Positions 1 to 64,000 of a stretch of DNA of 64,000 nt are shown here, piece after piece. Origin of the DNA: Stentor roeselii (lineage: Eukaryota > Ciliophora > Heterotrichea > Heterotrichida > Stentoridae). A program made the translations under genes and the position numbers. The DNA lies in assembly GCA_006503475.1 (NCBI GenBank), contig RSEH01000038.1:1-64000 (forward strand), in the 5' to 3' direction. Numbering within the stretch: the stretch's first letter is position 1; every line of letters begins with the position of its first letter. The notes below the pieces were generated by a model. The model saw nothing but the letters and a program-made list of their open reading frames with translations, was not told where the DNA came from and searched no databases.

Positions 1-150
1 ATTTTGACGAATCTGAAAAAAATAAATATACTGAAGTTTCTTCCTCGTTTTGAGTTAAGTAACTATATATAAACTATCATAAAACTCATAAGAATTTTCA
101 TTAAGAATACAAAATACAGTTATATGTTTTAAAATAACTAATTATTCTAA

Positions 151-2448
151 TTAACTAATTATTGTTATCAACTGTTCTAATAAAATCCCTATCTTTTGCT
201 TAGTATCAATTTCTTCTATTGAATCGTATAAAAATCTTAAAATCTGTGATTCATATATCCCTTCGATATCAAGCCTTTTATTTTGAGTTTTGGAATAAAA
301 GTTTTTAAGGATTGTTTTAGCTTCATCGTTTAGATGCTTAATCTTATATTTTAAATATACAAATTTAACAAGATATATTGATAATTTCAATGCTGTCTTA
401 GATTTTTTTTTAAATTCAAATTTTGTGAGAAGTTTACTAACAATTAATGGTAGTTGCTCCTCAATTTTAATTTTGCTTTTATAATATTCATTATTGTATT
501 TTTGAATAAATATCGCTAATTTTGCATCTTTAAATAGTAATTTGATATTTTCTCTTGCAATGATGCACTTATAAAGATTTTCATGTAGAATATATAACAA
601 TTTGTTCCAATAAGAAATCATAAAAATATTACTTCTGTATACAGCTACTAGATATTTTTCATACTCTATAAAGTATAAACCTATAATTTTCGAGTTGTCA
701 TAACATAAAATGAAATCGTCTCTACTCTCTGATATGTTCCAAAATGAAATACTCCCATTATCATTACATTTAATAGTATATAATCCATTGTTAGTAAGCT
801 TTCTTATATTAGTAATTGAATATTTTTGTGGTTTAAAAGTTCGTGTCAAGTTTTCAATTTTATAATTGATGTTTACATTAGTATTCTTATTCAAATTTAA
901 ATCTACTTCTTGATTTTTTAATTTCCATATATGAAATTTATTGTTGAATGATCCAGTAACCAGATAATTTCCATGAGAAGAGTAAGAACAGCAAAATACC
1001 CAATCTGAATATCCATTAAGAGTGAAATCTTCTCTATGCTCTTTTAAATTCCAGATTTTAACTGTTTTGTCGTATGATCCAGTTGCCAGATAATTTCCAT
1101 CAGGAGAGTAAGAACAGCAAGGAACCGAACCTGAATGTCCATTAAGAGAGAACTCTTCTTTTTGCTCTTTTATATTCCAGATTTTAACTGTTTTATTTTC
1201 TGATCCAGTTGCCAGATAATTTCCATCAGGAGAGTAAGAACAACAAAATACCCAATCTGAATGTCCATTAAGAGAGAACTCTTCTCTTCGCTCTTTTATA
1301 TTCCAAATTTTAACTGTTTTGTCATGTGATCCAGTTGCCAGATAACTTCCATCAGGAGAGTAAGAACAACAAGTTACCCACGCTGAATGTCCAATCAGAG
1401 TTAACTCTTCTCTTCGCTCTTTTATATTCCAGATTTTAACTGTTGTATCAAATGATCCCGTTGCCAGATAACTTCCATCAGGATAGTAAGAACAGCAAGA
1501 TACCGAATTTAAATGTTCATTCAGAGAGAACTCTTCTCTTCGCTCTTTTATATTCCAAATTTTAACTGTTTTGTTTTTTGATCCAGCTGCCAGATAATTT
1601 CCATCAGGAGAGTAACAACAGCAAAGAAACAAATCTGAATGATTACTCAGAGTTAACTCTTCTCTTTGCTCTTTTATATTCCAGATTTTAACTGTTTCGT
1701 CTTGTGATCCAGTTGCCAGATAACTTCCATTAGGAGAGTAAGAACAGCAAAGAACCGAACCTGAATGTCCATAAACAGTGAACTCTTCTCTTCTATTTCT
1801 TATATTCCAGATTTTAACTATTTTTTGTCCTGATCCAGTTGCCAGATAATTTCCATCAGGAGAGTAACAACAGCAAAATACCCAACCTGAATATCCATTA
1901 AGAGAGAACTCTTCTCTTCGCTCTTTTATATTCCAAATTTTAACTGTTTTGTCATATGATCCAGTTGCCAGATAACTTCCATCAGGAGAGTAAGAACAAC
2001 AAGTTACCCACGCTGAATGTCCATTCAGAGTTAACACTTCACTTCGCTCTTTTATATTCCAAATTTTAACTGTTTTGTCATGTGATCCAGTTGCCAGATA
2101 ATTTCTATCAGGAGAGTAAGAACAGCAAGATATCGAAGCTGAATGTTCATTCAGAGTTAACTCTTCTCTTTGCTCTTTTATATTCCAAATTTTAACTGTT
2201 TTGTCGAATGATCCAGTTGCCAGATAATTTCCATCTGGAGAGTAAGTACAACAAGATACCAACGCTGAATGTCCTCCTTTTTCAAAGACTTTCATCGGCC
2301 ATGAATATGTTTTTTCTTTATATTTTGAATACCTTTTATAGTACTTATATATCTTCTTTTGAAGTTTAGCTTCTTTATTGTCATCATTATCTCCAGGAAT
2401 TTTGAGTATTTCTTCTCTCGCTACTATGCATGAACCAGATTTTGCCAT
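151..2448 (-). CDS. WD40-repeat protein with 11 near-identical repeats (paralogue A)
   Basis: A 765-residue protein. A short basic N-terminus (residues 28-52, rich in K and Y, ending in YSWPM) is followed by eleven WD repeats of 42 residues each (about 60-521), every one a variant of CCSYSPDGNYLATGS...KTVKIWNIKE. A C-terminal part of about 240 residues follows, with one or two degenerate propeller blades (SISFWNISES) and then a helical tail of unknown type. The repeats are almost identical except at two short windows per repeat: the four residues before CC and the three or four after GS. The start at MAKS is shared with the paralogue at 4452-6377. WD propellers bind proteins; nothing shows the partner. 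No signal peptide or membrane segment is visible, so a cytosolic role is likely. The stop is TAA. The gene is certain, the function is not. Confidence 0.85.
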   Translation of the reverse strand: MAKSGSCIVAREEILKIPGDNDDNKEAKLQKKIYKYYKRYSKYKEKTYSWPMKVFEKGGHSALVSCCTYSPDGNYLATGSFDKTVKIWNIKEQREELTLNEHSASISCCSYSPDRNYLATGSHDKTVKIWNIKERSEVLTLNGHSAWVTCCSYSPDGSYLATGSYDKTVKIWNIKERREEFSLNGYSGWVFCCCYSPDGNYLATGSGQKIVKIWNIRNRREEFTVYGHSGSVLCCSYSPNGSYLATGSQDETVKIWNIKEQREELTLSNHSDLFLCCCYSPDGNYLAAGSKNKTVKIWNIKERREEFSLNEHLNSVSCCSYYPDGSYLATGSFDTTVKIWNIKERREELTLIGHSAWVTCCSYSPDGSYLATGSHDKTVKIWNIKERREEFSLNGHSDWVFCCSYSPDGNYLATGSENKTVKIWNIKEQKEEFSLNGHSGSVPCCSYSPDGNYLATGSYDKTVKIWNLKEHREDFTLNGYSDWVFCCSYSSHGNYLVTGSFNNKFHIWKLKNQEVDLNLNKNTNVNINYKIENLTRTFKPQKYSITNIRKLTNNGLYTIKCNDNGSISFWNISESRDDFILCYDNSKIIGLYFIEYEKYLVAVYRSNIFMISYWNKLLYILHENLYKCIIARENIKLLFKDAKLAIFIQKYNNEYYKSKIKIEEQLPLIVSKLLTKFEFKKKSKTALKLSIYLVKFVYLKYKIKHLNDEAKTILKNFYSKTQNKRLDIEGIYESQILRFLYDSIEEIDTKQKIGILLEQLITIIS
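885..2271 (-). repeat. Eleven tandem 126-bp WD40-coding repeats
   Basis: The 42-codon unit occurs eleven times head to tail inside the WD40 gene. Units are near-identical in DNA as well as protein, which suggests recent expansion or ongoing homogenisation rather than old, diverged propeller blades. Confidence 0.85.
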
Positions 2449-2589
2449 TTATAGACTTAGATTTCAAGCAAAAGTATAACTTAATCAGTTTTTACTAAAT
2501 CTTATGAAAAGTTATAACTATCTATCTTCTATTGTAATAGTAGTTTACTACTCTTGTAAATTCAATAAATAAAACTTCAAGTTTTTTCC

Positions 2590-3010
2590 ATGGCTAGGCA
2601 AACAATTTAAGAGTTTACCAATTAACTCACTTTGTTTTTTAAATCAAATATTGATTTATGAAGCGAGTTTAGATTAATCTTCATTCAAATCCTCGCAATA
2701 AACTTAAAATCCAAATTGTCAGTTATATATTATTCTTCTATTTAATCTAAAGAGGATTTGATATATTAGGACTTTTTTCTGTTAGATCATCAATTATCAT
2801 CTAAGTATCGATTATTTTACTCTGATTGGCGTTTCCATCAGTATTCAAAAATTTGATGAGAAACTTGAATGGCAATGTTTGATCTTTATATTATTTGTCT
2901 GATGTTAATAAATCTAGCTTTTACTTGCTTATGTATATGATGTAGAATTTTTACCTTTTGAACTAATTGACATAGGTTTATATTAAAAAGCTTTAAGATT
3001 TAATTAGAGA
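2590..3010 (+). repeat. Direct duplication, copy 1
   Basis: About 420 bp matching 3420-3835 in order with small indels. Shared landmarks include AGTTTAGATTAATCTT, the TATATTAGG...CTTTTTTCTGTT block, CCATCAGTATTC and GATGAGAAACTTGAATG. By eye roughly four fifths of positions agree. It lies just upstream of the first WD40 gene. Confidence 0.75.
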
Positions 3011-3419
3011 ATTAGTATATTTCTTAAAGTTTTAGATGAATTTCTTATGGGGACTTAAACAGGAGTTCTATCGATATTCTAAGTGTCAATTTGTTTTTTT
3101 TGTGCATTCAAACTTTTTTTATTATATTCTAAGGTATTTTATATTATTTCATTTTAAATCTTGATTTTAATAGTTTGAAGTTATATTTAATGATTTCGAT
3201 TTTGTTTAATCTGGTACTAATAATGAAGTATCAAATGTTATTCATTATATGCTTAGGTATTTTGAATAAGGAACTAAAATGATTCATTTATGATTAGAAT
3301 ATTCTATATTAAAGAGTGAAATATTCATTTAAATGAGGATTTGTAATATAGAGACAAAATAGACACAAGAATTTGAAATGCAATCCTCATTTCTAAAATA
3401 AATTTCAGATGAATTTATT

Positions 3420-3835
3420 GGTGGTAGGCAATTCAAAAAGTTTACTAATTAATTAGTTTGTCTTTTTAAATAAAATATTCATTTATTCAGCAAGTTTAGA
3501 TTAATCTTTATTGAAATCCTTACAAAAAACTTCAATGTCGGAATTTTCAGTTATAAATTATTCTTCTAACTTAATCTATAGATGATTTTATATATTAGGG
3601 TCTTTTTTTCTGTTTTATCATAAATTATCATCTAAGTAATGATTAGCCTTTCCATCAGTATTCGAAAATATGATGAGAAACTTGAATGACAATTGTTGAT
3701 CTTTGATTTATGTGATGTTAATAACTCTAGGTTTCCTTCCTTATGAACATGGTGTGCAATTTTATCTTTTAATTAATTGGCATAAGGTTTTATTAAAGAG
3801 CTTTAAGATTTAAATTAGAAGACAAAGTAGAATCA
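3420..3835 (+). repeat. Direct duplication, copy 2
   Basis: Second copy of the block at 2590-3010, in the same orientation about 410 bp further on. It has no open frame of note. The copies probably reflect the same local duplication activity that made the two WD40 genes. Confidence 0.75.
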
Positions 3836-4451
3836 TACGATATAGTTCAAATAAAGTATTAAAATTACATCATCAACTTATTAAAAAAAGATCAAGACTA
3901 AAAGAACAAGATAAATTATCAACAAAAATTTAAATCCAAAATTACATTTTATTTTGTAAGGATATAACTAGTTTTTAAAAAATGTTAATCTGGAAACTTA
4001 TGAGCCTGAATATGATGTTAACCAGATATTTAGATTTTTAACTACTCGTGTAGGTGATAGGAATGTAACAAGGATTTATAATTAAATATTTAGATTTTAT
4101 GTTTTTGTCACAAATATTAAAGCGTGTTTAATTAAAAATATATTATCCATTTAATATTTCCGATCTAAATTTAACTATTAAATAATATATCACATTAAGG
4201 TTAATTTAATTGCTCTCACTGGTCAAAACTTCAACGAGAACGTTTTTAAGAAAATTTTCATATTGTTTATTGAACATATTTTACTCATTCTTTCTGCTCA
4301 ATTAGTCAGTTCTCTCAAAATAAATTTCTCATGTTTTAATATTTGTTCATTGATTAATTTATAACGAAAACTGATCAGTATTTAAAGATCTTCTTTGAAA
4401 TGCAATGCTTATCAATATAAAAAAATCTTAGTATTTCTAAGACCACTAATT

Positions 4452-6377
4452 CTAATTAACTAATAATTTTATTAGCTCATCTAATAAAATCCCTATCTTT
4501 TGCTTAGCATCAAATTCTGCTATTGAATGATATAAAAAAAATAAAATCTGTGATTCATATGTCTCTTCAATATCAAGCCTTTTATTTTGAAATTCGGAAT
4601 GAAATTTCATTATTATTCTTTGAGCTCCATCGTTAAGGTGCTTAATCCTATAATTCAAATTTGCAAATTTAATAACATATATTGATAATTTCAGAGCTGT
4701 CTTAGATCTTTTTTGAAGATCAAATTTTATCAGAAGTTTACTAATGATCAATTGCAGTCGCTCCTTAATGCTAACTTTGCTTTTATCATATTCATTATAG
4801 TAGTTTTGAATAAATAGAGCTAGTTTTGCATCTTTAAATAGTAATTTAATATTTTCTCTTTGAATGATGCACTTAAAAAGATTTTCATTTAAAATATATA
4901 ATAATTTGTTCCAATAGCTTATCTTAAAAAAATTACTTCTGTATACAGCTACTAGATATTTTTCATTCTCTATAAAGTAGAGACCTATCATTTTCGAGGT
5001 ATCATAACATAAAATGAAATCTTCTCTACTTTCTGATATGTTCCAAAATGAAATACTCCCATTATCATTACATTTAATAGCATATAATCCATCGTAAGTA
5101 GGCTTTCCGATATCAGTAATAAAATATTTTTGAGGTTTATTAATTCGCTTCAAGCATTCAAGTTTATGATCGATGTTTACATTAGATTGATTATTCAAAT
5201 TGAAATCTAATTTTTGCTTTTTTAATTTCCAGATATGAAATTTATAGTCGTCTGATCCAGTTACCAGATAATTTCCATCAGGAGAGTAAGTACAGCAAGA
5301 TATCTTAGCTGAATTTCCATTCAGAGTAAACTCTTCTCTCTGCTCTTTTATATTCCAAATTTTAATAGTTTTGTCTTGTGATCCAGTTGCCAGATAGTTT
5401 CCAACAGGAGAGTAAGAACAGCAATGTACCCATTCTGAATATCCATTCAGAGTGATCTCTTCTCTCTGCTCTTTTATATTCCAGATTTTAACCTCCTTAT
5501 AAGATCCAGTTGCTACATATATTCCATCAGGAGAGTAAGAACAGCAAGATACCCAACCCGAATTTCCATTCAGAGTAAACTCTTCTCTTCGTTCTTTTAT
5601 ATTCCAGATTTTTAATTCACCTTTTTTAAAGAAGAACCCTGATCCAGTTGCCAGATAATTTCCATCGGGAGAGTAGCAACAACAATTTACCCAACTCGAA
5701 TGTCCATTCAGATTAAATTCTTCTCTTTGTTCTTTTATATTCCAGATTTTAACTGTTGAGTCTTTTGAACCAGCTGCCAGATAATTTCCATCAGGAGAGT
5801 AACAACAGCAATCAACACATCCCATATTCAGATTACACTCTTCTCTTTGCTCTTCTATATTCCAGATTTTCACTGTTTTATCTTTTGATCCAGTTGCCAG
5901 ATAATTTCCAACAGGAGAATAAGAACAGCAATATACCCAAGCTGAATGTCCATTCAGACGAAACTCTTCTCTTTGCTCTTTTATATTCCAGATTTTAACT
6001 GATCCGTCAAATGATCCAGTTGCCAGATAATTTCCATCAGGAGAGTAAGAACAGCAGTGTATCCAAGCTGAATGTCCATTCACAGCGAACTCTTCTTTTT
6101 GCTCTTTTATATTCCAGATTTTAACTTGACCTGTTTTATTAGAGATTTCATATGATCCAGTCGCCAGATAATTTCCATCAGGAGAATAAGAACAGCAATT
6201 TACGAATTCTGAATGTCTTCCCACAACAACATTCATTGGCCATGAATAGACTTGTTCTTGGTATTTTGAATACTGTGTGTAGTACTTATATATCTTCTTT
6301 TGTAGTTTGACTGATTCACTTACATCATTCTGTTCAGGATTATCAAATTTATCTTCTCTTGGGGGAGATTTTGCCAT
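4452..6377 (-). CDS. WD40-repeat protein with 8 near-identical repeats (paralogue B)
   Basis: A 641-residue paralogue of the gene at 151-2448. The start is placed at MAKSPPRED (ATG 6375-6377), matching the MAKS start of paralogue A; an in-frame ATG 33 bp further upstream gives an 11-residue extension not shared by A. Order: basic N-terminus ending in YSWPM, eight WD repeats (about residues 55-396), then the same C-terminal region as A. Repeats 1 and 5 carry four to five extra residues between GS and KIW. The three-repeat difference accounts for nearly all of the length difference from A (765 against 641). Probably a protein-binding propeller in the cytosol. Stop TAG. Confidence 0.85.
   Translation of the reverse strand: MAKSPPREDKFDNPEQNDVSESVKLQKKIYKYYTQYSKYQEQVYSWPMNVVVGRHSEFVNCCSYSPDGNYLATGSYEISNKTGQVKIWNIKEQKEEFAVNGHSAWIHCCSYSPDGNYLATGSFDGSVKIWNIKEQREEFRLNGHSAWVYCCSYSPVGNYLATGSKDKTVKIWNIEEQREECNLNMGCVDCCCYSPDGNYLAAGSKDSTVKIWNIKEQREEFNLNGHSSWVNCCCYSPDGNYLATGSGFFFKKGELKIWNIKERREEFTLNGNSGWVSCCSYSPDGIYVATGSYKEVKIWNIKEQREEITLNGYSEWVHCCSYSPVGNYLATGSQDKTIKIWNIKEQREEFTLNGNSAKISCCTYSPDGNYLVTGSDDYKFHIWKLKKQKLDFNLNNQSNVNIDHKLECLKRINKPQKYFITDIGKPTYDGLYAIKCNDNGSISFWNISESREDFILCYDTSKMIGLYFIENEKYLVAVYRSNFFKISYWNKLLYILNENLFKCIIQRENIKLLFKDAKLALFIQNYYNEYDKSKVSIKERLQLIISKLLIKFDLQKRSKTALKLSIYVIKFANLNYRIKHLNDGAQRIIMKFHSEFQNKRLDIEETYESQILFFLYHSIAEFDAKQKIGILLDELIKLLVN
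5190..6215 (-). repeat. Eight tandem WD40-coding repeats
   Basis: Same 42-codon unit as in the neighbouring gene, eight copies, of which two are lengthened by a few codons. The last unit (ending FHIWKLKKQ) corresponds to the last unit of the other gene, so copies were gained or lost internally. Confidence 0.85.
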
Positions 6378-8781
6378 AATAAGACTTAAATTTTCAGGAA
6401 AAAACAGCACTAAAGCCTATAATTTTTAAATATTAACAGCTCTAATAATCTATCTTCTCTTGAAATAGTAGTTAACAGCTCTACTAAAACATACAAAATT
6501 CATTTAAATGCTTCAAAAGTAACCAGAACTTTCAAAATGGAGTTTTTGGAGTAATTTACGCAAACTATCTCAAAGAAATTATTCCTTAAACTACCCTAGT
6601 TAAAGCTGAGAATTTCAACAAGTACTTGGAAATTTGGCAAAAATAAATCATCAAAATGGTGAAATAATCTCGAGTTCAGGGCAAAATTTCTGTAAGTTAG
6701 GAGTATAAATTGTTTTATTTTAATGATCTTAAAAGCCCAAATAATCTTCTGTAACAACATCCCGCTGAATCTCTTTAATTAGTCTTTCATTGTATGTATT
6801 CATATGACTTGATTCATCGAAGTTTTTCTAAAGTAATTTTTTTTCTTTTATGCCTCAATCTTTCCTTCATTTCTTAATTTAAATAATAGTATTTTTCAGG
6901 TAGAACTTAGCTCTTTGAAACATAATTTAACAGCTCTACTCAATCCATCAAAGATCATGCAAAAGTTTCTTATAGAAATAGTTTATTTAACAAAGATGCT
7001 CTAAAATCGACTAATATCTAATATACTGGGGGAAGTATAGCCCAAGATTCAAATCTTTATTGAATCGGAGACCATATTTGCAAATCCAGGGTCTTGTGAG
7101 ATCATTTGTCTACATCTTGATAAATGCTTAAGTTTTTCATAAATCTTTAGAACTAGATATAATTTTAATCAAAATTTCTTGAACTTTGATGAATATTATC
7201 GAATTTAGTTTGATTGAGTTTATTAAATCATACTCAGGGTTGCAGGCAAATTAGATAGTTAGATCAGGTTTTAAATTGCAAGGACAAGTAGATGCATTAG
7301 ATTTTATCAAAGAAAGTAAAGAGCTATGATATAAGTATTCTTAATTTTTTATTTACAAAATTATTCTAACTTTTACAAAAACTACAATTGATTTTATCTT
7401 AAAATATAAGAGCTATTTAAATACGAAATTTATAATCATCATCTAATTACAATAATTTTCTGAATATTAAATACCTTGCATATCATTTATTAATATTAGG
7501 AAAAATTTGGTAACTCATTTAAACATCATAAGTAATTTAAATAATCAACTTTTTTGGTATGTTTTTGCTAGTCTGTTCAGTCATTTGATTACATTTTTCG
7601 CGTGTGATCCTGATGATTTAATTTGAATATTTTGAATAAATATCTTTAATTCGTTTTCTATTGATTAGATAAGATATTTATGAAATAAAATTTGTTTAGA
7701 AGAGATAAAATCGTAGTTTTTTTAACCTCTGGTAATTTTTTCCGAGTACCCGATGTTGAGTTACTGGATTATTTAACGAAAATTAACTCGTTTATATACT
7801 AAAACATTCTAATACGTCAGAAATAGTCAAGTTAACAATTATAGAGTTCTCAATAATTCACAATATATCTAAAAAATTAAAATATATTTCTCTAAAAAGT
7901 AATTTCTAGCAACTCAAAGTTTAAACCTAATTCTGAATCTTGAAATCCAGAATAACAATAACACAATGAATCACTTTACTCAAAGCAAATACCATCAATA
8001 CATAATAAAGTTCTGATATTTTTTTATCCTTTTAGTAACATACATGAAATCAAGACAATATTCTCAATCCTCTAATCCTCCAGCATGATGTGCTTGATGA
8101 AATTAATTTAAAACTCGGGACTTATAATAGTATTAAACCTCAAATAAACTAATCTAATAATCAATATATTTTTGAACTATTTGATATAAAGAGTCATTAA
8201 GCTAATCTTGAACTAAGAAAAAAAAAACCTATCTAAAAATCCACAAATAATAATAGAAAAAATTTACTAGTTTCTTTAATTTATGAAATATTTAAACATC
8301 ATTTTGTTCTGCATCCTCTTCTAGGAATACATTACAAGAATAATTGACATTCGCAAGATAATCAGTGTGAAAATAGGTCAGATACTTAAAGTAATCGTTG
8401 AATGATTTAGTTTAACTATCGTTAAAACTAGGAGATTCAATATTGAATTCAAGTAAATTAATAGCATATTTTGGATAAGCCTATTGTTATGAATGAAGGT
8501 TTGATTACTTAACATGCTTATCATGTAATTAGTTTTGGAGGATTACTGAATTACCTTGAGTATATGTGAATAGTCTTAATTCATGTACTATCAAACCAGT
8601 TAAAATTTTTCCCAAGAGTAATAATTCCCAAGAACCCCTAACCCTCCTAATTTTCCATGACCTACCCTGAGACCCTCTCTAATGATCCAACTCAAACTTT
8701 CCTAATCCAATCCTCATGCTCCCAATCCTATTTCACATCCCATACTTTCAAGCATTCCTGTGCCATTGTTGAATCAATAAA
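6378..8781. other. 2.4-kb AT-rich gap
   Basis: No gene supported. The first 150 bp resemble the upstream region of the other WD40 gene (shared TCTATCTTCT...AATAGTAGTT and CTCTACT motifs), so they probably hold paralogue B's promoter. The last 150-170 bp are C-rich and G-poor, unlike the rest. No tRNA-like fold was recognised. Confidence 0.4.
8600..8780 (+). promoter_or_regulatory. C-rich, G-poor segment upstream of the GH31 gene
   Basis: About 170 bp immediately before the ATG at 8782 are rich in C, T and A but nearly free of G on the plus strand, including CCCCTAACCCTCC at 8635-8647. By position it is a 5' flank or promoter; no specific factor site is recognised. Confidence 0.3.
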
Positions 8782-11385
8782 ATGGTACGAGCAGCAGGTC
8801 TGTTGACTCTCTTGGCCCTTTGCCTATTAGGATCAAGCGAAAACCTTCGAATCAGCGAGAACCCATACGATCTCTCGAGTGTGCAAATGCTCAGCAATGG
8901 AATCATCGCACTGGGCACATATCATTTCGGTGGACTTGAGTCAGCTCCAGAAACGCCGATCATGAAGATCTTCATCAACATCACATTCGACAACGCGCAC
9001 CGACTGAGGATCCGAATCACTGACAACTCAACAGCGAGGTGGGAAGTTCCATACGACCTGGCGACTTACACGATAACAGGAAGTCTAGGCCTTTACAATG
9101 TGAGCATCTCGGAGCAGCCTATGGGCATCCAGGTGGTTCGAAACTCGGACAACAAAGTGATTTTCAACTTGGACCCTAACATTTTCTTCAGCTATGACGA
9201 TCAGGACATTCTGTTCACGAATAACTTGGGGTACCCGATCAATGTGCTTGGCTTGGGCGAAAGGGTTACTTCTTTTATTGTCCCCACAGGAGCTTATACG
9301 TTGTGGTCTAGAGATAGAGGCGGATCACCTATTGATGATGGACAGTCCATGACTGGGAATATGTACAGTTCTCATCCTTTTTACATGGTGATTGATGAGT
9401 CAGGGAAAGCCTTCGGTAGTCTTTTTTACAACTCTAATGCGATGTCAGCGACAGTCAACCCCACTTCAATCACAATGAGGAGCACTGGAGGGATCATCGA
9501 TGTCTGGATCTTCATCGGACCTGAACCTGAAGACGTGATTTTCCAGTACCACAGTTTAATTAACCCGCCTGTTCAAATTCCTTACTCAAGTTTAGGATGG
9601 CATCAATGCAGATGGGGATACAAAAATGTTTCGGTATTGAACCAAGTGCTGGATAACTATATTGCATATAACATTCCTCTTGATTATTTGTGGAGTGATA
9701 TTGATTATATGTCAGCTTTTGAGGACTTTGTCCCTGACCCTGTCAATTATCCGATTCAAAATTTGACATCGCTGATCTTGAGATTGCAATCGTTGCACAA
9801 GGGTTGGATCCCTATCATTGATGCTGGAACTGCTCAAAATCTCAGTGATCCTTATTATATCAAAGGAACAGGCATGAATACTTGGATTATGGATCCTTAT
9901 AATCCTACTCAACCAGCAGTTGGTAAGGTTTGGCCTGGAAATGCCACTTTCGTTGATTGGCTACATCCTAATGCATCTGATTATTGGACTTACTGCTTAT
10001 CTTCTTTTGAAAGTACTCTTCCGTTTTCAGGAATTTGGCTTGATATGAATGAAAACAGCGATTTCGTCAATGGAAATGTCGGACATCCTCCTGTTATTAT
10101 CAATAACACTACGATGCCTTGGACGCCAGGTCAAGACCTAAACACTGGGTCACTAGATGTAGCCTCAACTCACTACAACATATACCCGAATGCTCCAGGA
10201 ACTAACATCGAGTACAACATGCACTCGCTAAACGGGTACCTTGAAAGCAAGGCTACAAGTCAATGGTTCATAAATAATAAAAATCGACCTTTCATCATCT
10301 CCAGAAGTAGTTTCCCAGGAAGCGGCCAATGGGCTTCCAAGTGGTTAGGCGACAACTACTCTCAATGGAGCTTCATGGAGCACTCGATCACTGGCATCTT
10401 TACATTCGGAATGTTCGGGATTCCAATGATGGGAGCAGATATTTGCGGATTCTTGGGCAATACAAACTTGGAACTTTGTGCAAGATGGACTCAACTTGGA
10501 ACTATGTATCCTTTTTCGAGGAATCATAATGAATACGATGCAATTTCGCAGGAACCTTGGACTTTCGGACCAGAACTTATTGAAACCAACCAAGTATCAA
10601 TCAGAAACAAGTACATGCTTTATTTATACTTCTACTCGAGAATGATGGAACTCTCTATGACTGGTGGCATGTTCTTTAAGCCTGCGTACTGGGCTTATCC
10701 CAACCAGATGTCTCTGCTTTATAATGCAACTTCATCGTTTATGCTTGGAAATGCACTTATTGTTCATCCTTGCTTGTGGCATGGAATTAAGGGATCAACC
10801 TCTTTTTTCCCCGATGATATTTGGTATGATTTATACACCGGAGAATACAAGTTCTTAGACTATGACAACTCTCTCTACCTTGAAATGGACTGGCCAGGTC
10901 TGGTCAACATTCACTTGACAACTGGTCATATTCTTCCAATAATCGACAATTACAAGTCTGCGAATTCCTCTTATGATACAAGATATTCAAATTTAAGTCT
11001 CATCATCACTCAGAGTGGAACTGCTGATGCATATGGAAAAGTAATCTTCGACGATGGAATCAGCTGGGGAACCCTTTCAAACGCCAAGTACACTGAGATC
11101 GAGTATGACTTCTTCTCATACAACAGCACTTTTGATATCTTCAGCGTTCAAGAGCTTGCCGATGGATACATCAAAGCACCAGGAGAGTGGCCTTACATTT
11201 CCACCTTGATTTTCTATGGATGCACTGCTGCTCCTGAAAGCGTCTATTTGTTTTCCCAGAACAACTTAAAGAAACTCGCAGTTTCTATTTATTGGAATGC
11301 AGCGAATATGATTTGCAAGATTTGGCTGAGGGATAACTTGGCTCCTGACCAACCAGCGACTCTTTATATAGACTATTTGATCTAG
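8782..11385 (+). CDS. Secreted GH31 family alpha-glucosidase
   Basis: An 867-residue glycoside hydrolase family 31 enzyme, most like lysosomal/secreted acid alpha-glucosidase and maltase. These retaining enzymes release glucose from the non-reducing ends of alpha-glucans. A hydrophobic N-terminal signal peptide (residues 1-20) directs it to the secretory or lysosomal route. The nucleophile motif GIWLDMNE (around residue 420) is intact, and GADICGF (around 555) matches the region of the acid/base aspartate. Many N-glycosylation sequons (NxS/T) are present. Length fits the family's catalytic unit with its beta-sandwich domains and lacks a long extra domain. Codon use is richer in G and C than the flanking DNA. 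In a phagotrophic ciliate it probably serves food-vacuole starch or glycogen digestion. Stop TAG. Confidence 0.93.
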   Translation: MVRAAGLLTLLALCLLGSSENLRISENPYDLSSVQMLSNGIIALGTYHFGGLESAPETPIMKIFINITFDNAHRLRIRITDNSTARWEVPYDLATYTITGSLGLYNVSISEQPMGIQVVRNSDNKVIFNLDPNIFFSYDDQDILFTNNLGYPINVLGLGERVTSFIVPTGAYTLWSRDRGGSPIDDGQSMTGNMYSSHPFYMVIDESGKAFGSLFYNSNAMSATVNPTSITMRSTGGIIDVWIFIGPEPEDVIFQYHSLINPPVQIPYSSLGWHQCRWGYKNVSVLNQVLDNYIAYNIPLDYLWSDIDYMSAFEDFVPDPVNYPIQNLTSLILRLQSLHKGWIPIIDAGTAQNLSDPYYIKGTGMNTWIMDPYNPTQPAVGKVWPGNATFVDWLHPNASDYWTYCLSSFESTLPFSGIWLDMNENSDFVNGNVGHPPVIINNTTMPWTPGQDLNTGSLDVASTHYNIYPNAPGTNIEYNMHSLNGYLESKATSQWFINNKNRPFIISRSSFPGSGQWASKWLGDNYSQWSFMEHSITGIFTFGMFGIPMMGADICGFLGNTNLELCARWTQLGTMYPFSRNHNEYDAISQEPWTFGPELIETNQVSIRNKYMLYLYFYSRMMELSMTGGMFFKPAYWAYPNQMSLLYNATSSFMLGNALIVHPCLWHGIKGSTSFFPDDIWYDLYTGEYKFLDYDNSLYLEMDWPGLVNIHLTTGHILPIIDNYKSANSSYDTRYSNLSLIITQSGTADAYGKVIFDDGISWGTLSNAKYTEIEYDFFSYNSTFDIFSVQELADGYIKAPGEWPYISTLIFYGCTAAPESVYLFSQNNLKKLAVSIYWNAANMICKIWLRDNLAPDQPATLYIDYLI

Positions 11386-11601
11386 TTAGGTAGTTAAAGT
11401 TTAGAATTTGAGTTTGATTCATGTTATTTATTAGAAATGAGATTAAGAATCAGTTAGAATTTTTATCTTTGAAAAGCCTAAAAATTATGAAAAGTAGCTC
11501 TAAGGGCACCATCCAAAGTGATCCAAATAAATAAATAACCATAGAGAATTATCAGAAAATTATTTGGAAGGATGTTTAAATTTATTTTCTCAATAATAAT
11601 A

Positions 11602-11863
11602 GGTAACTTGGCTTCAGGTTCATAAAAGTATTTTTTGCTTAAAAAAGGTTTCAAATGTCAATTTATTTCATATGATAATATATTTTAGTTTCAGGATCAG
11701 AATTAAAACCCTGAGGCTATGGAATATTAGAGAAAAACGACAAAAATTTGATAATACTTTAAGTAGTAAAAGTCAATTAGCTTTTGATTTATTTAAAATA
11801 TTTTGCCTTCAGCAAACTATCATAACACTGTTAAATTTAAAACTAAAAAAAAATAAGATTTGA
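11602..11863 (+). pseudogene. Relic of a WD40-repeat gene
   Basis: Two pieces match the WD unit of the genes at 151-2448 and 4452-6377 but lie on the opposite strand: GNLASGS (11602-11622) and, after about 80 bp, SGS followed one frame away by KTLRLWNIREKRQKF (11705-11749), against KTVKIWNIKERREEF in the intact genes. Stops and a frame change make it non-functional. It shows that the WD40 family was once larger here. Confidence 0.5.
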
Positions 11864-11938
11864 ATGAATCATTAGTCTTAAATTTATCTTATGCATTTTT
11901 AACATGAAGAATAATTATAAAATGAGAAGAGTTTCAGA

Positions 11939-12082
11939 ATCGATTATAAGTGGAATTTCCTCTTTTCTCTCATGGAATTAATGCTTAGTGGTTTCAAGAT
12001 ATAACGATAAATCGATTATATATTGAAATTTCCTCTTGTTTCTCATTGAATTAATGATTGGTGATTTCAAGATCTAAGGATA
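11939..12082 (+). repeat. Two tandem copies of a 72-bp unit
   Basis: Units at 11939-12010 and 12011-12082, each starting ATCGATTATA and containing AATTTCCTCTT, CTCAT.GAATTAATG and TTTCAAGAT. They are diverged by several substitutions. No open frame. Confidence 0.7.
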
Positions 12083-12377
12083 GAAAAATGAAAGTTTTTA
12101 ATATTGGAAAGAATGACGAAAATTTTAATGGAATACATTTAAGAGTACTTAATTCTGTTTATTTCGATAACGAACCAATTTTTTGGTTTAAGACTATGGA
12201 AAATATTTTGATTAATTATCGAAGATAAATGAAAACATGTAAGAGTAAAAATATCATGAATTTACAAGAATCTTATTTTTACTTTTAAGTTACTTCGGTA
12301 TATTATTAAGGGGTTTTATTGCATAATAGGTCTTTTCCTATTATACAAATAGTCAACTTAATACGCTTCAAAAACAA

Positions 12378-12626
12378 CTAAACAAATGTCTTCAGTTCTT
12401 GACCCACTCATTCAAGGAGTATTTCTTGATTCTCTCAAACTGCCTTGCTTTCTTGTGGATAAGCTTCTTTGAAACTGCCCAGTTCAATAAGTCTTTGATA
12501 AATGAACCCAATGTTATCTTTTGCCTCACTATTATATAATACAAGCTTAGCAAAGTTGTTCAATAAGCTCGATTTGGCTTTTTGAACTAAATGATTCATA
12601 TTCATGCTGATCTTGGAATTTATCAT
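12378..12626 (-). CDS. Possible small protein or terminal exon
   Basis: With TGA read as Trp, the frame from the ATG at 12626 runs 82 codons to a TAG at 12378-12380. The two in-frame TGA codons fall in AVWENQEILLEWVGQEL, which reads as a plausible amphipathic helix. The rest is helical with a mixed composition. A TAA stands shortly upstream of the ATG, so any larger gene would need an upstream exon. No family recognised. It could be a decayed fragment. Confidence 0.3.
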
Positions 12627-14957
12627 GATAAGGTTTTATATGGATGAGTATCTTTTAAAGAAACTCTTTCTTTGAAAGCAAATTTTTCCTTGCTTAGAGA
12701 CAGTAATTCGGTCAAGACTCTGAGAAAATGATTAAATATGGCATTATTGGTTCGGGCTATGTAGTTTTTTGTTTCAGGAACCTGAAATTGGGTTTGTTTA
12801 TTTTATTAAATTAGGATGTTGATTTATTTTATGAGGCTTTGATGTTTGATTAATAACCTTTTTGAATGATAGGTTATTGTAGCGATGATAAATTTAAATT
12901 TTAATGGAAATTCAAATATAGGCAATTTCATTGAATGTAATTTTATTAATCAAAAGTTTTGCTTAATTGGGATAACTTTAATAAATATATGAAATGATGA
13001 TTTTAGTGAATAATAAATTAAAGAAGCCAGCTACAATCACAGAAGAAATTCTAAAAGATTATCAAGTGTTTTATGTACATTTTTTAGTTCACAGAAAAAA
13101 ATGAGGCTTATTCCTTCAAAACTTTCACTTAAATCAAAAGTAAATTAAAGTGAGATTCACCATATAAGAGAGGCAACAACTCTTATAGTTTTGTTCGTCT
13201 AATAGCCTCTCAAATGCCTCGAGCCCTGGAACTTTAATAAAAGTTATTTTTGTGAATCTGAACGATAAATGAGCTGGAACTTCGAATTAAAATAATACCT
13301 TTAAAGTGTCCTCGACTGATGTAAGTCGAGATTAAAGAAACGATTGATAAAAAACTGGCCATTGGTCTCATCAAGCCAAAAAAGAACAAAATAACTCAGA
13401 TTGATTACAAATATGGTAAGCCAAGTGCCTAGGATATTATTTAAAATCACAGCAGAGTAATTTTATTCTATATATAAAGGAATCATGCAAAATTAAATCT
13501 TAATTAGATATTAATAATCATTTAATTTATCCTCAATACTTCAAACTTGAAATCGCTTTAACCCAGATTTTGCATAATTTAAAAGTAGATATTTTTACTT
13601 TAGCACAAAATATAATAGTAATTACAAAATCAGCTTCTTGACAGGCCATCATGACTCCTTTTGAAAAATATAAATTATGATTTGTAATAAATTTAAAAAT
13701 TAGGTTATTATATGATGTAAATTTTTATCAAGAATATAAGGGATTGATTTTTTAAATCAATTCCGATTTTGTGATATTATTTCTATTTAAACAGTATTTC
13801 AGTTAATCGAAAACTTAAATTGAGAGGAAATTATATTAAATATAGACTATTTGTAATAAAAATTTTAATATTAACCCTAGTTTAAAACTAATCTGAATCA
13901 ACTAAACTTTTTATTGTCCCATTCTGATATACACACTCTGGATATCAATCCTTCAATTGAAGAATTTTAGCAGTAATTCAACTCATATGTCTTCTGCTTC
14001 ACGTTCCCAACTAATAATTTTATGATATCTCAAACTTTTTGCCCTATTAAAGAAATTAATCATTTAGTAATTTCATCGTTTTGAAATTGAGAAAGATGAA
14101 ATATTTGATATCAGCCAAGCACTCATAAAATGTTTCCAGGCCATTCTAATATAAGTAAATTTCTTATGTATAGAAACAATGATTTTTAATTACTTGTGCT
14201 TCGAAAGACAAAGTTCGATTTTCTGGAATTTCATAATTCATATTTCAGGGTTTTTGTTAAATGAGTTAAGGCTTAGTTTATTCAGTAAATATTCCAAAAA
14301 TACTTTAATACTGATAGCTCTTGCTATTTTTGAGAACTCTCTCGTTTTAAGTAATAATTTGTATTCAAGTGATTTATTTGAGATCTGAATTCAATCGAGT
14401 TTATTAAGTGCAAACATTCAGAGCTTCAGAAAATAATGATAAGAAAATATTTTTTTGAGATGTAAAATCTAATGAGTGCATGCAAATATGCACAATCTCC
14501 TGGTATTTCGGAAGAATTGATAGTAAGTTAGATATATAATTTCATTTAAATACATATATTTTTATCCATTTCAAAGTAATGGAAAAGTGCCTGGTCTATT
14601 AAAAGTTGATTTGTATTGTATCGACTAAGCGATTTAACAATTTTTTTATTAATTTGTGGCTTTCTAGTATTTGGCTGCATTTCTTTGATTTTTCAAAGAT
14701 CGACTGAAAGCTTATCTGGTTTAAAAATACTTAAGAAATAAATTGACTTCATTAGTTGCTAGCTGACGTTCCTTAATTGTTATCTAAATCTTTAAACTTT
14801 TAAAGACTGGTCTTGTGGCGAGATTACTCTCTTGAATGAAAGGATTTTTTATATTAGAAGAAGAAACTTAATATCAGATTTAAAGTTAGGAATAATTTAT
14901 ATCTTCTAAATTTAATAATGAACCAAAACATCTTCCCTCCTCCTAAAATCTAACTAA

Positions 14958-15956
14958 TTATTCATCTGAATAATAAATGAAGGACCTAGCATTCGGCAAG
15001 ATTTCAACAATTTCTCGAACAAGCTCTTCAACTGCCTCTCGGTCTTTTGCCAAAAATCCTCCAGTGATGACAAACCTATAACTTGGTATCGGGTCTCTTC
15101 CTTGAGGGTACATTGTTATATAAGTCGACTGGACATGTGGAGTCTTCAAGTTGGGATATTTTGAAGTGAATTCAGCAAGTTTAGCTTCAACTCGAGACAC
15201 CATATCTTGGTGAACCTCAGAAGGAAAGTTCTGGTTAACGAATCCAGGATCATTGTCAATTTTTATATCAAGTGGTTTATTATCAATGAGAGAGGCGATA
15301 TCATTTTCCAGGTCTCTATCTTCGTGATACCCTATCCAGTGAACTTTGCCTTTGTGGATCAGGAAACTTTTAGGTGATTCGCCGATATCGATATCAAATA
15401 AAAGAGCAGCATTCTCGTTGCGCCCTTGTGGTCCAGCCCAGTATGAAGTGACTTTGTGCCATCCTTTTTCGTCAATTCTTTGAATTGCTACTTCAGGGTT
15501 TTCATCTAAAGAAATAGCTAAGATTTCAACCTTGCCTTCCCATGCTAAATTACGTTCAAGCATTTCATGATCGTGTTTAATTGCCCCATCGTCAGGTTTA
15601 TATGAGGTCTCCCAGAAGTCAACAAGGTAGACTTTAGGGTCGTCTTCTGCAAAGTGAAGCAGCTTGTCTTCTCTGGTTGAAATGACCTTGACTGGCACAT
15701 CCGGGCAGGTTTCCCCTAAAGCAGGACTGAACGACAAACTCACCTTGACTGAAGCCTTTTCCTCCTCAGTCAATGAAGCAATAAAGGCTTCTCAATTTTC
15801 GATCTTTCCTTTTCCCAGCAAGTACTTATAAGATGTCACCTGGCTTGGATTGCCTATGCTTATATCTGTTGTCGAGCTCATCCTATTATCAACGAAATGA
15901 TGAGCTTCGAGTTTGGCGAATAGTCCTTCTGCAAGTTCGCGAACATGCTCAGACAT
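14958..15956 (-). CDS. Thioredoxin-fold (redoxin-like) protein without the CxxC pair; contains an in-frame TGA (Trp)
   Basis: A 332-residue protein. The ATG at 15954-15956 is chosen because the frame continues through a single TGA (15792-15794, codon 55) in the context KIEN-W-EAFIASL; read as Trp, the frame is continuous and helical, read as stop it would cut off the first 54 residues and leave the remainder without a credible start. Residues about 95-200 look like a thioredoxin/redoxin fold: YLVDFWETSYKPD sits where DFWATWCGPC would be, followed by an EILAISLDE strand, an SPKSFLIHKGKVHWIG strand-turn (the cis-Pro region) and a helix. Both redox cysteines are missing, so a binding or scaffold role is more likely than disulfide chemistry. 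A C-terminal helical domain follows. Cytosolic by lack of a signal peptide. Stop TAA. Confidence 0.75.
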
Positions 15957-17247
15957 TTTTATGGCCAGAAAATGTCAGCTAAAAGTCTAAGGGTTTATTA
16001 TAATTTTACCTGAAGAAACAAATTCTTTGAAACTACTTATATAAAGTTTAGATATTTTCAATAATTAATCTATTTCAAAAGAAAGATTTTCAGTTAACCA
16101 AAAACTTGTTTTTTAGTCGATGCTCTCGAACCTAAGATTATTACAGATTTTAATTGTTTTACACTGATGAACCTATTCTTTTATAATTTCACTGAAAAAT
16201 AAGATTTATAAAGAAAATTTGAAAAAATTTACTCGAACTTCTTGAAAGTTGACTCCATTATTTTCTGATACAACCCTATACATTATAACTCGACTTTTAA
16301 ACTTATAAATATATTTAATCATCACTGAGATTTGTTTTATAAACTTTTTCACTTCTTTCCAATAATGATATCGTATTCCATGCCATAAAACATAAAAATC
16401 GATTATCAAGTAATTTCAGCGCTTAGCTTTAATTTATAGAAGCAGCCATCTCTTGTCTCTCTCTTCTAGAGCACTGTATGGTCTAAATGCATAATGAATG
16501 CGAATAAAATGTTTAAACCTAAGAAATATTATCTTGAGTTAATTGAAAGAGTGTCCAAATGAAGTCAATTGAATATTAGTAACCTAAAGCTAAAATAAGT
16601 AGTTTAAATTAATTCATACAAAATAAAACTAGAAAAAACTTAATTTAAAATCCAAATCCTTTCTTTTCAAGATTTATAAAGCATAAGTGATCATGAACAT
16701 CTGAAATTGAATATTTAGAAGGCTATAATTATCTTATGCCTTTTTATGCCTTTAAATTTTTCAAGGTTATATCAGGCCTGGATTCCATCTATTTCTTTAT
16801 TAAGATTCAATTAAAAGGCATATCTCTTCAAGATTTTAATATCTATAACTATTTAGTTGTTTAGGTAATATTAATGATTAGATTTGATTCTTTTCGAAAG
16901 TCCAGATCCCTGATTTTAGACAAGAGTTATTTGAGATCTCTTGAAAAATTTATTAAAATGTTGTATCGAAGCGGAATTTGATTTTCCTTTTACGTTTTGT
17001 TATAACTATTTAAGTAATTCCAAGACAAAATCGTGAAATCATTGATAATTTGTTTGGGAATAAAGAAAAAATTATAGCGAAAGTTCTTAATGACATTTCT
17101 TCGACCTTAATTAAATAAATTTTAATAAAAACTCAATAGTTAATTCATCCACCCAAAGATTCATATTACACAAAATCTCGTTTTTTATATCAATTAAATA
17201 AACATTTTCATTTTAACCCCCTTCATGTTAAAAATGTCAATAATTAT
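15957..17247. other. 1.3-kb AT-rich gap
   Basis: Intergenic DNA between divergent genes. A 67-codon minus-strand open stretch (16206-16409) has no ATG at its beginning and no recognisable content; nothing else is supported. Confidence 0.4.
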
Positions 17248-18483
17248 ATGATTCGAAAATGCTCTATCACACGCTGTGAAAATCGGCCTTTCTTCAAATG
17301 TAGTTGCTTAGAATCTCTCTATGTATGCACAAATCACACAATCGACCACACTCTAACTCCAGGAAAACATGAATTAAGAAGCTGCGTTATGTCAATAGAA
17401 AGTTCTTTAAAAATGAATTTTATCAAGAATCTTCACAAAGATTTAACAGAAATCAATGAGAAAATCAAGGAAGTCCAAATATACTCAAATGAATTAATTC
17501 AATGCATCATCAAAGCAATAAATGAAACTACCAAAAAGCTCAGAAATGAAAAGAAATCAATTTTAGATCTACTAGAATCCTTGAATGATTCTTTAATTGA
17601 TGAAGAAAATTTTAATAGCATATCACAAAGCCCTTATATCTACAGAGAGATTACTAAAATGAATGTTAATGAAGTTTATGAAGACATACTCAAAAAATTA
17701 GATCTAGATTCTCTGCTAAAAAAAACAATAAATTCTGAATATGCTCTAGTTTTCACCAGTGAATCAAAAAAAATATTAAAACTTGATTTGAATACTTTTA
17801 AAAAGCTTCCGATTAATATTCAATGTCTTGATTTTTTACAATCGTGTATCTGTTGCATGATCAGCAGTAACAAATTTCTTTTATGTGGTGGTTCATATAG
17901 CGGAAAACATTCTAAAATAATAAGATCAGCCCAAATCATTGATATTATTAACGAAACATCTGAATCTATCGACTTTAATTTCCCTTTATTTGATTCCTGT
18001 GCATGTTTAGTGGAAAATGATGTTTTTATCTTTGGTGGAAAAAGTATTGAATATACTCCTATATCGAATTGCAAAAAAATTAATTTACCAAGAAGAACCA
18101 GTTGTGAAATACAGTCCTTGCCCGAATCAATCCAGAAAACAAGTGCTTCATATTTAAACAGTTTTATTTATGTTTCTGGATATGAAACCTCAAAAATTTA
18201 CAGATACTCTATAACAAGCAATAGTTTTTCTCACCTTAATTATAATATGTGTTGCAACGAGGCAAAGTTTTTAGCTGAAAAATGGGTGATCTGTTATGAG
18301 AAATTATTTGAAATTGATAAAAATGAAAATTTTTGTAAAGTGCAAAATCATTCGTTGAAAGAAAGTTCATTAAATTCTTCAGGGATTTTTAAAAGATTTA
18401 ACTTTATTTATTTAGTAGTCGATAGTCAGAAGCTTTTTAGGATCAACACCACGATGAAGATTATTGAATTAATTAGGATTTAG
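17248..18483 (+). CDS. Kelch-repeat protein with Cys/His N-terminal motif
   Basis: A 411-residue protein. The N-terminus carries C5, C10, C18, C20, C27, H30 and H34, spaced like a B-box-type zinc site. A charged helical, probably coiled-coil, stretch follows (about 50-130), then a kelch-type beta-propeller: blades are marked by FDSCACLVENDVFIFGGKS and KIYRYSITSN. The layout resembles TRIM-like B-box/coiled-coil proteins with a propeller, which often recognise targets for ubiquitination, but no RING finger is present, so ligase activity cannot be claimed. A decayed copy lies at 38655-39900. Stop TAG. Confidence 0.75.
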   Translation: MIRKCSITRCENRPFFKCSCLESLYVCTNHTIDHTLTPGKHELRSCVMSIESSLKMNFIKNLHKDLTEINEKIKEVQIYSNELIQCIIKAINETTKKLRNEKKSILDLLESLNDSLIDEENFNSISQSPYIYREITKMNVNEVYEDILKKLDLDSLLKKTINSEYALVFTSESKKILKLDLNTFKKLPINIQCLDFLQSCICCMISSNKFLLCGGSYSGKHSKIIRSAQIIDIINETSESIDFNFPLFDSCACLVENDVFIFGGKSIEYTPISNCKKINLPRRTSCEIQSLPESIQKTSASYLNSFIYVSGYETSKIYRYSITSNSFSHLNYNMCCNEAKFLAEKWVICYEKLFEIDKNENFCKVQNHSLKESSLNSSGIFKRFNFIYLVVDSQKLFRINTTMKIIELIRI

Positions 18484-19746
18484 TTATTTAAGGTAATTAT
18501 CACTATCAAATTTATGAAAATTGGTAAATTAATGTTTAAATTACTGTATTGGTTTACCTTTTGATATGAATATCTCCTGCTTTAAGTAGATAATAAGCTC
18601 AATTCAATCATATTTTAATTTCAACATAGTTTCTTTAAATTTTTTTTTATTGACTTCAACACAATTAGATTCTGCAAAATTCTAGACTTAGACTTTTTGT
18701 CTGATTAAATTTTCAATTTTTATAGTGAATTGATTGAAAGAAACCTCAGAGAAAATTTCTTATTAGTTTTGGTTGACTTAGATAAGATAGTCAAATTGTT
18801 AATCATAGTTTTAAAAATTGATTAACTGTTTGCAATCATATAATTCAAATAAGTATATTACCCCCTTTTATCATCATTATTATACCTTATTGTAGATATC
18901 AATACTTTCTGATAACTTTTAATTAATAATAATAGATTTAAATCATTTCTATAAGTTCTGATTACTTGCCTAAAACTTTAAAATCAAGTATTCAGAATTT
19001 TTTAAAATTCCCATAGCTTCTCTAGATATTATTCCTTTATGAAATTTTAATTAATAATAGTGATTACTTTAGATTCTGATTCCATACATGCAACTTTGAA
19101 TTTTAGAATTAAATTTTTTATTAACAGTTAAATCCTAGATTTTTTCAATTGAATCTACTTTTTAGTAACTTTATAAATATCAAACAAATCTTATACTTTT
19201 CCAAAAACAAGTTGTTAACCTTGATCTTCATCGGGTTTGATTGTTAGAGGAGGTTAGTTTAAAACTTAATATCTTAGGTTTAATATTCTAAGGAGATTAT
19301 TTATCTACTGATTAAATCAATCAAATCGACAGCTCGAAAAAACAATAAAATTAAAACTTATATATTATTAGATGCTCTATCTGGAATAAGTTAAAATGAA
19401 TTTAATTTCGATTATATTGTTTTATTAGCATGCTCTGCTTTATATTATTCATAAGTTTAGAATACATAATAATAGTATTTTCTCTAAGCGATTACTTTTG
19501 ATCTATTGGCTTAATAAGAGTCTGGATATTGACTATAAATTTCCATTCTAAGTTTAAACAGCTATTTTAATTTTCATTGACTAAATATGCATTAAGATAG
19601 GCGGTGTCTACTCCATTTTCAGAATTTTTGTCGAGAAGCTAGCAAGTCTCTATCCAATATTGTACAAAGTTTTAAAGATATTTATATAAATTAGTCAAGA
19701 AAATCATTTAAATCTTTTTATCTAATACTAAGAGTCTAAACTAATT
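18484..19746. other. 1.26-kb AT-rich gap between convergent genes
   Basis: Very AT-rich sequence between the 3' ends of the kelch and aspartic-protease genes. No open frame, repeat or RNA gene recognised. Confidence 0.4.
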
Positions 19747-21147
19747 CTAATTGGTAAAGTTCAATAATTTCTTTCTGTATTGACAACAATGTTTCATCAA
19801 TTTTTCTAAACTTTTTCTTGTTAGATACATCAATACTACTATTGCACACAATATGGAGAGGTAGATATAATCAATCATTCTAAACCAAAAGCTTATCTCA
19901 TTATCACTTACCTCATGATATTTAAAAATGTTTCTCTTGATTGAAAACTGTTTGCCACTACCAGTTAGCAATCTTTGGGCTCCCATAATATTATTCCAGC
20001 TACCTCCACAATCTGAAGTAGCAATTCCTAATAATTTAGATTTTCTATCAAAAATGACATCATTTCCTCTCATAAAGGTGGTTCCAAGTGTAGAATGATA
20101 TGCATCTCTATATATGCCTACACAGTAAACATTTGGAGAGTCAGCCCATGAAAAAAGATAACTCTTTGGACTCCATACCAATTCTTGTTCATCAAATAGA
20201 AACTTGATTTTTGGAAAAGATTGAAAAAATATTTCAGAGTTCTCAATGTTCATATTATCATACTCATAGCAATAGTGAGGCTCTCCAGAAACTCTTTTGA
20301 TTTGTCCGAGACACTTTCCTGGAAGGTCGCAAAATTGATCAAACTTATGAAAAAAATTCTCAAAAATCGAATTCTTTAAATAAGAAAAAGTAGTTCCAGA
20401 ATCAATATCTGTATTATGATTCTCAAAATCTTCTTTATGAAGGCCAGTATCAATTTCATCAATCTTTAACCCATGAGGCGAAATCGAATAAAATGGTAAA
20501 CTTTTCATTTTTAACCATTTAATGTCATCCAAATGATGAGTGGAGTTAAACCCTCCAATAGTCATAAAACCTCCTTCATGCGCCATGCAGATCGTGAAAA
20601 CATCATTTTCAATATCATGTTCTTCTAACATAAAATCAACGATAGTCTTCAAAGAACGATGAGAGCCTAGTCCCAAGAGACCATCAGCAAGCTGACTCCT
20701 GATGAGAAAGGTTTCTCTTCGATGACACCCAAAGACCATTGAAACATTGTGAGTGTGGTTTAAATCATCTCCAAATATAACTGAGTCCTCAATAAGAAAT
20801 CCTGTTATTGAACTTCCTTCGCTATAAGCGGTCGAATATCGACATAAGTCATCTGATCCACAATATCCGCACAAACCAACATTCTGACTGCATTTTAGAA
20901 TTTTCGAGGTGGATGACGCAAGATAGTTAAAGTAACTGTCCATGTGCTGCCCGCAGTCAGTGCAGTCTATGCATGGAAATGCTGTTGTTGAAGCTCCTGT
21001 CGTAAGAATCACTGTCTGCTTCACTGGAGGAGTTCCTACCCAAATATCTACGAAATAATAGCCTAGGTCCTGAGTATTACCGAAGATACTAGTGTGAACT
21101 ATGCCTTGGCTGAAGACTCCTAAGAAATAGCAAAAAATTAGAACCAT
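19747..21147 (-). CDS. Pepsin-like aspartic protease homologue, membrane-anchored, first catalytic Asp replaced
   Basis: A 466-residue family A1 protein: N-terminal signal peptide (about 1-14), bilobal pepsin fold with several disulfide cysteines, and a C-terminal membrane segment (about residues 425-445, SILCAIVVLMYL) with a short basic tail. This plan resembles plasmepsin V and BACE-type anchored proteases. The second active-site motif is intact (DIDSGTTFSYL), but the first reads ILTTGAS instead of the usual ILDTGSS, so the catalytic Asp is Thr (codon ACG near 21005). As both aspartates are needed for catalysis in this family, the protein is probably a non-catalytic binding protein. Stop TAG. 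Confidence 0.88.
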   Translation of the reverse strand: MVLIFCYFLGVFSQGIVHTSIFGNTQDLGYYFVDIWVGTPPVKQTVILTTGASTTAFPCIDCTDCGQHMDSYFNYLASSTSKILKCSQNVGLCGYCGSDDLCRYSTAYSEGSSITGFLIEDSVIFGDDLNHTHNVSMVFGCHRRETFLIRSQLADGLLGLGSHRSLKTIVDFMLEEHDIENDVFTICMAHEGGFMTIGGFNSTHHLDDIKWLKMKSLPFYSISPHGLKIDEIDTGLHKEDFENHNTDIDSGTTFSYLKNSIFENFFHKFDQFCDLPGKCLGQIKRVSGEPHYCYEYDNMNIENSEIFFQSFPKIKFLFDEQELVWSPKSYLFSWADSPNVYCVGIYRDAYHSTLGTTFMRGNDVIFDRKSKLLGIATSDCGGSWNNIMGAQRLLTGSGKQFSIKRNIFKYHEVSDNEISFWFRMIDYIYLSILCAIVVLMYLTRKSLEKLMKHCCQYRKKLLNFTN

Positions 21148-24100
21148 TTATTTATATTGTTTGATTTCCCTACATTTTTAGAAGTCCAGAGGAATTTAAA
21201 TGGTAAATTGGACTTTCCTAAACTAATTTATAGGTAGTTATAATGAAGGATTCAAGTCTTTGAACAGAAAATTTCCAAATAAGTATTTAATTTTCGCTGA
21301 TTATAATCAAGGGCAAACTTTCGATTTCGATTCATATACTTACGGGGTGTTTTATTATCAATAACTCAGAAGTTAAATGAACCTTTCATACTGATCCTTT
21401 TTTAAATTCATTGGGATATATTAATTGTTTCCCTTGATTATTTTATTAAAATTGATGATATATAATTAAAGACTCTAGTTATTTTACTAGGACATAGATG
21501 TGTGTCCAAGTTTAGATCGATAGATATACCCTGATTTTTGTCCTCATATAATTATCCATACCAGTCTTTTTGATTAACCATATTACTAATTATTTATAGA
21601 CTAAATGTTTTTTATGTAAAATTACTATATTAGAGTTTGACCATAATAAAGATTGGAAAAAATAATTCAAAGAATAAAGATCATTTTGATAAGAACTTAA
21701 TATTTCAAATGAATTTTCAAAGTACTAATAGTATAATTTAAATTATTACTATTAACTATTCCCTATATATTTTCTTTGATAATTGGAAGCTTTATTATCT
21801 GGTAAGTGATAAGATTGTAATTATTCCTATATATTAAACCCAAATATCTTAGATCGCATGATGAAGTCATTCTACTAAATCATATATTTCAGTGTTAAGT
21901 TCAAGCATCCAAAAGTATTATTCCATTGAAAAAAGTGGGTTTGAATACAAGCTCACAAATATATTTCTCTCATACCCATGCCTTAAGTATAAAACATTGC
22001 ACAAGGCGATATAATATTCAATATCCTTCGATTTCATTCACAGAAATTTTTATATAGAATCTTATGCAGACATAAATTATCCTTACATAAGGATAGTTGC
22101 CTTTCACCTTTTGCTACAACTAGCTGAAAACATATTCAATAAACTTTAGACAGTTTACTATTCACCTTGTGAGCTTACCTAGCTCATCGCCTGCACAAAC
22201 CTTCAAAAGAACTAAATTCTAGAATCATAAAATCCAGGTTTATCACTTAGCTGGTTAAGGGATGAGATCAGATTCGATGAAAGTATTAGATTATTTATCT
22301 AAATTAACTAAGGAATTTTTTTAGCTAGAAGGAATTCGAGTTCTTCTATCTGAACTCAGCAATGAGTAATTCTCTATTAATTTTAGATAAAAGTAATATT
22401 TCTTATAATCAAAATATTAATTCAGTCTTTCGATTCAGTTTGTTTAATCGTATTCAGAAGAAACTCTATTATTATTCATTATTTTCTGATTTAAAGTATG
22501 ATTAGGCTCTTTGAAATCATTTCAGTAGAGCTTATCTAATACATGAAATTGAAGATATGTGTTATCTTTTATGGTTTGATTTTATGTATCTAAAATAATA
22601 GTTTATCATGATCATCTATTTATTGCATTTGAGGATGATTATATTAATAGCTATTAAAAATTAATTCAATTACAAGGCAGGTATATTTTATGATAATGTA
22701 TTCAAGTTGAACTTGATATGAAACAAGTTCACTCCCTAAATTTTTTCATTTAATCCAGGTCTTGATCCAGATTAATCCTTAGAATCAATTAATCCGCAAG
22801 TAAATCTCAGAAAGAACATAAAAAACCAAACTTTATCGAACGTTTTAGTGATCGCGAGTTTTTCTTGAATATAATTCTGAACTCTGAAAAAATCATAAAA
22901 AATTTCAGTTTCTTTTCAGAACTTCAGAAAGTTGTCTGAGCACATTTTCGCAAGTTTTTCCAAATATTCTTGCATCACTGAGAAAATATCTGCATTAATC
23001 AAGTAAAAGATCGAAAAAAGCTTATCTTTTGACCCTTCTACTTCTCAAAAATCTCCTCTGATCTGGTTCTGAAGGTCTCAAAGCTTTAAGAGCCGATGCG
23101 ATGGAGACTCCTAAAATTTAAAGCTTTTATCAGTTTATTCTTTATATAAAAGGTAGAAAAAGCATATCTTCCACATTTCTATTGTTTTAAAGATCAATCA
23201 AATGTAAAGAATTGATGATGCGGCGCAATCTCTTTCCTAAGATATACAAATTTGATATAAATATAGACAATATGTAATTGTCTTTACTAATAATTCAAAT
23301 CAAGGTTTTAATAAATTTTACTATTATTGAATCACTGATACCACTTAAAAATAGTTTAAGTAGTAACTAAGACAAATTAATTAAAATAATCTAAAAATTG
23401 CGTTGATGATATCTTATCAATTATTTTCAAGCCTAAAATAATAAATTATATACAAAATAGTAGCATTCAGAGTTTGATTTATTTCATTTTTCAGTCTTAA
23501 AAGTAGAAAATTAACTGAGTGAATTATAAAAAGATTAAAAATATCATTTGGATGAGATTACAATTTTAAACTATTCAGTGACTTAGAAAAACTTAAAAAA
23601 CTAGCATTAAAGGACTTAAAGTTTGATTATCAAGATAATTTTTTCATGGCTCTTTTTTTGGCTTTCTTGGGTTTTATTTTGATAGAATCACAATCTTTGA
23701 ATTGAACTTTAAATTTATTATCATTTTACGGTGGGACTTTGATTATTTCTTCGGCATCTGCAGTGATTTAACCTTCTATTTCCTTTTTGGAATTGATTCT
23801 AGAGGGTGCGTCCTTGTAAGGATCATAATTACTTCAAAATCAGGAAAATCATAAAAACTATCACGGCTATGATCCAGAAAGAGATAAAAAATGAAAAATT
23901 AAAGTAAATAAGCTCTTAAGTCTTAGGTCTACGTCCTTTAGTCTCGATTAAGTTAATTTAAGTATTTGATGAAAAATCACGTGAAATTGTTTAATCTGTG
24001 ATTTAAATGTATTGAAATCATTCGGTTTTCTTTGAATCGATCTTTCAATTCTTCTTCATTTTATAATTATTCTTTCACAATTATTGTACAAGGTAGCTGT

Positions 24101-24202
24101 CAATTATCATCTTCAGTTGATAAACTTTAAATACTTTATTCAAATATCATTCTTGAATTTCAAAGTGATTAATAATTAAATCCAAATATCTTATATATAA
24201 AT
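21148..24202. other. 3.1-kb AT-rich gap
   Basis: No intact gene. A short inverted repeat, TATCCTTACATAAGGATA, lies near 22078. Between about 23640 and 24190 the minus strand has several coding-like segments, including a hydrophobic membrane-like run, in different frames and interrupted by TAA codons; this might be a decayed gene but has no recognised relative. The stretch just before 24203 should hold the promoter of the astacin/UBR gene. Confidence 0.35.
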
Positions 24203-27200
24203 ATGGAAATTGTAGACATTTCATATAGTTTCAAGGGAAATCTTAGAATAGTAAAAAAGTCTTCAATTTCATATGAAGCCTACTTTGAGTCACTCTCTGG
24301 AGTAAAGAAAAATCTTGACCTTTTAAATTTCTCTGAAAATATTCCTCAGTATCTGCAACATTATTCCCATTCATTTCTCAAAAGAATCATAAAAATAGAC
24401 CTTAGTCAAAAATCAATATACTTTGCACGAGGATTACTAGGAGGAGGAGCTTTTAATTCAAAACACTGCAAATGTTACTGCACAATTGAATGTGAAGGCA
24501 AAAATCCAGGCACTGAGAATGAAATTGTTTCTGATAATTTAAAAAATAATGCTAAAGAAGGGTCAATCATAGATGAAAACTCTTCCCAAGGTTCATCTTT
24601 CGAGCAAACAGTAAATATATCAAAAGCTCCAATTACCGTCCTTACTCAACCTATCGAAAAATCTGAAAAAACTTGTGAAGAAGAGAAAAACGAAGAAAAT
24701 CCAGAATCGCCTTCTGCGAATATCGAAGAACAAAAACAAGAGAAAATAAGCATTCCTAGGCAGGAATCAAAGAAAAATGATCCAGAAAACACAACTAATC
24801 AAACTACCTTCAATGAAAAAAATACAAGTACTTTTAATCAAAGTCATTCATCGAAGAGTATTCAAGAGACCCAAAATGAAAATTTGGAAAAGCCGAAAAG
24901 TGAAAGAAATTCTGATGATGAAAAAAAAATTCATGAAGGAGATCATAAAGAGAATCTGAAGAGCAAGCATCAGCGATTTTCATCAAATACCAGTGAGGGA
25001 ATCAATGAAAAAACAAATGAAGAAAAAATAAATTCTTTGAAAGAGAGTCTTTCATTAAAAAGCATTGAAAAGATTGAAATGGAACAATCGAAAAGTATAA
25101 AAAACAATCCACAAAAAACACACGAATCCTTTTATCAAAGCACCTCATCAAAGAACTTTAGTGATCCTGAAGAGAGTAAAGAAAAGATACCTTTAATTAT
25201 AGCAAAAAAATCGAATGAAGGACCTGAAAAAATAGAAAAAAATCAGAAAAAACCTAAAAGTTCAACTGAGCATTTTTCTTCAAAAACTCAAGAAAACTCA
25301 CAAAAAATCAATAGAAAAGAAAGCAACTCAGAAAATATACCTAAAATTAATTTTCATATACGTAATTATGATGGAGAAAAGATACTAGAACTTGAAAATT
25401 CTGATAAATTTTACCGAAATAATCCAGGGTTTGATAATGAAAATCCTGATAAATTTTACCTAAATAATATGAAATTTTCACATCATAATTTTAATTTTGA
25501 TGTCTTAGAAACTAAACTGCATTTTAAACAATTAACTGACTCAATCCAAGGTGCAGAAAATCAAGATTTGTGCATAGTGTATAAAATTCCTGAAAATAGA
25601 AATCAAAAAATAATAGTCCAAGTTTATCACAAAAATATAGTAATTTGCGATAAAATACATAAAGGGTTAAAAAATTGTGTTGAAAAAGCAAATAATCCGA
25701 ATGCTAGGACTCATGAAAAGTTAAGTGTTGCTGTTGAAAATCACTCCTGTTTACGTATCCATAAAAATATTAAAACAATAATCGAAAATATTTTTAATCC
25801 TAGAATATGGGATAATGGTGTTGTACCCTATGAAATAAGTAATGAATTAGAAAACCTCTATTCAGTTAATCAAAATAATGTTAAAATGGCTGATATCATA
25901 AGGAATGCAATTGATACAATGAATAAAGAAACTATTATAAATTTTAAAGTGCGTACTAATGAAGAGAATTATGTCCTTTTTAATAAAAGTGATGGATGCA
26001 ATTCTTATGTTGGGTGTAGGCGCAAACCTAAACAAATAATAAATATAGCTAATTGGGCTAAAAAAGGGACTGTTATGCATGAAATGATGCATTGTTTAGG
26101 ATTTTCACATGAACATCAAAGAGCTGATAGAATAAAATATATAATCCTAGATGAAAAAGCTATCGAAAAAAAATATAAAAACGATCAAGATAGAGCTAAT
26201 CACAATGTTTATATAATTTCTTCATATGGAATAGGTCCATTTGATTATAAATCAATTTTAAATTATGGACACGGAATGATTAAAGCCATAGAAAAAAATA
26301 AGGATAAGGATAAATTTATTGGCCAAATGCATCGACTTTCATATTTAGACAAAATGAAAATTATATATTTATATGGTCCAAGTAGATGCACTTTTGATGT
26401 ATTTGGAAATATTAAATATTATCAAGAGTGCATTCAATGCTGTGATTGCTACCTTTATACTGGTTATATATGCAAGGAATGCTTTCATAAGCATCATAAG
26501 GGTCATATGACAAAAATCTTTAAATATGAAGAAGTTATGTCAAAAGATATAAAATTTAGTTGCCTTTGTGGGCCAGATCACCCTAAAATTGAGAAAAATA
26601 ACAAAGGTGGAAATATCAAAAAAATAAATAAACCCGAATTAAATTCCAGAGAGAGTGATCAATCACATAAACAAAAAAAAAAAGTAGTCCTTAATATAGA
26701 ATCACAAACTCCAATAACTTGCAATAAAGGTCAACCTGATGATAAAAAAAATGAAGAAAAAAAAGACGAATCAAATTATGGAAGATCTGAAATAATTTTA
26801 GAAACCGACGAAAAAAGTAAAAAACTTAGATCTTCTGAGAGTAAAGATTCAAATTTAGATCCTATTGAAAAATCCCACACTGGAGACGATAAGAAAGAAA
26901 GTTTTGATAAAACAAATTTAAAAAATCCTAAAAGTGATTCTATGGAAAAAAGTAACGAATTTAACAAACAACCTGAAAATAAACGTGAATCTCAAATTGA
27001 TGATCCAAAATCTAAAGCAGATTCTGACCAAGAACAAACTTTTCCAAACCTCAACACAGCCCACAGAGAGGACAACCAAGAATATCTTCAAAAAGTCAAA
27101 AAAGACGAAAAAAAAATTGTTTCCATTATTCTCAACAATGAACCCGAAAATGAATCATTGAGTAATAATCACTGTGAAAACTTTGCTAAACCTCGAAATA

Positions 27201-28135
27201 CACCTTCCTCAGCCTTAAGTCCTCATGAATTGAAAAATTTCAAAACTTTGAACTTTCCAAAAATAAAAAAGTGGCCGAAACTTAAAATTTCTTTTCATAT
27301 CCACGAAAATCTCAGAGACAAACAATCATCAAAAAAAAATCGAAAAATATCAGACATAATAAAAAAATCAATCGAAATCTTCAACTCTGCTTCAATAGTA
27401 AAATTCGAAGAAAACATTGAAAATGAGCGATTTTCAATTCAATTTGAATTCAGCCCAATCAACTCTTCTCACGTCGGCTGCATGTTTCAATCAAAACAGC
27501 CAATAAAAATAGCTGAGTCCGTCACAAAAGGAAGTGTTTTACGTTTGCTGATGACTTGTCTGGGATTTACTTACGAGCATCAACGAATGGATAGAGAAAA
27601 TTATATCACTTTGAATAAGGATACCATTGAAAATGATTTTAAAGTGATTAATAGTGTTGCAGATCAAAATATTTTTGCTTTTACTTCTTTTGGACTAGGC
27701 CCTTTTGATTTTGAATCGATTTTGTTTTTTCCAGGAAAGTATTTCACGGCTTTAGATTTGGGACAACAGAAACTCATGGGACAGAATAAGAAACTTTCTG
27801 AACTTGATAAGAAAAAAATTGAGATTCTTTATGGGAAGAATAAATGCACTTTTGATGTGTTTGGAGAAAAGCCTTTTGGTCAAATTTTATATAAATGTGA
27901 TAATTGCTCTAAGGATGAGGATTTCAGGATGTGTAAAGGTTGCTTCAAACATCATAATAAGGAGCATTCTATTGGTGAATTTTATTCTATTTTTTCTTGT
28001 GATTGTGGAAAGAATAAAAACCATGATAAAGAGTTTATTGAGTTTACTAATGAAACTGTGGGAGATTCTATTTGGGGATGCTTTAGTACTAAACTTGAAA
28101 ATAAAGAGCCAGGAGATGAGTGGAGATATAATTAG
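24203..28135 (+). CDS. Duplicated astacin-like metalloprotease + UBR-box zinc finger protein
   Basis: A 1310-residue protein of novel-looking layout. Residues 1-100: a unique domain with a Cys cluster (KHCKCYCTIEC). About 100-390: a low-complexity E/K/S/N-rich linker. About 535-725: an astacin-type (M12A) domain with VPYEIS, GCNSYVGC and an intact zinc motif, HEMMHCLGFSHEHQR (about 626-640); the Met-turn is altered (SILNY for SIMHY). About 730-792: a UBR-box zinc finger starting CTFDVFG and ending FSCLCG. About 795-1045: a second charged linker. About 1050-1210: a second astacin-like domain whose zinc motif is lost (LRLLMTCLGFTYEHQR). About 1215-1275: a second UBR box, ending FSCDCG. No signal peptide is visible, although astacins are normally secreted, so an intracellular role is suggested. 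UBR boxes read N-terminal residues (N-degrons). Inference: a protease or sensor directed to proteins with particular N-termini. Stop TAG. Confidence 0.85.
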   Translation: MEIVDISYSFKGNLRIVKKSSISYEAYFESLSGVKKNLDLLNFSENIPQYLQHYSHSFLKRIIKIDLSQKSIYFARGLLGGGAFNSKHCKCYCTIECEGKNPGTENEIVSDNLKNNAKEGSIIDENSSQGSSFEQTVNISKAPITVLTQPIEKSEKTCEEEKNEENPESPSANIEEQKQEKISIPRQESKKNDPENTTNQTTFNEKNTSTFNQSHSSKSIQETQNENLEKPKSERNSDDEKKIHEGDHKENLKSKHQRFSSNTSEGINEKTNEEKINSLKESLSLKSIEKIEMEQSKSIKNNPQKTHESFYQSTSSKNFSDPEESKEKIPLIIAKKSNEGPEKIEKNQKKPKSSTEHFSSKTQENSQKINRKESNSENIPKINFHIRNYDGEKILELENSDKFYRNNPGFDNENPDKFYLNNMKFSHHNFNFDVLETKLHFKQLTDSIQGAENQDLCIVYKIPENRNQKIIVQVYHKNIVICDKIHKGLKNCVEKANNPNARTHEKLSVAVENHSCLRIHKNIKTIIENIFNPRIWDNGVVPYEISNELENLYSVNQNNVKMADIIRNAIDTMNKETIINFKVRTNEENYVLFNKSDGCNSYVGCRRKPKQIINIANWAKKGTVMHEMMHCLGFSHEHQRADRIKYIILDEKAIEKKYKNDQDRANHNVYIISSYGIGPFDYKSILNYGHGMIKAIEKNKDKDKFIGQMHRLSYLDKMKIIYLYGPSRCTFDVFGNIKYYQECIQCCDCYLYTGYICKECFHKHHKGHMTKIFKYEEVMSKDIKFSCLCGPDHPKIEKNNKGGNIKKINKPELNSRESDQSHKQKKKVVLNIESQTPITCNKGQPDDKKNEEKKDESNYGRSEIILETDEKSKKLRSSESKDSNLDPIEKSHTGDDKKESFDKTNLKNPKSDSMEKSNEFNKQPENKRESQIDDPKSKADSDQEQTFPNLNTAHREDNQEYLQKVKKDEKKIVSIILNNEPENESLSNNHCENFAKPRNTPSSALSPHELKNFKTLNFPKIKKWPKLKISFHIHENLRDKQSSKKNRKISDIIKKSIEIFNSASIVKFEENIENERFSIQFEFSPINSSHVGCMFQSKQPIKIAESVTKGSVLRLLMTCLGFTYEHQRMDRENYITLNKDTIENDFKVINSVADQNIFAFTSFGLGPFDFESILFFPGKYFTALDLGQQKLMGQNKKLSELDKKKIEILYGKNKCTFDVFGEKPFGQILYKCDNCSKDEDFRMCKGCFKHHNKEHSIGEFYSIFSCDCGKNKNHDKEFIEFTNETVGDSIWGCFSTKLENKEPGDEWRYN

Positions 28136-28586
28136 AATTAGGATTGAAAGTTATTTTTTTATTGATGATGGATTTTTTAGAATTATATCTTGATAAATGA
28201 TCTAAATCTATATGTCAATCAGAATAATTAAACTGCAGAAATCATCATCCCAGGTTATGTAGAAAAATTATTTCTTTTCATGTAGAATATAATGATGTAT
28301 TTTATAAAGATTTTACATAAGATCGCTTTAATTATTTTGATATTCACACTAAAAATTTGAAAGCAATAGCATCTGGCCTTTTTCAATTTTTATAAAGATC
28401 TATTTCGAAAAATTACTTAAAAAGTGCATTTTATTATTGGCCTGACTTGATTATTAGCCAAATTTAAAAAATAAGTGTTGAATATTCAAGTAATAGATAA
28501 GACTGTAATCAATATCCTATTCAATTATATTTAAGCTAATTTTCGATGTTTCATTCATAAGCATCAAAAATTTAAACTTAATCTAA
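28136..28586. other. 450-bp gap between convergent genes
   Basis: AT-rich 3' flanks of the astacin/UBR and E2 genes. Nothing recognisable. Confidence 0.4.
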
Positions 28587-29039
28587 CTAGATAAAAGAAA
28601 ATCTTGCAGTCCAATCTCTAGCAATTTTATTGAACATCATTCTATCATTCAAAAACATCTCAGCTATTTCTGGCACTAATGGTTCATCAGAATGAGGATC
28701 AGCCAATAAAGAGATAATAAACAATAGAACCTTTTGTATAGTACATGCCGGTACCCAGAAGTCTTTCAAGATATCTTTCGTCAAGCATAAAGTTCCATCT
28801 GAGTTCACATTTGGATGAAAAATTTTGGTTTTAAATGAAATCTTGGGAGGCTTGAATGGATAATGATTAGGTATTTCAATGCTAAGCAAAAAGATGCCTT
28901 CTTCATAAGGGGAGTCTTTAGGTCCTTTGATTTTTGCAGTCCATTTGAAGAGGTTGAATTCATCATCAAGGCGAACGTTGATTAAGTGATGATTTAATCT
29001 CAGATCAGAAAATTCTTTAGTAATTCTTTGTTGTGACAT
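28587..29039 (-). CDS. Ubiquitin-conjugating enzyme E2, UBE2D-like
   Basis: A 150-residue UBC-fold protein, close to the whole length of class I E2 enzymes. It carries the YPFKPPKI strand, the HPNV motif, and the catalytic Cys in GTLCL, followed by DPHSDEPLVPEIAEMF and the C-terminal helix. It accepts ubiquitin from E1 as a thioester and passes it to substrates with an E3. Compared with UBE2D, two residues (TK) are inserted just after the catalytic CL, and sequence between residues 25 and 35 is divergent, so it is a derived member. It converges on the UBR-box gene at 24203-28135. That is suggestive, but a shared pathway is not shown. Stop TAG. Confidence 0.9.
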   Translation of the reverse strand: MSQQRITKEFSDLRLNHHLINVRLDDEFNLFKWTAKIKGPKDSPYEEGIFLLSIEIPNHYPFKPPKISFKTKIFHPNVNSDGTLCLTKDILKDFWVPACTIQKVLLFIISLLADPHSDEPLVPEIAEMFLNDRMMFNKIARDWTARFSFI

Positions 29040-30005
29040 AATTTAAATGGATTTCTAAAGCATTGATTAATTAAACAAAAGATTGAGTGATTCAGCAGAT
29101 ATTTCAAAATAAAATCTATTATCATAATAACTTAACACTAAGAGCTTAAGATTGTAAAAGAATATTATAAACTAACTTATGCTTAAGATTCATAGTTTAT
29201 ATCAAGTTTTTCATTAAAGAATCTTTAATTGGTATTGAATTACCTTAGCTAGACCTTGGTAGAGGCATCTTTTGATTCTAATCAAATATTATTTTTTGCT
29301 ATAAGTGAATACTTTATCAAATATTCCTAAAATTTAGAATCTTTAATTGGTATTGAATTACCTTAGCTAGATTCTTGGTAGATGCAGTATCTGATTCTAA
29401 CAAAATATCACTTGGTTGCTATAAGTGAATACTTTATCAAATATTCCTGATATTTAAATTTCTTTGGTCAAAGGGTTAATTGAAATATTTTCAGAAAAAG
29501 TTTGCTTCAACTTAAAAAAATCTAATGCTTAAGATAATAGTAATAACTTTTATTTAACTCATTAGTAAATAACTTACCAAGACAATTATAAAAATATATA
29601 CAGAATTCAATGATCTAAAGCTTTTCTCATCCAAAATAGGTTAATCTTTTCAATCAAACCACTTAAAGAAAATAAAAAATCTCATGATGGGTATTTTTGT
29701 TCATATTTATTATGTTTAGCTTGGCGAATAAATGGTAAAATCCATAAATTGGTTTAAAATTTTCAAAATTTCCTTGTTAAACCTCGAGTGAAACTAATTT
29801 TAAATCAAATCGTTCATCGAATTATAACAAATTAAATGCCTGAACCTCATTTGCTCTAATTGAGAAAAAGATTCTGCTGAAAAATTTACTTTAAACTCAA
29901 AGTATCTACTAATCCAAGAAAAATCAAAAAAAAGTAAGTTTTGATAGTCTTCTAGATCATTCTAAAAGAAAAAAATGAATTTCAACAAATTAGACTAAGA
30001 TAATA
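29040..30005. other. 965-bp gap with a 118-bp tandem duplication
   Basis: AT-rich DNA between the divergent E2 and surface-protein genes. The only structure seen is the tandem repeat at 29219-29455. Confidence 0.5.
29219..29455 (+). repeat. Two tandem copies of a 118-bp unit
   Basis: Units at 29219-29336 and 29337-29455. Both begin GAATCTTTAATTGGTATTG and contain ACCTTAGCTAGA, TTGGTAGA.GCA and GCTATAAGTGAATACTTTAT. They differ at about a dozen positions. No open frame. Confidence 0.8.
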
Positions 30006-33000
30006 ATGGTGATTATTCTTTTTTGGTTTTTTGTGTCAGGAAAATATTTAGAGTACCAACTCTCAAAGAACTACGGGCAGATAGTTTATGATTATTCAGG
30101 GAATAATCGTAATGGAATTAACGGAGTTGATATTATGATTGATAATAGAGACTGCATACCAACAGACCGAGGATGGTACTTGAATGACTTGAGTTGTATC
30201 ACTTTCGCTCAATTTAATCTACCTCATCCTATCTCAATCATTATCTGGGGTAATTTTGATAACAATATTTATGATATGGGGAGAATTTTCATTCTAAATG
30301 ATTTTATGTACCCGTATTTTGCAATAAGTAGAAGAAACGATGACTCAACAGTATGGGTGGACTATAATCAAGTGTATTTCAAGGCTCGAAAAAATTTATT
30401 GTCTAAACGTAAGAATTATTCAGAAACTTGGGTCATGGTGATTGCGCAAATGAATGAAGGAACTTTCTCTCTTTTCATCAACAATGAAGTAGCTATAAGT
30501 TTTCCTTATGATTCAAACGCATTCAAAGGCTTATATGCTTATAGATCTCTAATAGGTGGTAGCAAATCCTCCTATGGAATAATTGGTTATGTTTGGTATG
30601 TATCAATTTTAACTGAAATTAACGTAGCTGATCGTTTTTTAAGTACATTTAGTTCAAATTGCTTTCTTGGATCTTGTGATAGCTGTAACCCGAGCTTTAA
30701 CATTCCAGGACAAGGTACAGGGTGTGGCCCAAAAGTGTTGGATTATACAAAAGATTCAAACAATCAAGACTGCCCGATTGGCTATGGATGTAAAGGATCG
30801 TTGATACTAAATTGCTCCTGCTCATCAAAAAGTTGTGAAATAAATGAAAACACTGAATGCTCTTGCATCCAAATAAACACTCTAACTCCATCTCAAGATA
30901 ATTGTTATTGTACCAACGGTCAAGAAATCTGTTGTTCACAAGAATTCAGCACCCTAATCAACGGAAGCTGCGTATGCATCGATGGCTACTACACTATTCA
31001 CTCAGGTACCAACTTCATCTGTGAAAAATGCATGCCTGAATGCGAAAAATGCACTGAAAGTAGTTCCTGCACCTCATGCTACTCCAAATACTCAATCCTA
31101 AACAACGGCAGATGTTTTTGTCCTTCCGGAACTTTCGATTATTTAAAATCAGGAAAAAAGAACTGTTCGAACTGTTCAAATGAATGTGAAACTTGTGAAA
31201 ATGCTTCAACATGCTTATCATGTAAAGACCCGAATTCTGTCCTTAAAAACAACAAATGTCTCTGTAAAGAAGGATATTTTGAAAGAAAAACAGAAGAAGT
31301 CTTTCAGTCCTGCTTGAAATGTAATGAATCTTGCGCGAAGTGCTCAGAACTTAACACCTGCTTAGAATGTCCTTCAAAAAATCACATCTTAAAAGATGGA
31401 ACCTGCATCTGTCCTGAAGGCTTCTGGAAAAATTCAAGTAAATCATGTGAACCTTGCACTGATCTCTGCAAGAGTTGCTCTTCATTCACATCTTGTTTGA
31501 AGTGTTCTGAAGAAGATCTTAAGTTGGTTGATGGAAAATGCATTTATTGTAATGAGACATGCGGTTCATGTAATTCTAATCAAGAGTGTACTTCATGTGT
31601 CAATGAAACTTATGAACTTCTTCCAGGAGGAGTTTGTTTTCTCAAATGTTTGAACAATATGGAAAGAATTGATGGAAAATGCGGATGTCTTTCAGGGTTT
31701 CAAGTTAAAAACAATGTATGCAAAAGAATTCACTTTACGATGGATATTAAAGTAAATAAAAAAAATCATCTTTTGTTATCATTCAACGAAAGCCTTCTTA
31801 GAACTTTGAAAAAGAAAAGTGTTAAAATTGAACTGGAGAACTTTGGAAAACTTGACTTCAAATTATTTACCAAAAATAATAGAGATTTTATTGTTGCACT
31901 TAAAATTAACCAGTCAATTGCGAATGGGGAGAAAGTTTCAATTGAACTGAAACCGACTATCTTCAGTCATCGTAATTCTACTCTAAAAATATATCATTAT
32001 TCAGCTTTTTTGAATGAATTTGAGTTTATTCAGCAGGACACTCAAGAGTTTATTAAAAAATTTCAAACTGTTTCACGTTCTTTAGTTGCTGCAGCATTTG
32101 CATTCTCTTTTATTTCTAATCCTGCTGCTGCTTGGGCTATGATCGGGACTTTGCAGTTGTTGCCTTATATTCCTTTAAGTGAGAATTATGATGATTTAGT
32201 TTCTAAAACTTTTTTGATTTCTGCTGGAAGTTTTAATGTCCTTCCGAATTTAATGACTTATATGTTTTCAGATAATTCTTCATCAGCGCCTTATAAACAA
32301 GCGAGATCTATTGGTATTGATACTTCTGTGTTTTGGATAAATATTGGAGAGCTTGTCTTACCGCTGATGGTAATTGTTTCTTTTTGGCCAGTTATTTTTC
32401 TATCATCAAGACTTAACTATAAACCAGTGACAAAAAAACTGGAAAAAGTATTAAAAAACTACAAATTCAGTGTTTTTATCCGATTCTGGATTCAATCTCA
32501 TCTCGATATAGGTATTTATTCAATAATAAACCTGAAATCAGTAACAATCACTTAGTCTTTGAATCATTCTCCAGTCCAATATTACATAAATCAATGTTTT
32601 TCACTCATATCCGTGGTAATAATCAAATAGTTCCTATTCGCAGTAGCTCCATTTTATTTTTATATACTTTTATTCTATTTCTACAAAAAAATCGAGATAA
32701 AAAACATCTCAACTCTAGAAAAATACGGTTCTTTGTTCACCGAATTCAAAAATGATAAAGGACTAATCAGTATCTTATTTTACGTTCTATATTGTTTGAG
32801 AAGGACTCAGTTTTTGCTTACCCAAATCTTCTTAAATGTCTCAGGATTAGCTCAAATCTTGGTAAATTTAATCATCGGGTGTTGCATGCTCGCTTATTTG
32901 GCTTATTATCGACCCTTTAAGAACTCTTTGGTACTTATATCGAATTTCGCATCTGAACTCTTATTTTCATTGATTTATATTTCTTTTCTGATTTTTACTT

Positions 33001-33215
33001 TAAATCAAGAGATACTTTCTAGAGTGACTTATCAGAATATTGTTATTTTCAGTGTTGTTTCATGTGTTGGAGTTCAATTTGGGATTATTTTGATTGAATT
33101 TTTAAAGTCTTTGAAGAATTTTTTGATAAAGCTTGAAGATTATCGAAATAAATCACTTAAGGTTAGATCTCAAGTTGTGGTAGCACATGTCGAGAACATC
33201 ATAGAAAAAATCTAA
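30006..33215 (+). CDS. Surface protein: laminin-G-like domain, Cys-rich repeats, multi-pass membrane domain (two 15-nt introns)
   Basis: Three exons (30006-32540, 32556-32615, 32631-33215) give a 1059-residue protein. Order: signal peptide (1-13); a LamG/concanavalin-like domain (about 20-215); a Cys-rich ectodomain (about 215-575) of furin/EGF-receptor-type repeats with CxxC, CxxCxxxxxC and short SCTSC-like blocks; a beta-rich spacer (580-680); and a multi-pass membrane domain (about 690-1025) with six or so hydrophobic helices. The protein ends in a charged tail. Such proteins are numerous in ciliates and are thought to be surface receptors or adhesion proteins; the ligand is unknown. The exon structure is supported because splicing both introns keeps one hydrophobic, membrane-like frame. 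Stop TAA. Confidence 0.85.
32541..32555 (+). other. 15-nt spliceosomal intron 1
   Basis: GTAACAATCACTTAG. Left in, it ends the frame at its own TAG; removed, the frame continues from KS into SLNHSPVQYY. It has GT...AG ends and an A at position 10 within AATCA, the likely branch point, as in heterotrich 15-nt introns. Confidence 0.85.
32616..32630 (+). other. 15-nt spliceosomal intron 2
   Basis: GTAATAATCAAATAG, again ending in TAG and again with AATCA at positions 6-10. Its removal joins SV to the membrane segment FLFAVAPFYFY and the 3' exon. Confidence 0.85.
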
Positions 33216-33381
33216 ATCAATAGTTTAGCTTAATTTCTTTAACTCATTTTGAGGTCACAGAAGAAAACTTAAATTTTATTATTTGAACTCATCAACTCTA
33301 AATATTTTAATCAAACCAACAGTGAATCAAGTTTTCATTAAACAATAATCAATCTAAATTATACTCCAAGTCCCCTTAAAA

Positions 33382-34191
33382 ATGTCATCAGGCAAAATCG
33401 AGTTAAGTGATGAGCACATGGAGATCTACGACCGTCAAATCCGAGTCTGGGGTCAAGAAACCCAAAAGCTTTTATCAAACACCAAGATTTTCCTGACACC
33501 AATGAACAGTCTCAACTTCGAGATCGGTAAAAACTGCATTTTAAGTGGTATGAACCTGCAGATCTTCGACGAAGACCAAATAACAGCCGAAGACATTTCA
33601 ACCAACCTCTTTTTTCCTAAAAGTTCCCTGGGTTCCCCTCGAGTTCCCCTCGCACAATCAATCCTCTCATCAATAAACAATCTAAGCGAAATCACAATAA
33701 GCGATTCTCTAGAAACCGTATCAATCCTATGCTTTTCAGGAAGTCTTTCACAAGCTTTATCCCTCAGTGTTAAAGTCCTTTCACAAAAAATCATCTCTTA
33801 CTACATTTTTTCCTCGAAATCCTGGATTCTCGTGATAAGTGACCTGGACTCAATATCCCTTTCTTCACTACTTTCATCGATTCCTACTTTTTTACTAAAG
33901 TCGAAATCACGTCCAAATTCGCGTTTTTACAGTTTTTTAGGATTTCTTTACTCAGTCTTCTCTAACTGTGAGTTATCTTCTTTAAACAGCATAATCCCTG
34001 CAGAGGTCTTTCAAGAGCAGATCTGTGAGATCAAGTCTTATTTCGGAGAATTTTCCTTTCCCGCGATGCAAGTGGTTTCAGGACTAATTTGCCAAGACAT
34101 GATTCGTTGCCTGACATTAAAAAGTGAATGTTTTTCTACTCTTCTCTTCGACAGTGAGACATCGACAGCTTACTCTGATAAAATAAACTAG
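33382..34191 (+). CDS. SAE1: SUMO-activating enzyme subunit 1 (AOS1/SAE1-like)
   Basis: A 269-residue protein with the family's N-terminal signature, EIYDRQIRVWGQETQKLL, followed by a Rossmann-like core (KIFLTPMNSLNFEIGKNCIL, LQIFDEDQIT). The C-terminal part has FPAMQVVSGLICQDMIRCL, matching the closing helix of AOS1. With UBA2 it forms the E1 that activates SUMO in the nucleus. It is shorter than animal SAE1 (about 346) and the nucleotide-binding glycine loop is not conserved (PMNSLNFEIGK), which fits the regulatory half of the E1 but marks it as divergent. ULA1 is the closest alternative, though the YDRQIRVWG start favours AOS1. Its stop (TAG) is one base from the stop of the convergent carboxypeptidase gene. 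Confidence 0.8.
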   Translation: MSSGKIELSDEHMEIYDRQIRVWGQETQKLLSNTKIFLTPMNSLNFEIGKNCILSGMNLQIFDEDQITAEDISTNLFFPKSSLGSPRVPLAQSILSSINNLSEITISDSLETVSILCFSGSLSQALSLSVKVLSQKIISYYIFSSKSWILVISDLDSISLSSLLSSIPTFLLKSKSRPNSRFYSFLGFLYSVFSNCELSSLNSIIPAEVFQEQICEIKSYFGEFSFPAMQVVSGLICQDMIRCLTLKSECFSTLLFDSETSTAYSDKIN

Positions 34192-34192
34192 T

Positions 34193-35506
34193 TTAAGCTA
34201 AGTCTTTTCCTTGAATAAAGGCCATGAACATCTCGTATCCTTCGACAGGTTTCCATTGAATGCACATGTGTCCAGCGCCTCGGATGGTGGAAAAGTGGAC
34301 GTTGTTGCCAAGTTTCCAGTAAAAACCTCCGACTTGGCCTTGGCTCATCCATTCTCGCCAGGAAACGGAAGTCTCTAGGCCCAGAAGGTTCAGCCAGTTG
34401 ATTGAACCGAGAGTTGACACTGAGGAGTCTGTGTCCCCGCTGTAAATCCAAATTCGAATACCACTGCTTATTAGACTTGGGTAGAAGTAAAAACTACCAA
34501 CGTTCACGTCTGTGAAGTAGTTTAAATCGGTACATTCGTCCCAGGCTCCAATTGTCGAGTTTATGTTTAATGCGTTTCTTACAGTCGGCATATTCAGATA
34601 CTTAGTCAATCCATTATCAGGCACACAATTAAGAATTCCCGTTAAAACATTAGCATTCCACCTTGCTTTATGATGTCCAGTTCCAAAATCAGGATGAATG
34701 CAAGGTCTATAAATATCATAATAGTTGATATTAGTAAACAAACTCAACATCTTCTGATACAAAGTCACACAATACCCCTGCAAATTGAAGTCAATCGAGC
34801 AGTTCAAATTAACCCAAGGGAAGTAAATGCTATCGTCAATAAGCTGATGCCAGTAAAGAAACTCAGGCCAGACTGAGTCAGTATCGACGCTCCACAAAGT
34901 GACTCCATTTCCCACCATGATTCCCTTCAAGTTAATCGTCGTATCAACACCTTTTTTGTTGTTATCTTGAATGAAATAAGCCAGACTAGGCACATAAATC
35001 CCTGCGTAACTTTCTCCTGAGATGTAAAAGTCGTTGTTGGAAAATGAGGGGAAGTATTTGAAGAACTGAAGCAATGCTTGCAAGTTGTCTGATGCGGTTT
35101 GGTTGTCGTTTGTATTGTTGTTTGATAGAGAACCTAGGATTGAATAACCTACTCCGGCTGGAGCCTCGATGTATAACATTGATGCGTTTTTATTCCAGGT
35201 GTTCGGGTTCACGTAGGCGGAGGAGTTGAACTCGTCGAAGATGTATGGACCGTTTTCCATAAAGGCGCCTTCCATTGATGAACACCCTGGACCTCCGTTT
35301 AGCCATAGGACCACCGGATCTGTTGTTGGATTGTTCTGGCTGTAAACGAACAGGTAGTGAAGTTGCTTACCCTTTGAGTTAGGAATATCTAGATAGCCTG
35401 AGTACATCGGAGTCTTCAATGGTGGAAACTTCGGCAAAGATTTCACCTGATGACTAGCTGGCTGAGCATAAACTGTAATCAGCAAATGTGATAGAAGACA
35501 CAACAT
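34193..35506 (-). CDS. Serine carboxypeptidase (S10 family)
   Basis: A 437-residue secreted or lysosomal enzyme that removes C-terminal residues from peptides at acid pH. A signal peptide (1-14, ending VYA) precedes the alpha/beta-hydrolase fold. The family block LWLNGGPGCSSMEGAF forms the substrate and oxyanion region. The catalytic triad is visible: Ser in ISGESYAG, Asp in YSGDTDSSV and His in GAGHMC. Length is typical. Its 5' end is 18 bp from the start of the divergent gene at 35525, so the promoters must be tiny or shared. Stop TAA. Confidence 0.95.
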   Translation of the reverse strand: MLCLLSHLLITVYAQPASHQVKSLPKFPPLKTPMYSGYLDIPNSKGKQLHYLFVYSQNNPTTDPVVLWLNGGPGCSSMEGAFMENGPYIFDEFNSSAYVNPNTWNKNASMLYIEAPAGVGYSILGSLSNNNTNDNQTASDNLQALLQFFKYFPSFSNNDFYISGESYAGIYVPSLAYFIQDNNKKGVDTTINLKGIMVGNGVTLWSVDTDSVWPEFLYWHQLIDDSIYFPWVNLNCSIDFNLQGYCVTLYQKMLSLFTNINYYDIYRPCIHPDFGTGHHKARWNANVLTGILNCVPDNGLTKYLNMPTVRNALNINSTIGAWDECTDLNYFTDVNVGSFYFYPSLISSGIRIWIYSGDTDSSVSTLGSINWLNLLGLETSVSWREWMSQGQVGGFYWKLGNNVHFSTIRGAGHMCIQWKPVEGYEMFMAFIQGKDLA

Positions 35507-35524
35507 TTTTTCAACAAGCTTATA

Positions 35525-36688
35525 ATGGTCAAAGGAATCGATAAAGAATCAGAACCATTTTCGACCTTTATCGACGCATTCGACCACTATTCCCAAGTCT
35601 TACTTCCAAAGGTAAAACCTTCATCATCATCCTCTGGCTCAAACCTGGAAAAAATCACAGCAAGTCCAAAAGGTTTAAAAATTTATGAAAAAATTGTCTT
35701 TTCTGAAAATCCTGAAAACCTTCCAACTATTTCTTCCAAACTCGCTCAAAAACTCTTAAAAAAGTTAAAAACTAAAGAAAATTCTGAAAAAACCTTCGAA
35801 ATCATATCAAAATTTTTACTTATTTCTCGAAAAATCCTTCTTGATCAAGACAAGCTTGACGAAAAGTTTATTCTGAGACTTGTCAAGCTTCTGAAAAGCA
35901 TTCAAAAGTCTTCAGATCGTTTCGAAATCTTGAAAGTTTTAGCGAAATATCTGACACGTCAAGAAGACTTCGAACTGCTCTGGAAGGTTTCGAAAGTTCT
36001 GAAAGAAGACCACTGGGAATTCGGAGTTTCTGTAATTTTTTCATTTTCCGAAGGAATTTCAGGAAAAACTGAAAAACTTCAGCAGTTCTTTAAAAGTTTC
36101 CCCCAATCAAAACTGACTAAAAAAGCGATAAATGAAGTTTTTAGGATTTTAGAGAACTTTTCAACTGAAAGCGACACAAACTTAAACGAGTATTTCAAAG
36201 TTCTTCTGGTTCTCAGTGATACTTTGCTAGAAAATCCAAAACTGCTAAACCAAAACGAGTCAAAACTCAGATCTTTGCTCTTAAAATCGCTTCAAAACTC
36301 TTCAAATCCTCGAAACTACCCTCAAAAGTTGCAACTTCTCGACAGACTAACAACCCTTCAAAGCACTCTCCAATTATACACTCCAGGACTAGTGATTCAT
36401 TTATTCGAGATCTTAAATTCCCCGATCTTCCAAAAGCGTTCAAAAAGCCAAAGAGTGTCATCAGTGTCCTTCACCTACAAATCAACTCTTTCTCTAGAAG
36501 AGCAAACAAGTGAGAAGTACAAAGAAGAGCTTCTATCCTGGATATTCTCAATTCTCAAGAAGCATTTTTCATATTTGAAGCAAGTCCACCCTTCAAGTTT
36601 GCCTTTTCTCAAGATCCAACTAATCCATTTAGAGACATCTCTTCCATCCTCTCTATCATCCTTCTTAAAATCGTTAATAAAGTTATAA
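35525..36688 (+). CDS. Helical-repeat protein, possibly NOC2-like
   Basis: A 387-residue, Lys/Leu/Ser-rich, all-helical protein of HEAT/ARM character. The C-terminal third (YPQKLQLLDRLTTLQ, LYTPGLVIHLFEIL, then SVSFTYKSTLSLEEQTSEKY, and HPSSLPFLKIQL) follows in order the pattern of the NOC2 ribosome-biogenesis family (upper propeptide-like helices, a conserved P-rich segment, then a C-terminal helix pair). This is a weak match by eye, and the protein is about half the size of yeast Noc2. If correct it acts in nucleolar 60S assembly. Otherwise it is an unassigned alpha-solenoid. Stop TAA. Confidence 0.75.
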   Translation: MVKGIDKESEPFSTFIDAFDHYSQVLLPKVKPSSSSSGSNLEKITASPKGLKIYEKIVFSENPENLPTISSKLAQKLLKKLKTKENSEKTFEIISKFLLISRKILLDQDKLDEKFILRLVKLLKSIQKSSDRFEILKVLAKYLTRQEDFELLWKVSKVLKEDHWEFGVSVIFSFSEGISGKTEKLQQFFKSFPQSKLTKKAINEVFRILENFSTESDTNLNEYFKVLLVLSDTLLENPKLLNQNESKLRSLLLKSLQNSSNPRNYPQKLQLLDRLTTLQSTLQLYTPGLVIHLFEILNSPIFQKRSKSQRVSSVSFTYKSTLSLEEQTSEKYKEELLSWIFSILKKHFSYLKQVHPSSLPFLKIQLIHLETSLPSSLSSFLKSLIKL

Positions 36689-36716
36689 CTTTCATCCTAA
36701 CTACTTAAAAAACAAC

Positions 36717-38567
36717 CTAAATCTCCTTCTCAAATCCTGACTCAATCACCCTTCCGTCACTTTCAGAATGAAAAAGTAATTCAAACCTGTTAAGTCCCTG
36801 TGAGTCTTTATACTGTCCTAAAGGTGCAGGGAACAACGAGTCAAGAACAAGGACAAAAGCGTTTTCAAGCATTGCAGGAATGATAGTCCTCAGATGTGGC
36901 GCTGCAAGTTCCAAGCAAGGATTAGTATTAACTTCAATGAGCCAGGGCCTGAACTCTTGGTCAATCATGAAATCATATCCGAAGACTTCCATGCAATGCA
37001 TTCTTTTGTTCCTATCAATGACTGAATAAGAAGCCATGAAAGTTTCCTTCACGATTTCTTTGATTTTAGGCAAGATGGAATTATTGAAGTTTACTTCGAG
37101 ATGACTTGAATCAAGGTACTTTTGAAATTCTCGATATGAGAGTTTGTTGCCGTTTTCGAACTTTCCATAAGCAGCGGAATGTTTTTGAATAGCGTCGTTG
37201 GTCAAGTGGACAAAAGGGTCAAGCTCGTCAACTGAGTACTCCTGAGAAGTGGTCCTGAGGTACCCGTCAAGATAAAAATACCCTTGAATGACTCCGTTGA
37301 TACTCGTCATCATCGCGTAACACCTGATATCAAACTTTCTCTTATTTATCAACAAAGGATTTTCGATGTACTTCTGAAGAATAAAAGTCTTATCAGCTGC
37401 AGGTCTGACAATCATCAGGATTTCTTCAAGACTTTTACAGACAGTGATTCCAGTTCCACGATTTGTGAACTCTCCTGGCTTAACAATCCAAATATTCTTA
37501 AAAAAACCATTTTTTTTACCTTCAAACAATTGAAACATCTGCAGAAATTTCGAGAATTCAGGACAATCAGCACTAGAAACATTGAAAGTTATTGGAAGTT
37601 TATTGAAAATATCTTCATTTCTCAACTCGTAAAAGGTTTTCATAGTCTGGTAAAGTCCTTTCTTGTTAGTAAGACAATAATTATACTCCAATTTATTGTG
37701 AAGCTTCTGCTGGTCTGAGTGAACTTTTTCATTGTTAAGGATCAGGTAAGACTTCGACCTCTGAATCAAGTTAATCCCGCTTGAATCGACTTCCATCGGC
37801 TTGGAAACGATTTTTCTAACAACTTCTCCGGCGAGTACTGACCCAAGAGGTTCTCTTACAACGTTTTTTCCGTTAAAGCATTTAAGATCAGCGAGGATTT
37901 GCTTGTCCCTCCATTGTGACCAGATGAAATTTGCTTGTTCTTTGTTTTCCACGAGTTTCCACCACGGCCTGGTCATTAAAATCTTTTTAACCAGGGGGTG
38001 GTTGTTGCCTTTTCCAACAAAAGCCGAGTAAGAAGTGAAACTTCCAGACATAGGCTCAATTCCATTGCTCATATTTATCACTCTTCGCCATACTTTATCC
38101 AAATGGCCTTTCGGAAGCGATTCTCTAGCGCGAGACGTGTCTCGCGAGGTGTCACTTGCTTTTGTTACTTTTCTTGGAGATGTCATGAAAGTCTTTCGAG
38201 CGGATATTGGCTTTTTCTCAGGAATAGGCTTTGAAGGCTTTATTATGTTCAGTGAAGTGGAATTTGAAAGAACTTGTTTTGGCTTCTTTTGATTGAATTT
38301 TGAAGATGATGTTGATAAAGTGCCTTGAATTGATGAGGAGTTTAAAGAGGATGAGTCTTTTAAACTTGGTTCTCGCTTTAGACTTTGTTGAAGCACTCGT
38401 GATGGAACTCGAGAGTTTATTGATTTTCGGGTTAGAACTGGAGTGAACTTTCCTGAGTCTAAGTTTTTTGGAATGAAGCTTCGGGATAAGAGGTTTTCTG
38501 GGGATAGGTCTTCTGAACGCTTGCTTGCGGTTAGTCTTTGAAATACATTGGTTCGATTACTTGACAT
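36717..38567 (-). CDS. Tubulin tyrosine ligase-like (TTLL) family amino-acid ligase
   Basis: A 616-residue protein. A basic, Ser-rich disordered N-terminus (1-150) probably binds microtubules. The TTL domain (about 190-590) shows WIVKPGEFTNRGTGI (ATP grasp), FILQKYIENPLLINKRKFDIR, HLTNDAIQKHS and the metal-binding end FRPWLIEVNTNPCLE. It uses ATP to add amino acids (Glu or Gly) to tubulin or other proteins, so it likely works on ciliary and cortical microtubules. Which amino acid it adds cannot be read from this sequence. Stop TAG. Confidence 0.92.
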   Translation of the reverse strand: MSSNRTNVFQRLTASKRSEDLSPENLLSRSFIPKNLDSGKFTPVLTRKSINSRVPSRVLQQSLKREPSLKDSSSLNSSSIQGTLSTSSSKFNQKKPKQVLSNSTSLNIIKPSKPIPEKKPISARKTFMTSPRKVTKASDTSRDTSRARESLPKGHLDKVWRRVINMSNGIEPMSGSFTSYSAFVGKGNNHPLVKKILMTRPWWKLVENKEQANFIWSQWRDKQILADLKCFNGKNVVREPLGSVLAGEVVRKIVSKPMEVDSSGINLIQRSKSYLILNNEKVHSDQQKLHNKLEYNYCLTNKKGLYQTMKTFYELRNEDIFNKLPITFNVSSADCPEFSKFLQMFQLFEGKKNGFFKNIWIVKPGEFTNRGTGITVCKSLEEILMIVRPAADKTFILQKYIENPLLINKRKFDIRCYAMMTSINGVIQGYFYLDGYLRTTSQEYSVDELDPFVHLTNDAIQKHSAAYGKFENGNKLSYREFQKYLDSSHLEVNFNNSILPKIKEIVKETFMASYSVIDRNKRMHCMEVFGYDFMIDQEFRPWLIEVNTNPCLELAAPHLRTIIPAMLENAFVLVLDSLFPAPLGQYKDSQGLNRFELLFHSESDGRVIESGFEKEI

Positions 38568-38654
38568 TGTTTATAACGATTTATGAAGTTTTTTTATTAC
38601 AGTTAGATTTGATATTTTAGAGGGATTTGGGAAAATTTACGGAAATATATTAAC

Positions 38655-39900
38655 CTAAGTATAATTAACTACTTGTAAAGTTTTCAATTCAGTATCTAAT
38701 CTATAAAGTTTACTACCTTTTGATAAAAAATAATAAAATTGATTCCTTTTAAAGTATGATGTTGAATCTATACCGTTCATATCTTGTTTTGTACAGTGTA
38801 ATTCTATCAATTTACTTCTTTTCTTTAATTCACAAAGTTGGCCATCTAAGCAAATCAACCAATTTGAAATTATATATATATAACAATATGAATTTAACTT
38901 ATCATCGATTTAAACTTATCTGCGTTCGGATCATAAATATATACTTTTTCCGTACAATTAGTTATGAACGAATTATTATTAACAAAACTTGTACTTGCTT
39001 TTTAATAGATTCTGGTAAAGAACTAATATTTATCCAAGTATTTGATTGAAGATTAAATTTTTTACAATCATTTAATCTATTACGATTTTCACTTTTTCCT
39101 CCTAATACATATACTTCATTATTAAATAGACAAGCTGCAGCCTTATAGATCTTGGAATTTGATTTTAATACTTTATCAGTTTTAGTTTTATATTAATTAT
39201 TTTTTGCAGAATCAATAAAAGAATTTGGCCTCTACTATAACAAAATATTCATCATCATTAATTTTACAGCATACACAGCAATTATTAAGTTCACCAACAT
39301 TCATAGAAACTTTTATTTTTTGAATGTCTCTAGGTTTATTAATTCGAGATTTTGTGAGGATAAAGGGCTTAAAAAATTTATATAAAAAGTGGAGAGTTTA
39401 TAAATCCTAAATCTTTAATTAATATATTCCATAATTTCACATTAAAGCAATTTCTAACTAATGACTGTATTTCACTTGTATCTAATATATAATTAAACGC
39501 TGAAACTGGTAGTTTTTTTGATACTATTATTTAATAATTCTACGTAAACCATTGAGTTTTTAAAATACATCTTAATATTTTCTCTAATGTGAGTATATTC
39601 CAAATACAGTTTCATTATGGTTTTATTAGATTCTACTTGTATGAAAGTAATAAACTGCTCAGTAGTTGCCTTGACACTAGCTATTTTTTCTTTTATTGAT
39701 TTTTGATCCTGAATCAATTTTTTAATAATATTCTCTTAGTCGTCATCTAATAACCTAGTCACAAGTTTCAAAGGTGAATGATCACCAAACGAAAGTTAAT
39801 GATAAGATAAGTAATCTGGACAGAAAAATACAGAATTTTTGCAAGAGCACTTAAAGCATGCAAGATTATTGCAAGAATCCATGAAACACTTACAAGACAT
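38655..39900 (-). pseudogene. Decayed copy of the Cys/His-kelch gene
   Basis: On the minus strand the pieces of the gene at 17248-18483 appear in the same order: the Cys/His N-terminus (39840-39900, cysteines at 5, 10, 18, 20 and 27 exactly as in the intact gene), the helical segment (39493-39720), a NNCCVCCKINDDEYF blade (about 39250-39310), the kelch blade CLFNNEVYVLGGKS with SLPESIKK (about 39040-39150), and the C-terminus (38655-38858) with YFKRNQFYYFLSKGSKLYRL. At least three in-frame TAA codons and several frame changes separate them. No 15- or 16-nt intron explains the breaks. It is the only large gene-free interval in the compact half. Confidence 0.8.
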
Positions 39901-40027
39901 TAATAAAAAGTCTATATTTTATTAATAATAATATACCTACTTCAATCCATACTAAAAAATTTAACCAATAAACCCATACTCTTCTCATAAACTACAAAAA
40001 TACCTCTCTTTATTAAATAATATCTAA

Positions 40028-41539
40028 TTATATACAATGAGTATCAATAAAAGTTTTCGAATTCCTTCTAATTTTCCCAATTTCCTTGGACAAGTTCTTA
40101 ACAATCCATCCATGTTTAAGTGCATCACTTGCAGAAGGTCTTAACTCAGGTTTCCAAGTAAGCATTTTCCTCAAAAACTGTAAAAATTCATAATCATCAC
40201 AACAAATAACATCCTGCAAGTCCTTACTAGCAGGAATCCTAAGTCTTCCCCTTCCATTCAAAACCAGTCTAGGTTTCCCACTATTCTCAAAAAACACTTT
40301 TTTCCTAGCAGAAGCTTCAATCATTTCCAAAGGTGGAGTCCCTAAAACTTCCATAATCCTACAAAACTGTTCAGCTTCAGTCTCTCCAGGAAAAAGTGGT
40401 CTTCCCGTGTAAAGTTCAGCTAAAATGCACCCAGCGCTCCAAATATCAATCTTCGTAGTATAAGGAATTCCAAGCATAATCTCCGGTGCCCTATAAAACC
40501 TGCTTTGAATATAAGTGTAAATCCTTTCATTTTCAAAGCATCCAGAGCCAAAATCAATGATTTTTATTCCTGACTTCTGCAAACTTTTCAATAAAATATT
40601 CTCTGGTTTCAAGTCACAATGAATGATTCCCAATTGACAGGCGAAGTCAAGAGCTGTCAAGATCTGCACAGCGAACCTGCAGACTAAACTAAGAGAAAGT
40701 CTTTGAAAACTGTTGACTTTCATGAGTTCATATAAGTTGATTGAAAGTAGTTCAAAAGTGATGCAGATATGATTTCGGAAAATAAAGTGATCTATTGACC
40801 GAACAATATTTTTACAGTCTTTCGGGTCATTTTCTTGTAAAGTCTTCAAAAGTTTCGCCTCGACTAGTCCTTGTTTATGGAATTTTTTCTTATTTTTAAT
40901 GATTTTAAGTGCCAGGTACTCCTTTGTCTTGTGGTCCAGACATTTGCAGACCTGTCCAAAAGACCCGTTGCCCAAAAGAGCGACGATTTGATACCGAAAC
41001 TGAATATGGTCTCCAACAACTACCTTATAATCCCCTTTTTCATTATCAAACCCGTTGTTATTAAGACACATCTCAGGTTTCGACCTTTTCAAAGTCGTTG
41101 GGCAAAACCAAATTTCTTTAAATTCAAAAATTTCAGACAACTCGTATTCTGATAAAAAATCTTTGAAATGTTCCACGGCAGTTGCCGCCGTCATCGGATA
41201 ACTCAAGGTGCTTGCTGAACTCACTGAAAAAAATCGTGAACGGGTTGATCTTGAAGACTTATTCAAGGCATTTGAGTACATTGAAAGTGTGAATTTTTTT
41301 GGAGAATTTGATGTGAAAACTGCTGAGATTTTTCTTCTTGAAGTCGCAGGAGGTTGTTTTAAACGACTAGTTCCTTCGATTTTAATGATTTTTGCTTTTT
41401 TTAAAAAAACTTGGGAGTTTTCTTCTATTGGAACTTTTGACTCTTCAAAGCTGCTGCGATTTGTGAAACTTTGTCTTGATGTTGGGAAGTCTGAAGACTG
41501 CAGATGTTTTATTCTGGTGATTGAAGGTTTCGATGACAT
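40028..41539 (-). CDS. DYRK-family dual-specificity protein kinase
   Basis: A 503-residue kinase. A disordered Ser-rich N-terminus (1-165) leads into the kinase domain (about 180-485): GNGSFGQV glycine loop, ALKII lysine, the DYRK/CLK-type catalytic loop HCDLKPENILL, DFGSGCF, and an activation loop IYTYIQSRFYRAPE whose second Tyr is the expected autophosphorylation site. The RFYRAPE and LLGNGSF features favour the DYRK2/DYRK4 group over CLK or PRP4. Probably a cytosolic regulator of cell growth or the cytoskeleton. Divergently placed, 43 bp from the next gene. Stop TAA. Confidence 0.93.
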   Translation of the reverse strand: MSSKPSITRIKHLQSSDFPTSRQSFTNRSSFEESKVPIEENSQVFLKKAKIIKIEGTSRLKQPPATSRRKISAVFTSNSPKKFTLSMYSNALNKSSRSTRSRFFSVSSASTLSYPMTAATAVEHFKDFLSEYELSEIFEFKEIWFCPTTLKRSKPEMCLNNNGFDNEKGDYKVVVGDHIQFRYQIVALLGNGSFGQVCKCLDHKTKEYLALKIIKNKKKFHKQGLVEAKLLKTLQENDPKDCKNIVRSIDHFIFRNHICITFELLSINLYELMKVNSFQRLSLSLVCRFAVQILTALDFACQLGIIHCDLKPENILLKSLQKSGIKIIDFGSGCFENERIYTYIQSRFYRAPEIMLGIPYTTKIDIWSAGCILAELYTGRPLFPGETEAEQFCRIMEVLGTPPLEMIEASARKKVFFENSGKPRLVLNGRGRLRIPASKDLQDVICCDDYEFLQFLRKMLTWKPELRPSASDALKHGWIVKNLSKEIGKIRRNSKTFIDTHCI

Positions 41540-41582
41540 TTATCGAATATTCTTATGAAATGATGAAAAGAATAATTATCAG

Positions 41583-41999
41583 ATGTTTGTTCATTTACCG
41601 TCTTCCCCCGTCTTTTCACGTGAGACTTATTCAAGACAACTGCGAGATTCTTTGAAAAGTTCATCAAGACAAACTTTCTTTTCCTCAAAAACAAGTAAAA
41701 AGTCCCCAACACGACTTCAAGCAGAGCCTTACCCAATAACAAAAGTGATGATCCTTCCAAGAGAAAGTCCATGGCTCCTTCCATCAAAGTCCGCCTCTTC
41801 CTTATCAACTTCCTCAAAACCTTCAAACTACTCCTTCCTGAAAATAAACGAAAGTCATTTAAGACAACAAAGAAAATCAGTAAGTCCTTTTCAGTTCTCA
41901 GCCCTGGGCAACTCTTGCAAGCCCGTCATTGGCGTGAGTAAAAAACTTCACATCAGAGGACTGAACCAAAGCGCTTTGAACAAGCGAAGTACTTTATAA
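41583..41999 (+). CDS. Hypothetical small basic Ser/Lys-rich protein
   Basis: A 138-residue protein rich in Ser, Lys, Arg and Pro, without membrane segments or a recognised domain; probably disordered. It is supported by its good codon texture, a clean ATG, the compact setting (43 bp from DYRK, 15 bp before the SAXO-like gene) and a TAA stop. Its place directly before SAXO hints at a cytoskeletal role, but this is only context. Confidence 0.65.
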   Translation: MFVHLPSSPVFSRETYSRQLRDSLKSSSRQTFFSSKTSKKSPTRLQAEPYPITKVMILPRESPWLLPSKSASSLSTSSKPSNYSFLKINESHLRQQRKSVSPFQFSALGNSCKPVIGVSKKLHIRGLNQSALNKRSTL

Positions 42000-42014
42000 C
42001 CTTTAATAAGATAA

Positions 42015-42773
42015 ATGGATTGCCCAGTCAATGCTTTAGACTTGCCTGTCACCGGCGAAGCAAGTCACCAAATCGGTGACTGTCACTGTTACCTCTGCAC
42101 TTGTGGAAGTCACAAATGTCCATCAAACTCGCTTTACCGACGAGGGTACCCGTCGAACACTTATTCTTCAATGTACCGAAAGGACTTCGCAAGGAAAAGC
42201 CCAACAGACCCTCTGCGTTATGTCCGTGAAGGTGAAATTCTTCCAAGTTCTCAAAAAATGGACTTGGAAACAACTCAAAGATTGTCTTTTCAAACGCATT
42301 CTAACTCTTACTCACTTGATTCACATACAAAAACAGTCTCACCAGTCAGTTACAAGAAATTCACGACATCTTCAACGTACCAGGCAAATTACCCGAATTG
42401 GCAGAATTATTACACCTTTGATTATCGACTTCACTCGAAATACTCTGGGTCGCCTTTGAAGTTCACTGCGGTTTCTACGTATGGACAGGACTTTAAAGAA
42501 TTCAGACAAAAACCGACGGGAAAAAGACCTGAATTCCCCACTCCGAGTCTTATTGGGTGTAAAGAGTGGAATACGGGAAAAACTACCCATCAGATCACTT
42601 ATAAACCTCATAAGATTGATCTTTACTCGCAAAAAAGAAGTGCTTCGAATATGGATTATGTGACTCCTGAAAATGTGGAATTTGCTTCGACTTATCAGAA
42701 AAATTTTCTGCCTTATGTGAAAAGAAATCGAGTGCCTACGAAAAAAGAGACGATTGTTAAGGATAATAATTAA
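42015..42773 (+). CDS. SAXO/STOP-like microtubule-stabilising protein
   Basis: A 252-residue protein. The N-terminal signature CHCYLCTCGSHKCP (about 23-36) matches the CICELCSCGRHHCP module that opens SAXO (FAM154) proteins and links them to cilia and centrioles. Downstream are Mn-type motifs spaced about 30-40 residues apart: SSMYRKDF, STYQANYPNW, STYGQDFKEF and STYQKNF, which in this family sit on the microtubule lattice. It likely stabilises axonemal or basal-body microtubules, possibly as an inner protein of the doublet. Stop TAA. Confidence 0.88.
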   Translation: MDCPVNALDLPVTGEASHQIGDCHCYLCTCGSHKCPSNSLYRRGYPSNTYSSMYRKDFARKSPTDPLRYVREGEILPSSQKMDLETTQRLSFQTHSNSYSLDSHTKTVSPVSYKKFTTSSTYQANYPNWQNYYTFDYRLHSKYSGSPLKFTAVSTYGQDFKEFRQKPTGKRPEFPTPSLIGCKEWNTGKTTHQITYKPHKIDLYSQKRSASNMDYVTPENVEFASTYQKNFLPYVKRNRVPTKKETIVKDNN

Positions 42774-43143
42774 ATTTATGTGATTTTGGAAAAATTATTA
42801 GATTTTTTTTTGGATGGTTTATGGAAGAGGGAAAGTTAATGGAGATATTGTTTGGGTTGGAGGATGGTGTGGGATTGGAATTTTATTGAGGTTTTCAAAT
42901 GGAAATACTTTTATTATGAGGAATTTTAGAATAATTGTTAGATAATTAAAGGGATTTTAAGTTTGGCTGATTGTAAATTTGGATGTGATGTTTGGATTTT
43001 ATGTTTTGATCTATAAATGATTGAAAGGTTTCATGGGCTTGTAAATATTTGACTTGATTCAGAGTTTCAGGCTTAAATTTTGAGATCTTAACCTTAAGAC
43101 TCAACCACTTTAATTTCGCTACCTATAATAATCCTTTAAAATA

Positions 43144-43323
43144 ATGCAATATATTCAAGAATTAAGAATTAAGAAAGGCTTAATTCGCGTTAGGAAAATA
43201 ATTAAGGCTAATCTTAAATTTGAAGAACTGGAAATTCTCACTGAACAGACTAAAAATCTAGAGAAAATTCACAATCAACTATCTATTATAAAAGAAGAAT
43301 CTACCGCCAATCATCAAAGTTAA
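43144..43323 (+). CDS. Hypothetical 59-residue helical protein
   Basis: A short open frame from ATG 43144 to TAA 43321-43323. It is rich in Lys, Glu, Ile and Leu with a heptad-like pattern (KFEELEILTEQTKNLEKIH), suggesting a small coiled coil. It fills the largest gap in this compact stretch. The composition is coding-like for this genome, but no relative is recognised and chance is possible. Confidence 0.45.
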   Translation: MQYIQELRIKKGLIRVRKIIKANLKFEELEILTEQTKNLEKIHNQLSIIKEESTANHQS

Positions 43324-43388
43324 TATATTAATAAAAATTTTATTTCGGATAACAGTATCCTAATCATTTAACCACTTTTTAAATCTAG

Positions 43389-45449
43389 CTAAACTACTGG
43401 TTCAATTATTTTTTCTCTCTTAACTGTGATAATTTCTTCAACATTGACAACTTTATTCACCCAAGCCTTAGCCTCCTCCTCATCATTTCTTCCAGTAACT
43501 TTGATGCGTTCATCATGAGTTTTAGCCCAAACTTCTCTGTTTTTGGTTAAAATAGCTAAAAACTCGTTTTTCTTCTCATTTTCTTTTTCTCTTTTCTCCT
43601 GTTTGACCTTTTTCCTGAACTCTCTGTCTTGTTCGGCGTACTTTTTAGTAAGGTGCTCATATTCACTAAGGAGTTTGTTGTGAACCTCCTTGGGCAGGAT
43701 AAACTTCGGTCTAGGTCTCCAAGCGAACTGGTAAAACTTTTCCATAAGTGACTGAAACACGATTTCTCCCTGACCATTAAAAATAGTATACCCAAGGCCA
43801 ACCTGAGAATTTTGAGTTTTCAATTCAGTAGTTTTACAAACAGTAAGATACCTTCCACTAGGGTCCCACTCCAGATGGGTCATTCCATTATAAGTCCTTT
43901 CCTCAATCTCAATAATTCCCTTATCCCCAGTGGAATAAAACATGATTTTTCCTTTGTCCTTCGAATGAAGCACGATTTGATTCCCCTGAGGGGCCCAGAG
44001 CAAGTCCTTCATAACAGTTTCCTTTTCCCCAAACACCTGAATATTTTGCTGTGAGTCAATAAAAAATATCACAAAAGCCAATTTATTATCTTTCTTGTAA
44101 ATCATCGCAAATCTGTTAGAAGCCGCTTGCCAGGCACAGCTGATAACTTCACCATTGATAGTATAAGTCGAAGTCGGAGAATTCTTCATTTTAACACAAG
44201 TTACTTCCATGATAGACTTTTTCGGTTTTTTCGGGTCTTTTTGCTTTGTCAGGATAATCGAGAGTAAAAACTCACCTTCTGACTGCCAAAGGAAGGTACA
44301 TGCAAGTGCTTCAAATAAATTTCGAGAAGCGATAAGGTCTTTACTGGGAATGGTAAGTATTTTAATCATAGCAGGTTTGTTATTATTTTCTCTGATATGA
44401 CAGGCAACGATATTCGAAGTAGGACTCCATGAAAAATCCGACAAGTTCTCAATTTTAATCGGGCGCTTTTGGCCAGTTTCATCTTCCAACAAACTCATAG
44501 TCGGAGTTTGATAGAAGAAAATCGAGCTATCCGCCATTTTCGCAAGATACTCTCCATTAAAATTCCACTTATAAGCTCCCCACTTATCATCATCCGCTGC
44601 AAAAACTCGAGCTTCTTCCTTCGAAGCGACATTCCAAACACAGAACTTTCCCTTGGGACTAAAAGTAAGTAAGTACTTCTCACAAGGTGAAAACGAGGCA
44701 TTAACAACTCCATAATGTTCAAATTTCCCAAATTCTTCAAAGTCCGGTCCAGCCCAAATGACGACTCCTCGACTGTGAAGAGTTGCTAAGAAAGTCCCGT
44801 CAGTTGACCAGTTGACGTACTTGTCAGTCCAGACTTTTCCAGCAGGACCATTAGAGACCAGTTCAGGATTTCTAGAAATAATATCGTTCCAAAAGACCTG
44901 AGTCTTTTCACCTGCTCGGATTATGAACTGGTCACGACCTTGAGCGTCAGTCAGCCAAGACTTCAGCTCTTGTTGAGAATAAATCTTCTGCTCTTGGAAG
45001 GAGTCACTTACCTGCATCAATCTGTCGAATTCGTCGAAAGAAACTACTGAAAGTTGATGTTTTTTATCGAGAAAAACGCCGTTTAAGTTAGTCACTGCGG
45101 ATTTCGCTGTTTCTTCTTCTTCGAATGTGAGAATTGCGAACTTCTGGCTTATTCCGTCGAGTATTGGCATGTTTATGTTTGATGGGTCGATTGGACATTT
45201 TGAACGCTCGCAGAGACGGGAGAGGAATTTTATGAGACTTTGGGCTTTTTTCTCGTCGTTCACCTCTGGAAGGCCATCGACTATCACTCGATTCGTCCAT
45301 TGTAACTCAAAGATTGGCCTTGGTTCTACTAGAGACTCTGTTGAGTCTTTTGATATCTGTAATTCTTTTTCGATGTAATGTTGTAGGTCGGGGTCTTGAG
45401 AGGTCACGTCGGAAAAATCGAGGTCATTCAATGGCTGCTTCTCGTCCAT
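43389..45449 (-). CDS. EIF3B: Translation initiation factor eIF3 subunit b
   Basis: A 686-residue core eIF3 subunit. The N-terminal RRM (about 50-130: RVIVDGLPEV, FAILTFEEEETAKSAV) contacts other eIF3 subunits. A nine-bladed WD-type beta-propeller follows (about 190-600), with the family's KVWTDKYVNWSTDGTFLATL and SPCEKYLLTFSPKGKFCVWN blades, and it ends in the helical tail EYEHLTKKYAEQDREFRKKV that binds eIF3i and eIF3g. Length and order match other eukaryotes. Stop TAG. Confidence 0.96.
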   Translation of the reverse strand: MDEKQPLNDLDFSDVTSQDPDLQHYIEKELQISKDSTESLVEPRPIFELQWTNRVIVDGLPEVNDEKKAQSLIKFLSRLCERSKCPIDPSNINMPILDGISQKFAILTFEEEETAKSAVTNLNGVFLDKKHQLSVVSFDEFDRLMQVSDSFQEQKIYSQQELKSWLTDAQGRDQFIIRAGEKTQVFWNDIISRNPELVSNGPAGKVWTDKYVNWSTDGTFLATLHSRGVVIWAGPDFEEFGKFEHYGVVNASFSPCEKYLLTFSPKGKFCVWNVASKEEARVFAADDDKWGAYKWNFNGEYLAKMADSSIFFYQTPTMSLLEDETGQKRPIKIENLSDFSWSPTSNIVACHIRENNNKPAMIKILTIPSKDLIASRNLFEALACTFLWQSEGEFLLSIILTKQKDPKKPKKSIMEVTCVKMKNSPTSTYTINGEVISCAWQAASNRFAMIYKKDNKLAFVIFFIDSQQNIQVFGEKETVMKDLLWAPQGNQIVLHSKDKGKIMFYSTGDKGIIEIEERTYNGMTHLEWDPSGRYLTVCKTTELKTQNSQVGLGYTIFNGQGEIVFQSLMEKFYQFAWRPRPKFILPKEVHNKLLSEYEHLTKKYAEQDREFRKKVKQEKREKENEKKNEFLAILTKNREVWAKTHDERIKVTGRNDEEEAKAWVNKVVNVEEIITVKREKIIEPVV

Positions 45450-45525
45450 TTTTATACTTGGCTTGGTTTTAGGTCAAGGGTCGGGGATTTAAGAGGTGGA
45501 GGTTTAGGGATTTAATAAAACAAGA

Positions 45526-46863
45526 ATGGCTGTCTCTCTAACTCTAGGAGAATGGTATGAAGACACATGCGAAACCGAAGGCTACTCACATTACACAGCA
45601 CAAGTGACCGACACATCATTCGAGACCATTTTTCAGTATTCATTAATCAGTGTCGAGCCAATATCCGAAGGATGTGACCCAGACCTCTACATCTCTCTAG
45701 AAGGTCCAGCAGATAGAAGTAAAAAATATTCAGATAATTTCATTTGGAAGTCAACCTTATTTGGAGCAGACAGCGTTTCTCTCACTCCTTCAGACAAAAA
45801 ATACAAGGCAGGGTTGTATCAAGTTGGAATATTTAACTCGAAACCTGGCAAATTTCGTCTAAAATTTTACAATCTTCGTGTTCCCACAGAAGTTATTTAT
45901 CCTTATCTGATTACTTCAGAGGGAGAAGAGTACCTCAGATATCAGATCAAGTATCCAGGGTCAAGTCGAATTGAGGTCAAGTTTTTAGATGGCCGAGGTA
46001 TGATATTTGCTTCGTTTACTACTGTACGCCCTAGTGTTTCTAATCATGCGTATAGCAAAGGCCACTGCAAGTCAACTTTAGAGTATCGAGAAGTTGATGC
46101 TTTTCCTGATTTTCCATTGTCTTTCACGGCTTTTACTTCTCAAGATCTGGAGAGTTTAGACTCTCAAGAATCTGTAAGACTGTGCATTGATAGTGAAAGT
46201 AATTACAAAATACTTTCATTAACTATTCTCAAAACTTCGTTTTCAGCTTTGATTTCACTCACTGAAGTCCCTATTATCGATTTGGTACCTGATAGTCTTA
46301 AAGAATCTTATTTTGCTTTTAGTCAGCTGTTCAACTCACTGGACACAAACCAGCTATCCTTAAATGCAAGAAAGTCCAGTTCTCTAGAATACGACCTTGA
46401 GTTCACCTACGGCGAAATCGAGTTTTTCAACTATCTAAAAGTTCTTGAAATCGTTCACATTGAAGCGGAAGACACAATATGGGACCTAGGTTCAGGAGCA
46501 GGTAAAAGTGTGATATCAGCAGCTCTTGTTTACCCTTCAAACCAAGTAATCGGTGTCGAGTTTTTACCAAATTTATGCGAGATAAGCACCCAACTCTCTC
46601 AAGCCCTTCTCAACGTGAAGATAATCCAAGGCGACATCAGATACCAAGACTGGTCAGACGGCGACGTGATCTTTATGAGCAGTTTATGTTTTTTAGACGA
46701 ACTTCTCGAGTTCATCCACAGAAAATCCTTAGAATGCAAGCGAGGAACTCGAGTAATCACATTACGAGAATTTCCTAAAACAGAATCTTTCAAACTTTTA
46801 CATGTTTTAAGAATTTTAATGAGTTGGGGAAGAAGCAGTTGTTACATCTACCAAAAGAACTAA
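45526..46863 (+). CDS. DOT1-like class I methyltransferase with an N-terminal beta-rich domain
   Basis: A 445-residue protein. The C-terminal part (about 285-440) has the DOT1 signatures: EFTYGEIEFF (motif D1-like), then the SAM-binding loop IWDLGSGAGKSVISAAL and GVEFLP. DOT1 enzymes methylate histone H3 Lys79, but many protist relatives have unknown targets. The first 250 residues are beta-rich and not part of canonical DOT1 (EGCDPDLYISLEG, KPGKFRLKFYNLRVP resemble pre-peptidase or C2-like sheets). No nuclear localisation signal is obvious. The stop codon is 26 bp before the next start, on the same strand. Stop TAA. Confidence 0.82.
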   Translation: MAVSLTLGEWYEDTCETEGYSHYTAQVTDTSFETIFQYSLISVEPISEGCDPDLYISLEGPADRSKKYSDNFIWKSTLFGADSVSLTPSDKKYKAGLYQVGIFNSKPGKFRLKFYNLRVPTEVIYPYLITSEGEEYLRYQIKYPGSSRIEVKFLDGRGMIFASFTTVRPSVSNHAYSKGHCKSTLEYREVDAFPDFPLSFTAFTSQDLESLDSQESVRLCIDSESNYKILSLTILKTSFSALISLTEVPIIDLVPDSLKESYFAFSQLFNSLDTNQLSLNARKSSSLEYDLEFTYGEIEFFNYLKVLEIVHIEAEDTIWDLGSGAGKSVISAALVYPSNQVIGVEFLPNLCEISTQLSQALLNVKIIQGDIRYQDWSDGDVIFMSSLCFLDELLEFIHRKSLECKRGTRVITLREFPKTESFKLLHVLRILMSWGRSSCYIYQKN

Positions 46864-46889
46864 GTATCTATCTAGTTAAATCTTCAAAA

Positions 46890-48233
46890 ATGTCTCTAAC
46901 TGAGGCTTTAATGGAGCCTCCCAAGCCTGAGAAAGAGTTTTACCAGGTGATTCAGTCAATGTTCTTCATGGTTGCTTATTCTTCAGGTCTGGGCATCCTG
47001 GGGTCGACCTTCACTTTAGGAAAATTCGGCATCGATAGTCTCTTGGCGTGTTTTTTTTTAATGTTCTTTGTCCTGTCGTCTTACCTGATAAGTCACCACA
47101 TGATGGCCTATTGCATGAGAGAAAGTTCGAAAGAGTTCAACTTTGCAGAGTACCTCGAAGACCGCCTGGGCAAGTGCCTGGCAGTCACTTATGACGTGCT
47201 TTTGACAGTCCACAACCTCATCCTTCTGGCATATGTTCAGTTCTTCATGGCGCACTTCATGGTAGAGACTGCCCACACTGAAGGCAACGGGGACAAGGCT
47301 TATTATTTCTTGGCAGTCGTTAACATACCGTTGATTTATGTCTCTTTGTTAGGAGATTTCAAGAAAAATAAGTGGTTTTGTATTGGCTTACTTGTTACTT
47401 GGACTTATGTGTTCCTTGGAAGACTTGTTGAAACTTCTTATCATTGCTCACCTGAAGAGTACTGGGAAGAGTTCCCTGGACTTTCAAATCAAGGCTTCGG
47501 GTCTTGGGTGATAAAACTTCTTGGACTTCAGATTTACTTCGCAAGTGCCTTTCAAGCTGTTCCATTCGTGTATAAAGAAGTAAGAAATGAGATAAGGATG
47601 AACAAAGTGATTAATTTGTCAGCTTTTGTGACTTTAGCGGTTTATCTCAGTGTTTATTTTTTTTATACCTTTGATCCTAAGTCGTTCACTTTAGAAGACT
47701 TGGGAAATGGGATGAATTCGACTGTTTCACTTGTTGAGAACGTCAGTTGTAAGGAAAACTTTGAATATGAAGTGGTTTCGGATTATGGACATGTACTTGC
47801 TGGAGCCTGTGCAGTGGTCATCAATGTTATCCCTGCAAGGTTCGCCCTGGCGCAGTTGTTATCAGGGAACGACGCTGATACAATGAAGAAATTATCAAAT
47901 TCTGACAGGTTTTTATCGGCTTTGTTGATTTTTCTTTCTATTATCATGGCACTTTGCATGTTTAACCCTTTGTTTTGGAGGATTATTATTGCTCTAGGAG
48001 TGGTTTTGAGCTCGGTCTTAGGAATCTTCGTCCCAATGATCGCGACTTTGTGGACTGAAGAGTATTCAAAAATTATTGGAATTAAAGTGGCTTCTGAACA
48101 GCATAACACCCGACCTTTACTTGACGTGTCTGACACGGGGAAAAAGGTTTTTCTTTACTTTTACCTGTGTTGGACAGGAACACTGCTGATTTTAGGAGTG
48201 GCTTCAGGGGTTTTCATACTATTCGATATTTAG
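46890..48233 (+). CDS. Amino acid permease (AAAP/SLC38-like)
   Basis: A 447-residue integral membrane protein with about ten or eleven hydrophobic helices. The start MSLTEALM (ATG 46890) is used, since the open frame upstream only overlaps the previous gene without an ATG. The first helix pair (FYQVIQSMFFMVAYSSGLGILGS region) matches the unwound helix of the amino acid/auxin permease fold, and YLISHHMMAYC and VINVIPARFALAQLL fit the later helices. Likely an H+ or Na+ coupled amino acid transporter of plasma or food-vacuole membrane. Stop TAG. Confidence 0.85.
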   Translation: MSLTEALMEPPKPEKEFYQVIQSMFFMVAYSSGLGILGSTFTLGKFGIDSLLACFFLMFFVLSSYLISHHMMAYCMRESSKEFNFAEYLEDRLGKCLAVTYDVLLTVHNLILLAYVQFFMAHFMVETAHTEGNGDKAYYFLAVVNIPLIYVSLLGDFKKNKWFCIGLLVTWTYVFLGRLVETSYHCSPEEYWEEFPGLSNQGFGSWVIKLLGLQIYFASAFQAVPFVYKEVRNEIRMNKVINLSAFVTLAVYLSVYFFYTFDPKSFTLEDLGNGMNSTVSLVENVSCKENFEYEVVSDYGHVLAGACAVVINVIPARFALAQLLSGNDADTMKKLSNSDRFLSALLIFLSIIMALCMFNPLFWRIIIALGVVLSSVLGIFVPMIATLWTEEYSKIIGIKVASEQHNTRPLLDVSDTGKKVFLYFYLCWTGTLLILGVASGVFILFDI

Positions 48234-48248
48234 ACTAGTTAATAACCG

Positions 48249-49985
48249 TTAAACATTCTCTATTTGACCTTCGTTTTTCTTACTTTCTTCCTTTTTGCCT
48301 TCATTTTTTTCACCTTCTTCACTTCTAACAAGAGAAGTTTTTACCTTGCTTTCAAACCATTCTTTCAGCTTTAAAAATAAGGGACTTTCTTCATGATCTT
48401 CAATTTTTTCTATTTCTAAACTACGTGCAACAGGATAAGCTGCTATTCCCAAGACAAGAGTAGTGAAAAGGACTAGATATTGAGTGGTGGTCACGTAAAT
48501 ATCGTTACTTTGCAGTGGTAAGCTCAAAGCAAGTGAAAAAGCGATGGCTCCTCGTGCCCCTGAAATCCAGATCATGACTTGTTCTTGATACTTCAAAGGA
48601 TGAGTTCGAACCAGATTACAAACTGGAGAAAGAAAAAAAATCACTCCTGCTCTTGACAACAATAAAGATAAAATCGCGAAAACAATCACTAAAAAGTTAA
48701 GACTTTTATGAAGCATCGCCATCGAAATTCCAAAATAAACAAAGCAAAAATTTTCAGCTACAAATGCGAAGGTCTTGAAGAATTCTTCAACGGTTGACTT
48801 GGATTTAGGAGTTAAACTGAAAATAGTAAGGTTTCCCATTACCATTCCTAAGAATAAAATAGCTAAAATCCCAGACATTCCAACAGCTTCTGAGATCAGA
48901 TAAGGTATATAAACCCATAAAAAAAACAAAGAACTGTCCATAATATCAGGGAATCTAAAGAACTTAAACACTAAAGTCACTAAAAGTCCAGCAGCGATTC
49001 CAATTCCCACAGATCCAAAAAATAACATCAAAAAATTCTTAAAAACTTCGAAATAATCAACTTCCTTCATCAAGACAAAATCAGAAAAAACTTTAAATAA
49101 AGCGATGGAAACAGCATCATTTAAAACACTTTCTCCGAAAATTACAGCAGTTAGGTTTTTATTCATATTCAGCAACTTGTTCAATGAAATTATCGCGACA
49201 GGGTCAGTTGCCGAGATAAGAGCTCCGAACAACAGAGCTTCAATCATTGAGAAACTATGAACAAAAAGTAAATTGCAAAGAAGATACATCAACACTCCAA
49301 ATAAAAAAGCTGTTAAAATCGTTCCAAAGACTGCAAAAACTAGAATAGTCCCAAAGTTATTAAAAAAATCTGTCTTGTTCAGTGAAAAACCCGCTTCAAA
49401 CATGATGGGCGGGATGAGCACTAAAAAAAATATCTCAGGTTTAAACAAAACAGTTTCAATAAACTGTTTTTCAGCGTCCATCAAAGTGAAAAAAATTCCA
49501 ATGCAAAGACCAAGCACTATTGACCCCGCACTTCGAGGGAGAAGAGGCGCTTTTGAAATGAAAACAATGAGAAAAATGCATAAAATCGCTGCAATCACTA
49601 AGACTGATGTTCCACCTGCCACTGAAGCCCACTTGTCAAGAAATTGTTCTTCTTCTGCACAGTTGGAATGACTTGAGAACCCTTTTTCACAAATGCATCT
49701 GCCTGAACCTGAGACGCCTCCATCGCAGACTCCGTGACCTGCGCAAATGCGAGAGTTGTGAGATGGGCACGGCTCACAGAGTGAGCCGAAACGATTTGAT
49801 GAGCAAGAATCGCATGTCTCTCCTAAGAAACCTGTGTGGCAGGAACATCGGAAATAGGAGACTTGGGAATCTTCTATTTCTTCGAAGTATTGGAGACAGT
49901 CACCGTTTGATGTACATGATGAGGGACATAGTGAGATGTCTACTTTTCCTGCTTGTGATAGAGATAGGGTTAGAAGGATAATCAT
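48249..49985 (-). CDS. Na+/H+ exchanger with EGF-like extracellular N-terminus
   Basis: A 578-residue CPA1-type exchanger. A signal peptide (1-12) is followed by a Cys-rich EGF-like ectodomain (about 18-108: CPSSCTSNGDC, CSCHTGFLGETC, CAGHGVCDGG, CICEKGF). A first membrane helix (about 118-142) leads into the exchanger core: FEAGFSLNKTDFF, ATDPVAII, the ion-site motif FGESVLNDAVSIALF, and later ISGARGAIAFSLAL. It ends in a short acidic/basic cytosolic tail. Electroneutral Na+/H+ exchange is expected from the ND motif. The EGF-like head is unusual for this family. Stop TAA, 15 bp from the convergent permease. Confidence 0.92.
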   Translation of the reverse strand: MIILLTLSLSQAGKVDISLCPSSCTSNGDCLQYFEEIEDSQVSYFRCSCHTGFLGETCDSCSSNRFGSLCEPCPSHNSRICAGHGVCDGGVSGSGRCICEKGFSSHSNCAEEEQFLDKWASVAGGTSVLVIAAILCIFLIVFISKAPLLPRSAGSIVLGLCIGIFFTLMDAEKQFIETVLFKPEIFFLVLIPPIMFEAGFSLNKTDFFNNFGTILVFAVFGTILTAFLFGVLMYLLCNLLFVHSFSMIEALLFGALISATDPVAIISLNKLLNMNKNLTAVIFGESVLNDAVSIALFKVFSDFVLMKEVDYFEVFKNFLMLFFGSVGIGIAAGLLVTLVFKFFRFPDIMDSSLFFLWVYIPYLISEAVGMSGILAILFLGMVMGNLTIFSLTPKSKSTVEEFFKTFAFVAENFCFVYFGISMAMLHKSLNFLVIVFAILSLLLSRAGVIFFLSPVCNLVRTHPLKYQEQVMIWISGARGAIAFSLALSLPLQSNDIYVTTTQYLVLFTTLVLGIAAYPVARSLEIEKIEDHEESPLFLKLKEWFESKVKTSLVRSEEGEKNEGKKEESKKNEGQIENV

Positions 49986-50745
49986 GGTTATTATAGTTAT
50001 TTTAGGAGATTAGGATACAGGTGATAGGTTTGGGGGTTTGATTGATTTGGTGTTTTTTTATGGTGTGGATTTTTGAATGATTTTTTATGAAGATTGAATA
50101 TTGTTTGGTCTTTGATTTAATTTTTTTTTTATGAAATTGATGTTGGGTTCAAGAGTTTTTTTGGAGACTGAAGATTTTTTTATAGAATGAATTTAGAATT
50201 TTTAAATTAAAGAAATTTTGTCATTTTTCGAGTGTTTTTTGAAGGAAAAATTGTAAATTAATCTATGTTTAAGATTTATTTGTATATTTCTAAAGATTCA
50301 ATTATACTAGAATAAATCATTATAATTCAAATTATTATTTGTGTTTTTCACCTAAGTAATTAAATTTTCATCTAAAGTAATTGAATTTCAGTTTTCACCT
50401 CAAATAAATTAAAGTATGGGTTGAACTTGCGTTGTTACTAACTATTCATCAAGAATTTTCGACTAAAAAAACCAATAAAAACTAAAAAATATCAACTAGA
50501 TATAGATTGTCTCCCAATACGATAAATTAAAAGCATAAATAAAAAACTAAGAAATATCTGGATTTTCATAACTCATTATACTACTAAAAATCCATAAAAA
50601 TTCTAAATTTTTGAAATTTCACAAAGAAATATTATTAAATAATGCCTGATCTATTTTCTTTGTGCCTCTAAATCACAACATTTTTCAGAAAAAAAATGAA
50701 AACTTTCTGATTCAAACTAAAAAATATTAGTTAAGGTAATAATAA
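49986..50745. other. 760-bp gap between divergent genes
   Basis: AT-rich DNA holding the 5' flanks of the exchanger and DUF1152 genes. The first 250 bp are T/G-rich on the plus strand, the last 250 A-rich. No open frame, repeat or RNA gene recognised. Confidence 0.4.
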
Positions 50746-51753
50746 ATGAATAGGTTTTTTGGAAATCGACTGAAAGCGAAGATCTGGCAAAAAATTGAAC
50801 AGTCTTCTGGAGTTCTAATAATCGGCTGTGAAGGAGGGTTTAATATTTTGAACGCTTTACCTGTTTTTCTTGCAATAAGATCAATGCAAAAGCCTGTCGT
50901 TCTCTGCAACATGTCGCTATCATCTTTAAAAGACTCTCAAGTCTCGATAGTGCTAAGAGACCCTGGCATCAGCAACTCGCCAATTCTTTATCTTGTGTCC
51001 AGTTCTTCAGAGTACACTCAAAAAGGCACTAAGGAAAAGCAGTACTTTCCTGAAAAGTACCTTTGCGAATGGTTCGCATCTAAAAATGAACGTGTTTTGA
51101 TTTACTGCACTGAAAGAACAGGTCCGAAAAATCTTTCTATGTGTTATTCAAAAATTTGTCAAGATAATGGCCTTGACTTGATCATCATTGTCGACCATGG
51201 AAGTGATTCATTAATGGCCGGTAACGAAAAAGAAATCGGTAGCTACTTAGAAGACTTTCTCACAATGCTAGGCACAAACCAAACCTCAATAAGTTCAGTT
51301 CTTTGCAACATGGTCCTTGGAGTAGATCGTCACTCTGGAGTCTCAGACTGTTCAACCTGGAGAGCTCTTTCAGAAATAACCGAAATTGGAGGTAATTTAG
51401 GAAGTTTTTCTCTAAGTCGAAACATGACAGAAGTCCATTTATACCTGGAAGCCTGTCAATACGTTGAAGAAAAAATGCCTCGTCCTAACATCCCAGGTAT
51501 TTTTTTAAGAAGTGCCTTAGAAGGCGGCTTTGGAAATTTAAATATTCACCCAAATGGAGAAAGAACTTTCATCAACCCCATCATGACAGGTCTTTATTTC
51601 TCTGAACTTTCTGCAGTTTTAAAGCGAGTTAAGTACTTGGACTACGTGGAAGACGCGAAAACTGCATCAGAGGTTGTATCAGGAGTTGATTACTTCCGTA
51701 ATAACCTACAAGAAACCATAGAAGAAGAAATTCCAAGAACTAAAGAGTTTTAA
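50746..51753 (+). CDS. DUF1152-like protein
   Basis: A 335-residue soluble protein with an alternating alpha/beta pattern. VLIIGCEGGFNILNALPVFL looks like a glycine-rich Rossmann-type first strand, and IIVDHGSDSLMAGNEKEIG with the following LEDFLTML matches the DUF1152 signature (DGGVDSLMxGDE). The function of that family is unknown; it is best known from archaea and bacteria and patchy in eukaryotes. No signal peptide. A 15-nt stretch near the 3' end (GTAATAACCTACAAG) has intron-like ends but no AATCA core and is kept as coding. Stop TAA, 24 bp before the next gene. Confidence 0.7.
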   Translation: MNRFFGNRLKAKIWQKIEQSSGVLIIGCEGGFNILNALPVFLAIRSMQKPVVLCNMSLSSLKDSQVSIVLRDPGISNSPILYLVSSSSEYTQKGTKEKQYFPEKYLCEWFASKNERVLIYCTERTGPKNLSMCYSKICQDNGLDLIIIVDHGSDSLMAGNEKEIGSYLEDFLTMLGTNQTSISSVLCNMVLGVDRHSGVSDCSTWRALSEITEIGGNLGSFSLSRNMTEVHLYLEACQYVEEKMPRPNIPGIFLRSALEGGFGNLNIHPNGERTFINPIMTGLYFSELSAVLKRVKYLDYVEDAKTASEVVSGVDYFRNNLQETIEEEIPRTKEF

Positions 51754-51777
51754 TCTTTGTAATGTTTAGAACTTATA

Positions 51778-53154
51778 ATGCTTCTTTTCTTCTGCTCACT
51801 CATTATTTCTTCATTTGCAGAAGAAAACCTGCTCTGGTCGTTGAATCCTGAAAATATTGAAGCTGCTTTAAAGTACCAGCCAAGAATGTTGATACTTTTC
51901 TGGTCGTCTTCAGATGAGTCTTCGAGAAAGGTCTTTTCACAAGCTCGACAAGCAGCTGAAAAGTTAAACTCGCATTTGATCCGCATTGGGTTAATCGACT
52001 GTTCTTCTTACGCTTCTCTTTGCAGTTCTCACTCAGTTGACACGACTCCTCATTTCTTATACTTTGACAATGAAAGTACCTACAACTACACCGGAGGACC
52101 TTCAGGAGAAGAGATATCAAAATGGGTCCTTCCACGTTTTAAGTACTCTCTTGACTATTTAAAAGAAACAGAAGACATTTTAACACTTTTCTCCAACAAT
52201 CGAGTCTCTTTTCTGTACCTTGGAGAAAATGAAGAAATTTTAAAAATAATGAAAGACTTGTCAGTCCATTTCATCAATATCAAGTTTTACATCTCAAAAC
52301 ATGAAGATACCCGGGAAGTCCTTGCCTGTGACTCGAAATTTGTCCTTTCTCGTGGGAATGAGTTGACTTTTTACAATGGTGAGGCCGATTTCAGCTCACT
52401 TTTCGACTTTCTCACGAAGAACAAGCCGAACGAGCTTCATGAGTTCAACGAAGAAGTGATAAAAACGATTTTTGAAAAAAAAAATCCTGCTTTTTTCTTA
52501 TTCTGTAAAACTCTTGATAAGGGGAAGTACTTGAAAGACTTTGGAAAACTCGCTGATAGGTACGAGTCTCGATTTATTTTTGTAATGACTGACTTGTCAA
52601 CAAAAGGAAAAAACCATAACAAGCTGGCACATGCCTTAGGGTTAAACATTGACATCCAGCCTCTTGCAGTGATTTTAAACATAAAAGAAACTTATTTTAA
52701 GTATCGTTCAGCTTCTTTGAATTACGAAAGTCTTGTGCAGTTCGTGAATGACTACTTCGAAGGAAAACTTCTGCCGTTTTACAAGTCTCAGGCTGTTGAA
52801 AGTGAATCATTTGAAAATAATGTCATGAATGTCGTGGGGTTGAATCATGAAGAAGTCACACAAGATAAGACTAAGGACGTGTTGGCTTTTTATTACACTG
52901 CACAACACCCTGAAAGCACCAGCTTTGCCCCTGTATTTGAAAAACTTGCTTTGAACTATTTAGCCTTTCCTGATATGCTGTTGGTCAAAATGGACATCGT
53001 TTATAATGAGGCTAAAGGACTTCTTATTCCTCATCTGCCACTTGTTAAGTATTATCCTCGACATGACAAAAATGGAATTGTTTATTCTGGAGACTTGACT
53101 TTGTTTGGACTGCAGAAATTCGTCTCTGCTCATTACAAGAAAGAAGAGCTTTAG
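51778..53154 (+). CDS. PDI-like ER protein without redox cysteines, KEEL-terminated
   Basis: A 458-residue protein. Signal peptide (1-14, ending SFA), then at least two thioredoxin-fold domains. In the first, LFWSSSDESSRKVF stands where APWCGHCK would be; the following IDCSSYASLC and VDTTPHFLYF keep the PDI pattern and cis-Pro. In the last domain, FYYTAQHPESTSFAPVFEKL again lacks CxxC, and LPLVKYYPRH supplies the second cis-Pro. The C-terminus, KKEEL, is a KDEL-type ER retention signal. So this is a luminal ER chaperone-like member of the PDI family rather than an oxidoreductase. Stop TAG. Confidence 0.85.
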   Translation: MLLFFCSLIISSFAEENLLWSLNPENIEAALKYQPRMLILFWSSSDESSRKVFSQARQAAEKLNSHLIRIGLIDCSSYASLCSSHSVDTTPHFLYFDNESTYNYTGGPSGEEISKWVLPRFKYSLDYLKETEDILTLFSNNRVSFLYLGENEEILKIMKDLSVHFINIKFYISKHEDTREVLACDSKFVLSRGNELTFYNGEADFSSLFDFLTKNKPNELHEFNEEVIKTIFEKKNPAFFLFCKTLDKGKYLKDFGKLADRYESRFIFVMTDLSTKGKNHNKLAHALGLNIDIQPLAVILNIKETYFKYRSASLNYESLVQFVNDYFEGKLLPFYKSQAVESESFENNVMNVVGLNHEEVTQDKTKDVLAFYYTAQHPESTSFAPVFEKLALNYLAFPDMLLVKMDIVYNEAKGLLIPHLPLVKYYPRHDKNGIVYSGDLTLFGLQKFVSAHYKKEEL

Positions 53155-53175
53155 TTAAATGGAAGTAGTTAATAA

Positions 53176-56100
53176 ATGTCTGAACCTGAACATAGTTTAC
53201 CTCCTGATGTCAAAAATAAAGCTCATGGGCAACTCAAGGTTAAAATTGGAAACTTGGTCTGGCTTGAACCCAGCTTGTCTTCTGCTCAGATACTTTTTCG
53301 TGTTAAGTTCTGGGGGGAAAGAGGACCTGGGGTTATTTTGAGGTCACTTTCGAGTAGTATTGAAATGATTTCAAATGAAGTTACTTACATTATTAGATGT
53401 ACCCAGCCTTCCTTTATCAGCTACCTAATGGACATGGGCTCACTAAACATCGACGTGACAGACAGTCAATGGCGGCTACTCGGATCAATAAAAATCAACC
53501 TGAAGCTTTACCTAAAAAAAGACCCTTCAACAAAGTTAAACCTTGCCTCAAACTTCGGTTTTTCCAATATCGAGGTGCAAGGAGTATTCCCAATAATCTT
53601 CTCATCAACCCCTCCAAAAAAACTCGGAGAAGTAGAACTGAGTCTCATAACAATCTTCGGAGAAGTCTACAGAAAAGTCTCTCAACAAGTCCAAACAATG
53701 CCTCCACAGGTGAAACCCTTGGAACCCAACAAAAAGAAGCCAGAGCCAGAACCTATTTCAAAAGAAACAGCAAATTTCGACAGTCGCGTCGCGAATAGTC
53801 TAGCAAAAGACGTTGTCCACGACTACAACCTAGAAAAAATAAAGAATGTCGAATTAGAAAACAAAGAAACCTTTAAAAACTACCGAGAAGAACGAAACTT
53901 AGCGAAAAAAATAAAAGAAGAAAAAGAAATCCCTAAAGAAATCTTTAAAAGTGAACCAAATCAAAGCATGGAACTGGAAAACATTAAAAATCGCGCTGAA
54001 AGACTCATGAAAAAAGTCCAGGCCAGTTCAAATAACGAGTACTTCGAAGAGCCAGTGCGAGAAAAAGAAGAAAGTTTCATGATTCCGAGTATTTCAGAGT
54101 TAAAAGCTCTTTCCTTTCCACAAGTCGAGGTTATCAAGTCTGAAGTATCTGAAAAGGCCTTATCCGAGTTATCTCTAATAACTCATCTAAAGCTTCAAAT
54201 AACGACAATGCATTTGCTTATATACCGAAAAGACTCAAACGCATTTCTCGAGTGTCTTGTGCCTCTTCCCTCATCTGAAGGCAGTCGAACTGACAGTTTC
54301 AAGATTTCTCACAAGACAGTCTCAGGAGATTCTTACATCTTCAACCACGAAAGTCTTCATCACGTTGTAGTCAACGACGGAGTTTTTTCCAAACTAGCTC
54401 CAACAACTATCAAGTTCAAACTAATGCTCTTCGAAAAAGGCAAAGTCCAAGAACTGGGCAGGGCTGAACTCGCCTGGGAAAAGGTCCTTCTTGCCAAAGG
54501 CTTCACCCTTGCCGCTGACCTCGAGATACTCACAGAAGAAGTCAAAGCGAAGAAAGCTGTTCAAAAAATCGTTGCGAAACTTGGAGTCCACTTATCACTG
54601 ATAAATGAAAAACAACCTGTTGTCGAACGTCCGAAAGTTTTGGAATCTTGTAAAAGTTACTTGCTTTATCTTTATATTGAACATCTGAGTAAACTTAAAG
54701 TTCCTTTTCAAAATATTTTCTTGACTTATAAAACTTTTCCAGAACCTGAGAGGATTACGACTGAAGTCCTTTGGAACTATCGAGAAGGTCAACCTGTCGA
54801 GCATAAGATGGTCACGGCGGTCATGGCAAATGAACAGATTAGCAGCAAGCTATCGATGAGCAACTTGGTGATTGAAGTGTGGAATAAACCGAATTCAGGT
54901 AATGATGAGTTGATAGGTGTTACAAAATTACCACTTTTACTTTTTTCTAGCTATATATTAACAGGTGATGCACTGTCTAATAGCGTTTATCCTATCATCG
55001 CTTTTGATGAATTAAGAAGTATTAATTCGTTGAAGACTGGAGAAGAAATCGGATTCTTGAAGGTCTGCCTCGCTATGGGCAGTCCTCTTCAAATTAATAA
55101 ACTTCGATCAAATCATGAAAATTCTGCAAAGGTCTTTATTCCTGAGAATTTAGAAGGGAATGTTGAGGTTAAAAGGGAAAAGTCTCTTGAAATAGAAAAA
55201 GATGAAAGTTTTCATGAAGCTAAAGTTGAACTTGTGGAAAAATCGATACAAATGGATGAGTTTAAAGTAGAAAAAGATGACCTGATGGGCCAAAGCATTG
55301 AAAGTATTGGAGATATCGCTGATTTCCTTAATCAAAGAGCGAAAAACCTAGAGTCTCCTGATAAAAACAAGGAAAATCTTTTGCAAGAGCCGAAACCTGC
55401 TGAAAGTCAAGAGTTTTTTACTCCAATTGTTCAGACCAGTGAGCAACTTTTCGTGCCTAACGTTTTAACAATAGAAGAAGTGATTCAGTCTTTAAAAGAC
55501 AGTCTAGAGAGAGAAAGGGTAAACCTAGAAGAAGAGTTAAAAATCGCAGATCGTTTTCAATACGGTTACATGCATCGAGAAAGTCTTTCTTACTTCCTCC
55601 AAGAACTAAGACTGGGACTAACCCCATCTCAAATCTCTTTATTTATCAATCACATCCTTGAAACCAAGCCTTCCTCAAACCCTAGAAGAGTTTTATTCAC
55701 TGATATTTTAACCACTTTAGGCCTTATTCAACCTCTCTATATGAAACATTCATTCACAGTTACAATTTCTTCTATTTTTTCCTGCCCCTTGTTGAACAAA
55801 CTTGCAGGTAGTCAAGTCTACGTCAAATATATTTTTCCTACTGAGTCCGGGTTCATCGAAAGTGAAATGCTTGAAGCGAGTTCTAATGTTCAAGTCGGTT
55901 TGAAGTCAGTTCATTCTTGCACCTTTCCATCATCCTCCTCACTTGAAGAGTGTTTCTACGAAAAACACGAAGGAATCAGTATTTTTCTCTGCAGGTATGG
56001 GACTAAGGGGGAAGAAAGAGTAATGGGAAAAGGAATCCTTCCAATTGAAGAACTGGTTGAATTAGAGTCCATTCAAAAAATGAATCGCGTCGTTTGTCTT

Positions 56101-58749
56101 TATGGAGACCTCAGCGAACAACTGGGAATCATGAGAAATGACCTTATTGGAAAAGTGAAAATTTCTATTGACTACTCAAATTCCTTCGCTTTTGAGGCAG
56201 TCACTGCTTCAAGTGAACTGGTTTTTGAGAAACAAACACAAATCGATAGAAAAATTCATAGAAACCAGGTCCTTACAGTTATTCTTGAGTCATTCACAGA
56301 ATTTTCAAGAGGTCTTAAATACCTGAAGTCAACAGGAGCTGTTTTTTCAAATAAAAATAAATTTCGATTCAATTTTTCTACTTTTCATGAAGACCGTGAA
56401 ATGGCGAATGATTATCCTGCTTTTGACCTGGTTTTTGTTAATGCTTGTGATAAGATGACGGTGAATGAGGCGAAGTACCTGGACCTGGTTCTTTCAAGTA
56501 AAAGTTTAGAGTACTTTAACCATCAGTCCTCACTTTTAACGGTTTTATTTGATAAAGAACTTGTAGGAACTTGCAAGATTCCTCTTCTTCAACTGCTTCT
56601 TCACTCGAGTCTTAAAGGCGAATACGCTGTTTTAAATGAATTCGGACAGTTCATGGGACTCGTTCATCTCACACTTTCCTTCGGCTTAGAAGAAGTGAAG
56701 AAAAAGCCTCCTGAACCTGAGGCAATTGTTGCAAGTACCAAGTTAAACGTGTTTATTGATAGTGCCTTGAACTTGCCTTTTGAATATCAGGGCGAAAGTC
56801 TTAATTCTTTCATTCAGTTCAGCTGGATTGACGGGAAAATCTTTGAAAGTAAAGCAATTGCCAGGTCTTCTTGTCCTCGATGGAACTTCTCACAAGACCT
56901 GGTCTTGCCACTTGATCAAAATATTTTAAAAGTACCGATGATTGTTTGTTTAATGCATAAGTCACTTAGAGGACCTGTCAAAATTGGAGAAGCTGTTGTT
57001 GAACTTGAACCTTTACTTAAGTCGAGAAGTGTTGATGGATGGTATCATTTAATTGATGGCAACTTGAGGGTTGGGCAGGTCAAGGTTAAGATCACTAGTG
57101 AAGAAGACCTTTGCTTTAGACTTACTGGAAAAGTTAAACAAGAAGTCTTTGATAGACTTCCTAGTCCAAAAATCATTGAAAAAACTGTTACTGTTGGAAA
57201 CTTTACTGCGAATAAATATGAAGAAAGACTCAAACATTATCATCAGTCCTTGGAAATGGCTGAAGACGAAGACATTCGTGCAAAGCACTTCGACAACATG
57301 AAAGCCATAGAAAATCTTTCAAAAACTCTTGAGTCACGACTAAGTGGCAGTTTTTCTGGAGGTTCTTACCGTAACAAGTCTCCTGATCGACAGGAATTTT
57401 CAAGATTTGTGCCTCTTGAAAATTTTAACTCACAGTCACCTCCTCGTTTCTCAACTTTCCATGAAAAACGCGAAAGTCCAACAAGGCAACCTTTGTTCCG
57501 AAGTGCAGTGATCAGAACATCTGGAAACAACTTACAAAAAGACTTAAATCGGGACTTTTCACCTTCTTCTCTCAATAATTCTGCTTTTCCTTTGAAAAAA
57601 AGCAGAGAAACGTCCCCTTTAGCTGAATATTATCGTGTCGGAGTTGAAATTGAAAAAATAGAGAAACTTGAAAATGAGGAACGACTTGAAAGGATTGAAA
57701 ATAATGAAAGAATGGAAAGATTGCAAAGAATTGAAAATAATGAAAGACTTGAAAATATTGAAAGAGTTGAAAGGTTGCAAAGGATTGAAAATAATGAAAG
57801 AATGGAAAGATTGCAAAGAATTGAAAATAATGAAAGACTTGAAAATATTGAAAGAGTTGAAAGGTTGCAAAGAATTGAAAATAATGAAAGACTTGAAAAC
57901 CTTGAAAGACTTCAAAGGGCTGAAAATAACGAAAGACTTGAAAGACAAAGACTAGAAAATAATGAAAGAATTGAAAGGTTGCAAAGAATTGAAAATAATG
58001 AAAGACTTGAAAACCTTGAAAGACTTCAAAGGGCTGAAAATAACGAAAGACTCGAAAGACAAAGAATAGAAAATCTTGAAAGACTTGAAAACATTGAAAG
58101 GCTTCAAAGAGCTGAAAATAACGAAAGACTCGAAAGGCTTCAAAGACTCGAAAACAACGAAAGACTTGAACGTCTTCAAAGAATAGAAAACATCGAAAGA
58201 CGAGAAAAAATTGAAACCACCGAATCCCTTGAAAAACCCCGAAAAATCCATTCCCCAGTAAGAGAATCCAGTTATTTACCCGAATTCCTGAAATCCAGTC
58301 CAGAAAAACTAGAAAAAAACGACTCCTGGAAAAACCGAGTAGAAGAACCCGAAGACGACGACTGGAACCCAGACAAAATCGCAGACGTCTTAAAAACAAT
58401 CCAAGAAGCATCAGGTTACCGAGGCTACGAAAGTGACGAGAACTCTGAAAACGACCCAAAAAGACAAGAGTTTACTTTAGGAAACGTAAAAGACGATTCA
58501 GAAGACGAAGAAATTTCAAAACCCACAAATTCCAGACTTTTTATCCAAAGAGAACCTGAACCTCATTCAGATCACTTTGAAGAAAAGCGTGAATCGTGGA
58601 AGACCTCATCAGAGAAAATATCAAGTGTGTTAGAAAACGTTCAAAAGCGGCGTCAAAGTCCGAAATTATCCCGTCCAGTGCTTCCAAAATCGCTTCTGTC
58701 GGACCCTGAGATCTCCAGAATAGCGTCAATAATGAAAGGTACTAAATAA
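53176..58749 (+). CDS. C2CD3: C2CD3-like centriolar protein with multiple C2 domains
   Basis: An 1857-residue protein. The N-terminal domain (about 18-150) has KVKIGNLVWLEP and ILFRVKFWGERGPGVI, the hallmark of C2CD3, a centriole distal-end protein needed for distal appendages and basal-body docking. Further C2-like sheets occur at about 340-460, 490-640, 850-1000, 1030-1180 and 1190-1310, separated by charged linkers. The C-terminal 550 residues are disordered and include a long charged tandem repeat (about 1490-1680). In a heterotrich, with thousands of basal bodies, a structural basal-body role is expected. Starts 21 bp after the PDI-like gene. Stop TAA. Confidence 0.85.
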   Translation: MSEPEHSLPPDVKNKAHGQLKVKIGNLVWLEPSLSSAQILFRVKFWGERGPGVILRSLSSSIEMISNEVTYIIRCTQPSFISYLMDMGSLNIDVTDSQWRLLGSIKINLKLYLKKDPSTKLNLASNFGFSNIEVQGVFPIIFSSTPPKKLGEVELSLITIFGEVYRKVSQQVQTMPPQVKPLEPNKKKPEPEPISKETANFDSRVANSLAKDVVHDYNLEKIKNVELENKETFKNYREERNLAKKIKEEKEIPKEIFKSEPNQSMELENIKNRAERLMKKVQASSNNEYFEEPVREKEESFMIPSISELKALSFPQVEVIKSEVSEKALSELSLITHLKLQITTMHLLIYRKDSNAFLECLVPLPSSEGSRTDSFKISHKTVSGDSYIFNHESLHHVVVNDGVFSKLAPTTIKFKLMLFEKGKVQELGRAELAWEKVLLAKGFTLAADLEILTEEVKAKKAVQKIVAKLGVHLSLINEKQPVVERPKVLESCKSYLLYLYIEHLSKLKVPFQNIFLTYKTFPEPERITTEVLWNYREGQPVEHKMVTAVMANEQISSKLSMSNLVIEVWNKPNSGNDELIGVTKLPLLLFSSYILTGDALSNSVYPIIAFDELRSINSLKTGEEIGFLKVCLAMGSPLQINKLRSNHENSAKVFIPENLEGNVEVKREKSLEIEKDESFHEAKVELVEKSIQMDEFKVEKDDLMGQSIESIGDIADFLNQRAKNLESPDKNKENLLQEPKPAESQEFFTPIVQTSEQLFVPNVLTIEEVIQSLKDSLERERVNLEEELKIADRFQYGYMHRESLSYFLQELRLGLTPSQISLFINHILETKPSSNPRRVLFTDILTTLGLIQPLYMKHSFTVTISSIFSCPLLNKLAGSQVYVKYIFPTESGFIESEMLEASSNVQVGLKSVHSCTFPSSSSLEECFYEKHEGISIFLCRYGTKGEERVMGKGILPIEELVELESIQKMNRVVCLYGDLSEQLGIMRNDLIGKVKISIDYSNSFAFEAVTASSELVFEKQTQIDRKIHRNQVLTVILESFTEFSRGLKYLKSTGAVFSNKNKFRFNFSTFHEDREMANDYPAFDLVFVNACDKMTVNEAKYLDLVLSSKSLEYFNHQSSLLTVLFDKELVGTCKIPLLQLLLHSSLKGEYAVLNEFGQFMGLVHLTLSFGLEEVKKKPPEPEAIVASTKLNVFIDSALNLPFEYQGESLNSFIQFSWIDGKIFESKAIARSSCPRWNFSQDLVLPLDQNILKVPMIVCLMHKSLRGPVKIGEAVVELEPLLKSRSVDGWYHLIDGNLRVGQVKVKITSEEDLCFRLTGKVKQEVFDRLPSPKIIEKTVTVGNFTANKYEERLKHYHQSLEMAEDEDIRAKHFDNMKAIENLSKTLESRLSGSFSGGSYRNKSPDRQEFSRFVPLENFNSQSPPRFSTFHEKRESPTRQPLFRSAVIRTSGNNLQKDLNRDFSPSSLNNSAFPLKKSRETSPLAEYYRVGVEIEKIEKLENEERLERIENNERMERLQRIENNERLENIERVERLQRIENNERMERLQRIENNERLENIERVERLQRIENNERLENLERLQRAENNERLERQRLENNERIERLQRIENNERLENLERLQRAENNERLERQRIENLERLENIERLQRAENNERLERLQRLENNERLERLQRIENIERREKIETTESLEKPRKIHSPVRESSYLPEFLKSSPEKLEKNDSWKNRVEEPEDDDWNPDKIADVLKTIQEASGYRGYESDENSENDPKRQEFTLGNVKDDSEDEEISKPTNSRLFIQREPEPHSDHFEEKRESWKTSSEKISSVLENVQKRRQSPKLSRPVLPKSLLSDPEISRIASIMKGTK
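57655..58215 (+). repeat. Tandem repeat coding for (ERLQRIENN)n
   Basis: About 560 bp inside the C2CD3-like gene made of imperfect repeats of ERLQRIENNERLEN and related units (7, 14 and longer periods). The product is a highly charged, continuous helix. The DNA copies are similar enough to suggest recent slippage, and the antisense strand stays open only because of this composition. Confidence 0.9.
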
Positions 58750-58762
58750 TTAATAATCTACA

Positions 58763-59677
58763 CTAAAGTAAATAGTCAGGTACTGTTCTGACCACGTTTA
58801 TCTTGGGAGGAGGAGGAACATGCTCGAATTGCAAAAATGTGTATTTGAGGTTCTCGTCGATTAGCATTATTGCTGCTTGGTTCCCGCAACGGTAACAGTA
58901 GTTTGGAGCGGAAAAGACGGTGATCACGTTGTGTCGGTGACACCAGTTGTAACCTTCGCTTACTAGTTGATGTGCTCGTGCTATTAATGTCAGGTTGTTT
59001 GTGTGGTTGAATTGTAAAGATACGTCGATTCCGAATGTGAAACCGGTACCTCGAGGAGATGTCGACCAACCTGGCCTGTCATCTGGGTCACTCCAGACTA
59101 AATCAGTCATAGCACCAGTACAAGGAATATCCTGAAATCGATTCAACCCTTCAATATCTTCAATTTTCGTTATTTCAGGTGACAATCCTCCATGAGCACA
59201 AAACATCTGCATCTCAATCAGAGCTGCCAAAGGAAGATAATTAAACAAATCCGTCAAAACATGCCAAACTTCAGCATCTCCATATTTGTTAAGCACCTCA
59301 TCATATAAGCCATAAGTCAAGCTTATTTCGCGACATTCATGATTTCCTCTAGTCAAGAAGATTCTTGATGGGTTCTTTACTTTAAGACAGAGAAGGTAAA
59401 GAAATGTCTCAATCGAGTCGTGACCTCGGTCAACATAGTCCCCGATGAAGAGATAATTCGTTTCTGGAGGGTAACCTCCTAACTTGAACAATTCAAGCAA
59501 ATCGTGAAATTGCCCGTGAATGTCACCACAGAGGGTTATTGGACTTGGAATGTGCAGAACGTTTTTTTCTTCTAAGAAGATTTCTTTCGACTTGGAACAT
59601 ATGAAAGAAATGTCTTTTGTTGAAAGTTTTTTAAATGTTTCTAGGTCTGACTGGATTCTTGAGATTTCTTGAGTCAT
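58763..59677 (-). CDS. PP2A-type protein phosphatase catalytic subunit
   Basis: A 304-residue PPP-family Ser/Thr phosphatase. All metal and phosphate motifs are present: GDIHGQFHD, GDYVDRGHDS, RGNHECREIS, the PP2A-group SDPDDRPGW and RAHQLVSEGYN, and SAPNYCYRCGN. The tail PDYLL is like the PDYFL carboxyl end that PP2A subunits use for methylation and holoenzyme assembly. GNHEC (for GNHES) and divergent loop residues leave PP4 or PP6 possible. Cytosolic/nuclear, regulated by partner subunits. Converges on the C2CD3-like gene with a 13-bp gap. Stop TAG. Confidence 0.93.
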   Translation of the reverse strand: MTQEISRIQSDLETFKKLSTKDISFICSKSKEIFLEEKNVLHIPSPITLCGDIHGQFHDLLELFKLGGYPPETNYLFIGDYVDRGHDSIETFLYLLCLKVKNPSRIFLTRGNHECREISLTYGLYDEVLNKYGDAEVWHVLTDLFNYLPLAALIEMQMFCAHGGLSPEITKIEDIEGLNRFQDIPCTGAMTDLVWSDPDDRPGWSTSPRGTGFTFGIDVSLQFNHTNNLTLIARAHQLVSEGYNWCHRHNVITVFSAPNYCYRCGNQAAIMLIDENLKYTFLQFEHVPPPPKINVVRTVPDYLL

Positions 59678-59823
59678 TTATTAGAATTTTTCTTTATTAT
59701 TAACTTTTGAGAGTTTTTTTAGTTATTAGAATTTTACTTGGAAGAGAGTTAAGAGGATTGGAATTTTTTTATTTTATTCTTTTTCATGGACTTTGAGAGG
59801 TTTGAATTCTTTTTATATTAATT

Positions 59824-61284
59824 TTATTTAGAAATACTTTCATCAGGAAAAACTTCTTCCATCATTTCCTGAAACTCTTGAAAATCAATGAAACCATCAT
59901 GATTCTTATCGACCAAGTCAATTAACTTCTGAAAAGCACTAACCTCGATATCTTCATCAGTCCTTAAAAAGCTCTTGAGTTGGTCAATTGAGATTTTTCC
60001 AGTCTTTTCAGAGTCAATCGCATTGAAAGTAGCTTGTAACTTTTCAACACAAAGGATTTTTTTCCCGATAGCAGCAGCGAGGAACTCACTATAATCAACG
60101 ACTCCATTATTATCAGTGTCGAGTCTTGTAAAAATCATTTTCATGACTTGCTCATCAACTTGCTCATCAATGTACTTCTTGAAATACTCAATCATTTCTT
60201 CTGAACTCACTTGACCTGTACCACTTTTATTGACTGTTTTAAAAACAAGGTCGAACTCTTTTTTGTCCTGGTCTGTGAGGAGTTGGCTTGTGATGAAACG
60301 AATTACTGCTTTTTGGAACTTGTGACTTGCCATGAAACGCTTTAAGTTATTCGCTGATTGCTCTAGTAATGTCTGGCTCACGTGGGGAAGTCCTGAACTT
60401 TGGAGCCATTTGGAGTTGAACGCTTGCTGAGGCGTCAAGCGGGCTCCTGGATCAGTTTTTAATAGTCCAGATAAGAAGGTTTTGCATTCTTCTGTCACTT
60501 GCATCCAGGATTGTCGGGTTAAGCTATATTTACCTTTGGAAATCTTTTTTGCTGTTTTTTTCTTGGTGGAGGCTTTGAATGGAGCATTTCCTGAGAGTAG
60601 GATGAACATTATCACACCTGCACTCCACATGTCACATTGGCTGTCATATTTTCTTTTTAATACTTCCGGAGCAATATATGTCAAAGTTCCCATCGCTGAC
60701 TCAAGCTTAGACCCAGGAGATATAAATGTTGCTATTCCAAAATCTGCCAATTTTAATGTGGAAGAACCTGGCTTATCAAATAGCATATTTTCTAATTTCA
60801 AGTCACGATGAGCAATGTTCATTGAACTCAAATACACAAGTACAGATATAAGCTGCTTCATATAATCAACTGCAACAGTTTCTTTGATGCCGCCTGATTT
60901 CGTTATTGATGAGAGAAGTTCGCCACCTGTGCATTCTTCCATAATGATGTAAAGATTGCTTTGGTCTTCATAGAATTCAAAAATTTTTACTATGTTTGGA
61001 TGGTCAAGAGTTTTCTGAATCTCTACTTCATTTAAAATCCTTTTCCTCCTTTCCTCATTTTTAATCTTATCCTTACAGATAATCTTAACAGCTCTACGTT
61101 CCAAATTAATTTTATGTACAGCTGAAACAACTTTTCCAAAGCTTCCAGTTCCCAAAACACTTCCAAAACAATACAAATTCTGAACATCAGTTTCCAATTC
61201 CCTAACAAACTGTCCAGGAACCAACAAAACCGTATTCCTTTTCGGTCTGACCTCCTTAACTCCTTTAGCCGTTCCACATCCCAT
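59824..61284 (-). CDS. Calcium-dependent protein kinase (CDPK)
   Basis: A 486-residue CDPK. The start MGC fits N-myristoylation at Gly2 with palmitoylation at Cys3, so membrane attachment is likely. Kinase domain at about 38-300 (GTGSFGKVV, VKIICKD, HRDLKLENML, DFGIATF, APEVLKRKYDSQCDMWSAGVI). An autoinhibitory junction follows, then four EF-hands: NKSGTGQVSSEE (first ligand Asp replaced by Asn), DTDNNGVVDYSE (canonical), DSEKTGKISIDQ (last Glu replaced by Gln) and DKNHDGFIDFQE (canonical). Calcium thus activates mainly through hands 2 and 4. CDPKs are typical of ciliates, apicomplexans and plants. Stop TAA. Confidence 0.95.
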   Translation of the reverse strand: MGCGTAKGVKEVRPKRNTVLLVPGQFVRELETDVQNLYCFGSVLGTGSFGKVVSAVHKINLERRAVKIICKDKIKNEERRKRILNEVEIQKTLDHPNIVKIFEFYEDQSNLYIIMEECTGGELLSSITKSGGIKETVAVDYMKQLISVLVYLSSMNIAHRDLKLENMLFDKPGSSTLKLADFGIATFISPGSKLESAMGTLTYIAPEVLKRKYDSQCDMWSAGVIMFILLSGNAPFKASTKKKTAKKISKGKYSLTRQSWMQVTEECKTFLSGLLKTDPGARLTPQQAFNSKWLQSSGLPHVSQTLLEQSANNLKRFMASHKFQKAVIRFITSQLLTDQDKKEFDLVFKTVNKSGTGQVSSEEMIEYFKKYIDEQVDEQVMKMIFTRLDTDNNGVVDYSEFLAAAIGKKILCVEKLQATFNAIDSEKTGKISIDQLKSFLRTDEDIEVSAFQKLIDLVDKNHDGFIDFQEFQEMMEEVFPDESISK

Positions 61285-61311
61285 GTTTAAAGATTACAAA
61301 AACCTAATCAT

Positions 61312-64000
61312 TTACCCGTTCCTAAAAAAGCTGTTCCTATCAGGTTTAAACTCATCCATTCTCGACTCCTGATTCATTCTTGACTCTTTATCAAAAATCG
61401 ACAAATTTTCATAACTTTCCATTCTCGAGTGTTGTTTCATTCTAGTCTCCGAGATCCCTTCTCTAACTTCTTTATTTCCCGTTTCCTGCAGACTAGCTTT
61501 CAAGAGTTCCAATTCAGTTGCAGACCTGCAAAGACTGGTGATTCTTTGTTTGACCCTTTCATCGATTTTATGCCCGCTGAGAGCCAAGAGGACTAAAGCA
61601 GTGTCTTCATCTTCTTTGATGCGAGTCATTTCGCTTCGAAGTCTGCTGGTTTCATTGAGAAGGTCTCGGTTCATGGCTTCAATGGCTTCTCTGTCACTTA
61701 ATAAGCGGTTTATATCGTCTTGGACCTTTGATGACTCTTCTTTGTCACTTGCTAGTTTGTTCCTGCATCGTTGCACGGATTCCATCAGTTGTCTCAAAGT
61801 GCTTTCCCCGTTGCTTACCGCGTTTCGTAGATTTTCCAATTCGCCGCGATGACGCATTTCGTCTTCTACAACTCGAGCGTTGATTCCTTCGATTTCTTTT
61901 AAAACTGAGGCTTTTTGACTTTCAACTCGTTTTAGAACTTCGTTGAGTTTTGAGATTTTTAATTGGATTGACTTGGCTTCTTCTTGGAAAATGTAAATCG
62001 CTTCTTCTTCGGTTTTTGCTTGGTTGTGGATTGAATGGAATTCTTGCTCGGTTCTTTCTAGAAGTTGACGCTTTTCGTTTAGGTGCTTTTCAAGATCACG
62101 TAGTTCGGATTGCTTTGAACGAAGGTTTGAATCTGCTTGGTTGTATTCGTTGTTTTTAGATGTGATTATTTGCTCGATTCCTAGAAGGTCGGTTTTTATT
62201 CGAGCGATTTGACGCTCGATGTTGTGCAGCTCGGCGTTGCCTTGCTCGTATCGATGTTGGATTTTTTCTAGCTCGGATGACTTGGTTGCAATTTCCAGTT
62301 CAATTACTGAAATTTTCTGTTTCTTTCCAGCAAAAGCCTGAGTAAGCATTTCAGTTTCTTTCCTACTTCTCTCTAATGCAGCTTCCGAGCTGAGATACAT
62401 AGACTCAATTTCCCTTAACTCCGACTTTTTTTCCTTAACAAACATTTCCTTTTCCACAATTTCCTCATTCAAAGTGCCAAGCCTGCTATTAGCAAGGTTA
62501 ACTTGTTCCTGTATTTTTATTTGCTGCACCTCATAACTTCTAAGACTATTCTCAAAATTGCTAAGTTCTTTTTGTTTACTTTCAATCAAATTAGTAACCC
62601 TTTCCAATTCCCTCTGAACCCTAAGCTGTTCTTCAGTAACTTTATTGTTAAGTCGATTAAGTTGAAGTTCTTGAGCCCTGATCTCATCTTCAAGTGTTCT
62701 TTTCGAGTCTTCAAACTTTGAGATCTGAGCCTGGGCTGAAGACCTGGCGAATTCGATTTCATGTTTTTCAGTCTTCAAGTCCTTCAGCTGTTGCTTGAAA
62801 GTCTTCAACTCTTGCAAGGTCTCTTCGATTTTTCTCATTTCTGCCTCGTTCAAGGCTTGAACTCGAGAATACTCTTGAAATTCTTTGAGCTTTAAGGACT
62901 CATAAGTCCCGACTGACTGTTTGAGACTTGAAAGATGCTCTTCTAACTTAATCGCTTCTTTTTCCAAGTTGTTTTTCGCCCTTTGGAGGTCTTTTGTGGT
63001 GTTGATCAGTTGTTTCATCTGTTCATCAAGGTTTTTTTTATCGTTTTTAATGGACTCTACTTGCATTTTTTCGAATTCGAAGTCTTCTTTGGCTTTATTC
63101 AGCTCTTCCCATTTTTCTTGTAGTTCTTTGGTGTTGCTTTCGTACATTTGGACGAACTTTCGCTTGTTGATTTTGAATTTTTCTACCTTGGACAAGTCAT
63201 CTTGCACTATTTTCAGCTTTTCTTCTAAAGACAAGGCAAGAGTGCGGGTGTTAGACAAGTCAGAAACTTCAATGTTAAAGACTTGAAAAAGCGCTTTTAC
63301 CATTCCCAGGGCTTTTTCACGTTCTTCTTCTGCTTGTCGCAGAGGTTTCGAGGTTTTCACTGTGTCTTGCAAGGACTTTATCTCGAGCTCTAGGTCTTGC
63401 TTGTTGTTTTTCAGCATTTCCAGTCCTTTCACTACTTCTGACTTGTCTTCATGCATTTTCTTTAACTTTGAAAGCAAGTCTTGAAGTTCTTCTTTGTGGT
63501 CCTGACACTGCAATGCCAGGTCTTGAACTTCTTTGGCCCTGGCATCTGCCAGGGCAGTTAATTTGCTCAGGCGGGATTTTAGGTCGTTTTCTTCTTTTTC
63601 ACCTTTTTGTGAGAGCTCTTGAATTGTGGCTTTCAGACTTTCTTGTTCTAGTTTCAAGACCTCGATATTTTTTGATTCGTTTTCAAATAAAAGAGAGTCT
63701 TCGTTTTCGAGGTTTCTGATTTTTTGGATTAGTTGGGAATGCTCGGTGTTCCATTTTTTTTCTCGTTCTTTGTAAGCGTCGATTTTTGCAAGTAGCTTGT
63801 CGTTTTCCTCGACTAGTTTGGATCTGGACAGCAGTTGTTCTGTTAGTTCTTGAACTTTTAGGTTTAGATGATTGACGTTGGCCTGGTCAATTTTTTGCTG
63901 AGCGAGTATCTGAAGCTGGTTATCATGTTCAGCCTTATGCCTAACAAGATGTTCTTTCATATGTTCAGCCCATCGTATGATGCCTTTAGAAACATCTTCA
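61312..64000 (-). CDS. Long coiled-coil protein (5' end beyond the window)
   Basis: At least 895 residues, almost entirely heptad-repeat coiled coil (repeated KLEQE, LNKAKEDFEFEK, QLNRLNNKVTEEQ), with a short Ser/Arg/Met-rich C-terminal tail holding repeated SRM(E/N/D) units. An ATG occurs at 63958-63960, but the frame is open upstream to the window edge (…GIIRWAEHMKEH), so the true start lies outside. No motor or other domain is visible. Such proteins in ciliates are often fibre or basal-body rootlet components; that is inference. Stop TAA, 27 bp from the CDPK start. Confidence 0.85.
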   Translation of the reverse strand, partial: EDVSKGIIRWAEHMKEHLVRHKAEHDNQLQILAQQKIDQANVNHLNLKVQELTEQLLSRSKLVEENDKLLAKIDAYKEREKKWNTEHSQLIQKIRNLENEDSLLFENESKNIEVLKLEQESLKATIQELSQKGEKEENDLKSRLSKLTALADARAKEVQDLALQCQDHKEELQDLLSKLKKMHEDKSEVVKGLEMLKNNKQDLELEIKSLQDTVKTSKPLRQAEEEREKALGMVKALFQVFNIEVSDLSNTRTLALSLEEKLKIVQDDLSKVEKFKINKRKFVQMYESNTKELQEKWEELNKAKEDFEFEKMQVESIKNDKKNLDEQMKQLINTTKDLQRAKNNLEKEAIKLEEHLSSLKQSVGTYESLKLKEFQEYSRVQALNEAEMRKIEETLQELKTFKQQLKDLKTEKHEIEFARSSAQAQISKFEDSKRTLEDEIRAQELQLNRLNNKVTEEQLRVQRELERVTNLIESKQKELSNFENSLRSYEVQQIKIQEQVNLANSRLGTLNEEIVEKEMFVKEKKSELREIESMYLSSEAALERSRKETEMLTQAFAGKKQKISVIELEIATKSSELEKIQHRYEQGNAELHNIERQIARIKTDLLGIEQIITSKNNEYNQADSNLRSKQSELRDLEKHLNEKRQLLERTEQEFHSIHNQAKTEEEAIYIFQEEAKSIQLKISKLNEVLKRVESQKASVLKEIEGINARVVEDEMRHRGELENLRNAVSNGESTLRQLMESVQRCRNKLASDKEESSKVQDDINRLLSDREAIEAMNRDLLNETSRLRSEMTRIKEDEDTALVLLALSGHKIDERVKQRITSLCRSATELELLKASLQETGNKEVREGISETRMKQHSRMESYENLSIFDKESRMNQESRMDEFKPDRNSFFRNG

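Follow-up and report, generated by a model that had tools for sequence, protein, structure and literature searches.

An astacin-UBR protein of Stentor roeselii duplicated internally, with a candidate protease site in one half and a UBR4-like box in the other

Gene layout and the two astacin domains

In the window analysed here (the whole stretch of 64,000 nt, from Stentor roeselii contig RSEH01000038.1), one uninterrupted open reading frame at 24203..28135 (+ strand, stop codon TAG) encodes a protein of 1310 amino acids with the domain order astacin-UBR-linker-astacin-UBR. All features described below lie on the same strand. Introns of the GTAA-8 bases-TAG type, the type for which we searched, occur neither within the frame nor adjoining it. 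Searched entire against Pfam, the protein matched Astacin (E = 8.4e-49) in two stretches. With E values up to 10 accepted, zf-UBR (E = 3.7e-8) likewise gave two, the better being aa 1223-1275. The best-known role of UBR boxes is that of readers within ubiquitin ligases. In contrast to the UBR E3 ligases, this protein has no E3 module (RING, HECT or other), Astacin and zf-UBR being the only Pfam families found in its 1310 residues at E up to 10. In an alignment of 300 columns, the modules share 38% identity. The first-pass annotation had proposed an astacin and UBR-box pair duplicated in one protein, and the single frame, the matches to both families and the identity of the modules bear this out.

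The N-terminal region (aa 1-110; 24203..24532) belongs to no family and has cysteines at aa 89, 91, 93 and 97. It is followed by a low-complexity linker rich in K, E, N, S, Q and D (about aa 111-430; 24533..25492), as judged from composition in 50-residue blocks, and a second low-complexity linker (about aa 796-1015; 26588..27247), also delimited by composition, joins the modules. No latency prosegment with an Asp or Cys switch was recognised by Pfam, as aa 1-521 match no family (best E = 0.74). Homology between the region preceding astacin 1 and the corresponding regions of six paralogues was not supported, as shuffled sequences scored higher.

Astacin domain 1 (aa 536-724; 25808..26374) has an intact catalytic site, as had been noted from the zinc motif. 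The motif HEMMHCLGFSHEHQR (aa 626-640; 26078..26122), with HEMMH at aa 626, contains the full HExxHxxGxxH pattern and the family Glu, retaining H626, E627, H630, H636 and E637, and the zinc-ligand Tyr688 is present in SILNY (aa 684-688; 26252..26266). AF2 gave this module a full astacin domain, and Foldseek matched it to the BMP1 protease 3edh (TMt 0.79). Module 1 shares its profile, fold, HExxHxxGxxHE motif and zinc Tyr with the astacin peptidases of M12A (astacin, BMP1/tolloid, the meprins and bacterial astacins), and we infer that it is active as a zinc endopeptidase. The protein differs from these astacins in that it has no signal peptide, a UBR-type box directly after the domain, a second domain that is dead, and a Leu in place of the Met-turn Met, and in the loss of the usual disulphide. 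Among the 40 other astacins of our alignment A4 (39 of the best 80 loci of the second scan described below, plus L034), Leu occurs at the Met-turn in one (L035, SILHY). The cysteine pair of the catalytic-domain disulphide is present in 29 of these 40; module 1 has C599, and the partner column is occupied by Ala619.

Hydropathy alone was used to look for a signal peptide or a strongly hydrophobic segment, and neither was found. The best 12-residue stretch in the first 40 residues scored 0.47, versus 2.28-2.63 for three other open reading frames of the window, which agrees with the earlier remark that a signal peptide is absent. Two other proteases encoded in the same 64,000 nt have hydrophobic N-termini. 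The missing signal peptide and the lost disulphide point to the cytosol as the probable location.

Astacin domain 2 (aa 1023-1210; 27269..27832) still scores 67.1 bits to PF01400, for which the cut-off is 22.5. Its catalytic motif, LRLLMTCLGFTYEHQR (aa 1113-1128; 27539..27586), is destroyed: R, L, T and Y replace the residues corresponding to H626, E627, H630 and H636 of module 1, so that of HExxHxxGxxH and the family Glu only the latter survives. Both disulphide cysteines are also gone. To judge by these residues, module 2 is a dead protease, or pseudo-protease.

The UBR-type fingers

Each finger opens with the sequence CTFDVFG, the first copy starting at aa 729 and the second at aa 1215. UBR box 2 (aa 1215-1293; 27845..28081) scored 36.2 bits to PF02207 when searched alone, above the cut-off of 25.2. 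Searched alone, UBR-like box 1 (about aa 729-795; 26387..26587) had no match at E up to 10, either among Pfam families or among the UBR chains in the PDB. An HMM of eleven other boxes from the same genome gave it 28.3 bits (22.5 with finger 2 left out), more than any of 2000 shuffled sequences; an HMM built only from four further UBR proteins encoded in the genome gave 12.5 bits, exceeded by one shuffle in 2000. The signature of UBR-type Cys and His spacing fits finger 1. It is mainly through these relatives that finger 1 appears to be tied to the UBR family. The same signature fails for finger 2, in which the final His pair is spaced too widely by one residue, and zinc site 1 of this box may be altered, given that failure. 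The assignment of a UBR box to both modules thus stood for finger 2, which passes PF02207, but less well for finger 1, which matches no family alone.

A ZZ finger was rejected for both. No ZZ family was matched by either finger in Pfam at E up to 10, and the PDB search with finger 2 favoured the UBR4 box (E = 0.0023) over the ZZ finger of HERC2 (E = 0.38), in keeping with the original preference for UBR over ZZ. Neither of two AF2 predictions resolved the finger structure (pLDDT under 50 in the one that gave the model of astacin 1).

The UBR box of UBR4 (8j9q/8j9r) is the nearest solved relative of box 2, sharing the CTF start and CDCG. Compared with UBR4, box 2 has Ser for F1713 (before CDCG), Pro opposite F1671 with a Phe one place on, and a His pair wider by one residue. 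In UBR4 and UBR2 the Asp of this motif (UBR4 D1715, UBR2 D150) holds the amino group of the ligand, according to the part of PMC10687169 available. Box 2 keeps this Asp (aa 1267, within CDCG at aa 1266-1269), and finger 1, unlike UBR4, has lost it (CLCG). At the position of the Asp that selects Arg in UBR1/2, finger 1 has Pro and finger 2 has Lys, so neither would be expected to read Arg in the classical way; a UBR4-like mode of binding through finger 2 is possible. The pattern across the protein, as read from its residues, is one of complementary decay, with one half keeping the cutting site and the other the amino-group Asp. Two protease-reader pairs had been proposed originally; their layout and duplication hold, but the protease of module 2 is dead and finger 1 lacks the Asp.

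Relatives in the genome and beyond

We found seven further astacin domains in seven genes of the same genome. The catalytic Glu is absent from every one of the seven, and the three histidines are present in each; eight of the nine astacin domains found in the genome are thus without the Glu, and seven of those eight have all three zinc histidines. Such retention of the histidines is what one would expect of a zinc site maintained in the absence of cutting, and the lack of Glu in the other eight domains would mean that selection mostly favours non-cutting. Three of the seven paralogues, all in the gene cluster C508, carry UBR-like fingers. The other four are finger-less and start with MG, fitting the PROSITE myristoylation pattern. 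The genome encodes an N-myristoyltransferase and an arginyl-transferase.

In the four astacin-UBR genes, seven of the eight boxes lack the amino-group Asp, box 2 being the sole keeper of CDCG, a motif that it has in common with the boxes on C34, C38 and C446. One canonical-looking relative in the genome, C56, has CNCT and no Asp, and the residue is therefore not universal even outside the astacin-UBR family. HHxGH or HHxKH is found in finger 1 and in the first finger of each of the three C508 genes; a His there takes the place of the Cys seen in UBR4 and in three further boxes of the genome.

Searching viral contigs with both modules gave a single astacin, L034; searching them with finger 2 gave no relative. 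A first scan of genome contigs with both modules found no relative; a second, with astacin 1 and L034, yielded 103 loci, of which the best 80 were kept. In 72 of these best 80 (L053, L058, L064, L066, L081, L091, L101 and L104 were dropped from the count), the spaced motif was present in 71, with Glu in 70 and Ala in one (L036), and absent from L093; this count is biased, one search pattern containing HE. Plasmid records gave 13 matches in 72,556, and the five matches listed all fall within aa 527-725. The Cys/His signature revealed no UBR box beside bacterial astacins in 76 loci, with limited sensitivity, as in a control it found eight of the 12 boxes of this genome and missed finger 2. In a tree that took in 24 of the best 80 loci, modules 1 and 2 pair with each other (94/87).

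The first-pass annotation knew of no described fusion of these domains. This is contradicted by the review of Gomis-Ruth and Stocker (2023; PMC9848320), where the legend to Fig. 1 names ZF-UBR among the domains found with astacin domains, the one place in the available text that does so. The likeness to those astacins, in that both domain types occur together in a single protein, extends as far as the domain list of the legend. Module 2 and the paralogues are likewise comparable to the metallo-pseudopeptidases (PMC11266112), in which catalytic residues are lost and the fold is kept; the available part of that article mentions astacins once, in passing, in its section on ADAM proteins. We found no account, in the literature searched, of astacins that have lost catalysis and kept their zinc ligands, and the paralogue family would provide a set of these.

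Possible roles of the protein

Our preferred reading, held tentatively and at somewhat less than an even chance, is that of a cytosolic astacin-type zinc endopeptidase in which the astacin-UBR unit was duplicated internally and the halves then divided the work. After the duplication, half 1 would have retained the cutting site, and half 2 a UBR4-like box able to bind a protein N-terminus, on a protease domain that does not cut. Box 2 would dock a client by its exposed N-terminus, and the flexible linker of about 220 residues would bring astacin 1 to the tethered client, which would then be cut. N-terminus binding by box 2, and the order of docking before cutting, are what we infer from the residues retained. 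The intact site and full modelled fold of astacin 1 argue for a protease, and the Pfam-grade match of box 2, its proximity to UBR4 and its Asp argue for docking. The paralogues with MG starts, the two transferases and the pairing of the modules in the tree also count in favour. Against it stand the Met-turn Leu, the lack of a recognised latency segment and the non-cutting paralogues, along with the lack of the Arg-selecting Asp in box 2, its changes at the UBR4 Phe positions, its failed spacing signature, the poor AF2 models of the finger and the CNCT of C56.

The non-cutting paralogues and the Met-turn Leu would also suit a zinc-binding scaffold that holds partners by its astacin clefts and UBR-type fingers, the site of module 1 being a relic or a low-turnover client site. 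We consider this possible but on balance unlikely: module 1 keeps E627, E637, Tyr688 and the histidines although the H, E, H and H have gone from module 2, and erosion would be the expected fate of a site out of use.

A somewhat more doubtful alternative is that the fingers, although derived from UBR boxes, take no account of N-termini and serve as interaction modules that direct the protease to an internal motif or to some other protein. The missing Asp in most boxes of the astacin-UBR genes, the His-for-Cys change of finger 1 and the C508 first fingers, and the irregular His spacing of box 2 could all be explained in this way; the CDCG that box 2 shares with C34, C38 and C446 could not so easily.

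If the preferred reading of a docking protease is extended further, the protein could be a cytosolic N-recognin with its own scissors, one half reading N-termini and the other cutting, in a ubiquitin-free branch of the N-degron system that operates beside membrane-anchored, non-cutting pseudo-astacins. We regard this extension as speculative and improbable. A UBR box joined to a protease domain would couple the reading of N-termini to cutting in place of ubiquitination, and the duplicated protein would offer a natural test, with the scissors in one half and the grip residue in the other.

Many ciliates are predators, and the protein could be a digestive astacin, secreted or held in extrusomes, that is exported unconventionally. 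The available text of PMC9848320 describes the astacins of animals as extracellular, but the absence of a signal peptide in a window where two other proteases have hydrophobic N-termini, the lost disulphide and the MG starts of four paralogues make this very improbable. An assembly chimaera or a mis-read gene is scarcely credible, given the uninterrupted frame and the recurrence of the astacin-then-finger junction in the independent gene cluster C508.

Layout of the protein and its two protease domains

The astacin-UBR gene is an uninterrupted ORF of 1310 aa at 24203-28135(+) (ORF scan of the window). In the Pfam search astacin (E 8.4e-49 for the whole protein) and zf-UBR (E 3.7e-8 for the whole protein) each matched two stretches, and with hits allowed up to E 10 they were the only families recovered. 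This bears out the first-pass annotation of an astacin-finger unit repeated in one protein. A region without a family (aa 1-110) is followed by a low-complexity linker, astacin 1 (aa 536-724), finger 1 (aa 729 to about 795), a second low-complexity linker, astacin 2 (aa 1023-1210) and finger 2 (aa 1215-1293). In both modules the protease domain passes directly into the finger (LYGPSRCTFDVFG, LYGKNKCTFDVFG), and finger 1 starts five residues past the last astacin helix in the model of module 1. The two modules pair in the astacin tree (support 94/87) and most likely arose by internal duplication, since they are 38% identical.

The combination of astacin and UBR domains is itself already on record, contrary to the first-pass annotation, which knew of no described fusion. 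Gomis-Ruth and Stocker 2023 (PMC9848320) name ZF-UBR among the domains combined with astacin domains; they also count fewer than 400 astacins, scattered across non-holozoan eukaryotes (Alveolata included), with transfer proposed as their origin. This was the only source found to name astacin and zf-UBR together, and none was found for astacin with "UBR box", in the text that the sources made available. Among the matches listed for astacin with ciliate, none was about ciliate astacins by title. No functional account of astacin-UBR proteins was found in the available text of the matches listed for astacin with UBR, pseudoprotease (PMC11266112 among them) or ciliate, for ciliate N-degron, or for UBR with protease.

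For comparison of the active-site columns we used 40 further astacins, of which prokaryote records supplied 39 and a contig filed as viral supplied one. His is invariant among the 40 at the columns of H626, H630 and H636; the E627 column has Glu in 39 and Ala in one, and the zinc Tyr is present in 39. Module 1 is complete at these positions (H626, E627, H630, H636 and the zinc Tyr) and also keeps E637, the family Glu. In module 2 the four motif columns read R, L, T and Y and the zinc Tyr is replaced by Phe, leaving the family Glu as the only one of the compared residues retained. The intact motif reported for the repeated pair is therefore complete in module 1 and missing from module 2, and judged by these residues the two protease domains are not both alive. 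The Met-turn of module 1 is Leu, as in one of the 40 (locus L035, with an intact motif). The AF2 model of module 1, built from 42 sequences, has 137 residues at pLDDT 90 or more, with values under 50 confined to the finger and tail, and matches the BMP1 protease domain with a TMt of 0.79 over 208 columns (Foldseek).

Two astacins from elsewhere are unusual. That of a planctomycete (L036) reads HALMH, with Ala replacing the catalytic Glu, and is possibly a bacterial pseudo-astacin. Another, with a lipoprotein-like start (L034:2758-3942), lies on a contig filed as viral and adjoins a long ORF that by eye resembles a tape-measure protein.

Astacin relatives in the genome and their possible history

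The genome searched (G000; 44.4 Mb, 522 contigs) has at least nine astacin domains in at least eight genes, a lower bound because the search runs exon by exon and scores the best candidates only. Three genes clustered on contig C508 (L002, L003 and L005) each combine an astacin domain with two UBR-like fingers, one of these genes being spread across two frames by an intron or frameshift. Four single, finger-less astacin genes occur on C212, C505, C325 and C129 (L004, L006, L007 and L020). HE is replaced by HN, HI and HI in the cluster and by HQ, HQ, HL and HQ, respectively, in the single genes, so that the catalytic Glu is absent yet the three zinc histidines are kept in all seven paralogues outside the window. 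All seven pass the Pfam astacin model. Only one of the C508 genes passes zf-UBR (30.5 bits); the remaining two give no match to it, and their fingers were recognized by alignment and spacing. By their residues the three C508 genes encode pseudo-astacins. The finger-less proteins begin MGACIS, MGQCSC, MGNHSS and MGNCTT, and all four fit the myristoylation pattern PS00008; Gly occurs at the second position in one of 22 window ORFs checked, and the genome encodes an N-myristoyltransferase. These four are candidate membrane-anchored, zinc-binding pseudo-proteases.

The tree of these nine and 24 prokaryotic domains has a branch (97/92) that sets the nine apart. The C508 and finger-less genes formed one group (99/96), with the window modules outside it. 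Rooting on the prokaryotes, if correct, would make the astacin-UBR layout older than this split, with loss of the fingers in the finger-less genes and at least two losses of catalysis. This history is tentative because the tree has long branches, one truncated row and no animal sequences.

The UBR-type fingers

Finger 2 alone scored 36.2 bits against zf-UBR (cut-off 25.2). Its closest solved structure is the UBR4 box (E 0.0023), followed by weaker matches to plant-type boxes named PRT6 and to UBR1 and FBXO11 boxes, whereas the HERC2 ZZ gave 0.38, favoring UBR over ZZ for this finger. Finger 1 alone matched no Pfam family and no solved UBR chain, so the first-pass assignment of both fingers to UBR holds directly for finger 2 only. 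Against an HMM of eleven other boxes from the genome, finger 1 scored 28.3 bits (best of 2000 shuffles, 10.6), and 22.5 bits with finger 2 removed from the HMM (best of 2000 shuffles, 9.0). By these scores finger 1 is a UBR relative by descent, although the direct case is weak because one shuffle (12.8 bits) exceeded finger 1 (12.5 bits) against an HMM of just four UBR boxes, drawn from other proteins that the genome encodes. The UBR-type Cys/His spacing signature fits finger 1 and not finger 2, whose last His pair is HxxxH where the signature wants HxxH. Finger 2 thus has the better sequence match and pocket but less regular zinc ligands.

According to PMC10687169, the ligand amino group is bound in UBR2 and UBR4 by the Asp of CDCG (D150, D1715) and by the backbone of the residue preceding the first Cys. 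Arg is selected in UBR1/2 via D153, the counterpart of which is unused in UBR4, and UBR4 grips the side chain with F1671 and F1713. Finger 2 shares CDCG with the UBR4 box. Finger 1 has CLCG, and the six C508 boxes have CFCG, CLCG, CGCG, CGCD, CACG and CSCG, leaving the Asp in one of the eight boxes of the four astacin-UBR genes. It is present in three of four other boxes of the genome (on C34, C38 and C446), that on C56 being CNCT. The Arg-selecting D153 of UBR1/2 is Lys in finger 2 (Pro in finger 1), and in finger 2 the UBR4 Phe residues are replaced by Ser (F1713) and Pro (F1671), the position after this Pro being a Phe. Given these pocket residues, finger 2 might bind N-termini, and Arg is unlikely to be read in the classical way. 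The genome encodes an arginyl-transferase.

Location, proposed mechanism and neighboring genes

Hydropathy supports the lack of a signal peptide: the N-terminus has no hydrophobic stretch, with a hydropathy of 0.47 versus 2.28-2.63 in the aspartyl protease (19747-21147(-)), the serine carboxypeptidase S10 (34193-35506(-)) and one further window ORF, all hydrophobic at the N-terminus. Peak 19-residue hydropathy in the astacin-UBR protein is 1.24. Neither module has the complete disulfide pair seen in 29 of the 40 comparison astacins. The N-terminus, the broken disulfide and the Met-Gly starts of the finger-less relatives make the cytosol the most likely location.

Most likely, half 1 cuts and half 2 holds: finger 2 would hold a client, astacin 1 would cut it, and the linker would supply the reach. 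The residues are observed, and from them we infer activity, binding and the sequence of steps. The strongest counter-argument is that the astacin family of this genome has mostly lost catalysis, so the protein may instead be a zinc-dependent scaffold.

The astacin-UBR gene has a ubiquitin-conjugating enzyme gene (UQ_con, 28587-29039(-), E 5.3e-43) as its tail-to-tail neighbor. The placement is of interest given the UBR boxes and is probably due to chance.

Heterotrich ciliates have 15-nt introns, and two 15-nt GTAA...TAG intron candidates were seen, at 32541-32555(+), holding the stop of an 849-aa ORF (30006-32555), and at 32616-32630(+). Stop codons were read for 23 window ORFs, made up of the ubiquitin-conjugating enzyme and 22 of the 26 listed ORFs that reach 200 aa: TAG closes 12 of them and TAA the other 11, with TGA unused. 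The standard code is described for Stentor and Climacostomum in PMC10942620. Stop usage and intron candidates fit a heterotrich with the standard code. They give a lean and not a proof, since intron candidates of 15 nt show no enrichment in the window relative to other lengths. In the intergenic stretch at 29218-29456, a unit just under 120 bases long is imperfectly repeated, its two head-to-tail copies matching over three ungapped segments (36, 40 and 41 bases; 100, 78 and 95% alike) at a spacing of 118-120.
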